Of a DNA stretch of 64,000 bases, positions 1 through 64,000 are shown one piece after another. Made by a program: the position numbers and the translations under genes. This DNA is from Acidobacteriota bacterium (GTDB lineage Bacteria; Acidobacteriota; Blastocatellia; UBA7656). The stretch spans positions 1 through 64,000 of the forward strand of contig JBBPIG010000032.1 in the NCBI GenBank assembly GCA_038040445.1, in the 5' to 3' direction. The notes under the pieces are model-generated. The model saw nothing but the letters and a program-made list of their open reading frames with translations. It was not told where the DNA came from and made no database searches. Each line of letters starts with the position of its first letter. Within the stretch, counting starts at the first letter, position 1.

Positions 1-163
1 TCTTCTCCTTTTGCCTGAGCGCAGAATCGAACGCGCCGGAGTTAGCCAGCATAGTCAAGGCTGCGGCCAGGCTCAGCACGAAGGCAACAGCAATGACGAC
101 TTGGGGCTTGCGCCGGGTCAGCAAACCTGAGCGCTTTTGCTGGCTGGTTGTTTTTCCTGACAT
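1..163 (-). CDS. N-terminal fragment of a signal-anchor protein
   Basis: An open frame starts at ATG 163-161 with an AGGAG box about 5 bases upstream and runs off the left edge. The 54 visible residues are a basic N-terminus (MSGKTTSQQKRSGLLTRRK), a hydrophobic stretch at about residues 21-40 (VVIAVAFVLSLAAALTMLA) and a short polar part. This is the pattern of a signal anchor or uncleaved signal peptide. Family cannot be told from this piece. Confidence 0.6.
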   Translation of the reverse strand, partial: MSGKTTSQQKRSGLLTRRKPQVVIAVAFVLSLAAALTMLANSGAFDSALRQKEK

Positions 164-414
164 CTCACTCCTTTTACATGAATGGTTCTCGTTTAAACAA
201 ACTTAAGCGATTCATAGCTTCCCGTCGGTTGACCAAGACACTTGTAGGCTCTAGCGAGAACTTAAAAAACACTCTGATTTATGAAGATGCCCCAACCTCA
301 TTCGTTCGCTATTAATCAGGACGCGAATCGCGATCCGAATAATCCGACTGTCAAAGAAATAATTCTCAGGCGTGACCGCAGCATCCGTCGGCTACTGAAC
401 CCCTGACTACCAAC

Positions 415-774
415 TCACGAGATCTGCTTGTCGACAGCACAAACTAATGCGTTTGGGTTAACGGGCTTGAGCAGAACTTCGTCGGCGCCCGCCGCTCGGG
501 CCTGGTCGGTCACCTCGCCGTCGCCGGTCACCATCACTACGGCAGTTCTCATGCGGTGCTCAAGTGCTCTGATGAACCTGACAAGCTTCACCCCGTCAGT
601 TCCCGGCACGCGGTAGCTGAGCAGGACAACGTCGTATGGTTCGCTTCCGGCCAATCGCCCCATCGCGCAGTCTCGATCACCGCAGGTGGCGACTCTCCAG
701 CCGCGTCTCTCAAAGATCTCCGCAAACAATTTGGCAATGGTCACGGACCCGTCTATGATCAGCATTGATTTCAT
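415..774 (-). CDS. Stand-alone response-regulator receiver domain, phosphoacceptor Asp missing
   Basis: A 119-residue CheY-like protein with no output domain. The fold signature is present: LIID near the N-terminus, the VPGTDG turn (57-61), the switch Thr at 83 (VMVTG) and the conserved Lys at 103 (LLKPVN). The phosphoacceptor position, immediately before the YRVPGTDG turn, is Ser53 instead of Asp. Only Asp8 of the N-terminal acidic pair remains (IIDGS instead of an I-V-D-D type motif). It therefore probably works without phosphorylation or as a pseudo-receiver binding a partner. No kinase gene is next to it, so the partner is unknown. Confidence 0.85.
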   Translation of the reverse strand: MKSMLIIDGSVTIAKLFAEIFERRGWRVATCGDRDCAMGRLAGSEPYDVVLLSYRVPGTDGVKLVRFIRALEHRMRTAVVMVTGDGEVTDQARAAGADEVLLKPVNPNALVCAVDKQIS

Positions 775-893
775 GGCGGAAGAGCCTATGAGGAAAAAAG
801 GAGAGGGAACGCAACGAGATTAGGACTTCCTGGGCAGTCGGTCCTCGCCACGAAGCGTACCCTCTCTAGCCGCTAAAGGAGAAACGACAACCT

Positions 894-937
894 TTGTGAC
901 GGGCGCTCGCCCCAACGAGCGCCCGTCACAAGTTTTT
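894..937 (+). terminator. Strong rho-independent terminator-like hairpin
   Basis: A perfect 16-bp stem (894-909 with 916-931) with a 6-base CCCCAA loop is followed by GTTTTT on the plus strand. No plus-strand protein gene precedes it. It either ends an unannotated small RNA or acts on minus-strand read-through. Confidence 0.6.
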
Positions 938-1483
938 GTATTTTGCGACGACTCGTCGGCCTGCTTTGCACAGAGGACGGCAGCAACGATTCTCAAAGTT
1001 CGGATAATCAATCGGCGCCTTTCCGGCATAAACATCTGATAGCGCTCTAGTGATACTCGTGATCATTTGCTCCCGGATGACTCCCTCACGAGCAGTGACG
1101 AATGCCTCATTCGCTAAGGGAAGATATAACACGCGCCGCACGAGATCAATTCGGGATGTCGCATTTGTCGCGATTTCTCGTTTAAGAATGTTGTCTCGAA
1201 TCCGAGAAGCGGGCGGCAAGGACAACGTACGTCTCGGCGACGGGCCGCATTTTATAACAACCGTTTCTGATTTGCACCAAGAAAAGGTGAAATCAGCTAC
1301 ACGGTTTTTCTTACTCGAAACGGACTTCGGAATATTTCATGGCCCGAGGCAACTCACGTTCAGGTGATTCTCACAGCAACACAACTGGTACGCACTACCA
1401 AACGCCGAGACCCGTTTCAAACATCCCGCACCCGAGTTAGCGCGGGAACCGTTCACGTGGCAGGATGGTCATTGAAGACCCTG
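938..1483. other. Intergenic stretch without a supported gene
   Basis: A 99-codon minus-strand frame (926-1225, TTG start, no visible ribosome site) runs into the 894-937 hairpin, and a 105-codon plus frame (1050-1367) overlaps it. Neither has a recognisable motif. I treat both as unsupported, with a small chance that the minus frame is a decayed gene. Confidence 0.4.
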
Positions 1484-1526
1484 TAAAAGGAATCGCCGTT
1501 GAACGCTCCTTAGCGGTCAACGGCGA
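1484..1526 (-). terminator. Terminator downstream of the pilus operon
   Basis: On the minus strand, 1526-1516 pairs perfectly with 1501-1491 (11 bp, 14-base loop). TCCTTTTACA follows, including a TTTT run at 1487-1484. It lies about 65 bases after the pilC stop, the expected place for the end of the pilB-pilT-pilC transcript. Confidence 0.6.
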
Positions 1527-1592
1527 TCGAGAATCCGCAGATAATTAGATTTAGTTCAACGCAACCAATCGGAGATCACCCTGTTCGTCTGA

Positions 1593-2816
1593 TCAATGCC
1601 CCCCCGCGAGCTTTCCGATCAGTGTGAACAGCGGCAAGTACATAGCTATCACGATCGTGCCAATTGTCACCCCGAGAAAGAGGATCATTGCCGGCTCCAT
1701 GAGGCTAAGCAAGTTGGCAACTGCCGCATCTACTTCTTGCTCGTAGAAATCAGCTATTTTTGACAGCATCGCGTCAAGAGCGCCAGTCTGCTCGCCGACC
1801 CCGATCATCTGCGAGACCATTATAGGGAACACTCCACTGGCTTTGAGCGGTTCTACAAAGGTTTGCCCCTGCTCTATGCCGGAACGAACCTTGCGGATAG
1901 CTTCCGAAACGATCACGTTTCCTGCCGTGCGCGCTGTTATTTCCAACGACTCAAGGATCGGCACGCCGGAGCTTAGCAGAGTCGAGAGCGTCCTGCTGAA
2001 TCGCGCGACAGCGATCTTTCGCATAATGGGTCCTAAGATCGGCAGCTTCAGAATCAGGCTGTCTATGAAGTGCTGTCCCTTTTCAGTCTTGTACCAGGTC
2101 TTCGCCGCGAATACGATTATGCCGATGACGAGTGCGATCAGCCACCAGTAACTGGCCATGAACTGCGAGATCGACACTATGAACTCGGTCAACCACGGCA
2201 GGCGCTCGCCCGGACCCAACAACCCTTCGAAGATGTTCTTGAAGGCAGGTATGACGACAATCATTATTATCGATATCACAATGATCGAAATGACAATCAC
2301 CGCTATCGGATAAATCAGCGCACTCTTGACGTCGCTCTTCAGCTTGACCATCTTCTCTAGGTAGGTCGAAAGCCGTTGCAGAATCACGTCGAGAATACCG
2401 CCCGCTTCGCCCGCAGCAACCATATTTGTGTACAGAGACTCGAAGACGCGCGGGTGTTTTGCCATCGCATCCGCCAAGGTCATGCCAGCTTCGACATCCG
2501 CGCGTGTTTGAAAAATCACCTTCTGAAAGAATTTGTTGTCCTGTTGCTGCCCGAGTATCTCTAGGCATTGGACCAGTGGCAGACCGGCGTCGAGCATCAC
2601 AGAAAACTGTCTCGTAAAGAGAGCCAAGTCCTTGTGCTTCACCCGCTCCCGGCCCAGCTTTGGCAAACTGATCTCGCGTCCCTTCTCTCTCGCGTTGGTC
2701 AGAATAACCTGCTCGCGCCGAAGCATCGCTTCAAGCGCACCACGGTCGGCTGCTACTCGCTCACCGACAACAATCTCGTTCACTCGATTGCGGCCCTTAA
2801 AAACATAAGTCGGCAT
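1593..2816 (-). CDS. pilC: Type IV pilus inner-membrane platform protein PilC (GspF family)
   Basis: A 407-residue protein of normal PilC length. It has two T2SSF cytoplasmic domains (about 70-195 and 275-395), recognised by the paired FTRQFSVMLDAGLPLVQCLE and FSRTLSTLLSSGVPILESLE helices. Hydrophobic segments lie near 170-195, 220-240 and at the C-terminus (LFLGVTIGTIVIAMYLPLF). PilC sits in the inner membrane and couples the PilB and PilT motors to the growing or retracting pilus. A GGGAG box precedes the ATG. It is the last gene of pilB-pilT-pilC and is followed by a hairpin terminator. Confidence 0.95.
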   Translation of the reverse strand: MPTYVFKGRNRVNEIVVGERVAADRGALEAMLRREQVILTNAREKGREISLPKLGRERVKHKDLALFTRQFSVMLDAGLPLVQCLEILGQQQDNKFFQKVIFQTRADVEAGMTLADAMAKHPRVFESLYTNMVAAGEAGGILDVILQRLSTYLEKMVKLKSDVKSALIYPIAVIVISIIVISIIMIVVIPAFKNIFEGLLGPGERLPWLTEFIVSISQFMASYWWLIALVIGIIVFAAKTWYKTEKGQHFIDSLILKLPILGPIMRKIAVARFSRTLSTLLSSGVPILESLEITARTAGNVIVSEAIRKVRSGIEQGQTFVEPLKASGVFPIMVSQMIGVGEQTGALDAMLSKIADFYEQEVDAAVANLLSLMEPAMILFLGVTIGTIVIAMYLPLFTLIGKLAGGH

Positions 2817-2899
2817 CTCTGTCTCCCACCTTTCGGTTTTCAGCGTTGAGGCTAGGGGCGAGCCTCCGCACGATTGTATCCGATTAAGCGCTCGCTAAT

Positions 2900-4057
2900 T
2901 CATCTCCCGACTCTCCCGAGTGGGGCCTGAGGCTTCGTCCCCTGCGAGGGATAACCCGGCACGCGAGGCTGCGTTTGAAGCGCGGCAGCTCCGCGATTGA
3001 TCAGATCTTGAAGCTCGTCTGCATTCGACGAACGCGCCATCGCCATTTCCAGAGTGATTTGCTTCTTGAAGTAGAGGCTCGCCAACGATTGATTGAACGT
3101 CTGCATCCCGAACTTGTCCTGCCCGGTTTGCATCATTGAGTAGACCTGATGAATCTTGTCCTCGCGAATCAAGTTCCGGATGGCCGAATTCGGCACCAGT
3201 ACTTCCATCGCCAGCGCGCGTCCCTGCCCATTTGCTTTCGGAAGCAGTGCCTGTGTGACGATCCCTTCGAGCACCATCGAGAGCTGAGTGCGAATCTGCG
3301 CTTGCTGGCCAGCGGGGAAAATGTCGATGATGCGATTGATCGAAGACGCCGCCGAGTTGGTGTGAAGCGTGGCGAAGGTTAAGTGACCGGTCTCCGCGAT
3401 TCTGAGAGCCGTCTCTGTCGTTTCGAGGTCGCGCATCTCACCGATCAGGACGACGTCCGGATCCTGGCGCAGCGCTGAGCGTAGCGCGTTCGCAAATGTG
3501 TGGGTGTCGGCGTGCACCTCGCGCTGATTGACGATACAGCCCTTGTGGCCGTGCAGATACTCAATTGGGTCCTCCACCGTGATAATGTGCTCGTGGCGAT
3601 CGCGGTTGACCTTGTCGATCATGGCTGCAAGCGTCGTCGACTTCCCCGAACCAGTCGGGCCTGTAACCAGGATGAGTCCGCGCGGTTTTTCGCATAGCTT
3701 TTCGATTACCGAGGGAAGTCCAAGTTCTTCGAACGCTCGAATCTCATAGGGAATCGATCGAAAGACCGCCCCTACCGCGCCACGCTGGTTGAATATGTTG
3801 GCGCGAAACCTCGAGAGTCCCTTTATCCCGAAAGAGAAGTCCAGCTCGAGCGTCTCCTCAAATCGGTGCTTTTGTGCATCGGTCAGTACCGAATACGCAA
3901 GCTGCTTAGTCTCGGCCGGCGTCAGTTCCGCGTACTCCAGCGGCCTGAGTACACCATGCACACGCACCATCGGAGCAGAGTTCGTCGTTATGTGCAGATC
4001 CGACCCCCCATGCTCGATCATTTTTCGTAGCAACTCGCTCAACGCAATCTCCGGCAT
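2900..4057 (-). CDS. pilT: Type IV pilus retraction ATPase PilT
   Basis: A 385-residue GspE/PilT-family hexameric ATPase that powers pilus retraction and twitching. Visible are Walker A GPTGSGKS (133-140, Lys139), the Asp box with RQDPDVVLIGEMRD, the His box GHLTFATLHTNSA, and the AIRNLIRE motif typical of PilT. The C-terminal 35 residues are a Pro/Gln/Gly-rich tail beyond the usual PilT length. A GGAGGA box lies just upstream of the ATG. It is 14 bases after pilB and 83 bases before pilC, consistent with one operon. Confidence 0.95.
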   Translation of the reverse strand: MPEIALSELLRKMIEHGGSDLHITTNSAPMVRVHGVLRPLEYAELTPAETKQLAYSVLTDAQKHRFEETLELDFSFGIKGLSRFRANIFNQRGAVGAVFRSIPYEIRAFEELGLPSVIEKLCEKPRGLILVTGPTGSGKSTTLAAMIDKVNRDRHEHIITVEDPIEYLHGHKGCIVNQREVHADTHTFANALRSALRQDPDVVLIGEMRDLETTETALRIAETGHLTFATLHTNSAASSINRIIDIFPAGQQAQIRTQLSMVLEGIVTQALLPKANGQGRALAMEVLVPNSAIRNLIREDKIHQVYSMMQTGQDKFGMQTFNQSLASLYFKKQITLEMAMARSSNADELQDLINRGAAALQTQPRVPGYPSQGTKPQAPLGRVGR

Positions 4058-4071
4058 AACTCCTCCAAATC

Positions 4072-5814
4072 CTATTTCACAGTCTCTCTCACAACCTCTT
4101 CGAGGCTAGTCATTCCCTGCCTTATCTTCTCCAGTCCACTCTGCCTCAGCGTAAGCATTCCGTCTTCTATTGCCTTTCGGCGCAGCTCAAGGCCCGACGC
4201 GCCGACCAGAATCAACTCGCGAAGCTCCTCGGTTATCTCCATGACCTCATACAGACCTACCCGGCCTTTGTACCCCGTACCGTTGCAATTGCTGCAGCCG
4301 GCTCCCTTGAAAGTCTTTATCTCCTTCAACTCGCTAGCGGGAAACCCGACGTCGATCAGAGCCTCATCCAAGCTCTTCACCTCCGTCTTGCACTCTTTGC
4401 AGATGCGGCGTACCAGTCGCTGGGCCTGGATGAGGTTCACTGAAGTGGCCACAAGGAACGGCTCGATACCCATATTCATCAAGCGGCTAATCGTCGACGG
4501 CGCGTCGTTCGTGTGCAGGGTCGACAGCACAAGGTGGCCGGTCAGCGCAGCCTTAACCGCGATCTCCGCGGTCTCAAAGTCGCGGATCTCTCCAACCAGG
4601 ATAATGTTCGGGTCCTGTCTCAGAAACGACCGCAGCGCGGCGGCAAAGTTCAGCCCGATCGACTCTTTCATCTGTACCTGATTAATGCCCGGCAAATTGA
4701 ACTCAACCGGATCTTCGGCAGTTATTATGTTCGTCTCCGGCGTGTTCAAGCTCTGAAGCGCCGAGTAAAGAGTCGACGTTTTTCCGGATCCCGTTGGCCC
4801 GGTCACCAGCACCATCCCATAAGGCTTGGAGATGTTCCTTTTGAATTTCTCGAGACTCTCGGGCTCAAACCCGAGCTGAGTCATGTCGAGCCGCAGGTTC
4901 TCCTTGTCGAGCAGCCGCAGAACCATTTTCTCACCGAAGATCGTCGGCAGTGTCGACACCCGGAAATCGAGCTCACGCGAGCGGTTCTCGAGCCGCACTC
5001 GAATCTTGATTCGCCCGTCTTGGGGCAGTCTCTTCTCGGCAATATCAAGCCTGGCCATGATCTTCAGTCTCGATGTCAGCGCGTCACGCATTTTCATCGG
5101 CGGTGACATTATGTTGTAGAGCACACCGTCCATCCGGAACCGCACTCGAAACTCTTTTTCGTAAGGCTCAAGGTGAATATCCGAGGCTCCCCTACGCAGA
5201 GCGTCGACCAGGATGACGTTGACCAGCTTTACCACTGGCGCGTCTTCGGACATCCTCTCGAGGTTCTCCAGGTCTATCTCTTCTTCGACGTTCTCGAGCT
5301 CGAGCTGATCTATGTCATCGCCGAAGTCAGGGATGCCCGTGGTCTCCGCCACAAGGTCTTCCATGACCTTGGCGAGTTCCATCTCGCGCGAGCTCCCGTA
5401 ATATTTCCTGACCGCGGCGTTCAGGGCCGTCTCACTCACCACGACGGGTTCCACCGACAGGCCCGTCATGAACTTTATGTCGTCGACGGCAAACACATTG
5501 GTCGGATCGACCATTGCCAGCGTGAGCGTCGCACCCACGCGAGAGAGAGGCAACACTGAATATCGTTCGGCCGTCTCTTGAGGGACCAGTGCTACGGCTG
5601 CCGGATCCACTTCGAAGAGGTCGAGATTGACTGAGGGGACTCCGTACTGCCGGCTGAGAACGGCCGTCACTTCCTCATCAGAAAGCATGCAGAGCCTCAC
5701 GAGCGTGGACGCTAAGCGCCCTCCGTTGACTCTCTGGTAGTCAAGTGCTTCCTTGAGCTGCTGAGGAGTTATGAGATTGTCTTTAAGAAGCGATTCGCCC
5801 AGTTTCGCCGACAT
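4072..5814 (-). CDS. pilB: Type IV pilus extension ATPase PilB
   Basis: The assembly ATPase of type IV pili. The N-terminus (MSAKLGESLLKDNLITPQQL onward) matches the MshEN/T2SSE N-domain, which in relatives can bind c-di-GMP. The motor domain has Walker A GPTGSGKTS (339-347), the Asp box EDPVEFNLPGINQ, RQDPNIILVGEIRD and GHLVLSTLHTND. A tetracysteine zinc site follows (CKEC and CSNC with GTGYKGR). The start is chosen at 5814 because family members begin with this residue pattern. An in-frame ATG at 5853 adds 13 residues, and neither start has a good ribosome site. Confidence 0.93.
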   Translation of the reverse strand: MSAKLGESLLKDNLITPQQLKEALDYQRVNGGRLASTLVRLCMLSDEEVTAVLSRQYGVPSVNLDLFEVDPAAVALVPQETAERYSVLPLSRVGATLTLAMVDPTNVFAVDDIKFMTGLSVEPVVVSETALNAAVRKYYGSSREMELAKVMEDLVAETTGIPDFGDDIDQLELENVEEEIDLENLERMSEDAPVVKLVNVILVDALRRGASDIHLEPYEKEFRVRFRMDGVLYNIMSPPMKMRDALTSRLKIMARLDIAEKRLPQDGRIKIRVRLENRSRELDFRVSTLPTIFGEKMVLRLLDKENLRLDMTQLGFEPESLEKFKRNISKPYGMVLVTGPTGSGKTSTLYSALQSLNTPETNIITAEDPVEFNLPGINQVQMKESIGLNFAAALRSFLRQDPNIILVGEIRDFETAEIAVKAALTGHLVLSTLHTNDAPSTISRLMNMGIEPFLVATSVNLIQAQRLVRRICKECKTEVKSLDEALIDVGFPASELKEIKTFKGAGCSNCNGTGYKGRVGLYEVMEITEELRELILVGASGLELRRKAIEDGMLTLRQSGLEKIRQGMTSLEEVVRETVK

Positions 5815-6257
5815 AGTCAACACGCACTTCTGCTCCCCTCTTGGCTGAGCCATTTTTTACGAAAGGACCGCGGTCGAGCTAACGGCCTGCAAAGCAATGA
5901 AACCGCTGGCCAAACCGCGAGCTAGCGCACTACGCGCGGATCGGGGGTGAACAGGAGCGTCGACTGAGAGAAGTCAAAGCGGGAGGCGTCTAATAAACCA
6001 ACTCTTCGAAAAAGGGGCACCGCGCAACGCGATTCGACGATCCAAGAGTTGCGGAATGTATAACCTCAAGAACGATTACCTTTTAACATCGGCGGAAAAT
6101 GAAGTCAATAATAATCCCCGGTTACTCATCTCCTTGACCCATCAGAGGGCCGTCGGCGACTCGTGACTCTCGTCGACCACGGCCAGAGGCGTACCCAAAC
6201 CCTATCGAGAATCGCCCCAACCCAGTCGCCCCGATTGATCGGAGTTCAGTGCTTTCG
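5815..6257. other. Intergenic stretch between pilB and the phosphate permease
   Basis: About 440 bases with no supported gene; short frames here overlap or shadow neighbours. It must hold the pilB promoter (minus strand). AT-rich DNA at about 6060-6115 is the likeliest place, but no clear -35/-10 pair can be named. Confidence 0.4.
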
Positions 6258-7283
6258 TTACAACCAGTGCGCGATCCGAACAAGCAAATAGGCGAGGGCG
6301 GCAATTAGAGCGGACATCGGAATCGTCAGAGTCCAGGCCCAAACTACCCTGCGAGCTATGCCCCACCTCACCGCTGATAGCCTGCGTGTAGCTCCGACGC
6401 CAATGATGCCTCCGGTTATCGTGTGCGTAGTACTGACCGGAATGCCCCCGTAGGTAGACATGAAGAGAGCCGCAGCGCCGGCCGTTTCCGCAGCAAAGCC
6501 GCCTACAGGCTTTAGCTTTGTTATGCGCGAACCCATTGTATGCACGATTCGCCAGCCGCCCGTTAGAGTGCCAAGCCCTATCGCCGCATGACACGAGAGC
6601 ACGACCCACAACGGAATCTCATGCGATGCGTTCACGTTGACGCTGGAGGCGACCAACGCAGCGGCGATTATTCCCATTGTCTTCTGCGCATCATTTCCGC
6701 CATGTCCCAGGCTGAACATCGCAGCAGACACGATCTGCAACTTGCGGAACAGTCTGTCAACGCGGTCGGGCGTGCGGCGGCGAAAGATCCAGAATATCGC
6801 AAGCATCAGTGAAAATCCCAGCAACAGTCCGACCAGCGGCGAGATGACAATGAAAGAGACTGTCTTGATCCACCCTGAAGCGACGAACAACCCGGAGATT
6901 CCGCCGTGCGCCACCAGCGCAGCACCCGCGTAGCCTCCTACAAGAGCGTGCGATGAGCTGGACGGCAGGCCGTAATACCACGTGATAAGGTTCCAGACGA
7001 TAGCCCCCGTGACTCCGCACAACAGAACCCACAGACGCCATTCTTCGTCGATGGCTCTGATATTGATCATGTCACCCGCGACGGTCTTGGCGACTCGAGT
7101 GCCAAATACAGCAAAGGCGATGAAATTGAAGAATGCGGCCCAAACAACCGCCACGCCTGGCGAGAGCACTCGCGTCGACACAACTGTAGCGATCGAATTC
7201 GCCGCGTCATGAAAGCCGTTGATGTAATCGAAAACAAGGGCAATCGCGATGAAGAACACGACAAACGCCATTAGCGTCGTCAT
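6258..7283 (-). CDS. pit: Low-affinity inorganic phosphate transporter (PiT family)
   Basis: A 341-residue polytopic protein with the duplicated PiT signature: FDYINGFHDAANSIATVVST near the N-terminus and FSLGHGGNDAQKTMGIIAAA in the middle. GVGATRRLSAVRWGIARRVVWAW follows near the end. About ten hydrophobic segments are visible. It carries out cation-coupled phosphate uptake across the inner membrane. The length is that of the short bacterial/archaeal Pit type. It lies 96 bases downstream of the DUF47 gene on the same strand, a pairing seen in many phosphate loci. Confidence 0.93.
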   Translation of the reverse strand: MTTLMAFVVFFIAIALVFDYINGFHDAANSIATVVSTRVLSPGVAVVWAAFFNFIAFAVFGTRVAKTVAGDMINIRAIDEEWRLWVLLCGVTGAIVWNLITWYYGLPSSSSHALVGGYAGAALVAHGGISGLFVASGWIKTVSFIVISPLVGLLLGFSLMLAIFWIFRRRTPDRVDRLFRKLQIVSAAMFSLGHGGNDAQKTMGIIAAALVASSVNVNASHEIPLWVVLSCHAAIGLGTLTGGWRIVHTMGSRITKLKPVGGFAAETAGAAALFMSTYGGIPVSTTHTITGGIIGVGATRRLSAVRWGIARRVVWAWTLTIPMSALIAALAYLLVRIAHWL

Positions 7284-7379
7284 TCAGGTTGACCTCCGCT
7301 ACAAGAACCGCGGACTGTGAAATGCGGGTTGTTGATTGTGGAACTCGTCTTCTGCGGTCTGACTCGGCCCGCTAGCAGT

Positions 7380-7991
7380 TTACTTGTTCTTGACCACCAC
7401 GGCCTCAAGCGCTTCCGCAACATCCTTGCAGCGGTCAATCGAGTTCTCCAATTCCTCGTAGATCGACATCCACTTGATTACTTCTATCGGGTCCTTTTCT
7501 TCCTTGAACAGCCGCCGAATCGCGTCGCTGTACAGAGCATCGGCGCGTTTCTCCAGTTGGTTTATGACGGCCAGGTGTTCGCCCAATCCCTTGTGGCGCT
7601 CGAGCAGGGCAAACGCGCCTTCGATCTCTACCGTAGCCCTGCCAAGAAGGCTGGCGATCTCCGCGCTGTCGGGCCGCGGCATCGTCACGCTGTAGATGTC
7701 GAGCCGGCGCGCCAGGTCGTTTATCATGTCGATGACATCGTCCAACTCTGTCACCAACAGGTAGATGTCTTCGCGGTCAATCGGGGTGATGAAACTTGAA
7801 TTGAGCTTTTGAATGATCTTTGCCCCCAGCTCATCGCAGGACACCTCGATCCCTTTGATCTGTTCGGCGTATTGCGCATGATTCTGATAGTCCTCGAAGA
7901 TTCTTACGAAGAGCTCGCCGCCGTGTTTAACCTGAGCGGCAAGCTGATTGAGCATACCAAAGTACTTTTCGTCCCTGGGAACTAGACGCAC
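7380..7991 (-). CDS. DUF47 (PhoU-like) Pit accessory protein
   Basis: A 203-residue all-helical protein beginning RLVPRDEKYFGMLNQLAAQV, the typical DUF47/TIGR00153 start. The acidic helix pattern EDIYLLVTELDDVIDMINDLARRLDIY and the closing YEELENSIDRCKDVAEALE are hallmarks of PhoU-like metal-binding bundles. It is probably cytoplasmic and thought to regulate the adjacent Pit permease. It is the first gene of a two-gene phosphate operon. Confidence 0.9.
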   Translation of the reverse strand: MRLVPRDEKYFGMLNQLAAQVKHGGELFVRIFEDYQNHAQYAEQIKGIEVSCDELGAKIIQKLNSSFITPIDREDIYLLVTELDDVIDMINDLARRLDIYSVTMPRPDSAEIASLLGRATVEIEGAFALLERHKGLGEHLAVINQLEKRADALYSDAIRRLFKEEKDPIEVIKWMSIYEELENSIDRCKDVAEALEAVVVKNK

Positions 7992-8123
7992 GCATCACCT
8001 CTCTAACGCGATTGTGACTCCAACCCGGTTTCCTGAGTTTTTGATTCTAGGTGCGGCCGCCCCACGCGTCAACTCGACTGACTCCGGGCCCGGCCGAAAA
8101 ACCAATCTTCACGACGATTTTTC

Positions 8124-8173
8124 TTGACGGCCTACGACAGTCGTAGTAGAGTCAGCCTCATCTGTAGTAGATG
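8124..8173 (+). promoter_or_regulatory. blaI-blaR promoter with palindromic operators
   Basis: A -35-like TTGACG (8124-8129) and a -10-like TAGAGT (8147-8152) are 17 bases apart. A perfect interrupted palindrome CTACGACAGTCGTAG (8132-8146) fills the spacer. A second one, CATCTGTAGTAGATG (8159-8173), lies over the expected start of transcription. BlaI/MecI repressors bind TACA/TGTA-type dyads, so autorepression of this operon is the natural reading. Confidence 0.6.
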
Positions 8174-8193
8174 ATTGATTCAGAGGGTTGACC

Positions 8194-8601
8194 GTGAATC
8201 GAAAGAAGTCGATAAGACTGACCAGGTTCGAGCTCGAAATCATGCATGCGCTGTGGGAGATCGGCAGCGGCTCCGTGCGCGAAATCCAAGAGCGGCTGCC
8301 TGAGAAACGACAGCCGGCCTATACCACCGTTCAAACGATAGTGCGAAGGCTCGAGGAAAAGGGCGCTGTTCGGCGTCTAAAGAAAATCGGCAATGCTCTG
8401 ATATTCGAGCCGGTCGTCACCCGGCAGTCAGCTCATCATAGACTGATAAACGAGCTGCTTGAATCATTCGGCGGGTCCGCTCGCCCCTTGATCGCTCACC
8501 TCGCAGAAACTGGAAAGTTGAGTCTGGCCGATCTGAAAGAGCTTGAGGGCATGATAGCTCGCCGGTCAGACGATCCACCCCACAAGGGTGGAGCAAAATA
8601 A
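8194..8601 (+). CDS. blaI: BlaI/MecI/CopY-family repressor
   Basis: A winged-helix repressor of about 135 residues. It opens with RLTRFELEIMHALWEIGSGSV and continues with AYTTVQTIVRRLEEKGAVRR, the conserved DNA-binding helices of the Penicillinase_R family. The C-terminal half is the dimerisation helix that a partner protease cleaves to relieve repression. The GTG at 8194 is preferred because AGAGG lies 7 bases upstream; a TTG at 8188 would be too close to it. It is followed by a BlaR1-like protease gene on the same strand and preceded by palindromic operators. Confidence 0.92.
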   Translation: MNRKKSIRLTRFELEIMHALWEIGSGSVREIQERLPEKRQPAYTTVQTIVRRLEEKGAVRRLKKIGNALIFEPVVTRQSAHHRLINELLESFGGSARPLIAHLAETGKLSLADLKELEGMIARRSDDPPHKGGAK

Positions 8602-8661
8602 GAACTATTCCGCGCGTCCGTCGCGGAAAATCGAGAGCGCTGTAAGAGAGGCACAACGACC

Positions 8662-11064
8662 ATGACCGTTCATCAGTGGCTGGCTGATTGGTCAAGCTGG
8701 GGTTGGCCCTTGCTCGCAAACCACCTCTGGCAGGCAACGCTCCTTTCGATTGCCGTGTTCGCAGCGGCAGCCTTCCTGAAGAACGCGCCCGGTCGGGCGC
8801 GCTACCTTGTTTGGCTGATTGCTTCGGTCAAGTTTGCGCTACCTTCGGCTCTTTTTGTTTCAATGGCCAGCCGGTTCGGTGTTGATTTCTCCTCTATTTT
8901 GGCTTCAACCACTGAGACTGGCGAAGGCTTCACCGCTATTTATCAACTCGCTGCGCCTCTCATTCAGTTCGACAAATCCACCGGCGCGCACGCCTCGGTT
9001 GCTCCCGTTCACAATGAACTGTTCTGCGTGCTGACCGTGGTGTGGTTCACCGGCTGCATTCTCTTGCTGGCGTTGTGGTGGATGAGGCGCCGGCGATTCC
9101 GCGCCGCAATGCGCGTTAGAACAGTGACCCATTCTGCAAGAGAAAGACTGGCGCTCAGTCGCGTCAGATCCTGGCTGGGCATCCGGCGCGACGTGGGTCT
9201 GTCGGTGCTGCCGGGAACAATTGAGCCTGGAGTCTGGGGCATCTGGAAGCCGGTGGTATTGCTGCCGGCAAGCATGGCCGAGGAACTCAGCGATGCCGAG
9301 CTTGAGGCAGTAGTTATGCACGAGCTGATTCACGTCGCGCGATGGGATAACCTGACTGCGAACCTGCATAGACTTCTCTGTTGTGTGCTCTGGTTCCATC
9401 CGATCGTATGGATGTTGGATCGCTTGCTGCTTGCCGAACGCGAGCGGGCCTGCGATGAAGAAGTAATACGGCTAGGCGGAGCGGCAGACGTTTACGCCTC
9501 GAGCCTCGTAAAGGTCTTACGGTTTTGTCTGGGTTGGAGTGTAGCCGGAGCGTCTAACGTTACCGGCTCAAATCTAGGAAGGAGGGTTGAGCGAATCATG
9601 TCAGGAAACGTCAAGGTCAACCTCTTGGTATGGCACCGCGCGGCTGTTGGTTCAATCGCCGCGCTAGTAATAACCCTATCGATCGCGACCGGGCTTCTTA
9701 CGCGCGAAGGAGTTGTAGCCCAGAGCCGGAAACCCCGCGGAGGAGTCATTGGTGGTGTCCCAGGTGGAGTTCCAGGTGGAGTTCCCGGCGGGGTCCCGGG
9801 TGGAATTCCCGGCGGCGTCCCGGGTGGAGTTAGTGAATTCACGCTCATCGACGAACAGGACAAGCTTATCAAAAGGCTCGAGCTAGCCCCGGAGACCGCG
9901 GTTGAGTTCAAGAACTCTGCCAAAGCCCCGCTGTTGATCACTGACGCGAGAGTGAGAGCCGTTCCGCGCATGCAAGATGCCCCCGGAGACGAGTACGCGG
10001 TACTTCCTCTAGTCACTGTGGCCAACAACACCGACCGGCGGATAAGCGGCTTCACTTTGGAGTTCAGGAACGGTCTCGAGCGTAGAGCATATTATGAACG
10101 CGCTCCGTCCGTTGTCGAGCGACGCGGCGTTCATACATCAGGTGGACAGAAGCGAATTATCTTTCTGACCGGCGGGCCTTCCGGCTGGACTGTGAGAGTA
10201 GCTGGAGTGGTGTTCGAAGATGGCGACGTTTGGGGAACTGTGCCTCCGCCTCCTCCGCCTCCTCCACCTCCGCTGTCGGCCGAAATATTGAAGCAGCTTG
10301 AGCAGGCTCCAGAGACGCGCCTCCACTCCGACAACAGCGATGGCGCTCCTCTCTCAATCACGAGCGCAACTGCAAAGGCAGCGAGGCTCGAAGCAGGGTC
10401 GATGCGGCGCGCCGGCGTCGATTCAGGGCCAATAGAGAGGTGGCTGCTGAGGGTAGATGTCCGACTGGCGAACAATACCAGCCGGCGCATTACCGGCATC
10501 GCGATGCGGTTCCTGAACAAGGAGTCCAACGCAAGCTACAGTGGGACGCTCATGGATAAGTTCAAGCTTGCCATCGAACCTTATGCCTCTTACGAACTCG
10601 GCGGATTCGGAAAGGTTGGAGAGGATTCGTCGTTCACGCACCTAGTCGTGTGGGGGAATCCCGCTCGATTGGAGGTCAAGGTCGTTGGAGTCAAGTTTGA
10701 GGACGGGGACATTTGGGGGACCTTTTTTACTCCGGCGCCGCCGCCGCCGCCTCCTCCGCCTCGAGAACCGGACGCATCTAGTGTGATTCGCAAGTCCGGC
10801 GGAGTGATGATGACTTCGGCTACTCACCGCGTAGAAGCTAATTATCCCCCTCTCGCAAAAGCAGCAAGGGTCAGCGGCGCGGTTGTTGTCGAAGTGACAG
10901 TTGACGAAGCCGGCGCGGTAACCTCCGCGAGAGCAATCTCAGGTCACCCGCTCCTGAAGGACGCTGCAGTTGACGCCGCGCGTCAGTGGCTGTTCTCGCC
11001 GACTACGCTCTCAGGAGTCACGGTGAGAGTCATCGGCACGCTGACCTTCAACTTCGAGCCATAG
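8662..11064 (+). CDS. BlaR1/MecR1-like M56 membrane protease with duplicated extracytoplasmic domain and TonB C-terminus
   Basis: An 800-residue sensor protease. N-terminal membrane helices enclose an M56 zinc site, HELIH (His220, Glu221, His224), followed by the ERACDEEVIRLGG motif typical of M56. A later helix is at about 328-345. It is followed by an elastin-like run of GVPG units (about 363-391). Next come two related domains (about 398-530 and 545-690), each opening with a Leu-rich APET stretch and closing with FEDGD-WGT and a polyproline run. The last ~90 residues are a TonB/TonB_C fold (YPPLAKAARVSGAVVVEVTV). It probably senses an envelope signal and cleaves the BlaI protein encoded just upstream. 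The natural signal is unknown, and there is no beta-lactamase next to it. Confidence 0.88.
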   Translation: MTVHQWLADWSSWGWPLLANHLWQATLLSIAVFAAAAFLKNAPGRARYLVWLIASVKFALPSALFVSMASRFGVDFSSILASTTETGEGFTAIYQLAAPLIQFDKSTGAHASVAPVHNELFCVLTVVWFTGCILLLALWWMRRRRFRAAMRVRTVTHSARERLALSRVRSWLGIRRDVGLSVLPGTIEPGVWGIWKPVVLLPASMAEELSDAELEAVVMHELIHVARWDNLTANLHRLLCCVLWFHPIVWMLDRLLLAERERACDEEVIRLGGAADVYASSLVKVLRFCLGWSVAGASNVTGSNLGRRVERIMSGNVKVNLLVWHRAAVGSIAALVITLSIATGLLTREGVVAQSRKPRGGVIGGVPGGVPGGVPGGVPGGIPGGVPGGVSEFTLIDEQDKLIKRLELAPETAVEFKNSAKAPLLITDARVRAVPRMQDAPGDEYAVLPLVTVANNTDRRISGFTLEFRNGLERRAYYERAPSVVERRGVHTSGGQKRIIFLTGGPSGWTVRVAGVVFEDGDVWGTVPPPPPPPPPPLSAEILKQLEQAPETRLHSDNSDGAPLSITSATAKAARLEAGSMRRAGVDSGPIERWLLRVDVRLANNTSRRITGIAMRFLNKESNASYSGTLMDKFKLAIEPYASYELGGFGKVGEDSSFTHLVVWGNPARLEVKVVGVKFEDGDIWGTFFTPAPPPPPPPPREPDASSVIRKSGGVMMTSATHRVEANYPPLAKAARVSGAVVVEVTVDEAGAVTSARAISGHPLLKDAAVDAARQWLFSPTTLSGVTVRVIGTLTFNFEP

Positions 11065-11126
11065 TCCTGAGATTCAAAGTCGACGTCAGTTCTTTGGGTT
11101 CGATCTGCTGAGGCGCGATCGCAGAA

Positions 11127-11163
11127 AGATCATCGCGTGACGCAACTTGCCACGCGATGATCT
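11127..11163. terminator. Bidirectional hairpin between convergent genes
   Basis: A perfect 13-bp inverted repeat (11127-11139 with 11151-11163, 11-base loop) sits between the stops of the M56 gene (plus) and the PDZ gene (minus). On the minus side it is followed by TTTCTG; the plus side has no T-run. It most likely serves both transcripts. Confidence 0.5.
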
Positions 11164-11169
11164 CCAACC

Positions 11170-12255
11170 TCAAAGCAGTATTCGTCTAGGCACGATCACA
11201 ACATTGATCGGAGGAATCTTGATCTGCGGCATTTCGATCTTCATGGGCGAAAGATCGAGCTTCAGCGCGGGCAGCGCGAGCGGAGCCATCGTGATCCTCG
11301 GAACTTGAACATGCATGGGAGAAAGAGCGATCCTCGGGAGCGCGATCGCCACCGGAGCTATCGTCATCTTCGGCAGTTGAATTTTCATGGGCGCTATTGC
11401 CAGTCTAGGCGTCGCCGCCTCACCGAAGTCGTCAGGCTCTAGTAGCCACGAACCAGTGCTCTTCTCGACCTGAACAGTCAGAGTGCGCTCCTGCTTATCG
11501 CGAACAACCTTAAACTCAACCGGCCCTTCCGGCTTCTCGGTTAGTACCCGGCGAAGATCCATCGGGTTGTTAACCGCCTCGCCGCCGGCGGAAAGAATTA
11601 CATCTCCCGCCTTGAGGCCCGCCTTGGCCGCCGGTGAATCGGCGAACACGAAGACCACCAAAGCTCCCGTTCTCTTTGACAGGCCGAAGTATTCGGCAAG
11701 CTGCGGGGTCATGCTTTGGAGCTGGACACCCAGGTGACCGCGTTCGCTCACGCGCGGCCTCACCACTTGCACGTCGGGTCTGACTCTTACCCTGGCGACC
11801 GGGGTTGGCCGTTCAACTCTCACCCTGTTTAGCAAAGATGTCCGCTCTCCCATCTTGACGTTGATCTCGATCTCACGCCCTTCACGCATCACACCCAACC
11901 GCACCTCGCGCCCCGCGGGCGTCTCGCGAATGTGACGCGACAATTCGCGCGCGCTTTCGATCGGCTCCGCGTCCCACTTGACGATCACATCGTTCTTTTG
12001 AAGCCCAGCCTGAGCGGCATTGCTACCGGTTGTGACGGACTCGATGAGCGCGCCCCGCTCCTCCCGCAGCTTCAAGCGCTGGACTGTTTCGCTATTCACC
12101 TCTCCCAGTTCAACGCCCAGAAAGCTCCGAGCCGGGAGTTCCACTCGGCGCGGGCGCTCAGGTGTTTGTTGTTCAGAGTCGAAACCGAAACTGGCCATGG
12201 CTGCGGAACTGCAAGCCAGTTGCGCCACTAAGCAGATTACAAAGCTACGTTTCAT
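11170..12255 (-). CDS. Exported protein with two PDZ domains and a 12-residue repeat tail
   Basis: A 361-residue protein with a signal peptide (MKRSFVICLVAQLACSSAAMA). Start 12255 is chosen because AGGGAGGA lies 9 bases upstream; the frame is open 15 codons further. PDZ 1 covers about 44-131 (LGVELGEV... AGLQKNDVIVKWD) and PDZ 2 about 165-255 (LGVQLQSM... AGLKAGDVILSAGG), like HtrA PDZ domains but with no protease domain. The last 73 residues are about six copies of a 12-residue pattern, Pro-x-x-hydrophobic repeated, for example PMKIQLPKMTIA and PVAIALPRIALS. It probably acts in the periplasm in protein binding. It is transcribed convergently with the M56 gene. Confidence 0.8.
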   Translation of the reverse strand: MKRSFVICLVAQLACSSAAMASFGFDSEQQTPERPRRVELPARSFLGVELGEVNSETVQRLKLREERGALIESVTTGSNAAQAGLQKNDVIVKWDAEPIESARELSRHIRETPAGREVRLGVMREGREIEINVKMGERTSLLNRVRVERPTPVARVRVRPDVQVVRPRVSERGHLGVQLQSMTPQLAEYFGLSKRTGALVVFVFADSPAAKAGLKAGDVILSAGGEAVNNPMDLRRVLTEKPEGPVEFKVVRDKQERTLTVQVEKSTGSWLLEPDDFGEAATPRLAIAPMKIQLPKMTIAPVAIALPRIALSPMHVQVPRITMAPLALPALKLDLSPMKIEMPQIKIPPINVVIVPRRILL

Positions 12256-12590
<335 letters not shown>

Positions 12591-15065
12591 TCAAATGCTG
12601 CGCCGGAACAGGTAGGACGTCTTGATAAAAAACGTCCGGCCATTCCGCCGAAAGCCGGGCTCGAGTTGACTCGTGAACGGACTGAATCCGTTGTGGTTCA
12701 AGTCGTCATTGTAGCCAACGTAGAACGATGTACCCGGATTCGGCGTCCAGCCGAACAGATATTGGCCCCGCAGACTGGATGCCAGCGAGTCATAGTCGAC
12801 TCTCGCGCGGGCGAACAGGAAGCGAGTGAACTGATACGTCGCCTTGAATGAGTAGATGTTGTCTACGAAGACCAACCGTCCCGTTTCGTTGCGTGTGAAG
12901 CGGTTCCTGTTGTAATCGACCGAAGCCCGCAGCGCCGCAATGGGCTTGTATACAACGCTCACTCCCAGGTCGAACGTGTTTGCCTCGCCCGGATCGAGCG
13001 GAGCGTCGGGATCGGCGAGCGCTGCCGGGCTAACGCGCGGGAAGCGCGGACCGGCGCCGAAGTCGAAGTCGAACACGCTCCACCTATGGCCGGCGAATAA
13101 GAATCCCGAAAACTTTTTTGAGAAGTTAGTGCCAAAGAAACCGCTCACCGCTCTGCCGCGTGTCGAGCGCTCAGAGTCGCTCCCGAAGAAGGCTCCTGGT
13201 TGTGCTGAAGTTCGCTTCGCGCCGAATTCCTCCTCGAAAAGCCGCTCGTAGAATTCGCTGTAACCGATGTTGAAAAACGTCTGCTTCGTAAGGTCGAAGC
13301 CGACATTCGCGAACCCGCCGAAATACTGCATCCTTCCTTGCCAGTCGAAGTTCGTCTCGAGGCCTGCGATCATCCTCCTGGATATAAGCTTGGCCTTGGG
13401 CTTAGGGTCAGTGCTGTAGCGAAAGAAACTGCCCTGAGAATTCGTATTCGTGCGCCTGACGAAGCCCACGTCAGAGCGATAGTCGCGCGTGCGGCCCTGT
13501 CCCTGAAACGTGTATCCGAAGTTTCGTCCCGTCCTATCGTAGTTCCAGGAATAACCCACCGCGTTTCCCGTCCGATAGACATCGTCGTTGAGTTCGGGAG
13601 TGAAGAAGAACCGTCGAGACGTTGTACCGAGTATCTGGAATGTGAACGTGGTCTTTTGATCGAGCCGAAACCGCCCATCGAGTCCCGCGAGCTTGTTGTG
13701 CTTTTCGATGAAGTCATAGCTGGTCGCGATGAGGCCCAGAACATTCTCTTTGCCGACATCGCGCTTGAAGCGAACCACGCCCACATACGCATTCTTGTCG
13801 AAGAACCTCGATATGTCAGCAGCTATGTCCGGATCGCTCCTCTCCTCTTCGGTGAAGTCGCCGGGCGCGTTGTCCGACGCAAGCAGCAGTCCGAATGAGT
13901 TTCGCCCCAGCTTGCCGCTCAGCTTAACCGCGTAGTCCGGGTCGATGATCGCGCGGGTGTGGACCGCTTGAAGCGGAGTCTGAAAAATGTCCGCGCCTTC
14001 CAAGAAGAACGGCCGCTTCTCGGAAAAGAAAATCGGGAATCGCTGGTTGGCTACTAAGACCGGCTGATCAGCTTCCACTTGAGCGAAGTCGGGGTTCGCG
14101 GTGAAGTCCAGCGTGACTGTTGGAGTGAGGCCTAACTTAACATTCAACCCTGCATCTGCCTTGACCGGTTTGTTGATAAAGCGGCCTGGATCCTGCAAAG
14201 TCGGATCGGCATTAACCGCGGCAACAGACAACGTTCGGACTCGCCTCCCGCTCTCCGATAACGTGAACGTCGGAATGATTTCAAGCGTCCGCTCGGTCGC
14301 GATGCCTTCCAGCCCGGTCACCTGGCCCTGCTGATTCAGCACGCCCGATTTGTCTCGTGAAACCGGCATCCACGAGTCGTTTTCGTTGTCGAGCCGCCTT
14401 ATTCGGCGAACCGCGTTGAAGCCCCAGAGCTTTCCTTTGCCGGCTTCGTAGCGAAGCGACTTGAAAGGCACCGCGACCTCGACGACATAGCCGTCTTCGG
14501 TCAGCGCGCCCTTCGACTCCATCACAATATCCAGGCTGAAGTCGTCGCCTTCGCCTTCTGTGAAGATCCCATCGGCTTGAATTCCAAATGGATTAAAAGC
14601 GAGTATGTAGGCCTTGCGCTTGTCGTTGTACGTGTCGAGAACTACGTGTACCGTGTCGTCGTCCCATATCTCGTCGCGCTTGGCGACGGTGGCGCGCACC
14701 TTGCCGGGATCGTCTTTTACTCGAAACGCGATGTACAGATTCTTGCTGTCGTAGCCCAGTAACACCTGGGTTGGATATGAAGGAGCGATGTTGTCGCCAG
14801 GCTGGGTCTGATAGAAGTCGCCGAGCACCGCCCCAGTCTTCCATGCTTCGTCGTCGAGGTTGCCATCGATCACCGGTGGCTTTTCGAATCGCGGCAAGTT
14901 GACCGGCTGAGTTTTTTCAGGAGGTAGAGTAACCTTTGAAGATGAAGCGCTCGGCTTCGATGTATCTTTGCCGTGGTCAGGTGACTTAATCGCGGGCTGC
15001 GCGCTTTGCGCGCTTGCCGTGAGAGAACTCAAAAAGAGAGCGAAAGCCAGCGCTCCGAGTTTCAT
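12591..15065 (-). CDS. DUF5916 outer-membrane-type protein with CBM9-like N-domain
   Basis: An 824-residue protein with a signal peptide (MKLGALAFALFLSSLTASAQ). Residues of about 58-230 form the CBM9_2/DOMON-like domain (PPVIDGNLDDEAWKTG, DSKNLYIAFRVKDDP). The rest is the DUF5916 beta-rich part ending in an arginine-phenylalanine beta-signal-like end (FFIKTSYLFRRSI), which suggests an outer-membrane barrel. FPIFFSEKRPFFLEGADIFQ is the conserved DUF5916 motif. Function is not established for the family; a role in outer-membrane carbohydrate or metabolite handling is a guess from the N-domain. It stands alone between repeats. Confidence 0.85.
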   Translation of the reverse strand: MKLGALAFALFLSSLTASAQSAQPAIKSPDHGKDTSKPSASSSKVTLPPEKTQPVNLPRFEKPPVIDGNLDDEAWKTGAVLGDFYQTQPGDNIAPSYPTQVLLGYDSKNLYIAFRVKDDPGKVRATVAKRDEIWDDDTVHVVLDTYNDKRKAYILAFNPFGIQADGIFTEGEGDDFSLDIVMESKGALTEDGYVVEVAVPFKSLRYEAGKGKLWGFNAVRRIRRLDNENDSWMPVSRDKSGVLNQQGQVTGLEGIATERTLEIIPTFTLSESGRRVRTLSVAAVNADPTLQDPGRFINKPVKADAGLNVKLGLTPTVTLDFTANPDFAQVEADQPVLVANQRFPIFFSEKRPFFLEGADIFQTPLQAVHTRAIIDPDYAVKLSGKLGRNSFGLLLASDNAPGDFTEEERSDPDIAADISRFFDKNAYVGVVRFKRDVGKENVLGLIATSYDFIEKHNKLAGLDGRFRLDQKTTFTFQILGTTSRRFFFTPELNDDVYRTGNAVGYSWNYDRTGRNFGYTFQGQGRTRDYRSDVGFVRRTNTNSQGSFFRYSTDPKPKAKLISRRMIAGLETNFDWQGRMQYFGGFANVGFDLTKQTFFNIGYSEFYERLFEEEFGAKRTSAQPGAFFGSDSERSTRGRAVSGFFGTNFSKKFSGFLFAGHRWSVFDFDFGAGPRFPRVSPAALADPDAPLDPGEANTFDLGVSVVYKPIAALRASVDYNRNRFTRNETGRLVFVDNIYSFKATYQFTRFLFARARVDYDSLASSLRGQYLFGWTPNPGTSFYVGYNDDLNHNGFSPFTSQLEPGFRRNGRTFFIKTSYLFRRSI

Positions 15066-15238
15066 TCGCGAACGACTCCCGAACTGCTTGAACGATCTAA
15101 TCTTGATGCTGCGTCGATAGCCGCCTCGACTGTTCTCCCGTTAGACGTATCGGGGGCCTCATTTGTTCCACTGTTTGGTCACGAGAAGCTCGATGCCGGA
15201 ACCAACGCGCCGAAGCGAGGAACGAACGACCGGCGCTG

Positions 15239-16057
15239 TTAGCCTGGAGAGCCGACGCGCCCGATCTTGACGTGACCGTTGATTCCGGTCACCTTGATTG
15301 GCGCACCGCCCGAGCCGATCTTAGCGTGGAAGTTCTGCCTGTCGATTTTGCCAAACACCGTGACGTTGGCGACCTCAGGGCTCACGCTGCCGTTGATGCC
15401 GGTCACATCCAGATCAGCATTCAGCTCCTCCGAAAACATGAGTTCCACTCCGCCGTTCACTCCGCTCACGTGAATGCCTCGCTCGCCGAGCCGCGATATC
15501 GTAATCTTCACGCGCCCGTTAATTCCCGAGATGTCGGAATAACCCATCGCCTGTGCGACCTCGACTTTGCCGTTGATTCCTTGCAGCCGCACCGGCCCAT
15601 CGACCTCGCCAACCCCAACTCGTCCATTGACGCCGCTGACGCTCAGATCGATATGCCGCGGCAGCTTTAGCATCACGCGTTGACGAACATCGCGATTGCG
15701 CCCGAAGCTTCGGTCGCGGTCTTTCTCGCCGCGAACTACAAGGCTGCTCGCGCTTTGCTCGACGATCACTTTCTTATACTCCAGATCGGCGCGGTTTCGT
15801 GCCGACCGGATCACCGTAACCTCCGCGGTCCCGCCGGGAGCAGTCTCGATGTCCACTGTGCCGTTGATTCCCTCCACTTCGACGTGAGCCCCAGCCGAGA
15901 GCTGATAGCTCTGGCGAAACTCGTCCTTCTCCGAAAAGTCGCGGTCCTCTGAATCCCGATCACGCTCGCGTTGCCGCCCCGTCGAGCTCAAGCTCTGCGG
16001 CGCAACGCCAAGGACCACCATTGCAACAAGGATTAACGCCAAGAAGTTCTTCTTCAT
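15239..16057 (-). CDS. DUF4097-family exported beta-repeat protein
   Basis: About 272 residues after choosing the ATG at 16057, which has GGAGGAG 7 bases upstream and begins a clean signal peptide (MKKNFLALILVAMVVLGVAP). The mature part holds repeated VxGINGxV units (GINGTVDIE, GVNGRVGVG, GINGKVEVA, GINGRVKIT, GVNGGVELM, GINGSVSPE, GINGHVKIG), the right-handed beta-helix pattern of DUF4097 adhesin-like proteins. It is probably periplasmic or surface-exposed. It is the last gene of an ECF sigma/anti-sigma/DUF4097/DUF4097 series on the minus strand, so it may be a target of that sigma factor. Confidence 0.88.
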   Translation of the reverse strand: MKKNFLALILVAMVVLGVAPQSLSSTGRQRERDRDSEDRDFSEKDEFRQSYQLSAGAHVEVEGINGTVDIETAPGGTAEVTVIRSARNRADLEYKKVIVEQSASSLVVRGEKDRDRSFGRNRDVRQRVMLKLPRHIDLSVSGVNGRVGVGEVDGPVRLQGINGKVEVAQAMGYSDISGINGRVKITISRLGERGIHVSGVNGGVELMFSEELNADLDVTGINGSVSPEVANVTVFGKIDRQNFHAKIGSGGAPIKVTGINGHVKIGRVGSPG

Positions 16058-16174
16058 TCTAATCTCCTCCAAATTTCCACAGATTTCAAATCTCCCAAAA
16101 TTTCCATGATGAGTTGCGATTCGTGTGTGAGTGTCGAATGACCGCATTAGGTTTCAGAGTGTTTCGAGCGCGAG

Positions 16175-17338
16175 CTACTTACAATCTTTTAACGACGCGG
16201 CGGTACCTTTGGCGATCTTCACGGTTCCGCTGAATGAATCAAGCGAGAGCTTTGCCTGCCCGTTTCCGAATACCCCGATTATCCGGCGGTTGATTGGTCC
16301 GCCTTGAATCGGAGATTCAACTTTGAGAGGAAACTCCGTATCGATATCGCCGCTGTAGGTTGTGAGAGTCGCCGCGAAGCCCGGCACATCGGGTTGTATA
16401 GTCATCACCACCTGGCCTGATAGCGACTTGAGCCGATAATTCCCGCCTGGGCGAATCGCGCCCCTGAAAATCACCTCGCCGCTTGCCGTAGACGCCTCCG
16501 CGTCGCCGCCGACTCCAATCAACGTTATCGAGCCGCTCGCGCTGGCCGCTTCGACTCGTCCTTTGGCGCAGCGAAGCACAATGTCGCCGGTGGCTGAGTT
16601 CGCTCGCACGTCGCCGCCTGCATTGTTGACCCTAAGGTCGCCGTTGGTAGCAGCTATGTCAACCATACCGGTCACGCCTTCTACGACCACGTCGCCGTTG
16701 AAGCTGCGCGCGGTGAGGTCGCCCTTTACTTCCCTCACCCTGACATCTCCGCTACGCCGACTCACCTTGAGCGAACCGACGCGCGAGATCGTGACGTCGC
16801 CGTTGCCCGCGCCGATGAGCGTGGCGCCGTCAACGTCCGAAACTTCTATGTCGCCTCGGTAGCCCTCGAGCGTTTCCAGATCGGCGTAGCGCGGAACTTT
16901 CACATCAAGCCTGGCGTCTCTGGAAATTCGACGAGCTAAACCTGACGGCACTATCAACAATAGTCGCGGATGAGACTGATCGCCGGTCGTCTGGGTCTCA
17001 ATTGGCACCGGCCCGTTATCCCCGGTCGCCGTTGCTTGAACGACATCGCGGTCCCAACCGCTGACGGCAATCCGGCCCGACCTGCTGCTGATCGCAACCT
17101 TGCCCCCGCGCGCAAGCTTCACGTTGACCGGCGCAACCTGGATCGGCTCGCCCGCTTCGTCGCGTGGCGCAGGAGTGGCTGCAGGAGCCTTTTCCGGCTT
17201 TACCGTCTTAGGCGGGTTTGGAGGCTTCGGCGTCTGCGCAAACTGTGGCGCAACCGAGGGTGTCACTTGTCCAAGCGCCGCGGGCACGCCGAGGATGAGC
17301 ATCAACAATAAGAAAGATGTTAGCGTTCTCTTGCACAT
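16175..17338 (-). CDS. DUF4097-family exported beta-repeat protein
   Basis: A 387-residue protein with a signal peptide (MCKRTLTSFLLLMLILGVPAALG) and a Pro-rich linker (about 30-65). A beta-solenoid follows, with repeating G-D-V/D-I turns such as GDIEVSDVDG, GDVTISRVG, GDVRVREVKG, GDVVVEGVTG and GDIVLRCAKG. This is the DUF4097 pattern and a paralogue of the gene downstream, but with Asp turns instead of GINGxV units. It lies 72 bases after the anti-sigma gene. The upstream context suggests sigma-dependent expression; its role is unknown. Confidence 0.87.
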   Translation of the reverse strand: MCKRTLTSFLLLMLILGVPAALGQVTPSVAPQFAQTPKPPNPPKTVKPEKAPAATPAPRDEAGEPIQVAPVNVKLARGGKVAISSRSGRIAVSGWDRDVVQATATGDNGPVPIETQTTGDQSHPRLLLIVPSGLARRISRDARLDVKVPRYADLETLEGYRGDIEVSDVDGATLIGAGNGDVTISRVGSLKVSRRSGDVRVREVKGDLTARSFNGDVVVEGVTGMVDIAATNGDLRVNNAGGDVRANSATGDIVLRCAKGRVEAASASGSITLIGVGGDAEASTASGEVIFRGAIRPGGNYRLKSLSGQVVMTIQPDVPGFAATLTTYSGDIDTEFPLKVESPIQGGPINRRIIGVFGNGQAKLSLDSFSGTVKIAKGTAASLKDCK

Positions 17339-17410
17339 GGAATTGTCTTAAGCACATTCATCAAACAACACTGGAAACCATATTTAATCTAAACCCGTCA
17401 GCGTTCATTC

Positions 17411-18277
17411 TCAATCGGTCGTCATTCCTCTCAGCACTTCAACCTTCTTCGAATAAGCCGCCAGCAGATACTGCAAGGCGATCGGGTCTCCGGGATTCTC
17501 GCGCACCACACGCCTTGTCTCTTTTATCGTTCGGTCGATCTCGGAGAGCGAGGCATCGAATCGAGCAAGCAAAGTCGGATCAAGTTGCGTGCGCTGCCGA
17601 TTCACGTCGCGAGAAAGCATCGCGATCGCCGTAAGATACTTCTGTTCGGCTTCCCGTACGAGTTGAGCAGGAGTCAATGCCGCATTCGACACGACGTGCT
17701 TCTGAGGAGCAGCAGTCTTAATTCCTCTGGGCGGAGTCACCGCTCGACCAGTCCCCTCGGCGCGGTTACTCCCCAGTGTTCCTTGATCCTTCGCCGAGTC
17801 AGGCGCCGATGCGGGGGGAACGGCTTTCTTATCCTCATTCTTATCGTCAGCGGGCTGAATCGAAGTGTTGCTGTTGCCGCCGGCGACTATCGTCTCGCGG
17901 CCGCGCGCATTCAAGTAGCTCATAACACCCACCGTCAGAGCGATCGCGACTAGCACAAGCGCGGCGGCGAACGCAGGGCTCAAGCGCGGCGCACCGAACA
18001 TGCCGGTCAACTGTTCACGCAATCGCGAAGCAAATCCCGCGGGCCGTGACGCCCGCTCCTGTTTGATCCGGGTCTCGATCGACGCCCACAACGCAGGCGT
18101 CACTTCGACGTCGCGATTGTAGCGAGCGTAGATCTCCTGCTCGCGGCTCAGTTCCTGATAGAAGCTCTCACACGTAGCGCAACTCGCCCTATGCGAATTC
18201 ACAACCGCCGCGGCTTTGTGATCGAGCGCGCCGTCGACGCAGTCTTCGATCAGTGTTTGAATCTGTTCACACTTCAT
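17411..18277 (-). CDS. Zinc-finger anti-sigma factor
   Basis: A 288-residue single-pass membrane protein. The N-terminal zf-HC2 domain has Cys3 and the HRASCATC ligands (His29, Cys33, Cys36) that clamp ECF sigma factors. One membrane helix lies at about 103-122 ([19 protein letters not shown]). The outer part is low-complexity (about 130-190) followed by a helical region that may sense the signal. Its start overlaps the sigma gene by 11 bases, implying translational coupling and balanced amounts of the two proteins. Confidence 0.88.
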
Positions 18278-18887
18278 AGCCAGCTCCCAGATAAGGCCGG
18301 ATGCGGCGTCGCATCTCGGCCCTCGCGCGGTGCAGATCGGTCTTCAGCTTTGGAATCGAAGACCCGGTGATCTCCGCGATCTCTTCATAACTTCGCTGCT
18401 GAAATATTTTCAAGGTGAAGACCAGCCGCTTGTCTTCGTCCAACGCTCCCAGCGCGGTTTGGATGACGCCGTTCAGCTCCTTGTCCAACAACTGGCGGTC
18501 GGGCGGCAGCTTCCCGTCGCTCAGCTCGATAACTCGATCGTCGTCGATTCCTACCTTGTCCGTCTCTCTATGTTTGTAGCGCAGGGATTCGCGCGCAACG
18601 TTCTTGGCAATTCCGAACAGCCAGGTCGAGAGTTTCGAGTCGTCCCTAAGCGCTCTGAGATTCTTGTACGCGCGCACAAAAGTCTCCTGCGTCAGCTCTT
18701 CGGCCAGATCGCGGCGGCCGACCATATCATAAATGAAGCTGATGATAGGTCTCCCATAGCGGCCGAAGATCAGACGAAAAGCCTCGTCGTCGCCGCCACG
18801 GGCGCGCGCTATGAGTTCTTCCGAACTGTTCATCAAGATCCCGGCGCGTCCGCTCGACTGGCCCACCAGGCTGATGGCCTCCATCAT
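18267..18887 (-). CDS. ECF RNA polymerase sigma factor (RpoE-like)
   Basis: About 206 residues. Region 2 covers [42 protein letters not shown] and region 4 covers [42 protein letters not shown]. It recruits RNA polymerase to a small regulon. The start is uncertain: ATG 18887 has AGGTGAAG just upstream, a TTG at 18908 is further out, and ATG 18833 gives the usual family length. It overlaps the anti-sigma gene and is followed by two DUF4097 genes that it may control. Confidence 0.9.
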
Positions 18888-19089
18888 ATCGGCTTCACCT
18901 AAGTTCAACCAGTTAGTGGCGTACGCGACTGAAAGGTTTCAGTTTGAACCGCCTCTCGCAATTGATTCTCGTTATCTTATCAGTCTGCTTGGTCTTGGAT
19001 TAACGCGCCGCAGAGCACGAGCGTTTCAAATCATGTGCGGCTCACCAACAACGCCGCGTTGAAGAGCGACTACAACTGCAATTGCTTCG

Positions 19090-20127
19090 TCAGCCTTTGC
19101 GGCGAACCTTAAGCACGACGATTTTTGTTGAGTGATTGAACGGCGCTGGATCGGTTACTGACGCAACGCGTGGCGCCTGTGGTTCGCCTATAAGATCTGC
19201 CGGAACAGGAATCAGCTCTTCAAGGGTTAAGTATCCATCGGCGCACACCGATTCGATTTCCTTTAGGTACGCCGCGCCCGAGAAGAAGAGCGCGTTGTTG
19301 ATCGCTACCAGATATCCGTCGTGCTTGATTAAGGGACGCACCTTGTTAATCAGTCGTGTGTAGCTCTGCGCCAGGTCTACGACGCCCTTGGCGGTTGCGG
19401 AATAAATTGGTGGGTCCAGAAAGACGCAATCGAAGCGCTCCTCCGCGGCCTTGAGACGATTGATCTGCGGCCAGAAATCTCCAGCCTGAAAATCGCTTTT
19501 GTTGATTGGAAAACCGTTCAGCGTGTAGGAAGTCTTTGCGACGTTCAAAAACCTGCGATTCAATTCCAAATGGACTACTCGCGCAGCCCCGCCCGCCTGT
19601 GCTGCAACGCCCAGACTACCGGTATAAGCAAATGTGTTGAGTACGGATTTATCTTTGAGACGTCGGCTAGCCCAAAGCCGAACGTTGCGCGTATCCAGAT
19701 ACAAGCTTGCATCACGATTGATCATCGGATCAATTGCGTACCAGATGCCGTTCTCGAGTATCTTCCGATCCGCTGTCTCTCCGTAGACAACGCTGCCGCG
19801 CTTTTGCTGGGGGTCCTGGCTGTTGCGCGTCTTCACCACAACCGCCTGGATCCAGGGCAATCGCGCCGGCAGCAACCGCTGAGCGGCGCGCACCGAGGCA
19901 AACCCCTGCTCAGGGTTATCGGCGTAGTTATGGATGACGAGCGTCCTGGCGTAAAGGTCTATCACAAGGTCGGGATTGCCTTCGGTGAAACCATTGAAGA
20001 GTCGAAACGCAGTTTCGTGCCGCTCATCAAAAAATGCAGCGCGGAAAGTAAGAGCATCTTCAATCGGTTCTGTTGTCATTAGTGGTTCAACCGGCTTTGA
20101 ATCCGGGACGATGGAATAAGCCAGCAT
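19090..20127 (-). CDS. RlmI-like class I SAM-dependent rRNA methyltransferase
   Basis: A 345-residue protein. The Rossmann methyltransferase core is clear: motif I NTFAYTGSLGVAAQAGGA, acidic motif II VVHLELNRR, motif IV FDCVFLDPPIYS. The N-terminal GFTEGNPDLVIDLYARTLVIHNY segment resembles the RlmI/RlmK-type EEHEA domain. Close families methylate cytosine or guanine in 23S rRNA. The exact target cannot be read from sequence. It is a single gene at the edge of the accessory island. Confidence 0.8.
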   Translation of the reverse strand: MLAYSIVPDSKPVEPLMTTEPIEDALTFRAAFFDERHETAFRLFNGFTEGNPDLVIDLYARTLVIHNYADNPEQGFASVRAAQRLLPARLPWIQAVVVKTRNSQDPQQKRGSVVYGETADRKILENGIWYAIDPMINRDASLYLDTRNVRLWASRRLKDKSVLNTFAYTGSLGVAAQAGGAARVVHLELNRRFLNVAKTSYTLNGFPINKSDFQAGDFWPQINRLKAAEERFDCVFLDPPIYSATAKGVVDLAQSYTRLINKVRPLIKHDGYLVAINNALFFSGAAYLKEIESVCADGYLTLEELIPVPADLIGEPQAPRVASVTDPAPFNHSTKIVVLKVRRKG

Positions 20128-20304
20128 CTTAGTTCATCATCCTGAGTTGTGTGAAGCAGCCCCGTCCGGAGTACGGTCCAACCCGTATGTTGCTGGACGG
20201 GAAAACCGCGAAGCCGCCAAGGGCCAAGATTTTCATTAACTTCTTGCCGCTGATCTTGGCGTTCTTGTAGTCCTTCTCAGAGGAATGATACGCGGAGGTA
20301 GCTA

Positions 20305-20685
20305 ATGGGTTTGATCTATGCAGACATAGAATTGGCCAATGCAAGGAATGGCTCACTCAAATCTATGGCGGTCAGGGCGCTGGTGGACACAGGCGCTATG
20401 ACGCTCTGCATTCCGGAGCACGTCGCGATCCAGTTGCAGCTACAGGAAATCGAGAAGCGGGAAGTCACTACAGCGGACGAACGTTCTCATGTGGTTCCAT
20501 ACGTTGGGCCGGTTCAGATCAAGTTTGCGAATCGCACGTGCTTCACAGGCGCTCTGGTGATCGGGGAGTCCGTGCTAATGGGTGCCGTTCCGATGGAAGA
20601 CATGGACCTGGTTATCTCTCGCTCGGGGCAAACCATTACGGTGAATCCAAAGAGTCCTAATATTCCCTCAGCCGTGGTGAAGTGA
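20305..20685 (+). CDS. Retropepsin-like (clan AA) aspartic protease domain protein
   Basis: A 126-residue soluble protein whose core is a single retropepsin-like lobe. The catalytic motif is ALVDTGAM (Asp28-Thr-Gly), followed by TLCIPEHVAIQLQL. The later GALVIGESVLMGAVPMEDMDLVI matches the psi-loop region of clan AA proteins. Such single-lobe proteins must dimerise to be active. GGAGG lies 7 bases before the ATG. It is the first plus-strand gene of the accessory island and has no signal peptide. A second, different family member lies at 37869-38219. Confidence 0.75.
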   Translation: MGLIYADIELANARNGSLKSMAVRALVDTGAMTLCIPEHVAIQLQLQEIEKREVTTADERSHVVPYVGPVQIKFANRTCFTGALVIGESVLMGAVPMEDMDLVISRSGQTITVNPKSPNIPSAVVK

Positions 20686-20742
20686 GGCGAAGGAGTAGCC
20701 TACGACGAAAGCATTGTTTGTAGACTGCGGCGGAACTCCAAA

Positions 20743-20789
20743 CAGAATCCGTTGGAGCTAAAGATCACGGCGGTGTAGACGTAGCCTAA
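20743..20789 (+). repeat. Gene-tail repeat, copy A
   Basis: A 47-base stretch that reads NPLELKITAV-stop in one frame. It is about 80% identical by eye to 24260-24306 and more weakly similar to 21672-21720. It looks like the leftover 3' end of a gene and runs into the GCCTAAC of the attC-like hairpin that follows. Confidence 0.55.
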
Positions 20790-20838
20790 CCGCGACTTGA
20801 TGCGTGTGGTGATGGCGCGCATAATCTGCACGTTACCG
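20784..20838 (+). other. attC-like hairpin candidate upstream of vapBC
   Basis: GCCTAAC (20784-20790) fits the integron R-double-prime box RYYYAAC. After 9 bases comes a 7-bp stem (20800-20806 with 20816-20822, one G-T wobble) and, after another 9 bases, GTT (20832). This symmetric layout is that of attC sites, and the next gene starts 20 bases later. Against it: the last box is GTTACCG rather than GTTRRRY, and no extrahelical base is seen. Confidence 0.35.
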
Positions 20839-20858
20839 CTTCGAATAAGAGAACAGGT

Positions 20859-21074
20859 ATGGAGAACACGGACAACCTGACTGAAAAACTGAAGAGACTG
20901 CCGGACGAGCATCAGCACGAAATAGCCGACTTCGTTGATTTCTTACTGTCGCGAATCCCGGAGACGCCTGACGCAGCACGAGTGTTGCGCGAGACAGCCG
21001 GCATATGGAAAGGCGAGGCCGATGGCATCGTCTATGAGAATGCCTTGCGTGAGCAATGGAAGCGGCGACGCTGA
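20859..21074 (+). CDS. DUF2281/VapB-like antitoxin
   Basis: A 71-residue protein with the DUF2281-type start LTEKLKRLPDEHQHEIADFVDFLL, a helix found in antitoxins next to PIN toxins. The C-terminal part, ending near ENALREQWKRRR, is the probable toxin-wrapping tail. Its TGA overlaps the ATG of the PIN gene (TGATG at 21072-21076). It should neutralise the downstream VapC-like RNase and repress the pair. Confidence 0.8.
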   Translation: MENTDNLTEKLKRLPDEHQHEIADFVDFLLSRIPETPDAARVLRETAGIWKGEADGIVYENALREQWKRRR

Positions 21075-21451
21075 TGGACTGGTTAGTCGACACCAACATT
21101 CTGATCGATCATCTTCGCGGTGTCAGCAAAGCAACTACATTCTTGCGACAAGCTCGCGGTGCCGGAACGTTATGGATTTCAGCGGTCACTGTCGCCGAGG
21201 TCTACGCTGGCCAAAGAACACGACAGGCGAAGCAGGCCGCAAACGTCAGCCGTCTTCTCAACCTGTTTCGAATCGCATACGTCGATGGGGTTGTCGCGAA
21301 GCTTGGAGGCGAGATAGCTCGCGATTGCGGGACAGCGCTACCTGATGCTTTGATCGCGGCAACGGCAGTCCGCAAAGGTTTGGTGCTTGCGACGCGCAAC
21401 ATGTCCCACTTCCAACACATTCCCGACCTCGACGTTCGAGCGCCATATTGA
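21074..21451 (+). CDS. VapC-like PIN-domain ribonuclease toxin
   Basis: About 125 residues with PIN acidic residues Asp6 (LVDTNILIDHL), Glu42 (TVAEVYAG) and Asp91 (LPDALIAATA), and the closing LVLATRNMSHF. Members cleave tRNA or rRNA with Mg2+. The start at 21074 overlaps the antitoxin stop by one base, implying coupling. An in-frame ATG 18 bases upstream is less likely. Together with the gene before it, this is a complete type II toxin-antitoxin pair. Confidence 0.88.
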   Translation: MDWLVDTNILIDHLRGVSKATTFLRQARGAGTLWISAVTVAEVYAGQRTRQAKQAANVSRLLNLFRIAYVDGVVAKLGGEIARDCGTALPDALIAATAVRKGLVLATRNMSHFQHIPDLDVRAPY

Positions 21452-21869
21452 AGCTCCGGTGCGGATGGAGGCGGGATGGTCTACAAGGTGACTCTTCAGC
21501 CGACGAATAGGAGTAAGTACTTCGAGGCGAGCCATCGGATTCGCCTGCGGTATTCGACTTGAGCTGTCGAGCAGCAACCGCCCGCGCTTCGATCGAAACC
21601 TGAACACGGGCGGAAAGAACTACGACGAATCGAAACGGGTGATAGCGCACAACGCCGTGCATCATTGCAAGCAGTATCACGTCAGAGACTCAAGTTCACG
21701 GTGGTTAAGACGTAGACTGCTACGGCCCTGAATGCATAGCTCGTAGCCGTAGGTTCGATTGCGGTGCAACTACTGAGCTTGATATTGTTGACACTCGGCT
21801 TTGACTGAATCGCAATAGAATCAAGTTTACCCACCCCTCATCAAGAGTACCCGGAGGAGACCTAGCACT
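21452..21869 (+). other. Intergenic remnant region between vapC and the helicase
   Basis: No full gene. A 28-codon frame (21476-21562, ATG after GGAGG) begins [16 protein letters not shown] but is unrecognised. Positions 21672-21720 are gene-tail repeat copy B, reading LKFTVVKT-stop. The last 20 bases hold CGGAGGAGACC, the ribosome site of the helicase gene. It reads like decayed gene ends. Confidence 0.45.
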
Positions 21870-24182
21870 ATGGCATTCACGGTCATCTATACAAAGCCGT
21901 TCAACAGATGTCTTCGGGATCTCCTGAGCCAAGGCCACAAGAAGATTGTGCAAGCTGTCCGAGCGGCGTGCACTGAGGCGGGTATGAACGGCGAAATTCG
22001 GTCGCTGCCCCGCACTAAGCACGGCGAGACGCGGATCTCTAACGTCGAGAAGTACGACCTGTCCGACGGCCATCGCCTGGTCGTTCAGCTCGTCGATGGC
22101 GCGGCCAAGATCCGAGCCTTCCTCTTTTGCGGGTCCCACGATGACACTGATCGGTGGCTGGACTCCCACCGGAACTACCAGTGGGTGAAGAGCAGGACCG
22201 ATGGCACGCTCGAGTTCGTCCAGGTGACCGAAGTCACGGAGGAGCGACATGTCCCGGCGGATCGCATCGACCTCGAGTCGCCGGAGGACCTCTTGGGGCT
22301 CCCACTGCTGCGCTTCTTGTCCCCCGATGAGCGGGAGCGACTGAACCTGCCGCTAGAGGCGCAGCACCTCGCTTGGACCGTCTCTGGAAGCGACTATGAG
22401 CGAGACGCTGAGGGTATCCTGACTCGGCTTGACGAGCTCGCTGGCGCGGAGAAGGCTTGCCTAGTCTTCGACCTACTCTGGCATGCCCACGCTCGCGAGT
22501 GGTCAGAACTCCATCGACGTATCAGCGTCGCGAGCGACGACGCTATAGTGGTTCCCCCATCCGAAGTCGCACCGTCGATGCTCGCTATCGAGAACAGCGA
22601 GTCCTTCATCACCTTCGACGACCCGGACGAGTTCAGCCACTTTTTCGCAGACCACTCGATGGCGGACTGGATGCTGTTCCTGCATCCAGAGCAGAAGAAG
22701 GTGGCAGAGAGGGATTTCCGAGGGCCCGCTCGGCTGCGAGGCGTGTCTGGAAGCGGGAAGACATCGGTCTTGGTTCACCGCGCACGCTATCTCGCCAAGA
22801 AATACAATGAGCCCATTCTCCTCGTGACTCTTGCGGGGAGTATGCGGAAGTTACTCGACCATCTTACGGATGATCTCTGCGGCGTTGAGAGTAGCCTCAT
22901 CCAAACGACAACGATGAGCCGCTTGGCGAGGCAGGTCGTCCAGGAGCTTAATCCACGATATATCACGTGGTTCTCCTTGATTAGTCCTGAACGTCAGGAA
23001 CGTTTGGTCTCTGAGGTAGTCGACCGTGTCCGTGCGCACTCCGACGTGGCTCGAACGCCGTTGCATTCGATGGAGCGGGGTGCACTGTTGGGGTTTTTGC
23101 GCGATGAAATACCGTATGTACGGGGGCGACTATGGAGCACAGAATTCGACCAGTATCTCGACGCGCAGTCATTTCAGCGGCGCGGTAGAGGTCTTCCGCT
23201 CAATGAGACCGCCCGACGTGTCATCCTTGCCGGCATCCGGTTCTACGAGGACCAGCTCGCTGCCGAGGCCTTGTTTGACCACGAGGGCATCGTTGCCGAA
23301 GCCCTGAAAGCGCTCGACGGACCAAGGCGAGACTTCCACAAGGTGCGATGCGTCCTCTGCGATGAAGTCCAGGATCTCTCACAGCTTGAAATGGCACTGA
23401 TCGCCAGTTTGCCGACCACGACGGGTCAAGCGGTCGCCACAGCAGAGAACGGCCTTTTCTTGGCCGGAGATGGTGCGCAGACGATCTACAAGAGAGGCTT
23501 CACCTTTCGTCGCCTCGGCATCGACGTCAAAGGCCGCAGTTTCAGTCTCCGAAAGAACTACCGGAACACACATGAGATCCTGAAGGCCGCTTTCGGTCTC
23601 GTGTCGGAATACGAGTTCGCTGACGTTGATGAAGACGACATCGCTAGGCCATCCGCGCCGGAGCTCGCCAAACGGCACGGATCACGACCCATCATCGTGC
23701 GCTGCTCGTCACTGACCGAGGAGGCATCCGCGATCGCCACAAGGGTTCTATCTCTCATGGCGATGGGACACAAGGCTGGCCAGATCTGCATCGTCGGAGC
23801 GAATAAGAGAACTCGCGAATCAGTGAAGGAAGCGCTTTCGCGTCTAGGTGTGGAGCACACCGATCTACATCAGGATGCCTACTATGAGAGCGACCGAGTC
23901 AAGGTGAGCACGATCGAATCAGCGAAGGGCCACGAGTTCGGAGCCGTCTTTATCATGGGCCTCGTTGAGGGCGTGTTGCCCAAGGCGGATCTCGCCGAAG
24001 GGGAGATCCCACTAGAAGCGGCGCGACTCTATGTGGCGATGACACGGGCGCGTGAGAGCCTAACGATCACGTATAGCCCCTCGGCAGGCTCTCCCGCCTC
24101 TCGTTTTCTGCTGGCGATTCAAGCTGATTGCGATGAGGCGCGCTTCCGCAACGGCCAGGTGGTGCCACTGGAGTCCTCCTGA
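21870..24182 (+). CDS. RelE-like domain fused to a UvrD/SF1 helicase
   Basis: A 770-residue two-part protein. Residues 1-105 resemble a RelE/ParE-fold toxin (FTVIYTKPFNRCL, KYDLSDGHRLVVQL, IRAFLFCGSHDDTDRWLDSH). A linker of about 150 residues follows. From 270 on is an SF1A helicase: Q motif Gln275, Walker A GVSGSGKTS (291-299), Walker B CDEVQD (Asp498, Glu499), motif III GDGAQTIY (533 on), motif IV LRKNYRN, motif VI LYVAMTRARE (720 on). I see no nuclease motif. A GGAGGAG box precedes the ATG. It sits between VapBC and unknown membrane proteins in an island with AbiE and BrnTA, so a defence or stress role is likely but inferred. Confidence 0.82.
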   Translation: MAFTVIYTKPFNRCLRDLLSQGHKKIVQAVRAACTEAGMNGEIRSLPRTKHGETRISNVEKYDLSDGHRLVVQLVDGAAKIRAFLFCGSHDDTDRWLDSHRNYQWVKSRTDGTLEFVQVTEVTEERHVPADRIDLESPEDLLGLPLLRFLSPDERERLNLPLEAQHLAWTVSGSDYERDAEGILTRLDELAGAEKACLVFDLLWHAHAREWSELHRRISVASDDAIVVPPSEVAPSMLAIENSESFITFDDPDEFSHFFADHSMADWMLFLHPEQKKVAERDFRGPARLRGVSGSGKTSVLVHRARYLAKKYNEPILLVTLAGSMRKLLDHLTDDLCGVESSLIQTTTMSRLARQVVQELNPRYITWFSLISPERQERLVSEVVDRVRAHSDVARTPLHSMERGALLGFLRDEIPYVRGRLWSTEFDQYLDAQSFQRRGRGLPLNETARRVILAGIRFYEDQLAAEALFDHEGIVAEALKALDGPRRDFHKVRCVLCDEVQDLSQLEMALIASLPTTTGQAVATAENGLFLAGDGAQTIYKRGFTFRRLGIDVKGRSFSLRKNYRNTHEILKAAFGLVSEYEFADVDEDDIARPSAPELAKRHGSRPIIVRCSSLTEEASAIATRVLSLMAMGHKAGQICIVGANKRTRESVKEALSRLGVEHTDLHQDAYYESDRVKVSTIESAKGHEFGAVFIMGLVEGVLPKADLAEGEIPLEAARLYVAMTRARESLTITYSPSAGSPASRFLLAIQADCDEARFRNGQVVPLESS

Positions 24183-24538
24183 AAGGTTGCAGTGCAGACC
24201 GGTGTGCGACCGCGCCACGCTGAGCTTCACAACAGTCCGATGAAGCTGACAACCCCGATGAGGATCCGTCAGAGCTCAAGATCACAGTGGTGAAGAAGTA
24301 GCCTAAGAAGCATTGTCAAAGCGTGTTGCTCGCGAAGTCGAACTGTTTAGTCGAGGCCCGCCCTCGCTCTCCTGTAGCTCATGGAGCGTCTCGGCCGTAT
24401 GGAAGGAAACGTCAATCTCGTTGAAACCTCTACGATCCCAAACGCGTTGTAAGCGCGCTTGAATGCCCATATAATCGGCCCGCGATTTTGGGTGCAGGGC
24501 TTGATTTAGCGTTTGACAGAAGATGGAGTGAATCAGCT
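24183..24538 (+). repeat. Intergenic region with gene-tail repeat copy C
   Basis: Positions 24260-24306 repeat the tail at 20743-20789 and here read NPDEDPSELKITVVKK-stop, followed by GTAGCCTAAG. No gene is supported in the remaining 230 bases. Partial pairing around GCCTAAG (24301-24307) was tried but no matching downstream box was found. Confidence 0.5.
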
Positions 24539-25075
24539 ATGACCAGGGTTTTATTGGAATTGATTCCTTTTTTTCTAGTCAGCCTCGTTTGGCTCGCCCT
24601 CTGGCGTATTCTATTTCGTCATCTCGCACGGCTTCAAAGCAAACTCTCGTTGAAAATACGCGAAAAAGTTCTGCCTGATATAGACCGTTCAAACACAACA
24701 TTCATCACCTTGTCCTCCGCCGCAGTTGTCTTGACGTTTTCGATACTTCAGATCTGGTCCAATAAGCCGATGATCAAGCAGTATTACTTGGTAGTTTCTT
24801 GGGTTGGGTTCGCGCTGACCCTTCTCACAGGTGCACTTCTAGGCATAGGTCTTTACATTTATCGTACGCACTATCATTGTGTGATAAAAGAAGTTGAGGC
24901 ATCGCTAGACGAAGAAGGCAAGATGAATAAGCAGGATGGCGACAGACTCAAAGGTTCGCTCGCAACGTCCCAGACTATGGAGAGACTGCTCTTTAGCCTT
25001 ATAACCTTACAGCCAATGCTATTCCTGCTTTCAATTGTATACCTGCTTATGTTTGCCATTTGGAACTTACAGTAG
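24539..25075 (+). CDS. Unknown four-helix membrane protein
   Basis: A 178-residue protein from ATG 24539, with GGAG about 10 bases upstream. Four hydrophobic segments are visible: about 5-26, 52-74, 82-108 and 150-175. The loop between helices 1 and 2 is basic (RHLARLQSKLSLKIREKVLP) and that between 3 and 4 is charged (EVEASLDEEGKMNKQDGDRLKG), both probably cytoplasmic. No family recognised. AT-richer than its neighbours by eye. It is directly followed by an attC-like hairpin, which suggests it may be a mobile cassette gene. Confidence 0.65.
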   Translation: MTRVLLELIPFFLVSLVWLALWRILFRHLARLQSKLSLKIREKVLPDIDRSNTTFITLSSAAVVLTFSILQIWSNKPMIKQYYLVVSWVGFALTLLTGALLGIGLYIYRTHYHCVIKEVEASLDEEGKMNKQDGDRLKGSLATSQTMERLLFSLITLQPMLFLLSIVYLLMFAIWNLQ

Positions 25076-25094
25076 TTTTTACGCGGTTGCTACT

Positions 25095-25160
25095 ACGCCT
25101 AAGAACGCACCCATCAGCGGCCTCTCTTCTCTCGCCGTTGAATTACTAACTCTTAGGCGT
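25095..25160 (+). other. Symmetric attC-like hairpin
   Basis: Outer arms ACGCCTAAGA (25095-25104) and TCTTAGGCGT (25151-25160) pair perfectly. Each is separated by 10 unpaired bases from an inner 7-bp stem (25115-25121 with 25134-25140, one G-T wobble) around a 12-base loop. This outer stem/symmetric bubble/inner stem plan is that of folded integron attC sites. It lies 20 bases after one ORF and 15 before the next. The invariant AAC/GTT bases are AAG/CTT here, so recombination by a standard integrase is doubtful. Confidence 0.4.
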
Positions 25161-25174
25161 CAAGGAGAGCAGAA

Positions 25175-25285
25175 GTGCTATATAAGTATCGCGGCTTGTC
25201 CAATATGACGTTTGCGTTGGACATTCTGGTCAACCAACGCATGTTTGCTGCGGAGTTTAAGAGGCTTGGCTTACGACACAACTGA
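25175..25285 (+). pseudogene. N-terminal remnant of a DUF2971-like gene
   Basis: AAGGAG lies 7 bases before GTG 25175. The 36 codons read LYKYRGLSNMTFALDILVNQ then RMFAAEFKRLG before a stop. This resembles the start of DUF2971 proteins, which normally run on for 200 or more residues. The family match is from memory of its opening pattern. The body of the gene is missing, so I read this as a truncated relic. Confidence 0.4.
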
Positions 25286-25360
25286 AGGTGACCGCCGACT
25301 CATACGTGACGGTCAATTTCATTGACTTGGAGAACTACAGTTGCCGCGCGCAATTCTCGT

Positions 25361-26017
25361 ATGACCCTCCTCCTCCTATTTGCCGGCGTACTCCTTGGCG
25401 GTATGGTGAGCATTGTTGTCGCAATGGTTATCTCATACTGGCAATTCATATCATCGACAGCAGGCTATCGAGTAGCTCAAGCGGTTGAGGCTACTCAAAA
25501 ACTTGCCCTAAACCGCGAAAAACATATCGACAGCGTCAGTACCCTGAGGAATCAGTACCGATACTCGCTAGGGGTCATCGTTGACGAGTTTGTTCAGGGC
25601 TTCGGAGTCAATGGTGATTTTAAGCGTAATGGCCCGTGGCCCTCTTTGATCTGCCCACATAGTGACCGCTGGAAGAAATTCCGCGAGCAAGTTCGCCCTG
25701 TGATTGAGGACATCAACGTTTATTCCTTTCTTGGAGAAAGGCCCCTTCCCTTTGCCTATTCTCCAGTCGCCCAGTTATGCGCTCTAACAAAGCTCTGCAA
25801 TCAAGTGGAAACGGTTGTCGGCCTTCTTGATGGAGCGCTTGAGAAAAAACTTATCAGAATTAACTGCACGAAGAACGAGGTGACAAACGTTGAAGTAGAT
25901 ATTCTCGATGCAGAAAGACAGGAAAAGAAGAGGTACCAAGAAACCCTAACAGAGGCCTACCGTGAACTTCAGCGTCGCTGGGACAAATGGCTGCGAACAG
26001 CACAACGAACACATTAG
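25361..26017 (+). CDS. Unknown single-pass membrane-anchored protein
   Basis: About 218 residues from ATG 25361; a TTG at 25322 would add 13. One long N-terminal hydrophobic segment (about 2-28, LLLLFAGVLLGGMVSIVVAMVI) is followed by a soluble, mostly helical region. The end is strongly charged (LDAERQEKKRYQETLTEAYRELQRR), likely a coiled coil. Four Cys are spread through it. No family recognised. It may work with the four-helix protein upstream, but only order and strand suggest it. No good ribosome site is visible. Confidence 0.6.
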   Translation: MTLLLLFAGVLLGGMVSIVVAMVISYWQFISSTAGYRVAQAVEATQKLALNREKHIDSVSTLRNQYRYSLGVIVDEFVQGFGVNGDFKRNGPWPSLICPHSDRWKKFREQVRPVIEDINVYSFLGERPLPFAYSPVAQLCALTKLCNQVETVVGLLDGALEKKLIRINCTKNEVTNVEVDILDAERQEKKRYQETLTEAYRELQRRWDKWLRTAQRTH

Positions 26018-26176
26018 CGCGGTACACAGAGAGCGGTTGGTTCGGGTCGAGGTCACTCGTTCTTCGAAAAGACAACGAGCGGTCAGGCTGAGATCGTTGA
26101 CATTTCCGCACCTATTGATTCCAGTGAGGACGCTGCAAAGTGCACGTCACACGACTGCCGCCGACCTGATTGACCA

Positions 26177-27112
26177 TCACACCTTCTTGCGGGATGACTG
26201 CCACGGACCGCCCGGCTTCCAGATCGCTTCGAGCTCCTTGTTCTCCGCAGCAGCGGCCAGCACCGGCGCCAGGAACTCTCGCAGTCTTGGAATCACAACA
26301 TCGAGTGTGTCCGTCTCGCGTGAAAGGCGACCCTTGCGCACAAACGCTTTCCATTGCGCCTGACGTCCTGGTTGATCTATGAACTCTTCGCTCAGAGCTA
26401 TAGGCGTCTCTTTGGGAATCTCAGTACGCCGCCGGCGAAATGTCTCTTTGACGGCGCGGGTAAGCACAGTGCCATCGAACTCAAACATGAGAGCCAATTC
26501 ACGGATGTCGAAGAAATCCTTGATGCGGCTGTTGATCGCACCAAGGCTCAGCATCGCTTCCAGTTTCTCAGCCACGACAGTCTCGCGGGAATATGTCAGG
26601 ATCTCCGGCGCCGGGAAAGCCAGCAGTGTAGGATAGACATGAATCGCGGGTGCAGGTGTTACCACATCGCCAAATCCGATGTCCACCTGAACCGGAATCC
26701 GAGCGCGTGCCAGGCGCGCAATCATTTTGAGGCGAACGCCCTGATACTCCTCGGCAGCTCGAATCTCTTCACCTCGAATCGAAGCTGGATCGAAGATCAG
26801 ACCATCGTCCTCGACCGGCGTCTCGCAAATCTCGCGGAAGGTCTGGCCAAGCTTCTCAACCGAGTCCTCTCCCTTGCTGAGCAAGTCCAAATCCCACGTT
26901 GCTCGATGAGGATGGGCTGCCCAAAGGTTGAAAAGCTTTGCTCCCTTCAGCACGAACCGCTCACTGTGCTTTGAACGACTGATGCGGTAGAGCAATCTCT
27001 CGATCGCGTACTCGCTCAGAATGAATTGAAACTCTTCCCCCCGCTGCTGAGAGAGATTTACCAGCCTTTGCCTGACTGACGCAGCGAGGTTCTTTGGTTT
27101 GGCGGGACTCAT
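26177..27112 (-). CDS. abiEii: AbiEii/AbiGii nucleotidyltransferase toxin
   Basis: A 311-residue toxin of the type IV AbiE system. The nucleotidyltransferase core is visible: VLKGAKLFNLWAAHPHRATWDLDLLSKG (glycine motif and DxD), IPVQVDIGFGDVV (third acidic motif) and EKLEAMLSLGAINSRIKDFFDIREL, the conserved AbiEii Lys/Asp block. Family members transfer nucleotides to targets such as tRNA and cause abortive phage infection or dormancy. Its start overlaps the antitoxin stop by 4 bases (ATGA type). Confidence 0.93.
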   Translation of the reverse strand: MSPAKPKNLAASVRQRLVNLSQQRGEEFQFILSEYAIERLLYRISRSKHSERFVLKGAKLFNLWAAHPHRATWDLDLLSKGEDSVEKLGQTFREICETPVEDDGLIFDPASIRGEEIRAAEEYQGVRLKMIARLARARIPVQVDIGFGDVVTPAPAIHVYPTLLAFPAPEILTYSRETVVAEKLEAMLSLGAINSRIKDFFDIRELALMFEFDGTVLTRAVKETFRRRRTEIPKETPIALSEEFIDQPGRQAQWKAFVRKGRLSRETDTLDVVIPRLREFLAPVLAAAAENKELEAIWKPGGPWQSSRKKV

Positions 27113-27720
27113 CCGAGAGACTCCAGATATGGCTGCATCACTCGCGTCACGCGGGCAAGCTTCGCGTAGCGCAACAGTTCATCCATGCCTGAGCGATATT
27201 TCCGCCGGTAGTCGCGCAGTGCTTCCAGCGCTACATCGGTGCCTATCTTGTTTCGGAACTTGAAACAGTCGGCGACGCTCTTGGCTGCGCTGTAGACGCG
27301 CACATTGATACCTTCGATGCGATGAGCCTCGATCCCACTGCTGAATGCTTTGCCCGACAGATGGATGATTCGCAGCGGTGGATAGGACACGGCGGGTCGC
27401 CGGGCTTTTTGGTCAATCGCAATCCAGACTTCAAACGGGTTCTGGGTCGTGAGCCCGTGGAACCGAAGCGCCGACAGAAGACAGATAACGCCGTGCGGAA
27501 CGCGTTTGCCGGCCTGCGCGAGGTTGTGTTTCTCTCCCAGGTCCGCGTCTGCAAGGGCGTAGAGTCCGCGACCTATGCGCTGAAGCTGTCCGGCGTCTAC
27601 GAGGCGCTTCAGATACACACGCGGGATTCCGTGACTCTCAAGCTCGTGGGACCGAAGGACGCCCGCCTTGCGAACCAGGTCGAGGAGTTTCTTTGTTTGA
27701 GGCTGCGCGCTCATGTTCAA
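27109..27720 (-). CDS. abiEi: AbiEi-family antitoxin/transcriptional regulator
   Basis: A 203-residue protein. The N-terminal winged helix (KKLLDLVRKAGVLRSHELESHGIPRVYLKRLVDAGQLQRIGRGLY) is the AbiEi_4 domain, and the rest is the AbiEi C-terminal antitoxin domain (HGVICLLSALRFHGLTTQ, EGINVRVYSAAKSVADCFKFR). It represses its own promoter and counteracts AbiEii without direct binding in characterised systems. It is first in a two-gene operon with a 4-base overlap. Confidence 0.93.
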   Translation of the reverse strand: MNMSAQPQTKKLLDLVRKAGVLRSHELESHGIPRVYLKRLVDAGQLQRIGRGLYALADADLGEKHNLAQAGKRVPHGVICLLSALRFHGLTTQNPFEVWIAIDQKARRPAVSYPPLRIIHLSGKAFSSGIEAHRIEGINVRVYSAAKSVADCFKFRNKIGTDVALEALRDYRRKYRSGMDELLRYAKLARVTRVMQPYLESLG

Positions 27721-27862
27721 GTTACGAATCGTCGGTAGTTGTTAATAAGTACCGACGTTTTGTAACACCAGGCGGGCACTGCTTGCAAGGCGCGTGGGGA
27801 ATTGGCGAATCGACGGTAAGTGGCTGCTTTGTGATGATAAAGAGCCCAGCCCAACGCATAAG

Positions 27863-28162
27863 CTAACCGGAGCGGCGTTTTTTGTCGCGCGCGGTTGAGC
27901 GTGTAGTTAACCGCGAGACCGCCGGTAGCTCCTCTCGGATTATCTGGCGCAACACCGTCTCCGTCACCGGAGGCTCACTCTTTTCCAAGTAGGCCTTGAG
28001 CGCCTTATTCATCATTGTTTGATAACCGGTGCCCGCTTGCTCCGCACGGGCGCGGAACTCGTCGAGCACCGCGTTATCGATATAAATAGTTATGCGCGTC
28101 TTGCCCGTCTGGGCGATTAGCGGTCCTCGCTTGCCCTTCGAAAAGTCGTATTCAGCCTTCAT
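27863..28162 (-). CDS. brnA: BrnA-type antitoxin (ribbon-helix-helix)
   Basis: A 99-residue antitoxin. The sequence KTRITIYIDNAVLDEFRARAEQAGTGYQTMMNKALKAYLEK is the RHS/RHH DNA-binding fold typical of BrnA. The basic C-terminal tail (TRSTARDKKRRSG) is longer than usual. Its start overlaps the end of brnT by 11 bases on the same strand, and the order toxin-then-antitoxin is normal for this system. It should neutralise BrnT and repress the operon. Confidence 0.88.
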   Translation of the reverse strand: MKAEYDFSKGKRGPLIAQTGKTRITIYIDNAVLDEFRARAEQAGTGYQTMMNKALKAYLEKSEPPVTETVLRQIIREELPAVSRLTTRSTARDKKRRSG

Positions 28163-28415
28163 ATTCTGTCACCTCGTGTGGCGTTGCGTGGCGAGCCGAG
28201 ATAAGCCGGATCTCCTCACCACGAAACGCATAAACGACTAAGACTTGTCCCGCGCTACCCGTACCGACCGCGACGAAGCGCTCTTCGTCCTGGGAATCGT
28301 GATCAAGGAGATGTATCGCAAGCGGATCATAGAAGAGACCTTCCGCGTCGGCGAACGAAACCCTGTGCTTCTTCAAATTGCTTGCGGCTTTTGCAGGGTC
28401 GAACTGGAAGCGCAC
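28152..28415 (-). CDS. brnT: BrnT-family ribonuclease toxin
   Basis: An 87-residue RelE-fold toxin. The BrnT pattern is clear: FDPAKAASNLKKHRVSFADAEGLF at the start, DEERFVAVGTGSAGQVLVVYAFRGEEIRLISARHATPHE at the end, with the usual Arg, Ser and Arg residues of the active region. The start is GTG at 28415. A promoter 7-12 bases upstream implies a leaderless or nearly leaderless message. It forms a type II system with the brnA gene it overlaps. Confidence 0.92.
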   Translation of the reverse strand: MRFQFDPAKAASNLKKHRVSFADAEGLFYDPLAIHLLDHDSQDEERFVAVGTGSAGQVLVVYAFRGEEIRLISARHATPHEVTEYEG

Positions 28416-28421
28416 AATCCA

Positions 28422-28450
28422 ACTGTATGCACGTTATGCATACCCGTCAA
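28422..28450 (-). promoter_or_regulatory. brnTA promoter with palindromic operator
   Basis: On the minus strand TTGACG (28450-28445) and TACAGT (28427-28422) are 17 bases apart. Between and over them lies the inverted repeat GTATGCA-5-TGCATAC (28425-28443 on the plus strand). The layout fits repression by the BrnTA complex. The predicted start of transcription falls at about the GTG start codon of brnT. Confidence 0.5.
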
Positions 28451-28843
28451 GTAACTCCGTTGCCTACGTGCCTAACTTGGATAACGATTCTCCAACTATG
28501 ATCCGGGCTGGGGATCGAGGGATAGAGCTTGCGACCACCAATGCCCCCCACTTCCGGAGATTGTATGCAACGATAGGCTCTCGTAAATACCTCAACGGAA
28601 GTCGGTGGATCTGACCAAAGTCTACTTGAAACCTTTTTCCCGTCCCCGCCACTCACCGTTGTGCCCTGAGTCTGTTCAGCGTCCACGACGCGCGGCTCAT
28701 CTCGTCTGCACCCGGCTCGATTCCGGGAACGTTATCCCATCGAAGGCTGTATATCTTGGCAACGCGACAGAGCAAATCATCGGGTCCTCAACACCGGATC
28801 ATTGGAATGCTTTGCCCCTAACAAACTCGGAGGAAAGAGAAAG
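28451..28843. other. Intergenic stretch at the right edge of the island
   Basis: About 390 bases with no supported gene. A hairpin CCCGG-CTCGATT-CCGGG around 28712 imitates a tRNA T-arm, but no tRNA body surrounds it. The last bases hold CGGAGGAAAG, the ribosome site of the ATPase gene. Confidence 0.4.
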
Positions 28844-29563
28844 ATGAGTTCATCCGATCAACCGCTTCTTCGACTCGAAGGAGTGACCAAGGTGTTTCTC
28901 ACCGACGAGGTCGAGACTCACGCGCTTTCGGGCATACACCTCGAAATCAACAGGGGCGAGTACATCTCGATTGGCGGGCCCTCAGGTTGCGGCAAATCGA
29001 CGCTGCTCTCAATCCTTGGTTTGCTGGACACGCCCTCGGACGGCAACTACTTGCTCGCGGGCAAGCCCGTCGCCGACCTGACGCTCTCCGAGCGCGCGCG
29101 CATTCGCAATCGCGAAGTCGGGTTCATTTTTCAAAGCTTCAATCTGATAGGCGACCTCACGGTGTTTGAAAACGTCGAGTTGCCTCTGACCTATCGCGGC
29201 TTGAAGGCGATCGAGCGCAAGAAGCGCGTAGTTGAAGCCCTCGAACGAGTCGGCATGGCTCACCGAGGCAAGCATCTTCCCAGCCAGTTGTCAGGCGGTC
29301 AGCAGCAACGCATCGCAGTCGCGCGCGCGGTGGCCGGAGATCCGCTCATCCTGCTCGCCGACGAGCCGACAGGCAACCTCGATTCGACTAACGGCGAAGC
29401 GGTGATGGACCTGCTTCGCGAGCTGCATCAACAAGGCGCGACGATCTGCATGGTCACTCACGATCAGCGATATGCCGCGCACGCGGATCGAAGCGTGCAC
29501 CTCTTCGACGGTCGCGTCATTCAAGAAGGCGAAGCGAAAGAGAAAGTATTAGCGATGCACTGA
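28844..29563 (+). CDS. LolD/MacB-type ABC transporter ATPase
   Basis: About 239 residues from ATG 28844, chosen because GGAGGAAAG lies just upstream; the frame opens 14 codons earlier. It has Walker A GGPSGCGKSTLL, Q-loop FIFQSFNLIGDLTV, signature LSGGQQQR, Walker B LLADEPTGNLDS and H-loop MVTHDQRYA. The sequence belongs to the MacB/LolD type that powers mechanotransmission, not substrate passage. It is followed by two ADOP-type permeases on the same strand and probably energises them. Confidence 0.92.
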   Translation: MSSSDQPLLRLEGVTKVFLTDEVETHALSGIHLEINRGEYISIGGPSGCGKSTLLSILGLLDTPSDGNYLLAGKPVADLTLSERARIRNREVGFIFQSFNLIGDLTVFENVELPLTYRGLKAIERKKRVVEALERVGMAHRGKHLPSQLSGGQQQRIAVARAVAGDPLILLADEPTGNLDSTNGEAVMDLLRELHQQGATICMVTHDQRYAAHADRSVHLFDGRVIQEGEAKEKVLAMH

Positions 29564-29570
29564 TCAACCC

Positions 29571-29752
29571 GTTCCGGGTTCGGGATTCGGGGTTCAGGGT
29601 TCCGAGTTCAGGGTTCAGGGTTCCAGGTTCAGGGTTCAGGGTTCCGAGTTCAGGGTTAGGCTTGAGGGTCGGAGTCCCGCATTCGAGGCTTGCAGCGAAG
29701 AACCACGACATCCGACACAGGCAACCCTGAACCCTGAACCCTGAACCCGAAC
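29571..29752. repeat. Degenerate GGTTCAGGGTTC array in inverted arrangement
   Basis: Positions 29571-29658 are about nine imperfect copies of a GGTTCAGGGTTC-like unit. The reverse complement, AACCCTGAACCC units, follows at 29723-29752, so a large hairpin can form just before the first ADOP permease gene. A second such pair lies at 32229-32345. Confidence 0.75.
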
Positions 29753-29764
29753 ACTGGAGTTGCT

Positions 29765-32227
29765 ATGGAAAACTTGTTACACGATGCGCGCTACAGCATT
29801 CGCATGCTGCGCAAGAGCCCGGGGTTCACCGCAGTCGCCGTGATTGCGCTCGCCCTGGGGATCGGCGCCAACTGCGCGATCTTCAGCGTAGTCAACGCCG
29901 TGCTGCTCAGGCCGCTTCCCTTCAAAGATCCCGAAGGCCTCGTGAGAATATGGGGCAAGTTCGACAAGGTTGGCATTCCGAAGAACTGGATCTCCGAGCC
30001 CGAGCTTCTGGACCTGCTCGAGCAGAATCAGTCCTTCGAGAATATCGCGGCTTATCAATCAGGGGGCGTCAACCTCACTGCCGACGGCGAGCCGGTACGC
30101 GTCAACAGCGCGTCCGTTAATGCCAGCCTGTTTTCCGTGCTCGGCGTTCAACCGGCCGCCGGCCGAACTTTTCTCGAGGATGAGGATCAGCCGGGGCGCG
30201 ATAAGGTGGTGCTGGTCAGCAACGGCCTCTGGCGCAACCGCTTTGGGTCAGACCCGGCGCTGCTCGGCAATAACATTGGGCTCAGCGGCGAAAGCTACAC
30301 GATCGTCGGCATAATGCCGCCGGGCTTTCAGTTCCCGGACAAGGCTGATCTATGGGTGCCTCTCGCGATAAATCGAGCACAACTTGACAATCGTGGCAGT
30401 CACGGGCTCGAGGTAGTCGCGCGATTGAAGCCCGGTGTCACGCTGCCACAAGCGCAAGCGGACCTAACCAACATCGCCGCCAACCTCGAACAGCGATACC
30501 CGAATAGTTATTCCGACAGCGGCTGGGGTCTTTACCCGGTTTCGATGTTGGATGAGGTGGTCGGCAACATACGTCCGGCCCTTCGAATCTTGCTGGGCGC
30601 GGTTGCGTTCGTGTTGCTGATCGCTTGCGCGAACGTCGCCAACCTGCTGCTTGCCCGGGCAACCGTACGCGAGAAGGAAATCGCGATTCGCGCGGCTCTC
30701 GGCGCTGGCCGCAGCCGGCTCGTTCAACAGTTGCTCACCGAGAGCGTGCTGCTGTCCGTGATGGGTGGCTTGTTCGGACTCCTCCTTGCCTACTTCGGCG
30801 TCAGGCTGTTCGTAGCGTTTGGTCCGAAGGAGATTCCGCGGCTCGACGAGATAGGACTGGACGGCCGGGTGTTTGCCTTTAGCTTGCTCATCGCGGTGGT
30901 CACCGGACTGGTGTTCGGTCTGGCTCCGGCGTTGCAGATCTCAAAACCCGACTTGCAGGATTCATTGAAAGAAGGCGGAAGAGGCTCGAGCAAGGGCCGC
31001 CATCGCTTGCGCAACGCGCTGGTGATTTCCGAAGTCGCGATCGCTCTGGTGTTGTTGGTCGGCGCGGGCTTGATGATCAAAAGCTTTCAGCGACTGTTGC
31101 AACTCAACATGGGGTTCAGAACCGAAAACGTTCTGACGATGCGGCTGTCGGTTCCTTCAACCAAGTACAAGGAGGATGCGAAGGTCGCTGCCTTCTACCA
31201 TCAACTGCTGGATAAGATAAAAGCGCTGCCCGGTGTCGAGACAGCCGGGGCCATCTCGCATCTGCCACTGAGCGGTTCGTACTCTTCAGGGACGACGGCG
31301 GTCGAAAACGCTGAGGCCCAGGAAGGTTTAAAGTCCTTTCAAGGCAGCGCATACATTGAAGCCGATCGTCGCAGTGTTTCCCCTGACTACTTCCGGGCGT
31401 TGGGCATCGCTTTGAAAGAGGGACGATTGTTCACGGATGCCGATAACGAGACGGCCCCGCCAGTCGCGGTAGTCGATGAAACCTTCGAGCGGCGCTTCTG
31501 GCCTCACGGCAGCGCCGTCGGGAAGCGCTTCGTCGCGCGCTTCAACGACGGCAAAGACATCCAATGGGGTCAGATCGTGGGAGTAGTCGCGCACGTCAGA
31601 CACTACGGAATCGATCAAGTCAAACAGTTTGGGCTCGGGCAAGAGGGCCGCGAGCAAGCATACTTTCCGTACCTTCAGCGTCCGTCGAACCGGATGTATC
31701 TCGCGATCAAGACGACAACCGATCCGCTCAGCCTTGCGAGCGCGGTGCGCAGCGAGGTGCTTTCTCTCGATCCGGAGCAGCCGGTATACGACGTGAAGAG
31801 CATGGATCAGCTCGTCACGACTTCGTTGGCAGAGCGTCAGCTCAATATGGTGCTGTTCGTGGCCTTCTCGGCGATAGCCCTGATACTGGCGTCAGTTGGA
31901 ATCTACGGCGTGATGTCTTACTCAGTCACTCAGCGCACTCACGAAATCGGAATTCGGATGGCTCTGGGCGCCGGGCAGCGCAACGTGCTCGGTCTGGTAG
32001 TCAGACAGGGGATGACTCTCGCGCTGGCGGGCGTAGCCTTCGGCGTAGCTGGAGCGCTCGTGTTGACGCGATTGATGTCGAGCTTGTTGTTCGGAGTGAG
32101 CGCGACCGACCCGGTCACCTTCGCCGCCATTTCGCTGCTGCTGACAGGAGTGGCTCTGGCGGCCTGTTTCATACCGGCTCGCCGGGCCACGAGGGTGGAT
32201 CCGATGGTTGCGCTTAGATACGAATAA
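29765..32227 (+). CDS. ADOP-family ABC transporter permease 1
   Basis: An 820-residue permease of the acidobacterial duplicated type. It begins with the ADOP leader (LLHDARYSIRMLRKSPGFTAVAVIALALGIGANCAIFSVVNAVLL). A first MacB-like periplasmic domain and FtsX helices (ALRILLGAVAFVLLIACANVANLLLARA) follow. A second periplasmic domain and FtsX set end with RTHEIGIRMALGAGQRNVL and the ARRATRVDPMVALRYE tail. It likely forms an export or lipoprotein-type complex with the ATPase upstream. GGAG lies 7 bases before the ATG. Confidence 0.92.
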   Translation: MENLLHDARYSIRMLRKSPGFTAVAVIALALGIGANCAIFSVVNAVLLRPLPFKDPEGLVRIWGKFDKVGIPKNWISEPELLDLLEQNQSFENIAAYQSGGVNLTADGEPVRVNSASVNASLFSVLGVQPAAGRTFLEDEDQPGRDKVVLVSNGLWRNRFGSDPALLGNNIGLSGESYTIVGIMPPGFQFPDKADLWVPLAINRAQLDNRGSHGLEVVARLKPGVTLPQAQADLTNIAANLEQRYPNSYSDSGWGLYPVSMLDEVVGNIRPALRILLGAVAFVLLIACANVANLLLARATVREKEIAIRAALGAGRSRLVQQLLTESVLLSVMGGLFGLLLAYFGVRLFVAFGPKEIPRLDEIGLDGRVFAFSLLIAVVTGLVFGLAPALQISKPDLQDSLKEGGRGSSKGRHRLRNALVISEVAIALVLLVGAGLMIKSFQRLLQLNMGFRTENVLTMRLSVPSTKYKEDAKVAAFYHQLLDKIKALPGVETAGAISHLPLSGSYSSGTTAVENAEAQEGLKSFQGSAYIEADRRSVSPDYFRALGIALKEGRLFTDADNETAPPVAVVDETFERRFWPHGSAVGKRFVARFNDGKDIQWGQIVGVVAHVRHYGIDQVKQFGLGQEGREQAYFPYLQRPSNRMYLAIKTTTDPLSLASAVRSEVLSLDPEQPVYDVKSMDQLVTTSLAERQLNMVLFVAFSAIALILASVGIYGVMSYSVTQRTHEIGIRMALGAGQRNVLGLVVRQGMTLALAGVAFGVAGALVLTRLMSSLLFGVSATDPVTFAAISLLLTGVALAACFIPARRATRVDPMVALRYE

Positions 32228-32228
32228 A

Positions 32229-32345
32229 GTTCCGGGTTCAGGGTTCCGGGTTCAGAGTTCAACCTTCAGGTTGCCGCTGTGACTCAGAAAAGCTGCGCGC
32301 AAGCTAAAGCTTGAACTCTGAACCCGGAACCCTGAACGCTGAACC
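32229..32345. repeat. Second inverted GGTTCAGGGTTC-type array
   Basis: GTTCCGGGTTCAGGGTTCCG at 32229-32248 and on to 32262 is mirrored by the reverse complement at 32313-32345. It begins two bases after the stop of permease 1 and ends at the start region of permease 2, so both permease genes are bordered by the same kind of hairpin. Confidence 0.75.
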
Positions 32346-32357
32346 GTGGAGCTTCTT

Positions 32358-34775
32358 ATGGGAACGCTTCTTCACGACATCCGCTACGCTATTCGCTCGA
32401 TGATCAAGGCACCGGGATTCACGATCATCGCGGCCCTGGCTCTCGCGCTCGGCATCGGCGCAAACACGGCGATCTTCAGCGTGGTCAATGCGGTGCTGCT
32501 GCGCCCGCTTCCTTACGAAGATCCCGAGCGGCTCGTGCACGTGCACCGGATGCAACCGCCAATCGAGCGTGGCCCGATCTCGAGGCCCGACTATCTTGAA
32601 TGGGAAAGCCAACAGGAAGTCTTTCAGGGAATAGCCGCGTTTTTCTATCGAACCTATAACCTGACCGGAGTCGATCAGGCTGAGAGGCTCAGTGGCGCGC
32701 GAGTCACCGGCAGCTTCTTTCCGCTGTTTGGGATCTCTCCCGCAGCCGGGCGCCTGTTTAGCCCATCCGACGATCAAGCCGGCGGCGCTCGCGTAGCCGT
32801 AGTGGGCTACGGCCTGTGGCAGCGCCGGTTTGGAGGAGAGGCCGGCGTCGTTGGACAAACGATCACCTTGAACGGCGATTCATACACGGTCGTCGGAGTA
32901 GCGCCGGCCAGCTTTCAATTCCCGCGAGCCGTCGATGTTTGGACCCCGGCCTTGCTTGCAGAAGAAAAGGCGCAGCGCGGGTCGAACTATCTCAAGATCA
33001 TTGCGAGACTCAAGGACGGCGTGACTCAGGCTCGAGCACAAGCTCAGATGAATCAGATCGCGGCGGCTCAAGCCGAGAAGTATCCCGCAAACGACACCAA
33101 TCTGACCGTAGCCATCGTCCCCCTCCTCGAGGACCAGGTTGGAAGAATACGCCCGGTGCTATTCATCTTGCTCGGAGCGGTCGCGTTTGTGCTGCTGATA
33201 GCATGCGCCAACGTCGCCAACCTGCTGCTGGCTCGCGCTACGGCGAGACAAAAAGAATTCGCCATTCGCACCGCGTTGGGCGCGAGTCGGCTGCGCCTCG
33301 CGCGCCAACTGCTAACGGAAAGCGTTTTGTTAGCGCTTGTGGGCGGCATGCTCGGCGTCCTGCTTTCAGTGTGGGGCATCAATCTTTTGGTCGCAGCCGC
33401 GCCTCCAACCATCCCTCGCGTCAAGGAGGTCCGTCTCGATCTGTGGGTGCTTGGCTTCACATTCTTGATTTCCCTTTTGACTGGCATCGTCTTCGGTCTT
33501 GCTCCGTCCTTGCAAGTATCAAGGACCGACTTGAATGAAACCTTGAAAGAGGGCGGGCGCGGAACAACAGCGACGAACCCGCATCGAGCTCTGCTTCGCA
33601 AGGGACTGGTCATAGCTGAGATCGCTCTGTCGCTCGTGTTGCTGGTAAGCGCGGGTCTGCTGATCGGAAGCATCGACCGCCTGACCCGGGTTAGTCCAGG
33701 CTTCGATCCACGCAACGTCCTCACCGCGGATGTTTCATTCCCGCAAGCGCCGTCATCCGCAAAAAGCGATGACGACCACTCGGTTGCGAGGTTTCTGGCT
33801 GAGGTCGAACAGCGAACCGCTTTCCTTCCCGGGGTCCTTTCAGTCGGCACGATCAACGATCTTCCGGTTACCGGCCGAAGCGGCGTCAACGGCGGTTTCA
33901 GCGTCGAGGGCCGTCCCGCATACAATCCCGGCGAAGAGCCGGTCGCGGAGTTTCGGCTCGTCACTCCCGGATATTTCCGCGCGATCGGCATTCCGCTGGT
34001 GAAAGGACGCGAGCTCACCGAGCGAGACGACAAATCCGCTCCTCAAACGATATTGATAAACCGGGCTATGGCTGGCCACCTCTTTCCGGATGAGGAACCG
34101 ATAGGGAAACGCCTGCTGGCTCTGGACGGAAAACCACACGAGATAGTCGGCGTCGTCGGAGATGCGCGGCAATGGGGCTTGAACCTTCCCGCCCCCGATG
34201 AAATCTATTTCCCGTTCGCGCAAGTGAACTTCACTTCCAACGCGACGCTGGTTGTTCGAGCGGCAGGCGACCCCGGGGGTCTTGCCGATGCGGTGCGCGG
34301 CGCGGTTCGCGAAGTGAGCCCTGATGCGCCGGTCTACAGAATGAAGGCAATGGTTGACGTGGTAGCCGATTCAACCGCACAGCAGCGATTCAACATGGTG
34401 TTGATGAGTGTGTTCGCAGCGGTGGCGTTGCTGATGGCGACGATCGGGTTGTACGGCGTGATCTCTTACTCAGTCACCCAGCGAACGCACGAGATCGGGG
34501 TTCGAATGGCGTTGGGTGCAAGCACCGGCGACGTGATGAAGCTGGTAGTGGGCCAGGGAATGATCCTGACTGCTACAGGTGTTGCCATCGGTTTGGGCGC
34601 AGCATTCGGATTGACGCGGCTGGTGTCTACGCTGCTGTTCGGAGTCAGCCCAACTGATCCTCTGACGTTCGCGCTGATCTCGGTGATTTTGACAGGCGTG
34701 GCTCTGGTAGCCTGTTTCGTGCCGGCTCGCCGCGCAACCAAGGTCGATCCGATGATCGCGCTCAGGCACGAATAG
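32358..34775 (+). CDS. ADOP-family ABC transporter permease 2
   Basis: About 805 residues from ATG 32358 (GGAG 7 bases upstream). It is paralogous to the gene before it, with the same leader (LLHDIRYAIRSMIKAPGFTIIAALALALGIGANTAIF), the two MacB-like periplasmic domains, the FtsX block VLFILLGAVAFVLLIACANVANLLLARATARQKEFAIRTALGAS, and the closing ARRATKVDPMIALRHE. Two neighbouring copies could give paralogous transporters that share one ATPase or a heteromer. The substrate cannot be read from the sequence. Confidence 0.92.
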   Translation: MGTLLHDIRYAIRSMIKAPGFTIIAALALALGIGANTAIFSVVNAVLLRPLPYEDPERLVHVHRMQPPIERGPISRPDYLEWESQQEVFQGIAAFFYRTYNLTGVDQAERLSGARVTGSFFPLFGISPAAGRLFSPSDDQAGGARVAVVGYGLWQRRFGGEAGVVGQTITLNGDSYTVVGVAPASFQFPRAVDVWTPALLAEEKAQRGSNYLKIIARLKDGVTQARAQAQMNQIAAAQAEKYPANDTNLTVAIVPLLEDQVGRIRPVLFILLGAVAFVLLIACANVANLLLARATARQKEFAIRTALGASRLRLARQLLTESVLLALVGGMLGVLLSVWGINLLVAAAPPTIPRVKEVRLDLWVLGFTFLISLLTGIVFGLAPSLQVSRTDLNETLKEGGRGTTATNPHRALLRKGLVIAEIALSLVLLVSAGLLIGSIDRLTRVSPGFDPRNVLTADVSFPQAPSSAKSDDDHSVARFLAEVEQRTAFLPGVLSVGTINDLPVTGRSGVNGGFSVEGRPAYNPGEEPVAEFRLVTPGYFRAIGIPLVKGRELTERDDKSAPQTILINRAMAGHLFPDEEPIGKRLLALDGKPHEIVGVVGDARQWGLNLPAPDEIYFPFAQVNFTSNATLVVRAAGDPGGLADAVRGAVREVSPDAPVYRMKAMVDVVADSTAQQRFNMVLMSVFAAVALLMATIGLYGVISYSVTQRTHEIGVRMALGASTGDVMKLVVGQGMILTATGVAIGLGAAFGLTRLVSTLLFGVSPTDPLTFALISVILTGVALVACFVPARRATKVDPMIALRHE

Positions 34776-34903
34776 GACGTATTCGTGAAGTGTGATCCGG
34801 TCTAAACCATTTGGGTGAAGTTTTGCGCAAGTGATCTCTCGACATTTCACGCAGCACGTCTCCGGGTTCATCATTCTCGTTCCTTTAATCTATAATCCCA
34901 GGC

Positions 34904-35839
34904 ATGACGACCGCCCTGGTCTATGACCCCGCTTATCTGAGACACGAAACCGGACACCATCCAGAGAACCCAGAGAGGCTCAGGGTTATCGTCTCCGCCC
35001 TCCAACACGACGAGACCCTTTGGACTCGGCTTCAACATATTTCGCCGAGGCCCGTCTCCGATGAAGACATCATGCGGTGTCATACCGCCCGGCTGATTGA
35101 ACAGATTAGAAGCCTGTGCGAGCGCGGTGTTCCATTTGTCGATCTGGATACCGCAATCTGCGCTCAGTCCTTTGAAGTCGCCAAGCTTGCAGCGGGAGCG
35201 GCGACGGTTGCCGTCGATCAAGTATTCAACGGCGACGCCGGCAATGCAATCGCACTCGTCCGGCCGCCGGGTCATCATGCGACTTCCAATCGCGCGATGG
35301 GATTCTGTCTGTTCAACAATGCCGCGATAGCCGCTCGTTACGCGCAATCTCATTACGGGGCAGACCGGGTATTGATAATTGATTGGGACGTTCATCACGG
35401 CAACGGCACTCAAGAGATTTTCTATCGCGACCCCTCAGTTTTCTACTTCTCAACGCATCAGTATCCGTATTACCCAGGAACGGGCTCGGCCGGCGAGCGA
35501 GGTTTGGAAAAGGGCGACGGAACGACTCTCAACATTCCGCTCTCGGAAGGAACGTCCGCAAGCTCCCATCGCAACGCTTTCTTCGACGCGCTTAACGCAA
35601 TCGAAAAGACTTTTCCGCCCGATCTGATCATCGTCTCGGCGGGATTCGATTCGCGGCGAGGTGATCCGTTGGGCGGGCTGATGCTGGAAGACAGCGACTT
35701 TGACGAGATGACAAAGCAGGTGATGGATATGGCCGATCGTCACGCTTCGGGCCGCGTCGTTTCGGTGCTCGAGGGCGGGTACAATTTGGACACGTTGGGC
35801 GAGACTGTCAGGACTCACGTTGCGGCGCTTGCTTCGTGA
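34904..35839 (+). CDS. Histone-deacetylase-family (acetylpolyamine/acetoin-type) hydrolase
   Basis: A 311-residue zinc hydrolase of the arginase/deacetylase fold. Catalytic features are RPPGHHAT (His124, His125), the metal ligands in DWDVHHGNG (Asp162, His164) and a third Asp in SAGFDSRRGDPLGG. The active-site region near LEGGYNLDTL matches the class II/HDAH subfamily. Bacterial members remove acyl groups from polyamines or proteins. It is cytoplasmic, a single gene between the permeases and nrdJ. Confidence 0.93.
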   Translation: MTTALVYDPAYLRHETGHHPENPERLRVIVSALQHDETLWTRLQHISPRPVSDEDIMRCHTARLIEQIRSLCERGVPFVDLDTAICAQSFEVAKLAAGAATVAVDQVFNGDAGNAIALVRPPGHHATSNRAMGFCLFNNAAIAARYAQSHYGADRVLIIDWDVHHGNGTQEIFYRDPSVFYFSTHQYPYYPGTGSAGERGLEKGDGTTLNIPLSEGTSASSHRNAFFDALNAIEKTFPPDLIIVSAGFDSRRGDPLGGLMLEDSDFDEMTKQVMDMADRHASGRVVSVLEGGYNLDTLGETVRTHVAALAS

Positions 35840-35873
35840 GATGCCCAGTGGTCTAAGGCGGGAGTCGATTCTT

Positions 35874-35905
35874 AACGCAAAGGCGCAAAGACGCTAAGAC
35901 GCCAA
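35874..35905 (+). repeat. Dispersed AACGCAAAGGCGC-type repeat
   Basis: TTAACGCAAAGGCGCAAAGA and the following bases match a unit also found inverted at 54602-54686 and, in opposite orientation, at 58798-58829. It lies directly before the nrdJ ribosome site. Confidence 0.65.
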
Positions 35906-35911
35906 GAAGAA

Positions 35912-37813
35912 ATGAAACCCGAGCTGACAGAAAACGCGCTGCGAGTCTTGGAGAAGCGAATACTCGCACGCGATCATCACGGACGTGTCGCCGAAACTCC
36001 TGAAGACATGTTTCGACGCGTCGCGCGCAGCGTCTCCGAAGCCGATCTTCAACACAGTACGCCCGCTGATGCCGCCGCTGCTGAAGAAGCCTTCTATGAG
36101 AGCATGAGCAGTCTCGAGTTCCTGCCGAACTCGCCTACACTGATGAACGCCGGGCGGAACCTTGCTCAACTCTCGGCTTGTTTCGTGCTGCCTGTGGAAG
36201 ATTCGATGGAAGGCATCTTCGGCACGCTGCGCGAAACTGCGTTGATTCAAAAGAGCGGCGGCGGCACCGGCTTCTCCTTTTCGCGGCTGCGTCCCAGAGA
36301 AGACCTTGTCGAATCAACTCACGGAGTTTCGAGCGGGCCGGTTTCATTCATGCGCCTCTACAACTTCGCTACCGAAGTGACCAAGCTCGGGGGGAAACGC
36401 GCCGGCGCCAACATGGCGATTCTCCGCATCGATCATCCCGACATCCAGGAGTTCATCGCGGCCAAAACCAATCCCCTCGAGCTGAATACATTCAACATCT
36501 CCGCCGCTGTAACCGATGAGTTCATGGAAAGGGTCAAGCAAGGCGAGAAGTATGACTTGATCAATCCGCGCACGGGCGAAGTCGCGCGGCAGTCGGACGC
36601 GCGCGAGGTGTTGGATCGAATCGTTGCGTCGGCATGGCGCAACGGCGAGCCGGGGGTGATATTCATCGATCGAATCAATCGCGACAATCCGACGCCCGAG
36701 CTTGGACAGATCGAGAGCACTAACCCGTGCGGCGAACAACCGCTGCTGCCTTATGAATCCTGCGTCCTTGGTTCAATCAACCTGGCGAAGTTCAGTCGCG
36801 ACGGCGCCGTTGATTATGATCGGTTGAGGGAGGCCGTCGCGCTCGGGGTCCACTTCCTCGACAATATCATCGACGTCAGCGAGTACCCGATACCGGATAT
36901 CGCGTACATCACTAAGCTGAATCGAAAGATCGGCCTCGGGGTGATGGGATGGGCGGACCTGTTGATCTTGATGGGGATTCCCTATGACTCTGAAGACGCC
37001 ATCAATCTCGGCGAAGAAGTGATGGGATTCATCTCACTCGAAGCGCTAGAAGCCTCGGTCGATCTGGCGAAGCAAAGAGGTCCGTTTCCACGATGGTTTC
37101 AGGAGAGCATCTACAAGAAAGACGGCCAGGAGCAGGCTGGAAGCCTGCGCTCCCAGGAGCGCCGCAACGCTACCGTGACCACCGTTGCGCCGACCGGGAC
37201 TATCAGCCTGATTGCGAATTGCTCGAGCGGCATCGAACCGATCTACTCGATTGCTTACCGCAGGCTCGCGTTCCAGTCCGAGCACATGACATTTGTTCAT
37301 CCCCTGTTCGAGCAGTACGCGCGTGAACATGAATTCTACACCGAAGAGTTGATGAAAAGGGTTGCGGGAAAGGGCTCGCTTGTTGGTCTTACTGAAGTCC
37401 CCGATGAAGCTAAGCGAGTGTTCGTGACCGCGCGCGAGATCGCTCCCGAGTGGCACGTTCGAATGCAGGCGGCGTTTCAAGAACACATAGACGCGGCGGT
37501 CTCAAAGACAATCAACTTCCCTGCCGACGCTACAGTTGACGACGTGAAGCGCGCTTACGTGCTAGCTCACGAGCTTGGCTGCAAAGGCATCACGGTTTAT
37601 CGGGACGGCTCGCGCGAGAAACAAGTGCTGAGCACCGAGATAGAGAGCATGACCGAACCGCTAACTCTTGCTTCAGCGTCTCAGCAAGAAATGCGGCGGC
37701 CAGAGAATCAGCTTTTGGCATTGAACATCTGTCCCGAGTGCGGCGAGACGCTGCGTCACAATGGTGGTTGTCTGTATTGCACATGTGGGTATTCGGTGTG
37801 TGTGCAGACTTGA
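35912..37813 (+). CDS. nrdJ: Adenosylcobalamin-dependent ribonucleotide reductase (class II)
   Basis: A 633-residue class II reductase that makes deoxyribonucleotides without oxygen. Visible are SPTLMNAGRNLAQLSACFVLPVEDSMEGI (first active Cys), NPCGEQPLLPYESCVLGSINLAKF (active-site NPCGE with Cys and Glu), APTGTISLIANCSSGIEPIYS (phosphate-binding loop), and the C-terminal zinc-ribbon-like CPECGETLRH...CLYCTCGYSVC that supplies reducing cysteines. Residues about 405-418 (EQAGSLRSQERR) are encoded by a REP-like repeat placed in frame and may be an insertion between IYKKDG and NATVTTVAPTG. Confidence 0.94.
   Translation: MKPELTENALRVLEKRILARDHHGRVAETPEDMFRRVARSVSEADLQHSTPADAAAAEEAFYESMSSLEFLPNSPTLMNAGRNLAQLSACFVLPVEDSMEGIFGTLRETALIQKSGGGTGFSFSRLRPREDLVESTHGVSSGPVSFMRLYNFATEVTKLGGKRAGANMAILRIDHPDIQEFIAAKTNPLELNTFNISAAVTDEFMERVKQGEKYDLINPRTGEVARQSDAREVLDRIVASAWRNGEPGVIFIDRINRDNPTPELGQIESTNPCGEQPLLPYESCVLGSINLAKFSRDGAVDYDRLREAVALGVHFLDNIIDVSEYPIPDIAYITKLNRKIGLGVMGWADLLILMGIPYDSEDAINLGEEVMGFISLEALEASVDLAKQRGPFPRWFQESIYKKDGQEQAGSLRSQERRNATVTTVAPTGTISLIANCSSGIEPIYSIAYRRLAFQSEHMTFVHPLFEQYAREHEFYTEELMKRVAGKGSLVGLTEVPDEAKRVFVTAREIAPEWHVRMQAAFQEHIDAAVSKTINFPADATVDDVKRAYVLAHELGCKGITVYRDGSREKQVLSTEIESMTEPLTLASASQQEMRRPENQLLALNICPECGETLRHNGGCLYCTCGYSVCVQT
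37133..37162 (+). repeat. REP-like repeat inside the nrdJ coding region
   Basis: GCAGGCTGGAAGCCTGCGCT continued by CCCAGGAGCG is related to the arms of the repeat at 12488-12581 (shared CCTGCGCTCCCAG). It keeps the reading frame and adds a basic loop upstream of the phosphate-binding motif. Confidence 0.65.
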
Positions 37814-37868
37814 AGGTGGTATTTCGCGTCGATAGGCTTGCCTGGAATCAAGCGGTGGCCGAGCAGGT

Positions 37869-38219
37869 CTACCGCAGCCTGACACTGTTCCAGACTATAT
37901 ACCCGATTAGCGGTTCGTAGGCGCCGTTGGCCGGCTTCATATCCAGAAACAAAACTTCACTGTGGATTGTTCTGAAGCCCTCGACCTCGATTCGGACAGG
38001 CCCGCAGATCTCGCCCTCGACGGTCTCCTGAGTGGCGGTTTCGACCGTGACCCTCTCTGTCGTTTCCAGCTTTCCGAGGCGATCGCGCCAGGCGCTGGGA
38101 AGCACCATGAAAGCCGAGCCCGTGTCTACGAGAGCGTCGCAGCGAATACCCGGCGATCTATTCGAGACGCCGTTGATCTTGACTGAGGCTATTATTCTAC
38201 CCACGTCGCTAGTATACAT
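37869..38219 (-). CDS. Retropepsin-like (clan AA) aspartic protease domain protein
   Basis: A 116-residue single-lobe aspartic protease-like protein. The motif CDALVDTGSAFMVLPSAW contains the Asp32-Thr-Gly triad. The second conserved region is GPVRIEVEGFRTIHSEVLFLDM followed by a Gly-containing psi-loop LIGYIVW. It is of the same clan as the protein at 20305-20685 but not a close copy. Its substrate and partner are unknown. It lies alone on the minus strand after nrdJ. Confidence 0.72.
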   Translation of the reverse strand: MYTSDVGRIIASVKINGVSNRSPGIRCDALVDTGSAFMVLPSAWRDRLGKLETTERVTVETATQETVEGEICGPVRIEVEGFRTIHSEVLFLDMKPANGAYEPLIGYIVWNSVRLR

Positions 38220-38240
38220 TCTTACGACTTGAGCGCCATC

Positions 38241-39188
38241 TTATTCCCCGATCTGCTTTCGATACCAATCCACGGTCTTGCGAAGCCCCTCCTCAAAATC
38301 AACGGACACTCTATAGCCAAACGCTTGCTCCGCAGCTTCGATCGAAGCCTGCGAGTCACGCACGTCCCCTGCGCGCGCGGCTTCGTGAATCGGTTCGATG
38401 TCGCTGCCGAGTATCTCTTTCAGCCTCGCAAGCAGATCCAGCAGCGTGTAGCGGCCGCCGCACGCCACGTTGAAAGCCTGGCCCGCGACTCCGTCTACTT
38501 CGGCTGCAAGCAAGTTCGCATCGACCACGTTATCGACATAAGTGAAGTCGCGCGATTGAAGACCATCGCCATACACAAGCGGCGCCTTGCCATAGAGCAA
38601 AGCAGTGATGAAGCGCGGGATCACCGCCGCGTATTGAGACTCCAGATCCTGCCTCGGACCGAAAATGTTGAAGTAACGAAGCGAGACAATTTCAAAACCA
38701 TAAACCTCTTTGAAGACGCTCGCGTAGTACTCGCCCGCAAGCTTCGACAGCGCATAAGGCGAGAGCGGTTGCGGAGACATTTCCTCTCGCTTGGGGAGGA
38801 CCGGGGTCTCACCGTAGACCGACGAGCTCGAAGCGTAGACGACTCGCCTGGCGCCGGCATCCCGCGCCGCGAGCAGCACATTGAGCGTGCCGGTGATGTT
38901 CACTTCGTGGGTTGAGACCGGATCGGCGACCGAGCGAGGGACCGATCCAAGCGCGGCTTCATGGAAAACGACGTCAACGCCCCTGGCGGCTTTGCTTACC
39001 AATTGCGCATCGCGAATGTCGCCTCGAACGACTTCGACGCCGCCGCGAAATGATTCGAGGTTCACCTCTTTTCCCGAACTGAAATCATCGAGGACCCGAA
39101 CGCGATGGCCGTCGCGCACGAGTCGCTCCGTGATGTGGCTGCCGATGAAGCCCGCTCCGCCGGTTACCAGATATGTCTGCTTTGCCAT
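38241..39188 (-). CDS. NAD-dependent epimerase/dehydratase (UDP-glucose 4-epimerase type)
   Basis: A 315-residue extended SDR enzyme. NAD-binding TGGAGFIGSHI is at the start, with the fold continued by RVRVLDDFSSGKEVNLE. Catalytic residues appear in YASSSSVYGE and YALSKLAGEYY. FGPRQDLESQYAAVIPRF and the substrate region are typical of UDP-hexose 4-epimerases (GalE/WbpP type). It probably interconverts UDP-sugars for exopolysaccharide or antigen assembly. It is followed by a carbamoyltransferase gene upstream on the same strand (38-base gap). Confidence 0.9.
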   Translation of the reverse strand: MAKQTYLVTGGAGFIGSHITERLVRDGHRVRVLDDFSSGKEVNLESFRGGVEVVRGDIRDAQLVSKAARGVDVVFHEAALGSVPRSVADPVSTHEVNITGTLNVLLAARDAGARRVVYASSSSVYGETPVLPKREEMSPQPLSPYALSKLAGEYYASVFKEVYGFEIVSLRYFNIFGPRQDLESQYAAVIPRFITALLYGKAPLVYGDGLQSRDFTYVDNVVDANLLAAEVDGVAGQAFNVACGGRYTLLDLLARLKEILGSDIEPIHEAARAGDVRDSQASIEAAEQAFGYRVSVDFEEGLRKTVDWYRKQIGE

Positions 39189-39225
39189 TCGCTATTCTCT
39201 TCCTCGCGTTCTTCGCGCAAAAGAC

Positions 39226-40956
39226 TCATTTCTTAACTAGGAAATTACCAATAGCCAGACAATCGATCCCCGAACAATAAAAACCTCGCACGGCTTCGCG
39301 AGGGGTCGATACGACCGGTTCGCCAAAAAGATTAAACGAGGTGTTCAAAAGCACAGGGACGCCGCTCGCCTCGCCGAACATGGTCAGCAGCTTCCAAAAC
39401 GCAGGGTTGGACTTGCGACTCACGCTGTGGACTCGCACAAGGCCGTCGCCGAACACGGCGGCCGGGATCAACTGCTGCTTTCCTGCCTTTATTTGACTGA
39501 CTCCTTGAAGGAATTCATTCAACGCGCTGGGCTCAAAGAATTCCTCAGAGCGTTCTTCGGGCACGGCCGCACAAAAGGGCCGAAACTCTTCGCGGTGCTT
39601 GATGAACGCGTTCAGGTTGTCACGCATCATCTCAGTAGTCGGCGAAGCCAGGATGCTGCGAGCGCCCAGACTGCGCGGACCGAACTCCATCGCCCCGCGG
39701 AACCAACCGACGATCTTTCCCTGCGCCAGCAGCCGCGCGACTTCGGCGACCAGCTTGTCTTCGGTCAGGGAATACTCGTACAAGATTTTGCAGTTGTCGA
39801 GCACACCCTTGATCGCTTCGTCGTTGAATAGCGGACCCAGAAAGGCGTGCCGCATCTCATAAACCCGCTCGCGATTTCCTTGCACTTGATGCCAGACGTA
39901 CAGCGCAGCGCCAATCGAGCAGCCCGCGTTGCCGGCGGCCGGTTGTACGAATAAACGCTTGAATCCCGCGCGCCGCTCGATGGCCGAGTTCGCGAGACTG
40001 TTGAGCGCAACACCTCCAGCCAGGCAAAGATCCTTTTCGCCGGTTCGCTCTCGATGGCGGGACGCAACCTCGCACAGCACGTCTTCGATTCGCGCCTGCA
40101 GGCTCGCGGCAAGATTGCGATGGTTCTGGGCGATGGGCTCGTCCTTTGCTCGCGGCTTCAAGCCCGCGCGCTCGAAGAAGTGATTAGAAAGCGCGGGCGA
40201 CGCTCCGAAAGAAGGATCGAGGTAGTCGAGGTTCACGACCGGTAACCCATCGGACCCGACTCGTAGCAAGTCGTCGAAGACCTCGCCGAACTCGACCTTT
40301 CCAGTCGGCGCGAGCCACATCGTCTTATGCCAGTCACCGTCTGCGTCAAAGCCCAATGCCGCGGTCACTGCGCCGTAAACCATGCCAATGGAATTGGGGA
40401 ACTGCGCCTCGGCGTGAAGCTGAAGCTGTTCGCGCTCGCCTGTCATGAGCGCGGCTGAGGTCATATCGCCTTTGTTGTCGACCGAGATCACCGCCGCTCG
40501 CTCGAAGCCTGAGGCGAAAAACGCGCTCGCCCCGTGCGCCAGATGGTGCGGGACTTCAATAAACTGCCCGCTCGGGTAAAGCCGCGATTCAACAAGCCGT
40601 CTCGTTCTCAGCATCTGCTTTAGACCGTTGAGGCTTTCCACAAAGTAAGGAGGAAATTCTTCAATCAAGCCGTGGTCGGCCGAGTTTATTGCTCGCGCAG
40701 AGTTGAAAGCAATCTCGCGGTGAAAACGTTTATGAGGCTCGAGATAGTAGGCGACGCAGTCAATCTTGTCGAAGCCGATACCGGCGCGCTCGAGACAAAA
40801 GTCAATAGCGCGAAAGGGCAGCCCGCCGGCGTAGTTCATCCCGATGTGCCGTATGCGAGCAAGCTTTTCTTCTTCGATGGCGGCGATGACTCGCCCGTCT
40901 TGAATCAGCGCCGCCGCTGCGTCTCGCTCTTGTCCCGAGATACCAAGGATGTTCAT
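39226..40956 (-). CDS. NodU/CmcH-family carbamoyltransferase
   Basis: About 576 residues from ATG 40956 (family members begin MNILGISG); the frame is open 17 codons further. The N-terminal Kae1-like lobe has HHLAHGASAFFASGFERAAVISVDNKGD with the metal-binding His residues. The C-terminal YrdC-like lobe has FRGAMEFGPRSLGARSILASP and the closing LLNTSFNLFGEPVVSTPREA. Such enzymes transfer carbamoyl from carbamoyl phosphate to hydroxyls of sugars or secondary metabolites. Next to an epimerase gene, a sugar target is likely but not shown. Confidence 0.93.
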   Translation of the reverse strand: MNILGISGQERDAAAALIQDGRVIAAIEEEKLARIRHIGMNYAGGLPFRAIDFCLERAGIGFDKIDCVAYYLEPHKRFHREIAFNSARAINSADHGLIEEFPPYFVESLNGLKQMLRTRRLVESRLYPSGQFIEVPHHLAHGASAFFASGFERAAVISVDNKGDMTSAALMTGEREQLQLHAEAQFPNSIGMVYGAVTAALGFDADGDWHKTMWLAPTGKVEFGEVFDDLLRVGSDGLPVVNLDYLDPSFGASPALSNHFFERAGLKPRAKDEPIAQNHRNLAASLQARIEDVLCEVASRHRERTGEKDLCLAGGVALNSLANSAIERRAGFKRLFVQPAAGNAGCSIGAALYVWHQVQGNRERVYEMRHAFLGPLFNDEAIKGVLDNCKILYEYSLTEDKLVAEVARLLAQGKIVGWFRGAMEFGPRSLGARSILASPTTEMMRDNLNAFIKHREEFRPFCAAVPEERSEEFFEPSALNEFLQGVSQIKAGKQQLIPAAVFGDGLVRVHSVSRKSNPAFWKLLTMFGEASGVPVLLNTSFNLFGEPVVSTPREAVRGFYCSGIDCLAIGNFLVKK

Positions 40957-41268
40957 CAAATCGCTACCGTTCCGATGTGCTTCGAGTGGGATGAATACCA
41001 TTAACATTCGCCGGAAGGCTTTTCAAGCTGGCGTCATCGGCTGCGCGGAGACGTACTATTCTCACACGCTCGCGCATAAGCCTCGGCGGGCCTTCATACC
41101 CTGGTAGAGTTGGGAGGATTGTGTCGCGTGCTTGCCTCTGGATTCACATTCCGCCTTGCATGGGAAACTGTGAAGTACAGCGCTTGATTCATCGCGAGAA
41201 CAAGCATAGGCTCGCAACGGCAAGTAATGAGCTTGCGTTGAGAGTAACTCTCTGGGGGGAGGAGACTA

Positions 41269-41676
41269 TTGTCAAAGGTTGCTGAAGCCGGAGGAATAGT
41301 CGTCAGATTCGACGACGCAACGCCGCGTATTCTCATTGTCAAAGCCAAACAGAATCCGAATCACTGGATTTTTCCCAAAGGACACATCGAGGCAGGCGAA
41401 TGCGCGAAGGAGGCGGCGATTCGCGAAGTGCGAGAGGAAGCTGGAATCGAAGCGACGGTGCTGTCTCGCGCGGGCGCCTTGGAGTTTGACTATGAGGGCG
41501 AGACTATTGAAGTCGAGTTCTACGTGCTCGCGTACACTCGGACGCTTGGAGGGGGCGAGCAACGCGAGTCCCGCTGGTGTATGCCCGAAGAAGCGCTCAA
41601 TCTACTTACCTTTGACGACGCGAAGGACATGCTTCGCTCCTCGCTGATGATTCTCGAAAAGCACCATAACCGCTGA
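41269..41676 (+). CDS. Nudix hydrolase
   Basis: A 135-residue enzyme starting at TTG 41269, with a strong GGGGGGAGGAG site 4 bases upstream. The Nudix box GHIEAGECAKEAAIREVREEAGI is perfect (GX5EX7REUXEEXGU). The preceding IVKAKQNPNHWIFPKG and following EGETIEVEFYVLAYTRT fit the Ap4A/diphosphoinositol-type (MutT-like) subfamily. It hydrolyses nucleoside diphosphate-linked compounds with Mg2+. Single gene. Confidence 0.92.
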   Translation: MSKVAEAGGIVVRFDDATPRILIVKAKQNPNHWIFPKGHIEAGECAKEAAIREVREEAGIEATVLSRAGALEFDYEGETIEVEFYVLAYTRTLGGGEQRESRWCMPEEALNLLTFDDAKDMLRSSLMILEKHHNR

Positions 41677-41716
41677 TTAGAAGTTGAACCTGAGCGCGAC
41701 GTTGGGAGGCGTAGGG

Positions 41717-42559
41717 ATGAAGACCACCGAAGTCTTTGTTGAGCAAGTTCTGATCGGGGTACTTGTCATGCTGAATCTGGGACTGATCTTTTCTCCGGAA
41801 ATCACCAGTCATGTAAAACAGCTCGACAGCCCTTCCCGCACAGCCGTGATCGCCGCTGCCGTGATCGCGACGGCTTATCTAGTCGGAATCGTTTTTGATA
41901 GATGCGCTGACACGTTGCTGGAGGACATGGAGCGACATTGCCGGTTGCAAACGGCTCTTCAGGGGAAGAAAGCGCCGCTCAAGTGGGACCCTTTCCCTGA
42001 GGACCGATACCGGATGAAAATCCTCCAGAACGCTGAAGCATCCACTTACGCGAACTACATTCGCACTCGCATTCGACTATCCCGGGCGTTGGCGATATTG
42101 ATTCCGGGTTTGTCCGTTTCGTTCTTGCTTAATAGAGCGAGGGTACGAGACGCCCAGTGGATCGCAGCAGCGGTGTCACTAGGCGTGATTTATGGCGGCG
42201 CTCTTGTGGCCCAACTTATTCGCGGTATGAAGATCGAGGCTGGCTCACTTTGGTACAAACCGCCGAGGACGAACGATCGCGCCGCGGTTAATGGGTACCT
42301 CGAAAAAAAGAAGTGTCTAAAAAAGACCGTTCTATGGTGGTTCGCAGTTCGCGAGCCTGCCTTCTGGGGATTTACACTCCTGACAGCTTTAGGGCTCTGG
42401 CTTGCCTCGCAGGCGGATCGGCGCGCCTTTCTCGCTGTACCATTTGTAACTATCGCGCTCACGCTGCTGACTGGTTGGACGTGGTGGAGGATCACGAAGA
42501 CTTTCCTGGCATTTCTGAGAGACTACTCAGCTCACACATCTCAAAGCACCACGGTCTAA
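41717..42559 (+). CDS. Unknown six-helix membrane protein
   Basis: A 280-residue protein from ATG 41717 (GGGAGG 7 bases upstream). About six hydrophobic segments are visible: VLIGVLVMLNLGLIF, AVIAAAVIATAYLVGIV, LAILIPGLSVSFLL, WIAAAVSLGVIYGGAL, FTLLTALGLWL and FLAVPFVTIALTLLTGW. A soluble cytoplasmic stretch rich in Asp and Lys lies after helix 2. No family recognised. It is downstream of the Nudix gene by 40 bases on the same strand, but function is not implied. Confidence 0.7.
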   Translation: MKTTEVFVEQVLIGVLVMLNLGLIFSPEITSHVKQLDSPSRTAVIAAAVIATAYLVGIVFDRCADTLLEDMERHCRLQTALQGKKAPLKWDPFPEDRYRMKILQNAEASTYANYIRTRIRLSRALAILIPGLSVSFLLNRARVRDAQWIAAAVSLGVIYGGALVAQLIRGMKIEAGSLWYKPPRTNDRAAVNGYLEKKKCLKKTVLWWFAVREPAFWGFTLLTALGLWLASQADRRAFLAVPFVTIALTLLTGWTWWRITKTFLAFLRDYSAHTSQSTTV

Positions 42560-42759
42560 AGCGCGCGGACCTAACGCCAGCGTTCCTATTTGCGTAACTG
42601 CAAGAGATTGAAAGTCTCTCCTCGAATGCTACTTGTCTGAAGCGATCTCAGTCTGAGGTTGCAACCTTATTCGGTCGAAGCATAATCCGGCTGAGGCCGA
42701 GAAGACGTCTAGTTCGGCCGCGACATAGCAGCGCATTTCGCTAGCTCGCAGGAACCAAA

Positions 42760-43596
42760 ATGGAAACCGAACACCGGATCATCGACGCATGGATGCAGCA
42801 CCCGACGCCGGGTTTTAGCCAACACGCTATGTTTGAGTCCTTGCGCCGGTGGACCCGCGGCGAAGCCATGAGCTCGGACATCCCGCTTGAAACAACCATC
42901 GCAACAATGGACAAGGGAGGCGTTCGGATGGGGCTCATCTCAGCGTGGTGGGGACCTCAAGGCCCGCTCATCGAAAACGACGAGGTTGCGAGCTTCGTCC
43001 GAGCGTATCCGGACCGGCTCATAGGCATTGCATCTGTAGACCTCTACCGGCCGATGGACGCCGTCCGCGAATTGAGACGTTGTGTGCGTCAGCTCGGGTT
43101 TCGAGGCTTGAGAATCATCCCGTGGCTGTGGAACCTGCCGCCGGATGATCGCCGGTATTATCCGCTGTACGCCGAGTGCGTCGAGCTGGGCATTCCGTTT
43201 TGTCTTCAGGTGGGACACACAGGTCCGTTGTGCCCATCAGAGCCCGGGCGCCCAATTCCCTATCTCGATCATGTCGCGCTCGAGTTTCCTGAGCTCATGA
43301 TTGTAGCCGGTCATATTGGTTACCCTTGGACTGCCGAGATGATATCTCTGGCGACCAAGTATCCAAATGTTCATATCGATACCTCTGCTTACAAAAGCAG
43401 TCGATATCCGCGAGAGTTGGTGGACTACCTGCGCAGCCACGGGCGCAAGAAGGTGCTCTTCGGCTCCAATTATCCGATGTTGACGCCTCAGGACTGCTTG
43501 CGCGATCTGGCTTCTCTCGAACTCGACGATGAGACGACGCGAATGTTCTTGTATGAAAACGCTCAGCGAGTATTCTCGATGACCCCGAGAGAATGA
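42760..43596 (+). CDS. Amidohydrolase-superfamily (COG2159) metal-dependent hydrolase
   Basis: A 278-residue TIM-barrel protein of the decarboxylase-like amidohydrolases. The later metal motifs are visible: QVGHTGPLCPSEPG, AGHIGYPW (His ligand) and VLFGSNYPM (final catalytic Asn/Asp region). The N-terminal D-x-H-x-H ligand pair of typical family members is not present; the start is IIDAWMQHPTPGF instead. The enzyme may use a single metal or have another reaction. The substrate is unknown. It ends 8 bases before the 5'-nucleotidase gene, suggesting one transcript. Confidence 0.8.
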   Translation: METEHRIIDAWMQHPTPGFSQHAMFESLRRWTRGEAMSSDIPLETTIATMDKGGVRMGLISAWWGPQGPLIENDEVASFVRAYPDRLIGIASVDLYRPMDAVRELRRCVRQLGFRGLRIIPWLWNLPPDDRRYYPLYAECVELGIPFCLQVGHTGPLCPSEPGRPIPYLDHVALEFPELMIVAGHIGYPWTAEMISLATKYPNVHIDTSAYKSSRYPRELVDYLRSHGRKKVLFGSNYPMLTPQDCLRDLASLELDDETTRMFLYENAQRVFSMTPRE

Positions 43597-43603
43597 GTGC
43601 CAC

Positions 43604-45262
43604 ATGAAGACCACCGCGCTCTCGAGCTTGATCAGGGGAATGGTGCTGCTCATGTGCACTGCGACCTGCGGCGCCGACGGCCCGGCAAGGGCGCACATCG
43701 TGATACTCTCGACTACAGATCTGCACGGCAACATTTACCCGATCGACTACAACACAAACAGACCTGAAGCGCGCAGTCTAGCTCGCGTCGCCACGGTTGT
43801 GAAACAGGCGCGCAAGGAAGACCCCGGCCTGCTCCTGCTCGATTCCGGCGATACGATTCAAGGCACGCCGCTCACCTTTCATCACGCCAGGATAAACAAC
43901 AAACCGGCCGATCCGATGATGGCGGTGATGAGCGCTATCGGGTACGACGCGATGGCCGTCGGAAACCACGAGTACGAATTTGGCTTGGAGGTGCTCAACA
44001 AAGCACGCCGCGAAGCTCGATTCCCGTGGCTGTCTGCGAACACGTATAAGAAAGGAACCGATCAAAACTACTTCGAGCCATTCATCGTGAAACAAGTCAA
44101 AGGCGTGCGCATCGGCATCATCGGCCTGACGACCCCCGGCATGCCGAGCCTTGGTGATCCCGAGCTTACCTACTCGAGGATCGAAGTGCGCGAACCCGTG
44201 ACCGAAGCGAAGAAGTGGACTGCCGTGCTGCGCGAAAAAGAACACGTTGATCTGGTCGTCATCGCTATGCACATGGGCCTCGAAGCGGATCTGCGAACCG
44301 GCGAAGTGTTTCCTGGGCAAATGCCCAACGAAAACGCGGCGCTTGCGATAGCCGAACAGGTCCCGGGGGTCGATGTGATTCTGATGGGTCACACGCATCG
44401 GGAAGTGCCTTCGGTTTACATAAACGGCGTGCTGCTAGCCCAGGCTGACAAATGGGGGCGAAGCCTTGCGCGTGTAGACGTGTATCTGGAAGCGATAACG
44501 CCGTCCCGGCGCTGGCGCGTTGTAGCTAAATCCGCCCGCACTATTCCAATAGGAGACCAGGTGGAGGCTGATCCTGAGATCCTTTCAATCGCTGAACCTT
44601 ATCACCGTGAGACGCAGGCCTGGCTCGATCAAGTCATTGGCGATTCGCCCGTTGAATTGAAAGCGGGCGAAGAACGGTTTCGCGATACGGCCATTCTCGA
44701 CCTCGTGCATCGAGCTCAGTTGGAAGCGGGCAACGCGGAAGTGTCAACCGCCATGAGCCTGAACCCAAAAGCGCGTATCCCGAAAGGTCCGGTGACCGTG
44801 CGCGACATCATCGGGTTGTATGAGTACGAAGCCGCGCCGCTCGTCGTCGAAGTCACCGGCAAACAGTTGAAGGAAGCACTCGAGCATTCATCCCGGCATT
44901 TCGGGGCGTACAAACCAAACAAGCCATTGCTGGAACTCATCGACGAGAGATTTCCCGGCTACACATATGACGTTGCGGAAGGGATCACCTACGATCTGGA
45001 TATCTCCAAGCCGGTCGGGCAGCGCATTCTGAACATGCGCTTTCGAGGGCAGCCGGTGAGCGCAAATCAAAAGTTGCGTTTGGCCACCAACACTTTCCGT
45101 GTGAACGGCGGCGCCGGCTACACCATGTTCAAAGATGCGCGTGTCATTTCCCGTTCAAACAAAGAACTGCGCGAGCTGATCATCGACTGGGTAAATCGCA
45201 ACCGTCATGTTCCAGCAACAGCGACAAACAACTGGAGGCTGTTGCCTGAGACGGCGCGTTGA
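43604..45262 (+). CDS. Exported bifunctional metallophosphatase/5'-nucleotidase
   Basis: A 552-residue secreted enzyme. A signal peptide (SLIRGMVLLMCTATCGADGPARA) is followed by a calcineurin-like domain with STTDLHGNIYP, DSGDTIQGTP, GNHEYEFG, VVIAMHMG and MGHTHREVP, which hold the dinuclear metal site. The C-terminal 5_nucleotid_C domain begins near 340 (GDSPVELKAGEERFRDTAILDLV) with the VTGKQLKEAL and YTMF motifs. It hydrolyses nucleotides or 2',3'-cyclic nucleotides in the periplasm for phosphate and nucleoside salvage. Confidence 0.93.
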   Translation: MKTTALSSLIRGMVLLMCTATCGADGPARAHIVILSTTDLHGNIYPIDYNTNRPEARSLARVATVVKQARKEDPGLLLLDSGDTIQGTPLTFHHARINNKPADPMMAVMSAIGYDAMAVGNHEYEFGLEVLNKARREARFPWLSANTYKKGTDQNYFEPFIVKQVKGVRIGIIGLTTPGMPSLGDPELTYSRIEVREPVTEAKKWTAVLREKEHVDLVVIAMHMGLEADLRTGEVFPGQMPNENAALAIAEQVPGVDVILMGHTHREVPSVYINGVLLAQADKWGRSLARVDVYLEAITPSRRWRVVAKSARTIPIGDQVEADPEILSIAEPYHRETQAWLDQVIGDSPVELKAGEERFRDTAILDLVHRAQLEAGNAEVSTAMSLNPKARIPKGPVTVRDIIGLYEYEAAPLVVEVTGKQLKEALEHSSRHFGAYKPNKPLLELIDERFPGYTYDVAEGITYDLDISKPVGQRILNMRFRGQPVSANQKLRLATNTFRVNGGAGYTMFKDARVISRSNKELRELIIDWVNRNRHVPATATNNWRLLPETAR

Positions 45263-45311
45263 TCTAGTTCCGACACTCTCGCGAAATAGCCCGACAGATT
45301 GAAAAGGTGAA

Positions 45312-45431
45312 TACGAAATCCGTGCGAATCCGTCAAACCCGTATCATCGGTGGTCTATGAGTTCCTAAGAATCACATTGCCAGCGCCCATAGACCACGGA
45401 TGACGCTGATTCGGCCGATTTGCGCGGATAC
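45312..45431. repeat. 120-bp dispersed palindromic element, copy 1
   Basis: A near-identical inverted copy is present at 52999-53119. Each has complementary outer parts (ATCCGTGCGAATCCG against a degenerate reverse) and the inner pair GGTGGTCTATG/CATAGACCACGG, so it folds into a long hairpin. It is non-coding and lies upstream of the S9 peptidase gene. Confidence 0.85.
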
Positions 45432-45549
45432 CCCTCCTTTCACTAGCGTCGTCGAAGTCGTCTTGCTGTCGATTCCCGTCTTAGATAGAATCCAGCCAAT
45501 CTCGTAGCTTTCACCGGTGGAGCCCAATATTTCAGGAGGGACTACAGCC

Positions 45550-47652
45550 ATGTACGCCAATCGACTATCGCGGATTCTGGTGTTATTTCTTGCTTTCACG
45601 ACCGCGGTGGCGGCACAGCAACCCGCGAAGCGCCCGCTCAAACTCGACGACATCCCACGAGTTCGCGAAGTGCGCGATCCGCAGATCTCGCCCGATGGAA
45701 AATGGGTGGCTTATGTCGTCTCGGCCATCGACGTGAAGGAAGACAAGAGCAACGCGCATATCTGGATGGCCGGCTTCGACGGCAAGTCCGATCGCCAAAT
45801 CACCTGGAGCATGGATAGCGAATCGTCGCCGCGGTGGAGCCCTGATGGGAAATACCTGTCGTTCACCTCGTCGAGGCCTGGCAAGACCAAGGGTAACCAG
45901 GTGTGGCTGCTCGATCGCAGCGGCGGTGACGCCATGCAGCTCACCGAATTGAAAGGACGATTGCAGGGCTACGAATGGTCGCCCGATTCGAAGCGATTGG
46001 CGTTGGTTGTCGGCGACCCCGATCCTGAGGCTGACGCGAATACTCCTCCAACTCCGGAGGCCGGCGCGACCGGCGCGCAAGGCGCCGCCGCAAGGCCAAA
46101 AGCGCCTAAGCCGATCGTTATCGATCGCTACAAGTTCAAGCAGGACGGGCAAGGCTACCTTCTCTCGGGACGCCACAGCTACATCTATCTGTTCGACATC
46201 GAGAGTAAAAAGCTGGACCGGCTGGGAACCGGCAAGTGGGACGAGGCTGTCCCTTCGTGGTCAACGGACGGCAGCCGCATAGCCTACATGAGCAATCACG
46301 CGGAAGACCCGGACCGCGAGCCGTCAGCCCAGATTTTCGTTGCCGACGCAAAGCCCGGTTCCGCTGAAAAGCAGTTGACCCAGGCAACCAGCCGAGGCGG
46401 CCGTTCGCGTCTGGAATGGAGCGCCGACGGCAAATGGATCGCGTTCCTTGAAGGTGATGAGAAGAAGTACAGCGCCTACGGCATGAGCCATCTGACGATT
46501 GTCGCCTCCGACGGGAGCGGCGCGCCCACTCGCATGAAGGCTGTTGAAGCGCTCGACCGCGGGGTCTCCTCGCCTAGCTTCAGCGCCGATGGCAAGACCA
46601 TTCGCTTTCTGGTCACCGACGATCGCTCCGTCTATCCGGCGCAGGTTAACCTTGCCGCCGGCGCCGTCGAGCGATTGATGCCGCCGCCCATCGTGATGTC
46701 GAGTTGGGACTCGGCGGCTGGACGCTCGATCGTTCTCTCGGGCGGCAACACAAAGCACACAGAAGTCTATGCCGTGGAAGGCGGCGCTCTGCGGCAGATC
46801 ACCCATCACAACGACGCGTTGTTTTCGGAGCTCGATATCGCATCCACCGAAGAGGTCAATTTCCGGAGCAAGGACGGCACTGAAGTGCATGGCTTGCTGA
46901 CCTACCCGGTCGGTTATGTGAAAGGCGCCAGGGTCCCGTTGTTGCTGCGGATCCACGGCGGTCCGAACGGCCAGGATCAGCACTCGTTCAGCTTCGAGCG
47001 GCAGTTCTTCGCGGCGAACGGCTACGCTGTGCTGGCGGTGAACTATAGAGGCAGCTCCGGCCGCGGTATGAAATACTCGCGCTCGATCTTCGCTGACTGG
47101 GGACACTACGAAGTCGAGGATTTGCAGGCCGGGGTGGATCACGTGATCAAGATGGGCGTTGGGGACCCGGATCGGTTGGGAATCGGCGGCTGGAGCTATG
47201 GCGGAATCTTGACCGACTACATGATTGCCAGCGATACGCGCTTCAAGGCGGCGACCAGCGGGGCGGGCACGGCATTCACGGTCGCGTTCTACGGGACGGA
47301 TCAATACATTCTTCAATACGACTACGAGATCGGTCCGCCGTGGGACCCGAAAGCGTGGGAGACTTACCAGAAGATCTCCTATCCGTTCCTGCACGCCTAT
47401 CGCATCAAGACGCCGACGTTGTTTCTCGGCGGCGAGCGCGATTTCAACGTGCCGATCCAGGGAGGCCAGCAGATGTATCAGGCGCTCAGGAGCCTGGGCG
47501 TCGATACACAGATGATTATCTATCCGAACGAGAATCACGGCATCCAGCGGCCGAGCTACCAGCGCGATCGGTATGAGCGATACCTTGCGTGGTACGACAA
47601 GTATTTGAAGAAGGCTCCGGAGGCGACAACGGCCGCTCCGGGTGTACGGTAG
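45550..47652 (+). CDS. Exported S9 (prolyl oligopeptidase-type) peptidase
   Basis: About 700 residues from ATG 45550; GGAGGGA lies about 9 bases upstream. A signal peptide (IVLFLAFTTAVAAQQP-like, starting MYANRLSRILVL) is followed by a WD40-like propeller (repeated SPDGKWVAYV, SPDGKYLSF, WSADGKWIAF units) and an alpha/beta hydrolase domain. The catalytic triad is Ser549 (GGWSYGGI), Asp631 (GERDFNVP) and His663 (NENHGI). It cleaves dipeptides or acyl-peptides from oligopeptides in the periplasm. The last ~90 bp of the gene are duplicated further on at 48074-48160. Confidence 0.95.
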   Translation: MYANRLSRILVLFLAFTTAVAAQQPAKRPLKLDDIPRVREVRDPQISPDGKWVAYVVSAIDVKEDKSNAHIWMAGFDGKSDRQITWSMDSESSPRWSPDGKYLSFTSSRPGKTKGNQVWLLDRSGGDAMQLTELKGRLQGYEWSPDSKRLALVVGDPDPEADANTPPTPEAGATGAQGAAARPKAPKPIVIDRYKFKQDGQGYLLSGRHSYIYLFDIESKKLDRLGTGKWDEAVPSWSTDGSRIAYMSNHAEDPDREPSAQIFVADAKPGSAEKQLTQATSRGGRSRLEWSADGKWIAFLEGDEKKYSAYGMSHLTIVASDGSGAPTRMKAVEALDRGVSSPSFSADGKTIRFLVTDDRSVYPAQVNLAAGAVERLMPPPIVMSSWDSAAGRSIVLSGGNTKHTEVYAVEGGALRQITHHNDALFSELDIASTEEVNFRSKDGTEVHGLLTYPVGYVKGARVPLLLRIHGGPNGQDQHSFSFERQFFAANGYAVLAVNYRGSSGRGMKYSRSIFADWGHYEVEDLQAGVDHVIKMGVGDPDRLGIGGWSYGGILTDYMIASDTRFKAATSGAGTAFTVAFYGTDQYILQYDYEIGPPWDPKAWETYQKISYPFLHAYRIKTPTLFLGGERDFNVPIQGGQQMYQALRSLGVDTQMIIYPNENHGIQRPSYQRDRYERYLAWYDKYLKKAPEATTAAPGVR

Positions 47653-47657
47653 CGGTG

Positions 47658-47738
47658 TCTTAACACGGTCCAGCGTCTCGCTCAGTTGATCAACTAGGGG
47701 AACAAGTCGGGCGGCGAGACAATGCAAACACGTTGTGT
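47658..47738 (+). other. Degenerate attC-like site candidate
   Basis: TCTTAAC (47658-47664) is followed after 10 bases by GTCTCGC, a loop with the palindrome AGTTGATCAACT, then GCGAGAC, and 11 bases later GTT (47732). The L-type stem is perfect. The last box GTTGTGT does not fit GTTRRRY and no extrahelical base is seen. It precedes the DUF2442 ORF as a cassette boundary would. Confidence 0.35.
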
Positions 47739-47761
47739 TAGTAGGAGAGTTCGATAGAGAC

Positions 47762-48052
47762 ATGTCTATGCCTAGAGTCTTTGAGTCGAGTAGCTATCAG
47801 GTATCTGAAGTTCGCGCTGTCAAAGTTTGGTTTGATGACGATAATATTTGGCTCGGCCTCGAGGACGGACGTCAAGTGTCGACGCCGTTAGCCTTTTACC
47901 CACGGCTTCTGAATGCGACCAAAGAACAGCGAGAGAACTACGAATTCATCGGTCCTGGCATTGGCATTCATTGGGAAGACCTGGACGAAGATCTGAGTGT
48001 CGAAGGGATTGTTCTGGGCAGAAAAGATCGGACGTCAAATTGGACGAATTAG
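47762..48052 (+). CDS. DUF2442-domain protein
   Basis: About 96 residues from ATG 47762 (AGGAG about 15 bases upstream; an earlier TTG at 47735 is also possible). The DUF2442 pattern is clear: VSEVRAVKVWFDDDNIWLGLEDGRQVSTPLAFYPRLLNATKEQRENYEFIGPGIGIHWEDLDEDLSVEGI. DUF2442 proteins often accompany DUF4160 proteins as suspected toxin-antitoxin partners, but no DUF4160 gene is here. It sits between attC-like sites like an integron cassette. Confidence 0.85.
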   Translation: MSMPRVFESSSYQVSEVRAVKVWFDDDNIWLGLEDGRQVSTPLAFYPRLLNATKEQRENYEFIGPGIGIHWEDLDEDLSVEGIVLGRKDRTSNWTN

Positions 48053-48073
48053 ACTTGCTTGGAGGTCAGACAA

Positions 48074-48160
48074 TGGCGTCCAGCGGAATAGCCTACCAGC
48101 GCGATCGGTATGAGCGGTACTTGCGTGGTACGGCAAGTCCACGAAGTCTGCAAGAGGCAG
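48074..48160 (+). repeat. Second copy of the S9 peptidase gene tail
   Basis: TACCAGCGCGATCGGTATGA (48094 on) repeats 47557 on, and the similarity runs with small gaps from about 48074 to 48160 against 47537-47625. It reads AYQRDRYERYL then drifts out of frame, so it is a non-functional duplicate placed after the DUF2442 gene. Confidence 0.8.
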
Positions 48161-48229
48161 CAGGCAGACGCAGACTTGTTGTCAAACGGCAAACCAATGG
48201 GACGAATGGCACACCGCGTCCAATGAAAG

Positions 48230-48287
48230 CGCTAACCCTTCGGTCCAGCGGACCGCCTTCGGCGGCCGCTAAACTCAAGCGTTAAGC
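48230..48287 (+). other. Integron attC recombination site
   Basis: CGCTAAC (48230-48236), a 10-base spacer, AGCGGACCGCC (48247-48257), a TTC loop, GGCGGCCGCT (48261-48270), a 10-base spacer ending CTCAAGC, and GTTAAGC (48281-48287, fits GTTRRRY). The inner stem pairs perfectly except for one extra A at 48252, the extrahelical base that marks the recombining strand in attC sites. The closing part, ACTCAAGCGTTA, matches a common attC 3' end. Confidence 0.72.
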
Positions 48288-48316
48288 ACAAGCGCGCCCT
48301 CTGGAGAAAACCCTAT

Positions 48317-48856
48317 ATGAAAGTTCAAAGCATGTCTCCGGGACAATTTCTTGTCACCGAACATCGGAACATCGCTGCGACCGCACTGGCTCAACGAACT
48401 ATTGATCGGATCGAGATGCCGGTTCGCGCACCAGATGCAGCTCAGTCCGCAACACAGGTTGCCACCTTTCTGCAAAGCAGCACTGTACAACAGGCACTCT
48501 CGGAATTACAGCGCCTAAATAAACCGATTGGTAGCCTACAACTTGATTTGTCTTTGAAGGCGCCCTTAATCGCGGATGCCGCTAGCGCTGGAGTCGACCT
48601 TTCCCCTTTGTTTGAGGCACTGAGCACCAAGAGGGAAGTGAAGGCTAAAGGCGACAGTCCACCTCGAACGGTTTTGCAGGGCGTTCTCCTTGGCGGCGCC
48701 GTGTCGTGCATTTTGAATGCTGTAAAGCCAAGCGGCAATCCTGTTTTGCTTACTTTGGGCCTTATGGTGGCCGGTGGAGTCTTATGGACTCACGTTAACA
48801 GCTTTGAGATCGGCCTGAATAAAGATGGCAGTGTGAGCGGTAAAATCGGCTTGTGA
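48317..48856 (+). CDS. Unknown cassette-borne protein
   Basis: A 179-residue protein starting 30 bases after the attC site, the usual distance for an integron cassette gene. No family recognised. It has a polar N-terminal half and two hydrophobic stretches near the end (VLLGGAVSCILNAV and LLTLGLMVAGGVLW, about 118-150), which may be a membrane hairpin, followed by a Gly/Lys-rich end. No clear ribosome site; the AAGTTCAAAG region gives no start information. Confidence 0.6.
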   Translation: MKVQSMSPGQFLVTEHRNIAATALAQRTIDRIEMPVRAPDAAQSATQVATFLQSSTVQQALSELQRLNKPIGSLQLDLSLKAPLIADAASAGVDLSPLFEALSTKREVKAKGDSPPRTVLQGVLLGGAVSCILNAVKPSGNPVLLTLGLMVAGGVLWTHVNSFEIGLNKDGSVSGKIGL

Positions 48857-48862
48857 TCAGTG

Positions 48863-48917
48863 GTCTAAGCATGCGCTGGAGTGAACCGTCGAGGCTATCA
48901 CGCCCGCCGTGTTGGGC
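48863..48917 (+). other. Possible degenerate attC downstream of the cassette ORF
   Basis: GTTGGGC (48911-48917) fits GTTRRRY, and GTCTAAG lies at 48863. Between them GGAGTGA and TCACGCC can pair with one mismatch, but the spacers are unequal (8 and 6 bases) and the first box ends AAG. It starts 7 bases after the ORF stop. Weak support. Confidence 0.25.
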
Positions 48918-49090
48918 CGTCGGCGTCGGCACTAGTTGCTCGTAACAGTCGCTTTCCTAGTAGCGAGGCGCCTCGGAGGCCCTTGATGCCACAAGTCGCT
49001 CGCCTCCCACAGCAACGTCACTGATACAGGCCACCAGGACGAAGCTAATAGCCAAAGGTGAGGTAGTGCAGTGCTCGTGAAAATTTCTTT

Positions 49091-49945
49091 TCACGCAAGC
49101 TCACTCGATTTGAGCCCGGACTTGAAAGCAATTGCCAGAAGGACCAACACGGCCGCTGTGAGAATCAACGACAGCGCTGACCCAAACGGCTGATTGAGTT
49201 GCGCGAATTGATTCTGAATCAGGTTGCCGATCATCACCGACTTCGCGCCGCCTAACAGATCAGGCGTGATGAACGCGCCGAGCGACGGTATGAATACAAG
49301 CACGATCCCCGCAATCAAACCGGGACGTGAGAGCGGCAGAGTGATCTTAAAGAAGGTCCAGAACCGATTCGCTCCCAGGTCCTGCGCAGCTTCCAACAGC
49401 CGGACGTCCAATCGATCCAGCGCAACATAGATCGGCAAGATCATAAAAGGCAACTCGCCGTAGACCTGTCCGACCAGTACGGCAAAATCCGAGTATAGTA
49501 ATTTAAGCGGCGCATCGATAAGACCCGTGTTCATCAGCGCGGAGTTGATCACCCCTTCGCTTCTGAGCAACAACATCCAAGCGTAAGTCCGAATCAAGAA
49601 GCTGGTCCAAAACGGAATGACCGTCAGCACCAACAACGTGCGCTTCCATCGCTCCGGCGCGCGCAACGCGAGATAGTACGCGACCGGATAACTCACAACG
49701 GCGCACAGCAGAGTTGTTGTCGTTGTGATCCAAATCGTCCTCCAGTAAGCGCGCAGGTACAGCGGGTCCAATGCCCGAAGGAAGTTCGAAGGCGTGAACT
49801 CGTAGATCGTCTTCCCGTACGCGCCGCGAGTCGCGAGGCTGACAATCAAGACGATCGCCAGCGGCGCCACTATGGCAAGCCCGAGCCACAGAACCGCGGG
49901 TGCAAGCAGCAAATTGGCGCGTGTGTTTCTTCTCATTTCGATCAC
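49091..49945 (-). CDS. ABC transporter permease, spermidine/putrescine type (PotB-like)
   Basis: A 284-residue permease with six hydrophobic helices. The binding-protein-dependent signature is AAQDLGANRFWTFFKITLPLSRPGL (EAA loop, contact site for the ATPase). The opening LAPAVLWLGLAIVAPLAIVLIVS and ILPIYVALDRLD region match PotB. It moves polyamines or a related solute inward with PotA. The usual PotC and PotD genes are not next to it, so this would be a split system. Confidence 0.88.
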   Translation of the reverse strand: MIEMRRNTRANLLLAPAVLWLGLAIVAPLAIVLIVSLATRGAYGKTIYEFTPSNFLRALDPLYLRAYWRTIWITTTTTLLCAVVSYPVAYYLALRAPERWKRTLLVLTVIPFWTSFLIRTYAWMLLLRSEGVINSALMNTGLIDAPLKLLYSDFAVLVGQVYGELPFMILPIYVALDRLDVRLLEAAQDLGANRFWTFFKITLPLSRPGLIAGIVLVFIPSLGAFITPDLLGGAKSVMIGNLIQNQFAQLNQPFGSALSLILTAAVLVLLAIAFKSGLKSSELA

Positions 49946-50002
49946 CGGCTCGCAGGGACTAACACTCAGTTTGATGGATCGCAGATCGAGACTTCAGCCG
50001 CC

Positions 50003-50175
50003 AATCCCGTAGGGATGTCCTGTCTGTAGAAGCGCCGTGCGTGAGGGTTCTTGACTCCGTCAGGAGTCACCTCGTCCCGCAGAAACGCGGCTTGCCGGAG
50101 GACAGGTAACTCCTAACGGAGTTACAGAACCATGACGCACTGACCTTCTATGGACAGGTGATCCCTACGGGATCG
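50003..50175. repeat. Nested palindromic element
   Basis: The outer arms 50003-50032 and 50145-50175 are imperfect inverted copies (CCCGTAGGGAT...CTGTAGAAG). Inside lies a second pair of dyads, GACTCCGTCAGGAGTC (50053 on) and GTAACTCCTAACGGAGTTAC (50106-50125). No gene is present. It lies between the PotB-like gene and the glycosyltransferase. Confidence 0.7.
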
Positions 50176-50215
50176 GCAGCCCGACGTTCTCGTTCCGCGA
50201 TCTATTGACTGAGCG

Positions 50216-51751
50216 CTAGTGCCGCTTCCACACAGGAACCATCATAGCTCTCTGACCCGCGGCCTCCGATTCAATCATCTCGCCGGCGTCGTATCCGCGT
50301 TCCCTAAGCGCACTCGGGATGAGCGGCTCGGTCTCGTGCTCGTACGTGACAACCGCCACCCAGTAATGATCGGCCTCGATCCCGCTCAAGCTGTCAGCGA
50401 ACGATATCTGGAATCTCGTTTCGCTCGCCTGATCGAGATAGAACTGGATCGTATTGCCTATGTTTGAATCCGTGACATAAACCTCGACCGGCCCTTGCCC
50501 CGGTTCGGCCTGAATCATACTTAGAACCAACGGCTCCCACGCGATCTGACGCCGGGCGGTCATCTCCGTAAATCCGCTGAGAGCTGACCAGCAAACCATC
50601 AGGCCGACGGCGCCTATCCGAACCGGACGCGTGTTCAGACTGTAGGCCGCTGCTGCAACTATCAACAAATATGCCGGCGCAGCGATGATTAGATAGCGAA
50701 ACGCCCACACCGATTGAGGCAGCAGATGGCTCGCAACGAAAGCCAGAGCGACCGGCGCGAAGGCAAATAGCGCGAGCCACCAAAAGGCCATCGCGTAAGG
50801 CTTGTTCTCACGCCCGCGGCGGAGACGCCAGCCCCACACAGCCACCGGCGCAAGGAACGCAAGCATCACCAGCGCCGTCCCAAAAACCTTCCAGCGATAG
50901 CTCAACGGGCCATTGAGGTTGCCGTAGTAGCCGACAAGCTCTGACGCCGGCGGCGGCCGGTTCCAGACGAAGTTCACCCGGCTGGGATTGACCCGCGCGG
51001 CCTTCGCGACAAACCAGACCCAGGGCGAAAAGCAAAGGGCGAGAAAAGCGGCGGCAAATGCGAATAAGCGCAGTCGCTCGCGTTTCCAGATCGACAAGAA
51101 CATCAGCTCCAGCGCTATGATGACCCAACCGTAGTAATGGGTGAATACCATTAGCAAGTTCACGGCGCACAGCATCGTTTGAGTCTTCCTGCTGCCCGCA
51201 TCTTGATTTATGAGCTTTGCGAAGAGCCACAGCGATGTCAGTGTCAGTAAAAACAGGAGACTGTACATTCTGAGTTCTTGAGCGTGGGTGATCAGAAGTC
51301 CGTTGATCGCCATGAGCCACAACGCGAGATTCATAGCTGCCGGCTCCAGCCTGAGATCGCGACACAGAGCGAAGAACGGAATCACCGAAGCGATTGACAA
51401 TAGCGCAGGCAGCAGCTTCAACCATAAGAGTGACTGGCCGCCGACTCCGATCCAAACTTTCAGCAGCATGTAAAACAGCGGCGGGTGTACGACGTCTCCT
51501 ACAACAGATTCGAGCAAGCTTCTCCAATCCTGAGCCGCCGTCCACAGCGTAAAGACTTCATCGCCGAACAGACCATAAGAGGTAAGGCGCCAGAACCTGG
51601 CCGCGACAAATATCGCCGCGATAACCGTGAATAGAGAAAGCGAGAGCTTTCCAGGATGCCGCTCATCGCGCTTTTCCAGGCAGAGCCGCGAGCCGCGGGA
51701 TTCCACGATTTGCGACGTTGTGGCCGATGTGCTGTGGGTGGAAACGCTCAC
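50216..51751 (-). CDS. GT39-like membrane glycosyltransferase
   Basis: A 511-residue integral-membrane enzyme with about ten hydrophobic segments. The first loop has RLTSYGLFGDEVFTLWTA, where Asp-Glu is the catalytic motif of the GT-C (PMT/ArnT) clan. GDVVHPPLFYMLLKVWI follows, a conserved PMT_2 region. The outer C-terminal part is soluble. It probably transfers sugar from a lipid-linked donor to protein or glycolipid outside the membrane. It is located between two halves of a polyamine ABC transporter and is unlikely to belong to it. Confidence 0.82.
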   Translation of the reverse strand: MSVSTHSTSATTSQIVESRGSRLCLEKRDERHPGKLSLSLFTVIAAIFVAARFWRLTSYGLFGDEVFTLWTAAQDWRSLLESVVGDVVHPPLFYMLLKVWIGVGGQSLLWLKLLPALLSIASVIPFFALCRDLRLEPAAMNLALWLMAINGLLITHAQELRMYSLLFLLTLTSLWLFAKLINQDAGSRKTQTMLCAVNLLMVFTHYYGWVIIALELMFLSIWKRERLRLFAFAAAFLALCFSPWVWFVAKAARVNPSRVNFVWNRPPPASELVGYYGNLNGPLSYRWKVFGTALVMLAFLAPVAVWGWRLRRGRENKPYAMAFWWLALFAFAPVALAFVASHLLPQSVWAFRYLIIAAPAYLLIVAAAAYSLNTRPVRIGAVGLMVCWSALSGFTEMTARRQIAWEPLVLSMIQAEPGQGPVEVYVTDSNIGNTIQFYLDQASETRFQISFADSLSGIEADHYWVAVVTYEHETEPLIPSALRERGYDAGEMIESEAAGQRAMMVPVWKRH

Positions 51752-51785
51752 GAGTTGCTATGGGCCGCTTCTAACTTGAGATGAT

Positions 51786-52862
51786 TCATCCCTTGAGCAT
51801 CACTGCGCTGTCAGGTTCCCATTTGACGGACACCGTCTCACCGATTCGCTCCCGTGTCGATTGAAACGGTTGTCGGTTCTGCTCCATTACCGTGACGGCC
51901 TGCCCGTCCTCTAACGTCACCTTCAACTGTGTGGTCTCGCCGAGATAGACCGCCGACTCGATCTTGCCACTGAGCACGTCCGGTTCAACTTCCGACGAAA
52001 TGCTGATCTTCTCCGGCCTGATCAGCACACGGACACTGTCGCCTTGTTTAACTCCGTTGGCTCGCACGCTGGTCGTGGCGGCGCCGATTCGTAGAGTAGA
52101 ACGTTCCTCGTTCACCGATTCGATCGTTCCAACGATGACATTCGATACGCCGATGAAGCTCGCGACGAACTCCGTCAGCGGACGCTCGTAGATTTCTTCC
52201 GCGCGGCCTATCTGTTCGATGCGTCCGGCGTTCATTACAACAATCGTGTCGCTCATAGTCAGCGCCTCTTCCTGATCGTGAGTGACGTAGATGAAGCTAA
52301 TGCCTAAACGGCGCTGCAAACTCTTCAGCTCGAGCTGCATCTGCTTTCTCAGTTTCAAATCAAGCGCGGCCAGCGGCTCATCGAGCAGCAAGACGTTCGG
52401 CTCGACCACCAGCGCGCGAGCGAGCGCAACTCTCTGCTGCTGACCGCCGGACAGTTCGCCCGGCTGACGCTCATCAAGCCCTTTCAGACGGACCATCTCG
52501 AGCGCGTCCGCGACACGACGCTTGATCTCGGCGCGCGCGATGCGTCTGCGTTCGAGCCCAAAGGCGACGTTGTCAAAAACGTTCAGATGAGGGAAGAGTG
52601 CATAGTGCTGAAACACGGTTGTGACGTTGCGCTGATGCGGCGAAAGCCCGGTGACATCGCTCCCGCTGAGAATCACACGGCCTGCGTCCGGCGAGTCAAA
52701 CCCGGCTATCATTCGGAGCAGCGTCGTCTTGCCGCAACCCGAGGGACCCAGCAACGTCAAAAACTCGCCTCGCTCCACAGCCAGCGAAACCGAGGCGACG
52801 GCGGTCACTTCGCCGAAGCGCTTTGTGACGTCTCGTAGTTCTACTTCATATAGTTCTTCCAT
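51786..52862 (-). CDS. potA: ABC transporter ATPase, spermidine/putrescine type (PotA-like)
   Basis: About 358 residues from ATG 52862 (MEELYEVELRDVTKRFG); the frame is open 27 codons further with a poor match to the family. Walker A GPSGCGKTTLL, Q-loop TVFQHYALFPHLNVFDNVAFG, signature LSGGQQQRVALARAL, Walker B LLLDEPLAALD and YVTHDQEEALTMSD are clear. Residues after 240 form the TOBE regulatory domain. It energises polyamine uptake with a permease such as the one at 49091-49945. It is separated from that gene by the GT39-like gene. Confidence 0.93.
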   Translation of the reverse strand: MEELYEVELRDVTKRFGEVTAVASVSLAVERGEFLTLLGPSGCGKTTLLRMIAGFDSPDAGRVILSGSDVTGLSPHQRNVTTVFQHYALFPHLNVFDNVAFGLERRRIARAEIKRRVADALEMVRLKGLDERQPGELSGGQQQRVALARALVVEPNVLLLDEPLAALDLKLRKQMQLELKSLQRRLGISFIYVTHDQEEALTMSDTIVVMNAGRIEQIGRAEEIYERPLTEFVASFIGVSNVIVGTIESVNEERSTLRIGAATTSVRANGVKQGDSVRVLIRPEKISISSEVEPDVLSGKIESAVYLGETTQLKVTLEDGQAVTVMEQNRQPFQSTRERIGETVSVKWEPDSAVMLKG

Positions 52863-53172
52863 TGCTTGCCATTGCTTACGGGGCTCTGTAAATGAACTCT
52901 GTTGGCGCGCGATTATATCACACGAGATTTTTCTTTCTGTCATCGCTCATCTGTCGTAAATCGCTATGCTAGAGACCGCTACATGGGCTTCACTCGGAGT
53001 ATCCGTGCGAATCCGCCGAATCAGCGTCATCCGTGGTCTATGCGACATTGGCAATGCGATTCCTACGAACTCATAGACCACCGATCACGCGGGTTTGACG
53101 GATTCGCACGGATTTCGTACCCACTTGATCGCCACTGTTACAAGTCACTAGAATCGCAAACAGGAGGACGTC
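52863..53172. repeat. Intergenic region with palindromic element copy 2
   Basis: Positions 52999-53119 are the inverted near-copy of 45312-45431, identical in most positions. The final part holds an AGGAGG site (53161-53166) for the ArsC-like gene. Nothing else is seen. Confidence 0.8.
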
Positions 53173-53526
53173 ATGAGCGACAAGATCAAGGTTTACCAGA
53201 AGCCGACTTGCAGCAAGTGCAGAACGACTATCGGGCTGCTCAAAGATCGAGGCGCAGCATTCGAGGCGATCAACTATTACGAGAAACCGCTCAGCATTGA
53301 AGAACTGCGAAAGCTGATCGATAAGCTGGGCATCGCCCCACGCGATCTGCTCCGCAAGAGCGAGCACGTCTATCGCGATCTCAAGCTTGCCCATCGCGAG
53401 CTGACCGATGATGAACTCATCGAGCTGATGGTTGAAAACCCAGACCTCATTCAAAGACCAATCGTCGTAAAGGGCGACAAAGCCGTGCTGGGCCGTCCGC
53501 CGGAGAACGTCGAAGAGCTGCTGTGA
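53173..53526 (+). CDS. ArsC/Spx-family thioredoxin-fold protein
   Basis: A 117-residue protein. The N-terminal KVYQKPTCSKCRTTIGLLKDRG holds a C-x-x-C pair (Cys13 and Cys16), and PLSIEELRKLIDKLG, VYRDL and the closing VKGDKAVLGRPPENVEELL are ArsC-family features. The cis-Pro loop is RPIVVKG. It may be an arsenate reductase that uses glutaredoxin or thioredoxin, or a Spx-like regulator. There is no arsR or arsB gene nearby. An AGGAGG site supports the ATG. Confidence 0.88.
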   Translation: MSDKIKVYQKPTCSKCRTTIGLLKDRGAAFEAINYYEKPLSIEELRKLIDKLGIAPRDLLRKSEHVYRDLKLAHRELTDDELIELMVENPDLIQRPIVVKGDKAVLGRPPENVEELL

Positions 53527-53776
53527 ACAGTTGTGTGAGCGCCGCGTAAGTCTCGCACGGCAATCGCCGAGTTCTAGATCGAGCGGACGCTGTCTGAGAT
53601 TGCGAGGCCGACTGCTGCAATACAGACGGAGGCATCCCGAGCAGAGCCTTTGGCCCAACAAGTTATCGAAGCTTCGCTCGCGGAATATTTTTTGCAGCAA
53701 TCACGTCGCGGACTGCGTCTTATGAATTGACGGAATAAAGTTTGGATTTAGCCTTTTACTAGATGAGGACACGACG

Positions 53777-53971
53777 ATGACTATGAAAATACTAGCTTTT
53801 CTTAGAAACCACTCGCACTACTGGGGTATACCCCATCCTCGCAGCGCGGACACTCGCCTGATTCAGACGTGTTACGAATGTGGCGCGGAGCGCGAATTGA
53901 CGATCGAATTGCGCGCGTCGCCCTTTGACAACATCACCGCTCCAGTACCTGGCGACAACCTCGCCGCTTGA
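53777..53971 (+). CDS. Small cysteine-pair protein
   Basis: A 64-residue ORF with GAGGAC 6 bases upstream. A basic N-terminus (MKILAFLRNHSHYWGIPHPR) and TCYECGAERELTIELRA form a compact protein with one C-x-x-C pair. No family recognised. It does not shadow a real gene on the opposite strand and has a ribosome site. One Cys pair could bind zinc only as a dimer. Confidence 0.5.
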   Translation: MTMKILAFLRNHSHYWGIPHPRSADTRLIQTCYECGAERELTIELRASPFDNITAPVPGDNLAA

Positions 53972-53993
53972 AGGGCGCACGCAGCGTCATCTA

Positions 53994-54587
53994 TCAATCC
54001 GTCGCTTCGGCGACTGAGCCATCCTGCTTCACATAGCGCGCGCCGCACGCGGCACAAGTCGAGCGCTCAGTTGCATTGGCATGCCGCGACATATCGAGCT
54101 TCACACCGCACTGACACATCCAACCAACTACCCGGCCCGGATTCCCGACAACAATCGCGTAGTCGGGGACGTCGCGAGTCACCACCGCACCCGCTCCGAT
54201 GAAGGCGTATCGCCCGATGGTGTGACCGCAAACCACGGTCGCGTTCGCTCCGATCGACGCGCCTCGCTTCACCAACGTCTTCCGATATTCATCCTTGCGC
54301 GAAACATGACTGCGCGGGTTCGTCACGTTGGTGAACACCATCGAGGGTCCGCAGAACACGTCGTCTTCAAGCTCGACTCCAGTGTAGATCGAGACGTTGT
54401 TTTGAATCTTAACGTTGTCGCCGATGCGAACCTGAGGAGAGATGACCACGTTCTGGCCGATGTTGCAGAGGCGACCGATTTTTGACCCTGCCATGACGTG
54501 AGAGAAGTGCCATATCCTGGTGCCTTCGCCGATCTCGCATGGTTCATCGACGTAGCTGGATTGGTGAACGAAGTAGTTTCTTTCCAT
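53994..54587 (-). CDS. Left-handed beta-helix sugar N-acetyltransferase (WbpD-like)
   Basis: A 197-residue trimeric acetyltransferase. Hexapeptide repeats cover about 15-140 (IGEGTRIWHFSHVM, IGQNVVISPQVRIGDNVKIQNNVSIY, SIGANATVVCGHTIGRYAFIGAGAVV). The sequence, with FVHQSSYVDEP at the start, is of the type that N-acetylates UDP-3-amino-GlcNAcA (WbpD/WlbB). An unusual C-terminal zinc-ribbon-like part (MCQCG then CAACGARY) is added. Together with the oxidoreductase downstream of the repeat at 54602 it may build a diacetylated hexuronic acid for surface polysaccharide. Confidence 0.9.
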   Translation of the reverse strand: MERNYFVHQSSYVDEPCEIGEGTRIWHFSHVMAGSKIGRLCNIGQNVVISPQVRIGDNVKIQNNVSIYTGVELEDDVFCGPSMVFTNVTNPRSHVSRKDEYRKTLVKRGASIGANATVVCGHTIGRYAFIGAGAVVTRDVPDYAIVVGNPGRVVGWMCQCGVKLDMSRHANATERSTCAACGARYVKQDGSVAEATD

Positions 54588-54601
54588 GGATCACTCGCGG
54601 A

Positions 54602-54686
54602 CTAACCACAAAGGCGCCAAGACACTAAGGGGAAAGGGACGCGTGATCCGTTGATCACCTTTGTGTCTTTGTGCCTTTGTGGTTAG
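54602..54686. repeat. Inverted AAAGGCGCAAAGAC-type repeat, terminator-like
   Basis: Arms 54602-54630 and 54658-54686 are imperfect inverted copies (CTAACCACAAAGG...). The unit is related to single copies at 35874-35905 and 58798-58829. It lies between the acetyltransferase and oxidoreductase genes and could end transcription. Confidence 0.75.
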
Positions 54687-54695
54687 ATCCCCTGC

Positions 54696-55703
54696 TCATA
54701 ATTCAATCGGAGTTCCGCCCGCCGCCAGCGACCGCTCGGCCGCATCGAGCACGCGCAAAACACGCAGTCCGCTTTCGCCGTCCGTTAGCGCCTGTCGCCG
54801 GGTCTCGATGCACTCGAGGAATTGCAAGCACTGGAGACGAAGCGGCTCGGCTGTGTCGAGCACTTCAGCGACGCCTTCGTTCCTTCGTGTGACAGGCTCG
54901 CCATTCACGAACTCGACTCCTTGATCGTACACAATCAACTTGTCGTACTTTCGGACATCGTCAAAGACCGCCATTCGTCTCGATCCGACCACGACCAGGC
55001 GCTGCTCCTTGTACGGGTGCAGCCAGCTCACAAATATGTGCCCGCGAACGCCGGTTGGGAACTCTATGTTGGTGACGGTCACATCGGCGATGCTTGGTTG
55101 AAGATAAGCCCCGCCGGTGACGGCAACGCGGGCGGGCCAGGCGCCAACCAGCCGCAAAATGATTGCGATGTCGTGCGGGGCGAAGCTCCACAGGATGTTC
55201 TCTTCCCTTCTCACCTTTCCCAGGTTGAGACGATTAGAGTAGATGTATCGCAGCTTGCCGAGTTCACCCGATTTGATCAGCTCTCGAAGTCTCAACACCG
55301 CGGGGTGATACTCGAGCAGATGGCCTACCATCAGCACCGCGCCCCGCTCGCCGGCTAGCTTCACCAGTCGCTCCCCTTCAGCCACATCGAGCGTCAGCGG
55401 TTTCTCGACGAGCACATCCTTGCCTGCTTCGATTGCGGCTCGCGCCATCTGATAGTGAGTTTCCGCGGGCGTCGATATCACCACGCCGCGAACGTCCGCG
55501 TCGGCAAACGCGCTTCTGAAATCGCTCTCGATCGCAACATCAGGAAACCTCTCCGCGATTATATCGAGCGACGACCGGCTCGTATCGCAAACCATGCTGA
55601 GCGCGCCCAGCTCGTGAAAATTCCTCACGTGGTTGACGCCCCAATAGCCTGCGCCTATGACCGCTATTTGCCGCTTCGCAGTCTGTTCGAATTCAGTTTT
55701 CAT
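54696..55703 (-). CDS. Gfo/Idh/MocA-family oxidoreductase (WlbA-like)
   Basis: A 335-residue NAD(P)-dependent oxidoreductase. N-terminal Rossmann part: IAVIGAGYWGVNHVRNFHELG; catalytic region VEKPLTLDVAEGERLVKLA with the EKP motif, GHLLEYHPAVLRLREL. The C-terminal domain is the Gfo_Idh_MocA_C fold (ILWSFAPHDIAIILRLV). It resembles WbpB/WlbA, which oxidise UDP-GlcNAcA at C3, the step before transamination and acetylation. Its ATG follows the stop of the zinc-ribbon gene directly (TAGATG), so they are translationally coupled. Confidence 0.88.
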   Translation of the reverse strand: MKTEFEQTAKRQIAVIGAGYWGVNHVRNFHELGALSMVCDTSRSSLDIIAERFPDVAIESDFRSAFADADVRGVVISTPAETHYQMARAAIEAGKDVLVEKPLTLDVAEGERLVKLAGERGAVLMVGHLLEYHPAVLRLRELIKSGELGKLRYIYSNRLNLGKVRREENILWSFAPHDIAIILRLVGAWPARVAVTGGAYLQPSIADVTVTNIEFPTGVRGHIFVSWLHPYKEQRLVVVGSRRMAVFDDVRKYDKLIVYDQGVEFVNGEPVTRRNEGVAEVLDTAEPLRLQCLQFLECIETRRQALTDGESGLRVLRVLDAAERSLAAGGTPIEL

Positions 55704-56579
55704 CTATGCGCTGACATTCTTCCCGCAGCTAAAGCAGAACTGTGCCGTCGCAGGCAAAGAGACCTGGCAGTTCGGGCACTCGATCGACTGCTGTGCGGGC
55801 GATGAAGTGTAAACTGCGGGCGGCGGCCCATAGCCATCCTGCGGAGACGAAGCTTGCAGGAAACTCCGCGCGCCCTGCACCCCGAAGCAATCGCGATATG
55901 CAACAGCACTGATCGTGAACATCAGGGGCCAGCTAGCGAGTAGTCCAACATAACAGGCGTAGCTTCCGGCTGATGCGATCAATTGAACCACGAAGGCGAA
56001 AAGGGTGAACATTAGAAGATTGGGTTGCGTGACATCGCGGCTGGCGCGCATAGCTTCAAAGACTCCGAGATTCCGCTCGACGATCAGCGGCATCGTAAAG
56101 ATGAGAAGCCCGGAGACGATAAGACCAGGTATCACGCACAGCATCATGCCGAGGGAGACGAGCACGAAGTGTATGAGCATCGCTCCCAGCAAGCGCCAGT
56201 AACAATCTCGAGCCGAGAACAGATCACGAAATTCTACGCGCCCACCGCGAAGCTGCTTGAACGCCGCACGGTATGCTCCCCCCATCAAAAGGACCGAGAG
56301 GGGCATCAAGACGATGATGAGCGCGAACATCCCAAGATAAAGAAACAGAATTGCTATCACGGGCATTTGCGGTGGGGCGCCGCGCGGGCCCGGCGCCATC
56401 ATCGTCGCAAACATCATCAGATACATGACCAGGATGAACGCGCCAATCGGAACAACCACTGCCACGAAGAAACCAAGTGACAGCGTCACCCATCCCTTCC
56501 ATTGTTCCGTGAACATCTTCCAGCCTTCGCTTATCCAATCGCCAAAGCGAACTTGTGGTGGTGCAGGGTTATTGTTCAT
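55704..56579 (-). CDS. Membrane protein with C-terminal zinc ribbon
   Basis: A 291-residue protein. It starts with a short soluble part (RFGDWISEGWKMFTEQWKGWVTL), then about six hydrophobic segments. The C-terminal zinc ribbon IECPNCQVSLPATAQFCFSCGKNVSA has two C-x-x-C pairs. It is paralogous to the gene upstream (56659-57537), but there the zinc ribbon is at the N-terminus. Function unknown. It is followed immediately by the oxidoreductase gene. Confidence 0.78.
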   Translation of the reverse strand: MNNNPAPPQVRFGDWISEGWKMFTEQWKGWVTLSLGFFVAVVVPIGAFILVMYLMMFATMMAPGPRGAPPQMPVIAILFLYLGMFALIIVLMPLSVLLMGGAYRAAFKQLRGGRVEFRDLFSARDCYWRLLGAMLIHFVLVSLGMMLCVIPGLIVSGLLIFTMPLIVERNLGVFEAMRASRDVTQPNLLMFTLFAFVVQLIASAGSYACYVGLLASWPLMFTISAVAYRDCFGVQGARSFLQASSPQDGYGPPPAVYTSSPAQQSIECPNCQVSLPATAQFCFSCGKNVSA

Positions 56580-56658
56580 CGTCGAAGCCGTGGGTTAGCC
56601 TCCTTTTTGATTGTCTGATTTGATCCCTGTGCGAGTGTTCGGATGAAAGACTGGGCGA

Positions 56659-57537
56659 TCAATGATTCGTTCGGTTTGGATCGTCGATGCCGAACACGTC
56701 TCGATAAGCGACGGCAGTTGCCGAGATCATCCACGGCAGTGTTATCAGCGCACCGATCCCGCAGCCTATTACGCCGCCGACTGAAATCGCCGCGAACACC
56801 AGGCCAACGACCCACCACATGAACGCGTCCCGCGAGAACACGAGCCTGGCGACCTGGTTAATCGCCTTCGCCACGTCCCACCCGCGCTCGAGGATATGCG
56901 AGGTCGTGAACCCCACCATCAAGAATAGCAATGGCGTCGCGGCCGCGCTCAGCAGGCCGAAGAAGGCGTTGTTATTACCAATCCCACCGAGTCCAATGTA
57001 GATCGCTCCGAAAATCAGCGCGGTCAAGAATGCCTGGAGAAAGTACCCTCGCCAGTTGAACAGATCGCCGATCTCGGGCCGTTCCCCGCGCATCGTCTTG
57101 AACGCCATTCGGAACATTCCCATCAGCAGCGGGCCTGCGAGTATCCCCGCCGTCGCCGCGCTCAACAATCCGCCGAGCAGCGTGGCGAGAGACATCAGAG
57201 CCCAATTCTCCTTATAGACTTGCCACCCGCCCGATAACCAATCGCCAAGCGAGATGTGAGGCTGTCCCGTCTGAACCGGCGGCTGATACTGCGTTGGATA
57301 AGGAGGAGGGTAATAAGGCGTAGGTGTCGGGATACTGTACCCAACTCCAGCCGGCGGCATTGTCGGAGAAGTAAGACCGGGCTGAACCGGCGTCGTCTCG
57401 CGAGCCGATTCGGCTTGCGGACTCAGTATCCACGTTGTTGCCTCTTCACCCTCGAGGTGCTGAGGCATGCCGCATTGGCGGCAAAACTTCTCATCTTCGT
57501 CAACATTCCTTCCGCAGTTCGGACACCATTTTGCCAT
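56659..57537 (-). CDS. Membrane protein with N-terminal zinc ribbon
   Basis: A 292-residue protein starting with the zinc ribbon MAKWCPNCGRNVDEDEKFCRQCGMPQ (two C-x-x-C pairs). A Pro/Tyr-rich linker (about 55-90) follows, then SLGDWLSGGWQVYKENWALMSL and about six hydrophobic segments (LATLLGGLLSAATAGILAGPLLMG and others). It shares the GDW-GW-W core with the next gene. The two look like a duplication in which the zinc ribbon changed ends. Role unknown; the ribbon may bind zinc in the cytoplasm. Confidence 0.78.
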   Translation of the reverse strand: MAKWCPNCGRNVDEDEKFCRQCGMPQHLEGEEATTWILSPQAESARETTPVQPGLTSPTMPPAGVGYSIPTPTPYYPPPYPTQYQPPVQTGQPHISLGDWLSGGWQVYKENWALMSLATLLGGLLSAATAGILAGPLLMGMFRMAFKTMRGERPEIGDLFNWRGYFLQAFLTALIFGAIYIGLGGIGNNNAFFGLLSAAATPLLFLMVGFTTSHILERGWDVAKAINQVARLVFSRDAFMWWVVGLVFAAISVGGVIGCGIGALITLPWMISATAVAYRDVFGIDDPNRTNH

Positions 57538-57601
57538 CCTTCGCTCCGTGATTCCCTAACGATGAATGCTATGACATTGTTGCGACGTGGTTCAATGTGA
57601 C

Positions 57602-57737
57602 GCGTGACTCAAGCTCGCGGTCGGGAAGGGTCGGGAAGGGTGGCTTGCCCCCGCTGCCTCGATTTGAAAGCAACTTCAAGTCTCAACAAGGACAGCGGGG
57701 GCAAGCCACCCTTCCCGACCGCGAGCTTGAGTCACGC
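57602..57737. repeat. Long inverted repeat downstream of purM
   Basis: Arms 57602-57656 and 57693-57737 are near-perfect reverse copies around a 36-base centre. The left arm has a 10-base tandem duplication (GTCGGGAAGG). It begins two bases after the purM stop on the minus strand and lies 63 bases before the zinc-ribbon gene start. It can fold into a stable hairpin and may be a mobile or terminator element. Confidence 0.8.
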
Positions 57738-57738
57738 A

Positions 57739-58785
57739 TCACGTTTCACGCATCACCATGGACACCGACCGGGAGCCTTCAACAATCCTTCCGATATCGA
57801 AGTGCGCTTCGCCTCGCCGATCGAGATGTTCGCGCACCGCGCTGGCATCGTCAGGGCTCGCGATGACAACCATCCCGATTCCCATGTTAAAAGTACGGTA
57901 CATCTCTCTTTCCGAAACGTTGCCGATTCGGCCGAGCAGATCAAACACCCGCAGCACTGGCCACGATCCGGCATTGATCTCAGCCGCCGTGCCTTCGGGC
58001 AAGATGCGCGGGATGTTCTCGAGCAAGCCGCCGCCGGTGATATGCGCGAGCCCCTTCATCGCGCCCGATTCCAAAAGGCCGTCGAGGGCCCCGAGATAAC
58101 TGCGGTGTGGCTTCAACAGCTCCTGAGCGGCAGTGCAGCCCAACTCGTCGATATGCGCGCCGGGCGGATAAGCGGCTACCTCGAAGAGCAGCTTGCGCGC
58201 GAGGCTGTAGCCATTAGTGTGCAATCCCACCGACGGCAAGCCTATCAAAGCGTCTCCCGGCGTGACGCGCGAGCCGTCGATGATATGAGCCCGATCGACC
58301 AGGCCGACGATGAAGCCCGCGACATCATACTCTCCGTCGGCGTAGAAGCCGGGCATCTCGGCGGTCTCGCCCCCGATCAGCGCGCAGCCGGCTTCCTTGC
58401 AGCCGCGCGCGAGACCTTCGATTACCGACGCAATCGTTTCGGGAACAAGTTTCCCCGCGGCGATGTAGTCGAGAAAGAAAAGCGGCCGCGCGCCTTGGAC
58501 AAGGATGTCGTTGACGCAGTGGCAGACCAGATCGTACCCGACGGTGTTGTGAATACCGGTGATAAACGCGATGCGCAGTTTCGTGCCGACGCCGTCAGCG
58601 GACGACACCAGCACCGGCTCTTTCATTTGCGAGAAGTCAGCCCGAAACATCCCGCCGAAGGAACCGATCTCGGTCATCACGTTCGGCGTGAAAGTCTGTC
58701 GCGCCAAACGCTTGATGCGATCTTTCGCTTCGTTGGCGGCGTCTATGTCAACGCCCGCGTCGCGGTAGCTGAACTGCTCGCTCAT
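57739..58785 (-). CDS. purM: Phosphoribosylformylglycinamidine cyclo-ligase (AIR synthetase)
   Basis: A 348-residue enzyme making AIR from FGAM with ATP (purine synthesis step 5). YRDAGVDIDAANEAKDRIK is the start signature. GSFGGMFRAD, VLVSSADGVGTKLRIAF (ATP and metal-binding), ALIGGETAEMPGFY and HITGGGLLENIPRIL are PurM hallmarks. Normal length. It is on the same strand as purF, with a DUF3006/MBL pair between them. Confidence 0.96.
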   Translation of the reverse strand: MSEQFSYRDAGVDIDAANEAKDRIKRLARQTFTPNVMTEIGSFGGMFRADFSQMKEPVLVSSADGVGTKLRIAFITGIHNTVGYDLVCHCVNDILVQGARPLFFLDYIAAGKLVPETIASVIEGLARGCKEAGCALIGGETAEMPGFYADGEYDVAGFIVGLVDRAHIIDGSRVTPGDALIGLPSVGLHTNGYSLARKLLFEVAAYPPGAHIDELGCTAAQELLKPHRSYLGALDGLLESGAMKGLAHITGGGLLENIPRILPEGTAAEINAGSWPVLRVFDLLGRIGNVSEREMYRTFNMGIGMVVIASPDDASAVREHLDRRGEAHFDIGRIVEGSRSVSMVMRET

Positions 58786-58797
58786 ATTCTCTCTTTT

Positions 58798-58829
58798 TTT
58801 CGCGTCTTTGCGACTCTGCGTCTTTGCGT
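58798..58829 (-). repeat. Dispersed TCTTTGCGACTCTGCGTCTT-type repeat
   Basis: TTCGCGTCTTTGCGACTCTG plus the bases to 58829 is the reverse orientation of the repeat at 35874-35905 and is related to the arms at 54602-54686. It lies between purM and the DUF3006 gene. Confidence 0.6.
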
Positions 58830-58873
58830 TAGCCCTCGTGCTCGCAAAGCCGCAGGGACCAATCGGGTCCGCT

Positions 58874-59092
58874 TCAATTCTTCAACAAGTCTTCAACTTT
58901 CTTTCGTTCCGACTCGCGGCTCTCTTCATCCTGAGTAAAACCCATTTGCAAGTGATCCCCTTCTCTCACACCTTCAGGCAGGTAATGCACCGGGAGATTG
59001 AACTTCACGCGATCGTCTTCATAGAGCACCAGCACAGCCAGATCGCCTTCGATACGATCGACGACTACCTTTGTTGAGCCTCCAAGTTTCAT
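58874..59092 (-). CDS. DUF3006-domain protein
   Basis: A 72-residue small protein matching DUF3006: VVDRIEGDLAVLVLYEDDRVKFNLPVHYLPEGVREGDHLQMGF. DUF3006 genes are regularly found next to ComEC/Rec2-like MBL hydrolases; here the start overlaps the end of the MBL gene by 4 bases. Probably translated with it. Function unknown. Confidence 0.85.
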   Translation of the reverse strand: MKLGGSTKVVVDRIEGDLAVLVLYEDDRVKFNLPVHYLPEGVREGDHLQMGFTQDEESRESERKKVEDLLKN

Positions 59093-60099
59093 CGTGCTCT
59101 ACTGCTGTTGCGTCTGCCCCGCTGTGAGCCTTCGCGGCCGTCGTTGGCAACCGTACCCGCCACCTCATCGCCAGTCAAGTACAGCCGCTCACGGGCGATC
59201 TGCTTGTCCGAGCTCATCTCGATGGTTGAGCCGTCGCACACCGCAGTGAGGGTCCCTTCGAGATCGGTCCGGTAGAGTTTGACCTGATCGCGAGCCTGTT
59301 CGAGCATTCGCATCACCCTCGGGTGCGGGTGATGATAGTCATTTCCCGCGGCGCAACTAATCGTGACAATCGAAGGCCGGACCGCATCGAGCACTTCGCG
59401 AGTCGTACCGTCAGAGCTGCCGTGATGACCGGCCTTGAGAAGGTCGGCACGGAGCTTGTCTTTTTCCGTCTCCAGCATCTGCTCCCACGCAGAAGGCTTT
59501 GTCGAATCTTCGTAAGTTTCCGCGTCACCGGTGAACAGAAAGCGTTTAGAGCCGTACGTCAGGCGAATCACTATGGATGCGTTGTTGGCATTGTTGTCTG
59601 GAAGCTCGTTCGATGGATTCAGCACCTCGATCAACACGTCTCCGAGCTTGAGCACGTCGCCGCGTTTGGGATTGGTTGATTTGATACCGCGGTCTCTTAT
59701 CTCCTGGAGCATGTCGCTATAGGTTTTGGTTGTGTGATTGAATCCAGAATCCCAGAACTCGAGTACCTTAAACGCACGCATCACATCCCGCATCTCGCCC
59801 AAATGGTCGGAGTGCGGGTGCGTAGCGATGATCAAGTCGAGTTGCTTCACGCCGTACTTTCGCAGCAGATCGACCGTCGGCGCACCGCGATCTCCCGAAT
59901 CAATCAGAATCGTCTCGCCGGTCGGGAGCTGAATCAACTCACAGTCGCCCTGACCAATATCGAGAAAGCGAATGACCAGCTTGCCAGAAACTGGACCAGG
60001 CTCCGGGTGCTGAGGCCGCTGGCGGAAGACCAGGACTAACGCGACAAGCGCGACTGCCAGCAGCGCGACGATGACTATCGGTCTGAGCCTTTTATTCAT
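59089..60099 (-). CDS. ComEC/Rec2-like metallo-beta-lactamase-fold hydrolase
   Basis: About 336 residues from ATG 60099 with a signal-anchor (LRPIVIVALLAVALVALVLVF); a TTG at 60129 would overlap purF. The MBL fold has IRFLDIGQGDCELIQLPTGETILIDSGDRG, ATHPHSDHLGEM (metal-binding HxHxDH variant), FTGDAE and KAGHHGSSDGTT. It is the stand-alone type related to the C-terminal domain of DNA-uptake protein ComEC, probably exported or anchored outside. The C-terminal part is an OB-like/TNase-like extension of about 60 residues. No ribosome site for 60099 is visible. Confidence 0.85.
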   Translation of the reverse strand: MNKRLRPIVIVALLAVALVALVLVFRQRPQHPEPGPVSGKLVIRFLDIGQGDCELIQLPTGETILIDSGDRGAPTVDLLRKYGVKQLDLIIATHPHSDHLGEMRDVMRAFKVLEFWDSGFNHTTKTYSDMLQEIRDRGIKSTNPKRGDVLKLGDVLIEVLNPSNELPDNNANNASIVIRLTYGSKRFLFTGDAETYEDSTKPSAWEQMLETEKDKLRADLLKAGHHGSSDGTTREVLDAVRPSIVTISCAAGNDYHHPHPRVMRMLEQARDQVKLYRTDLEGTLTAVCDGSTIEMSSDKQIARERLYLTGDEVAGTVANDGREGSQRGRRNSSRAR

Positions 60100-60113
60100 C
60101 TGAGGAGGCGGGG

Positions 60114-61547
60114 TTAGGTGCGAGGCCAAACTGAATCGTGCAGAAGCGCGCCCTCTTCCCTTTCAGTTTTGGTCCGCGCCGCCGACGTAACCGGTATCGG
60201 ATAATCGTTGGTGTAGCACGCCGTGCAGTGACGATTCCCGAACGGATCGCCGCAAGCGCGGAGCAATCCTTCGAGGCTCAAGTAGCCGAGGCTGTCGGCG
60301 TCAATGTGCCGGGCGATGTCTTCGACGCTCAAGTTCGCGCCTATCAACTCATCGCGCGTCGGCGTATCGACGCCATAGAAGCACGGCGCAATCGTCGGCG
60401 GGCAGCTTATGCGCACGTGAACTTCGCGGGCGCCCGCCTGCCTGACCATCTGCACAATCTTCTTTGAAGTCGTCCCGCGCACGATCGAATCGTCGATCAA
60501 CACGACGCTCAAGCCCTCGATCAAGTCTCGCACCGGGTTCAGTTTCACCTTCACGCCAAAGTGGCGGATTGACTGTTTAGGCTCGATGAACGTGCGGCCG
60601 ACGTAATGATTGCGCACCAGTCCGAATCGAAACTTCAAGCCGGACTCCGCGGCGTAGCCAATCGCCGCGGCCACCCCTGAATCCGGCACCGGCACAACTA
60701 TGTCGGCGTCGGCAGGATGCTCGCGAGCGAGCTGCTGTCCCATCTTGTGACGGCTCTTATTCACCGAGCGGGCGAACACAATCGAATCGGGCCGCGAGAA
60801 GTAGACGTGCTCGAAGATGCAGTGAGCGGGCTTGAGCTTCGGCAGCGGGAACGAGGAATGAAGTCCATCGCGATCGATGACCAGTATCTCGCCCGGCTGC
60901 ACGTCGCGCAGGTAAGTCGCATCTATCAAGTCAAAAGCGCAGGTCTCGGAGGCGACGACGTAGGCGTCGCCTAATTGGCCCAGACACAGCGGTCGAAACC
61001 CCCGCGGGTCGCGCACCGCAATCAACTTGTCTTTTGTGAGGAACACCATCGAGTACGCGCCTTCTATTTCGGTGAACGTATCCACGATGGCGCCGATCAG
61101 ATCGACTGCTCGCGAGCGCGCGATCTTGTGGAGCACGATCTCGGTGTCCGAGGTTGAAGAGAAGATCGCGCCGCTGAGCTCGAGCTCTTCGCGCACTTGA
61201 TTGGCATAAGGAAGGTTGCCGTTGTGACAAACCGCGATCTGCCCGCGATAACCGTCGACTAAAAAAGGCTGAGCTTCACGCAGCGAAACGCTGCCGGCAG
61301 TCGAGTAGCGCACGTGACCGATGCAGGCGCGCCCGGGCAGATGGGACAGTTCTTCCTGGCGGAATATTTCACTGACGTAGCCCATCCCGCGATACGCCTG
61401 CAAGCGCTCGCCGTCCGACGAAACCATCCCGGCAGATTCCTGTCCGCGATGCTGCAACGCATACAGCCCGAGATAGGTCAGCCGCGCGGCATCTTCATGG
61501 TTGAAGATACCAAATACGCCACACTCATCTTTGAACTTATCGAGCAT
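60114..61547 (-). CDS. purF: Amidophosphoribosyltransferase
   Basis: A 477-residue enzyme for the first step of purine synthesis. A short propeptide (MLDKFKDE) precedes the catalytic Cys9, which becomes the N-terminus. The glutaminase domain has YALQHRGQESAGM and RYSTAG, and the PRTase domain has VVLIDDSIVRGTTSKKIV. Cys residues in RISCPPTIAPC and HCTACYTNDYP are the Fe-S ligands seen in the Bacillus type. Order on the minus strand is purF, MBL hydrolase, DUF3006, purM. Confidence 0.97.
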   Translation of the reverse strand: MLDKFKDECGVFGIFNHEDAARLTYLGLYALQHRGQESAGMVSSDGERLQAYRGMGYVSEIFRQEELSHLPGRACIGHVRYSTAGSVSLREAQPFLVDGYRGQIAVCHNGNLPYANQVREELELSGAIFSSTSDTEIVLHKIARSRAVDLIGAIVDTFTEIEGAYSMVFLTKDKLIAVRDPRGFRPLCLGQLGDAYVVASETCAFDLIDATYLRDVQPGEILVIDRDGLHSSFPLPKLKPAHCIFEHVYFSRPDSIVFARSVNKSRHKMGQQLAREHPADADIVVPVPDSGVAAAIGYAAESGLKFRFGLVRNHYVGRTFIEPKQSIRHFGVKVKLNPVRDLIEGLSVVLIDDSIVRGTTSKKIVQMVRQAGAREVHVRISCPPTIAPCFYGVDTPTRDELIGANLSVEDIARHIDADSLGYLSLEGLLRACGDPFGNRHCTACYTNDYPIPVTSAARTKTEREEGALLHDSVWPRT

Positions 61548-61634
61548 CTTGTGGTGTCGAGCGGAATGATCATTCTAGCCGGACGGCTGGCGGGTGGCAA
61601 TTAAGAAACTCGAGTCAAACTGTGGGACCGCGTG

Positions 61635-62264
61635 TTAATGGGGTTTTTCAAACGTGAGCAACTCAAATTCGCGCCCGTCCTGGCCTTTAGCAACAGCACG
61701 CCAAAAAACGTTTGTGCGCCCTACCTTTGCCCTGACCTCAGCCGACAGGCGCCGGACAATGTCATCGACAGTAGTGCAACTGTCATTGCCTGAAAGTTCT
61801 ATATAAGCCCTCAAACCCTCGGCATCGCACTGATGCAGCTCTCTCCCTGTATCAGCCCAATCGAACGCGGCTGATTTTGGTTCCAGGCCAGCTGAATCCA
61901 TCTGCTCTTCAAAGGCTTTTCTCCGCAATGATCCACTTTGAAGCGCTTCCTCTAACGATCCGCTAGGCTTCAAATCCCTTATCTTCTGATATAGGTAAGC
62001 TTCGACGCTAAGCCTACTAATGCAGGTCAAGATGTCTGAGAGATCAATGATACGCTCTAGCTTGGCGCTATCAACGTCACCGAAGTCATCATAGGAAGGA
62101 GTCTCGTCATAACCAACCTCAAAAAACCGGTTATGCCTCATGTCTTCCACGACTAACGAGCGAGACACGAGCCCTTGCCGTCTACGAATAACTCGATGCG
62201 CCCTAAAGCGCCTCCTTGAATAGCGCAAAAGAAGTCGCTCAGCGCTAACTAAGAACTTAGCCAT
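61635..62264 (-). CDS. Unknown protein downstream of an Rhs gene, candidate immunity protein
   Basis: A 209-residue soluble protein with no family recognised. The first 40 residues are very basic (LLLRYSRRRFRAHRVIRRRQG); the rest is mixed helical with FEVGYDETPSYDDFGD and ending FELLTFEKPH. The position, 64 bases after the end of the Rhs gene on the same strand, is where cognate immunity genes of polymorphic toxins usually lie. The immunity role is inferred from position only. Confidence 0.5.
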   Translation of the reverse strand: MAKFLVSAERLLLRYSRRRFRAHRVIRRRQGLVSRSLVVEDMRHNRFFEVGYDETPSYDDFGDVDSAKLERIIDLSDILTCISRLSVEAYLYQKIRDLKPSGSLEEALQSGSLRRKAFEEQMDSAGLEPKSAAFDWADTGRELHQCDAEGLRAYIELSGNDSCTTVDDIVRRLSAEVRAKVGRTNVFWRAVAKGQDGREFELLTFEKPH

Positions 62265-62328
62265 GCCTTCGCATCAAACCTTGAAATCATTGGTATCAGA
62301 AGTCGGTCATTTCCCGCGACCATGGCGA

Positions 62329-64000
62329 TTACCTAATGTGCCAACTAATCCACTGACTGAGCGGACTCGACGTATGGGGTATAAGATAACAGACCTGGGG
62401 CGGGGCAAAGAAATTGCTCGCGGCGCAATGCGTCCACATGCTCGTACCCCAGGTGTTGACTCGAATCGGCTTGTTCTTGACCGCAAACCTCCACACACTG
62501 TAGATCACGAAGATCATGGTTGGGGGATACAGGTTACCCGGAAACCTAACGCGACCAGGCGGAGTGCTTAACCATGGAGTTTCTAAGCCGAAGAACCATA
62601 CCGGTATCGCCAGAAAGGGTTGAAATCTTTCAATTCTAGCGCGTACAGACAGATAGACCGTTGAACCGCCACCAATCGAATTCGGTGAATAGATAGACGA
62701 AGCCGCCTGGCCTTGCTCCTCGTCCGCCTGCGAATCTCCCTTTGCTTTTGACGCACTCAATGAGGGATTGAGCGCGCCGCTTGCTTGCAAAGAAAGAATC
62801 GGTGCGGGAAAACCGGCCGATACGCTGGTTCCTTCATCTTCTAGTCGGTCAGCGAATGCCGCCTCCAAGGGCGATGGCGACAACCCTTTCTTATCGCTAT
62901 TGTTCACTGGATCAGCATTCGCGTAAAAGTACCTGTTGAAATTCGTGGATTGGTTGGATGAACTAGTTAACCCGTCAACTTGCATGAATCTTTCAACGCT
63001 CGACGCGTAGTGACGGTTAATCGCATAGTCCGCGGCGCTCTCAGTATCGCGCTCATAAGTCGTGAAATGATGTTTCTCCTGCGTGCCGCTTTCTCCTAAG
63101 CCCTCTCCAAAAGGCAAGTGACCCTGACGGCCTATCAGGTTGCCGCTTCCATCAAGCACAAGCCTCTCGCTCAGTCTGTCGTTTAATAGATACTTCGTCA
63201 CCCCCGTCTCTCCTCTTGCGATCATCCGGCCGACTGCATAAATGTAGACCGCGATCAACCCCCTTGTGGCCGAATCGAACTCACCTATTACCTGACTGCC
63301 TTCCCAAATATAGTGCGTCCCCGCACCGCCTGATACTTTCTTGTATCGACGGTTCTGATTGTCATAGCTGTACTGAGCAGACGTCCCTCCGTCTACGCTC
63401 GTCAGGCGATTCTCTGCGTCATAGGTGTAGCTATGCGCTCCATCATTAGTAACATTGCCTGCCGCGTCATACGTGTACGTGACTGTTGCGCCGCTCGTAA
63501 GAGTCTGAATTCGATTTGTAGGCGCGCCGCCGCTCTGCTGCAACGCGACGCTCTGAATCTGATTGCCTCCAGTCACTGCGTCCCACACACCTGTTCGATT
63601 GCCCCATCGGTCATGGGCGAACCGTCGTTGCGCTGTCACACCGTTTGTCGTCTGAGATGACGTGACAAGCCGCTCCATATTGTCATACGTGTAGGTGGCA
63701 AGTTCAGCCAGCCCACCTATCGAACTGCAGCAGGTAATCGCCATCAACTGGCCGGCGTTCCCTGCTGTGGTGCCTGCCCCCATCTGTCCGGCCTGAGCCT
63801 GATAGCTGTAGGCTAAGCTCATCAACGGCCCGTTCCCTGGGATAGCCGCGCTCTGCGAAGTCAACTGCATTCTGTTCGCATCATAACCGAAGCTTTCGCT
63901 TACTCCGTTGCCAAGTGTTGTCCCGGTCATCTGCCCGATGCCGTTGTAGGTCACGCTCGTCAGATAGCCCCCCACGGAAGTCAGCCGCCCACGGCTATCG
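62329..64000 (-). CDS. Rhs/YD-repeat protein, 3' part
   Basis: An open frame from the window edge (no start seen) to 62329, over 555 residues. YD-type repeats run through it (YDANRMQLTS, YDNMERLVTS, YTYDAAGNVTNDG, YTYDAENRLTS, YSYDNQNRRYKKV). The Rhs core end RDTESAADYAINRHYASSVERFMQVDGL and FNRYFYANADPVNNSDKKGL follows; here the family's DPxG is DKKGL. The last ~190 residues are a variable C-terminal domain with two hydrophobic segments and no recognised toxin fold. It is probably a polymorphic toxin of which only the end is visible. Confidence 0.8.
   Translation of the reverse strand, partial: DSRGRLTSVGGYLTSVTYNGIGQMTGTTLGNGVSESFGYDANRMQLTSQSAAIPGNGPLMSLAYSYQAQAGQMGAGTTAGNAGQLMAITCCSSIGGLAELATYTYDNMERLVTSSQTTNGVTAQRRFAHDRWGNRTGVWDAVTGGNQIQSVALQQSGGAPTNRIQTLTSGATVTYTYDAAGNVTNDGAHSYTYDAENRLTSVDGGTSAQYSYDNQNRRYKKVSGGAGTHYIWEGSQVIGEFDSATRGLIAVYIYAVGRMIARGETGVTKYLLNDRLSERLVLDGSGNLIGRQGHLPFGEGLGESGTQEKHHFTTYERDTESAADYAINRHYASSVERFMQVDGLTSSSNQSTNFNRYFYANADPVNNSDKKGLSPSPLEAAFADRLEDEGTSVSAGFPAPILSLQASGALNPSLSASKAKGDSQADEEQGQAASSIYSPNSIGGGSTVYLSVRARIERFQPFLAIPVWFFGLETPWLSTPPGRVRFPGNLYPPTMIFVIYSVWRFAVKNKPIRVNTWGTSMWTHCAASNFFAPPQVCYLIPHTSSPLSQWISWHIR

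Follow-up and report, generated by a model that had tools for sequence, protein, structure and literature searches.

Which function should be ascribed to a protein that joins a toxin-type domain to a helicase motor and is encoded with no recognizable antitoxin gene beside it? The question is raised by a gene in a 64,000-nt stretch of DNA from an Acidobacteriota bacterium (GenBank assembly GCA_038040445.1, contig JBBPIG010000032.1, positions 1 to 64,000 of the forward strand), here called the window. A first-pass annotation made from the letters had described the gene as a RelE-like toxin domain fused to a UvrD/SF1 helicase and suggested a defense factor; this reading is correct in its main points, and the gene is real and unusual. 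The two-part architecture is already known. It has been described as ArmD, a RelE-like domain on a UvrD/GajB-like helicase that is essential for ARMADA Type II anti-phage defense (PMC12458937, a preprint; this and all other papers given by PMC number are cited from the part of their text that was available), and it recurs in a wider RelE-SF1 family. What is different here is that the clade of the window gene, which we call the solo clade, stands alone.

Gene structure and composition

The gene is an uninterrupted plus-strand ORF of 770 amino acids, as read from the window sequence; its features are collected in Table 1. The first-pass annotation had seen deviant codon use as a hint of transfer. 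This does not hold, and we rejected the argument for lateral transfer from codon use: the codon-use distance of the gene is 0.260 against a mean of 0.253 (sd 0.038) for 24 window genes of more than 280 codons, and its GC3 of 0.697 falls within the range of all 25 compared genes (0.597-0.730). The methyltransferase on the left flank also occurs in genomes G002 and G007 (three of eight genomes, including its own), and no empty site was demonstrable at the locus: the 19-kb stretches around the methyltransferase contained no match to any further window ORF.

Table 1. Features of the window gene and its surroundings (window coordinates).
Feature	Position	Strand	Basis
Shine-Dalgarno-like GGAGGAG	21853..21859	+	read directly; ends 10 bases before ATG
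RelE-SF1 helicase gene, 770 aa, solo clade	21870..24182	+	ORF; full-length homologues
RelE/YafQ/YoeB-fold domain (predicted), residues 1-102	21870..22175	+	AF2 model and PDB comparison
E53, candidate general base	22026..22028	+	invariant in 11/11; role by analogy to YoeB Glu46 (PMC3814384, available part)
R69, candidate transition-state arginine	22074..22076	+	invariant in 11/11 solo proteins and 10 ArmD/RelE-SF1 rows of alignment A6
H90, candidate general acid, end of beta4	22137..22139	+	invariant in 11/11 solo proteins and 10 rows of alignment A6
Linker, partly helical in model, residues 108-260	22191..22649	+	least conserved part
SF1 (Rep/UvrD-type) motor core, apparently without 2B, residues 261-770	22650..24179	+	Pfam; Rep 1uaa_B; motif spacing
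Walker A GVSGSGKT, residues 291-298	22740..22763	+	sequence
Walker B region with DEVQD, residues 495-502	23352..23375	+	sequence
Motif VI RLYVAMTRA, residues 719-727	24024..24050	+	sequence
AbiEi/AbiEii pair, context only	26177..27720	-	Pfam and PADLOC

Domain architecture of the window protein

An AF2 model of the N-terminal region, built from ten homologues (pLDDT 81.5), has the strand and helix order of the RelE type. VIA matched it to YafQ with Z 10.6 (rmsd 2.3 over 89 residues), to YoeB with Z up to 9.9, to ribosome-bound RelE with 9.2 and to ParE2 with 8.4; the matches are confined to model residues 1-102, and RelE-superfamily proteins make up almost the whole list of 50 rows. Foldseek also placed RelE-superfamily toxins at the top, with E-values of 5.4e-3 or worse, and by itself returned nothing below 0.001. 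Residues 1-107 have no Pfam or PADLOC profile match, and a PDB sequence-profile search with the solo N-terminal alignment gave no match; when run with the ArmD/RelE-SF1 alignment, it returned YoeB (E 0.019) and RelK (0.077) among weak matches. One of four ArmD/RelE-SF1 members scanned, L045, passes the Pfam cut-off for HigB-like_toxin (PF05015; 27.7 vs. 27 bits). Profile-profile comparison links the N-terminal alignment of the solo clade to the ArmD/RelE-SF1 N-terminus (probability 94.9; E 4.8e-8, calculated for this single pair), and the match to ArmD-type N-termini is collinear across the RelE domain and linker (residues 1-188). The structure comparison, which the first-pass annotation had named as a check, thus agrees with an independent sequence route (the profile-profile and HigB-like_toxin matches), and we assign a predicted RelE fold to the N-terminus, where a RelE/ParE fold had been proposed.

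Across the 11 homologues, 35 of 107 N-terminal positions are invariant, which is above chance; those identical in all 11 include R48, E53, R55, E60, K61, R69, R82, H90 and H100. Glu, Arg and His are each represented among the invariant residues of the solo RelE domain. Pattern matching recovers the Arg and the His in 21 of 23 members; in the remaining two (L009 and L046) they were recognized by eye. YoeB catalysis employs a Glu as base together with Arg and His (PMC3814384), and a Glu/Arg/His triad has been proposed for H. pylori relatives of YafQ (PMC7584586). By this analogy E53 (or E60), R69 and H90 may form the catalytic set of the window protein.

The remainder of the protein matches UvrD_C (82.9 bits) and UvrD-helicase (55.6 bits) in Pfam, which lists no nuclease domain. 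Motifs I, II, III, IV, V and VI are located at residues 291, 495, 533, 560, 681 and 719, and the ATPase set is complete. Intact motifs and a lack of nuclease had both been noted at first pass, along with a full SF1A helicase; a Rep/UvrD-type motor is indeed present, but "full" has to be qualified, as the 2B subdomain appears to be missing. This is judged from the spacing of motifs IV and V (121 residues vs. 275 in the genome's own PcrA/UvrD-like protein) and from the UvrD_C match, which is split in two with its middle absent. The motor in the full-length model matches Rep (1uaa_B) with Z 22.2 and UvrD with Z 21.6 (rmsd 8.4 over about 411 residues); at pLDDT 75.2 and pTM 0.45, the arrangement of the RelE domain and motor is not readable from this model.

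Members, phylogeny and distribution of the solo clade

Full-length two-part relatives are encoded on one IMG/VR contig (68%), in Vibrio phages (41%) and in eight bacterial genomes, which we take from their names to be Acidobacteriota, Pseudomonadota and Bacteroidota. With the window protein included, the solo clade has 11 distinct full-length members; L023, apparently a near copy of the Vibrio phage member L022, is left out of all counts. A genome scan with the single window protein gave 17 pattern matches and zero relatives, and an alignment-based scan found 8 loci among 139 pattern matches; these scans use short exact patterns, and their counts are lower bounds. The viral scans returned one and the same IMG/VR contig each time.

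In the tree, the solo clade (support 100/99) is separate from ArmD and other RelE-SF1 proteins (98/98) and from NERD-UvrD, with the ArmD clade (100/98) nested inside the other RelE-SF1 clade (98/98). Of the four rows treated as ArmD, L044 and L046 were so assigned from their upstream genes; the longer RelE-SF1 variants (886 and 856 aa) are not among the rows of the tree. The best motor tree joins the solo clade with NERD at 75/38, on long branches. When all RelE-bearing SF1 motors were held monophyletic, p-AU was 0.25, again for motor sequence with long branches.

The solo clade is rare and patchily distributed. Searches with the solo N-terminal profile (E≤1e-5) matched 2 of 396 genomes in the window's phylum (its own and that of a truncated relative, L035). 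For V. harveyi, its class gave 4 matching genomes among 369 and its family 1 among 296; the order to which the Alcanivorax genome belongs gave 3 among 293, and that of the Bryobacteraceae genome 2 among 200. Beyond the search centers, no further 770-790-aa copy was found at this threshold in the 396, 369, 296, 293 and 200 genomes; the remaining matches are helicase-less or unclear, longer variants (L063 and L064; 886 and 856 aa) or damaged copies (L035 and L066). L035 (genome G260) has seemingly lost the central portion of its motor, and the matches at L066 (G1620) contain internal stops and lie near a RES-like ORF recognized by eye.

In the solo clade, conservation is higher in the toxin-type domain than in the motor to which it is fused, with mean pairwise identities of 62.5% for RelE, 38.7% for the linker and 52.2% and 48.9% for the two motor halves. 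Among ten ArmD/RelE-SF1 proteins (L009 and L043 were left out of this comparison and of alignment A6) the order of RelE and motor is the opposite, with 33.2% for RelE, 28.5% for the linker and 39.2% and 35.9% for the motor halves; the latter set is more diverse overall, so that only the ranking inside a set should be compared. Such a reversal hints at a fixed target or active site for RelE in the solo clade. We give no dN/dS, because synonymous sites in this clade are saturated.

Relationship to ArmD and other known systems

In the available text of the ARMADA preprint, deletion of ArmD or mutation of its Walker A motif abolishes defense, a Walker B mutation weakens it, and ARMADA Type II defense is reported as non-abortive (PMC12458937). 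Two E. coli plasmid proteins found with the window protein have K266 and D454, the positions mutated in that work; both genes lie downstream of a gene for a large DEAD/DEAH helicase, which in one of the two is itself preceded by a methyltransferase gene. The window protein resembles ArmD in its N-terminal RelE-like domain on a UvrD/GajB-like helicase, in the collinearity of the RelE domain and linker, and in its anti-phage context. However, ArmD is encoded by the last of the four genes that make up its system, whereas ArmA, ArmB and ArmC are absent among the window neighbors read and scanned. The window helicase also branches outside the ArmD clade, and segments near R48-R55 and E60-L64 show a conservation peculiar to the solo RelE domain. 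Unnamed RelE-SF1 helicases of about 690 aa (L010, L012, L013, L014, L016, L018 and L045) have the same domain order, the Arg and the His, but a different RelE subtype, and they share a clade with ArmD that is separate from the solo clade. We found no literature on a solitary RelE-helicase. We encountered the fusion nowhere but as ArmD, in the available text of PMC12458937; it was not seen in the available parts of PMC5512222, PMC1978522, PMC3710099, PMC7251935, PMC7584586 and PMC3814384; the main text of PMC11980606, as far as available, is without the word helicase, and many multidomain proteins without identifiable antitoxin were excluded there.

The ribosome-dependent RNase toxins YafQ, YoeB and RelE have the fold predicted for residues 1-102, where Glu, Arg and His of fitting kinds are invariant, but the window protein is fused to a motor and no antitoxin gene was found for it. 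Cami1 (CARF-RelE; Z 7.9 for 8phj) is similar in having a RelE-fold effector in cis with a regulatory module; its sensor, the CARF domain, binds cyclic oligonucleotides, whereas the window protein has a helicase instead. GajB of Gabija is likewise an SF1 helicase in defense, with profile matches to the window protein of up to 8.1e-26 and a Z of 13.6 between the window motor and chain B of the Gabija structure 8sm3. GajB pairs with GajA, which was not detected among the seven window neighbors scanned singly against PADLOC, and to our knowledge it has no RelE domain. The best PADLOC profile for the window protein is NERD-UvrD (C3a187; 3.9e-32), which has a NERD domain where the window protein has RelE.

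Genomic neighborhood and phage carriage

A PIN toxin gene and a DUF2281 gene lie upstream of the window gene, and AbiEi/AbiEii and BrnT/BrnA lie downstream, in agreement with the VapBC, AbiE and BrnTA neighbors named by the first-pass annotation. Its statement that no antitoxin is adjacent was also borne out, with none recognizable among 1,680 ORFs (≥30 aa) near the 11 loci. Comparison of these ORFs for a common neighbor or antitoxin, which a short, very divergent antitoxin could escape, yielded no more than three weak pairings (E≤1e-4), including one with an ABC ATPase. The lack of a convincing neighbor common to the 11 loci speaks against a constant partner or antitoxin gene. The window gene is followed on the same strand by two ORFs (window 24488-26017, plus strand) that by eye look like membrane-protein genes; the first has a weak 8xMP match (24.3 bits vs. 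a cut-off of 30), and neither has a counterpart at the other loci.

A defense-neighborhood bias of the solo clade has moderate support. Strong defense genes, counted as PADLOC matches at E≤1e-40 within 5 kb, occur at 6 or more of 10 solo loci and in 0 of 10 control stretches (Fisher one-sided, p = 0.005), in a small sample and with a cutoff that was picked after the matches had been seen; the enrichment is for this reason support and not proof. At the looser E≤1e-10 the contrast (6 of 10 loci vs. at most 3 of 10 controls) is not significant (p = 0.18), and the best PADLOC E-value among the control stretches is 3.3e-36. The defense factor suggested at first pass gains a moderate neighbor bias at the stricter cutoff and none that is significant at the looser one. 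The controls were 10 stretches of 12 kb from five genomes, none of them G500, G501, G503 or a phage; 81 ORFs were examined at the loci and 103 in the controls, after ORFs of <110 aa had been dropped. Six of 10 is a minimum, as loci are assigned by single scans and some of the 81 ORFs are without one, and the family table behind the count lists 25 of 201 families. L027, on a 3.4-kb contig, is out of this count but in the common-neighbor test.

The defense neighbors are AbiEi/AbiEii at the window locus, a methyltransferase at L026 (with an LmuB-like ATPase at 1.9e-18), a C5 methyltransferase at L029 (with an AAA_15 ATPase), an adjoining NERD-UvrD gene at L031 and Shedu SduA in the Vibrio phage L022; at L025 the solo gene comes just after Hachiman HamA/HamB and a TIR gene. 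No strong defense neighbor was seen within 5 kb at L024, L028, L030 and L032, of which L030 has only an LmuA-like similarity (1.4e-7) and L032 is the viral contig.

The Vibrio phage homologue (41%) is present in two apparently near-identical records, PQ189353.1 and PQ189371.1, which include integrase genes; it sits between lysis and replication genes, antisense to the surrounding phage genes. Its annotated start is too short by about 34 RelE residues, with homology placing the start at L022:19992, and the record's own note for it reads Gabija GajB_3. The IMG/VR copy is also antisense and lies near tape-measure and tail-spike-like genes, with a PHROG match in two of five neighbors scanned.

Proposed function and alternatives

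A role of the window gene in defense is likely. We lean, by a little, toward an antiviral factor that acts alone from a single gene, belongs to the ArmD-like RelE-SF1 helicases and has a motor that would gate a RelE-type RNase. What is observed beneath this proposal is the domain layout, the ATPase motifs, a motif spacing too short for 2B, the lack of a detectable common partner or antitoxin gene, the phage carriage, the defense neighbors and the RelE conservation. The SF1 motor would load on, and move along, foreign or replicating nucleic acid, more probably DNA than RNA because Rep and UvrD are the nearest folds. An ATP-driven rearrangement could then free or position the N-terminal RelE domain, which by analogy to YoeB and YafQ would cut RNA in infected cells, using E53 or E60, R69 and H90; until then the protein's own motor, and not an antitoxin, would keep it inactive in cis. 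Several points weigh against such a gated RNase. ArmD acts together with three partners that were not found at the window locus, RNase action is a poor fit to the non-abortive mode reported in the available text of PMC12458937, the RelE conservation is also compatible with a binding module, and at 4 of 10 loci no strong defense neighbor was seen within 5 kb. We offer a wider joint reading as tentative: an antitoxin-free, one-protein immunity in which a motor without 2B silences a RelE RNase in cis until invading nucleic acid is met, with RelE constrained more than the motor by a universal target that it reads or cuts (e.g., the decoding center), and with the RelE variant as a portable effector that is reused before an Mza operon and, helicase-less, beside coiled-coil-like proteins.

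The main rival keeps the defense role but makes the RelE fold a non-cutting adaptor, docking the motor on ribosomes, mRNA, gyrase-bound DNA or a phage replication intermediate, with the helicase as the acting part. Strong conservation of RelE is expected when it binds an invariant partner, ARMADA Type II is non-killing and needs the ArmD Walker A motif (PMC12458937, available text), and ParE toxins have the fold without the catalytic residues (PMC11980606, available text). Yet the RNase-type Arg and His persist in both the solo clade and the ArmD group, further acidic and basic residues are invariant in the solo clade, and RNase toxins score higher than ParE in VIA (YafQ 10.6 vs. 8.4), although fold rank is no proof of function; on this evidence we consider an adaptor rather unlikely. 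The available text of the ARMADA preprint (PMC12458937) has mutations of the ArmD ATPase motifs only, in a system needing four genes. The phage-carried solitary relative consists of one gene and lends itself to direct tests of what a RelE fold does on a helicase.

That two distinct members are phage cargo, antisense to nearby phage genes, would also suit a selfish or phage-serving gene acting in superinfection exclusion or element replication, with the chromosomal copies as relics, as would the very patchy distribution, with no extra 770-790-aa copy in the five profile searches. We regard this as improbable: several chromosomal copies adjoin defense genes with no phage gene recognized nearby, and superinfection exclusion is itself a defense. 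An ordinary accessory DNA-repair helicase carrying a degenerate toxin domain would account for the Rep/UvrD matches and complete ATPase motifs, but not for a toxin-like domain that is the best conserved part and not degenerate, for the apparent loss of the 2B found in Rep and UvrD, or for a sporadic distribution unlike that of a housekeeping gene, and we give it very little credence.

Other occurrences of RelE-SF1 genes and RelE variants

Related genes occur in other settings. On a Gemmobacter plasmid, the RelE-SF1 gene L045:5515-7614 comes after restriction-endonuclease and methyltransferase genes and is another multi-gene defense setting for the architecture. An 886-aa RelE-SF1 variant (L068:6820-9480, minus strand, contig 16 of G1310) lies directly before MzaB, MzaC and MzaD on the same strand (PADLOC E-values of 1.2e-130, 8e-237 and 1.2e-29), followed by MzaE (1.6e-104); the MzaA profile has no match there, and we rejected the idea that this gene is MzaA. 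L069 has a similar RelE-SF1 ORF of 856 aa. Helicase-less copies of this RelE variant are found on the Thiothrix winogradskyi plasmid NZ_CP091245 (9299-11383), at L070:7135-9231 and at L071:6547-8495, adjoining coiled-coil-like proteins (by eye), as runs of three genes in Thiothrix and L070 and of two in L071; we know of no name for this gene set. In the region L028:9422-14210 the solo gene of Gallionella stands between exbD-like and lpxK-like genes, and in the region L070:899-9231 the helicase-less cassette is a few kb from exbB/exbD/lpxK-like genes (both by eye); the two loci possibly represent a common insertion hotspot.

What the first reader, a model, noticed from the sequence alone, without database searches (positions are those of the whole stretch)
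48230..48287. A well-formed integron attC site with no integrase in view
Symmetric 10-base spacers, an inner stem with a single extrahelical A, and a GTTAAGC closing box. The next ORF starts 30 bases later, as in a cassette. It suggests a cassette cluster without an integrase (CALIN-type), or a single stray cassette, in an acidobacterium-like genome.
Basis: partly seen in the sequence, partly recalled or inferred. Interest (0 to 1): 0.78.

Follow-up and report, generated by a model that had tools for sequence, protein, structure and literature searches.

The report
Lone integron cassette site, integron elsewhere
This is a genuine integron recombination site (attC) sitting on its own in an Acidobacteriota chromosome, and the same genome carries a complete integron with its integrase and dozens of such sites elsewhere, so it is a well-made example of a known kind of stray gene cassette.

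Summary
Window 48230-48287 (+) is a real attC: a covariance model built only from plasmid and proteobacterial attCs scores it 57.7 bits, E 5.5e-12 in the window and 5.8e-10 genome-wide. It is 87% identical over 53 bp to the attC of the aacA34 resistance cassette. The genome (G000, 72 contigs) has an intact integron integrase on contig C28 (459 bits against TIGR02249, 51% identical to IntI1), followed by about 14 attCs. The model finds 32 attCs in all, on a dozen contigs. The window site is isolated: the nearest other attC is 20 kb away (27849-27912, minus strand), behind a BrnT/BrnA toxin-antitoxin pair. So it is a 'single attC lacking integrase' (SALIN), not a CALIN as IntegronFinder 2 counts them. 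Most likely one cassette was inserted off-target by the resident integrase; a relic of a rearranged array is the main rival. Integrons are common in this class (integrase in 34 of 98 genomes, attC in 17 of 23) and already known in Acidobacteriota. New member of a known kind; low interest.

The parts
48230..48287 (+). attC site, 58 bp (R'' 48230-48236, R' 48281-48287, crossover expected between G48281 and T48282)
   Evidence: CM R1 57.7 bits, E 5.5e-12; 86.8% identity over 53 bp to the aacA34 cassette attC; bottom-strand fold z -3.5
47762..48052 (+). DUF2442 gene, probable cargo of the cassette ending at this attC (inferred)
   Evidence: PF10387, 75.6 bits; GC3 0.51 against 0.71-0.75 in the flanking genes
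47737..47743 (+). candidate left boundary of that cassette (GTTAGTA); weak
   Evidence: matches 5 of 7 of GTTRRRY, but pairs 6 of 7 with R'', against 4 of 7 for the present R'
48317..48856 (+). 179-aa ORF of unknown family, 30 bp behind the attC; possibly a second cassette whose own attC is lost
   Evidence: no match over cut-off in Pfam or NCBIfam; found in 1 of 396 genomes of the phylum, its own; GC3 0.51
48075..48138 (+). frameshifted partial copy of the tail of the S9 peptidase gene (47539-47602)
   Evidence: 88% identity over 64 bp; origin unexplained
27849..27912 (-). second isolated attC in the window, 3' end of a BrnT/BrnA cassette
   Evidence: CM R1 26.7 bits, E 3e-4
27863..28415 (-). 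BrnT toxin (28415-28152) and BrnA antitoxin (28162-27863) genes, cargo of the second lone cassette
   Evidence: PF04365 88.8 bits, PF14384 42.4 bits
28470..28476 (-). candidate left boundary of the BrnTA cassette, GTTAGGC
   Evidence: 7 of 7 match to GTTRRRY

Best explanation
48230-48287 is the attC of a single integron gene cassette that lies away from the genome's integron (a SALIN). Shown: it is an attC by sequence, structure and model score; an intact integrase gene and a large attC array exist elsewhere in the genome; the DNA around it (about 47640-49074) has no counterpart in the relatives compared and its ORFs have a different codon composition from their neighbours. Inferred: the integrase IntI, made from the C28 gene, recombined the folded bottom strand of a circular cassette with a G/TT-type site in the chromosome (a non-attI, attG-like target) downstream of an S9 peptidase gene. 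That leaves one complete attC at the 3' end of the cassette, with an R' half (TTAAGC) borrowed from the target or from a next cassette. The cassette would be about 47738-48281 and carry the DUF2442 gene. The second lone attC, at 27849-27912, arose in the same way with a BrnTA cassette.
For: CM score and genome-wide E-value. Intact IntI with the tyrosine-recombinase residues R156, K181, H287, R290, H313 and Y322 invariant among ten IntI proteins. About 14 attCs downstream of it on C28 and clusters on C16, C33, C52 and other contigs. Two isolated attCs in one 64 kb window, both well inside a 65.7 kb contig, so not an assembly break. Relatives' DNA matches stop near 47640 on the peptidase side and start near 49074 on the permease side. 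GC3 falls to about 0.51 in both island ORFs. The BrnTA lone cassette has a perfect GTTAGGC left boundary, and a BrnT gene also sits between two attCs of the C28 array. Off-target insertion by an IntI elsewhere in the genome is one of three proposed origins for such sites (PMC8618304).
Against: No empty target site was found in a relative: the two flanking genes are not shown to be neighbours in any of them. The left boundary proposed for the first cassette matches only 5 of 7 positions. A damaged copy of the peptidase tail lies inside the proposed cassette, which a clean cassette insertion would not give. The other 12 DUF2442 genes of this genome have no attC hit nearby, so the cargo assignment is weak.
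Confidence: 0.5

Rival explanations
1. Relic of a former longer cassette array: the region held several cassettes (DUF2442 gene, 179-aa ORF and others), and deletions or rearrangement left one recognisable attC.
For: Two ORFs of deviating composition on either side of one attC; the flanking genes are not shown to be neighbours in relatives, so this is a likely synteny break; a truncated peptidase tail shows that deletion or duplication happened here.
Against: No second attC, even degenerate, within 46500-50500 with filters off; the hairpin at 47655-47746 folds little better than shuffles (z -1.0); the remaining attC itself is well preserved.
Confidence: 0.33
2. The attC came in with a larger piece of foreign DNA (transposon, phage or plasmid fragment carrying a cassette), without the resident integrase acting here.
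For: Its closest attCs are mostly in betaproteobacteria and on plasmids (Glaciimonas 81%, Polaromonas and aacA34 79%).
Against: An attC of the same genome on C16 is as close (79%). I identified no transposase or phage gene among the neighbouring ORFs I examined; the unshared stretch is only about 1.4 kb.
Confidence: 0.13
3. A chance palindrome or terminator-like hairpin, not an attC.
For: It is GC-rich with a TTC-capped hairpin; only 4 of 7 R''/R' positions pair.
Against: 57.7 bits, E 5.8e-10 for the whole genome; primary-sequence identity to resistance-cassette attCs; conserved extrahelical base and box spacing.
Confidence: 0.02

Closest known systems
SALIN (single attC lacking an integron-integrase), as described for Shewanella (PMC9229058)
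   Same: One attC beside an ORF, scattered in the genome away from the integron; reported in genomes with and without intI
   Different: Different phylum; the cassette's left end here is not firmly defined
CALIN (cluster of attC sites lacking integron-integrase, IntegronFinder; PMC9024848)
   Same: attC without an adjacent integrase
   Different: Only one attC; IntegronFinder 2 asks for at least two by default. Clusters of attCs away from intI exist elsewhere in this genome (C16, C33), though contig breaks may have cut some of them from the C28 array
attC of the aacA34 cassette in a class 1 integron (NZ_CP015139.1)
   Same: Same hairpin core AGCGGACCGCCTTCGGCGGCCGCT, same length, same extrahelical A
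   Different: R'' is CGCTAAC instead of TTCTAAC and R' is GTTAAGC instead of GTTAGAT; no resistance gene and no class 1 integrase here
Sedentary chromosomal integrons of Acidobacteria (an Acidobacteria-specific attC model exists, PMC8352920)
   Same: Phylum; chromosomal array of attCs next to intI
   Different: The window site lies outside the array and is a short attC resembling betaproteobacterial ones, unlike the longer attCs that dominate the C28 array

Membership tests
attC recombination site | R'' (RYYYAAC) and R' (GTTRRRY) boxes | tested here: met
   R' GTTAAGC 7/7; R'' CGCTAAC 5/7, AAC kept
attC recombination site | imperfect hairpin L''/L' with an extrahelical base, folded on the bottom strand | tested here: met
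   folds; extrahelical A on the top strand at 48252
attC recombination site | significant covariance-model score | tested here: met
   57.7 bits, E 5.5e-12 with an independent model; IntegronFinder's own model was not available
attC recombination site | recombined by an integron integrase | not testable with these tools
   needs a recombination assay
CALIN | at least two attC sites clustered | tested here: not met
   no other attC in 46500-50500 with filters off; the next one is 20 kb away
SALIN | single attC with no integrase beside it | tested here: met
   no TIGR02249 match on contig C32
Complete integron (genome, contig C28) | intI gene adjacent to an attC array | tested here: met
   C28:3329-4351 over the TIGR02249 cut-off; attCs from 5087 to about 27900
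Complete integron (genome, contig C28) | attI site | not tested
   not sought

The most novel reading that the evidence does not exclude
In this acidobacterial lineage the resident integrase routinely inserts single cassettes, among them toxin-antitoxin cassettes, at scattered chromosomal G/TT sites outside its own array, so that the integron feeds genes into the general chromosome.
Probability: 0.35. Interest if true: 0.4.

Novelty: new member of a known kind. Interest (0 to 1): 0.22.

Why it matters
It shows that a lone attC picked out by eye in a raw sequence was real, and that the genome around it carries a substantial integron. Lone cassettes together with a resident integron in an environmental phylum are natural material for testing whether integrases spread cassettes outside their arrays. 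The phenomenon itself is already described.

Tried and rejected
Rfam gave nothing at gathering thresholds, so a model was built here. The hairpin at 47655-47746 was considered as an upstream attC and rejected. A degenerate attC behind the 179-aa ORF was sought and not found. The empty-site test in relatives was inconclusive: the S9 peptidase and the permease were found on different contigs. The 179-aa ORF has no relatives in plasmids or in 396 genomes of the phylum. A genome-wide search with the site's own DNA found no second copy. The paper on attG sites (Nat Microbiol 2024) is not held; it is cited through PMC11023631 and PMC12901181.

Full report
The site. Reading 48230-48287 directly confirms every anatomical detail of the finding: R'' CGCTAAC, two 10-base spacers, a ten-pair stem interrupted by one extrahelical A at 48252, a TTC loop, R' GTTAAGC, and an ORF 30 bases further on. 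The one weak point is that only four of the seven R''/R' positions pair.

Test against an independent model. The site's DNA hits cassette attCs on plasmids, best the aacA34 cassette of a class 1 integron with 86.8% identity over 53 bp, E 3e-8. A covariance model was built from 28 attCs of plasmids and proteobacterial chromosomal integrons, none from Acidobacteria. It scores the site 57.7 bits, E 5.5e-12 in the window and 5.8e-10 in the 6.75 Mb genome. The bottom strand folds at -18.8 kcal/mol against a mean of -10.6 for its shuffles; in a matched pair of folds it is also more stable than the top strand. Three related genomes without a detected integrase (G007-G009) gave no hit at E<=0.01. The E-values are rough because calibration was shortened, but the margin is many orders of magnitude.

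The integrase. The genome holds one protein over the TIGR02249 cut-off, on C28:3329-4351, 458.9 bits. It is 51% identical to IntI1 without a gap, keeps the tyrosine-recombinase residues shared by ten aligned IntI proteins, and has relatives up to 66% identical in the same family. Downstream, on the same strand, attCs follow from 5087 to about 27900. So intI and the cassettes point the same way here, unlike class 1 integrons but like Treponema (PMC3607928). With further sites on C16, C33, C52, C13, C25, C37, C61, C1, C11, C18 and C32, the model alone finds 32 distinct sites in the pieces searched (one of its 33 rows is the reverse-strand echo of another). Several lie close to contig ends, so some separate 'clusters' may be pieces of the C28 array.

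Isolation. In the window there are two attCs, 20 kb apart and on opposite strands. Around the first, a search of 4 kb with filters off found nothing else. IntegronFinder 2 reports CALINs from two attCs up (PMC9024848); single ones were named SALINs in Shewanella (PMC9229058). So the fitting term is SALIN.

Surroundings. Upstream lie an S9 peptidase gene (45517-47652) and a DUF2442 gene (47762-48052). Downstream lie the 179-aa ORF, known from no other genome searched, and an ABC-transporter permease (49945-49091). In relatives the DNA match ends near 47640 on one side and begins near 49074 on the other. GC3 is about 0.51 in the two island ORFs against 0.75 and 0.71 in the flanking genes. Both points suggest that the 1.4 kb was acquired. 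A frameshifted 64-bp copy of the peptidase tail at 48075-48138 shows a further rearrangement that I cannot explain.

The second site. 27849-27912 (minus strand), 26.7 bits, follows a BrnT/BrnA toxin-antitoxin pair. A perfect GTTAGGC box at 28476-28470 would make a cassette of about 620 bp. On its own this site does not fold better than shuffles (z +0.5), so it rests on the model score, the boxes and the cargo. The C28 array contains a BrnT gene between two attCs, only 35% identical and with one internal stop, so BrnT genes do occur as cassettes in this genome.

Mechanism. Shown: a true attC, an intact integrase gene in the same genome, and DNA around the site that relatives lack. Inferred: insertion of one cassette by the resident IntI into a chromosomal G/TT site. 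This is one of three published origins for cassettes outside integrons (PMC8618304), and attG targets are described in work cited by PMC11023631 and PMC12901181. I put it at about 0.5, a relic of a rearranged array at about 0.33, and arrival within other foreign DNA at about 0.13.

Context and novelty. In the same class 34 of 98 genomes have an integrase match at E<=1e-60, and 17 of 23 have at least one attC hit. Acidobacteriota are listed among integron-bearing phyla (PMC8618304), and an Acidobacteria attC model exists (PMC8352920). The genome itself is unnamed here; that it belongs to Acidobacteriota rests on its same-family relative G002 appearing to be the Acidobacteria MAG contig L085 (same match coordinates 922-1863 as L027), not on a tree.

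Noticed in passing
window 27849-28476 (-): A second lone attC behind a BrnT/BrnA toxin-antitoxin pair with a perfect left boundary box: a probable single-cassette insertion.
   Followed up: partly
window 26177-27720 (-): AbiEi/AbiEii type IV toxin-antitoxin genes directly beside the BrnTA cassette.
   Followed up: no
window 47539-47602 and 48075-48138: 64-bp direct repeat: a frameshifted copy of the S9 peptidase tail lies between the DUF2442 gene and the attC.
   Followed up: partly
L018 3329-4351 and downstream (G000:C28): Integron integrase transcribed in the same direction as its cassettes, the reverse of the class 1 layout.
   Followed up: partly
G017:C2:635415-651796: In a two-contig genome of the same class with no integrase match at E<=1e-60, seven attC hits lie within 16 kb: a likely true CALIN.
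   Followed up: no
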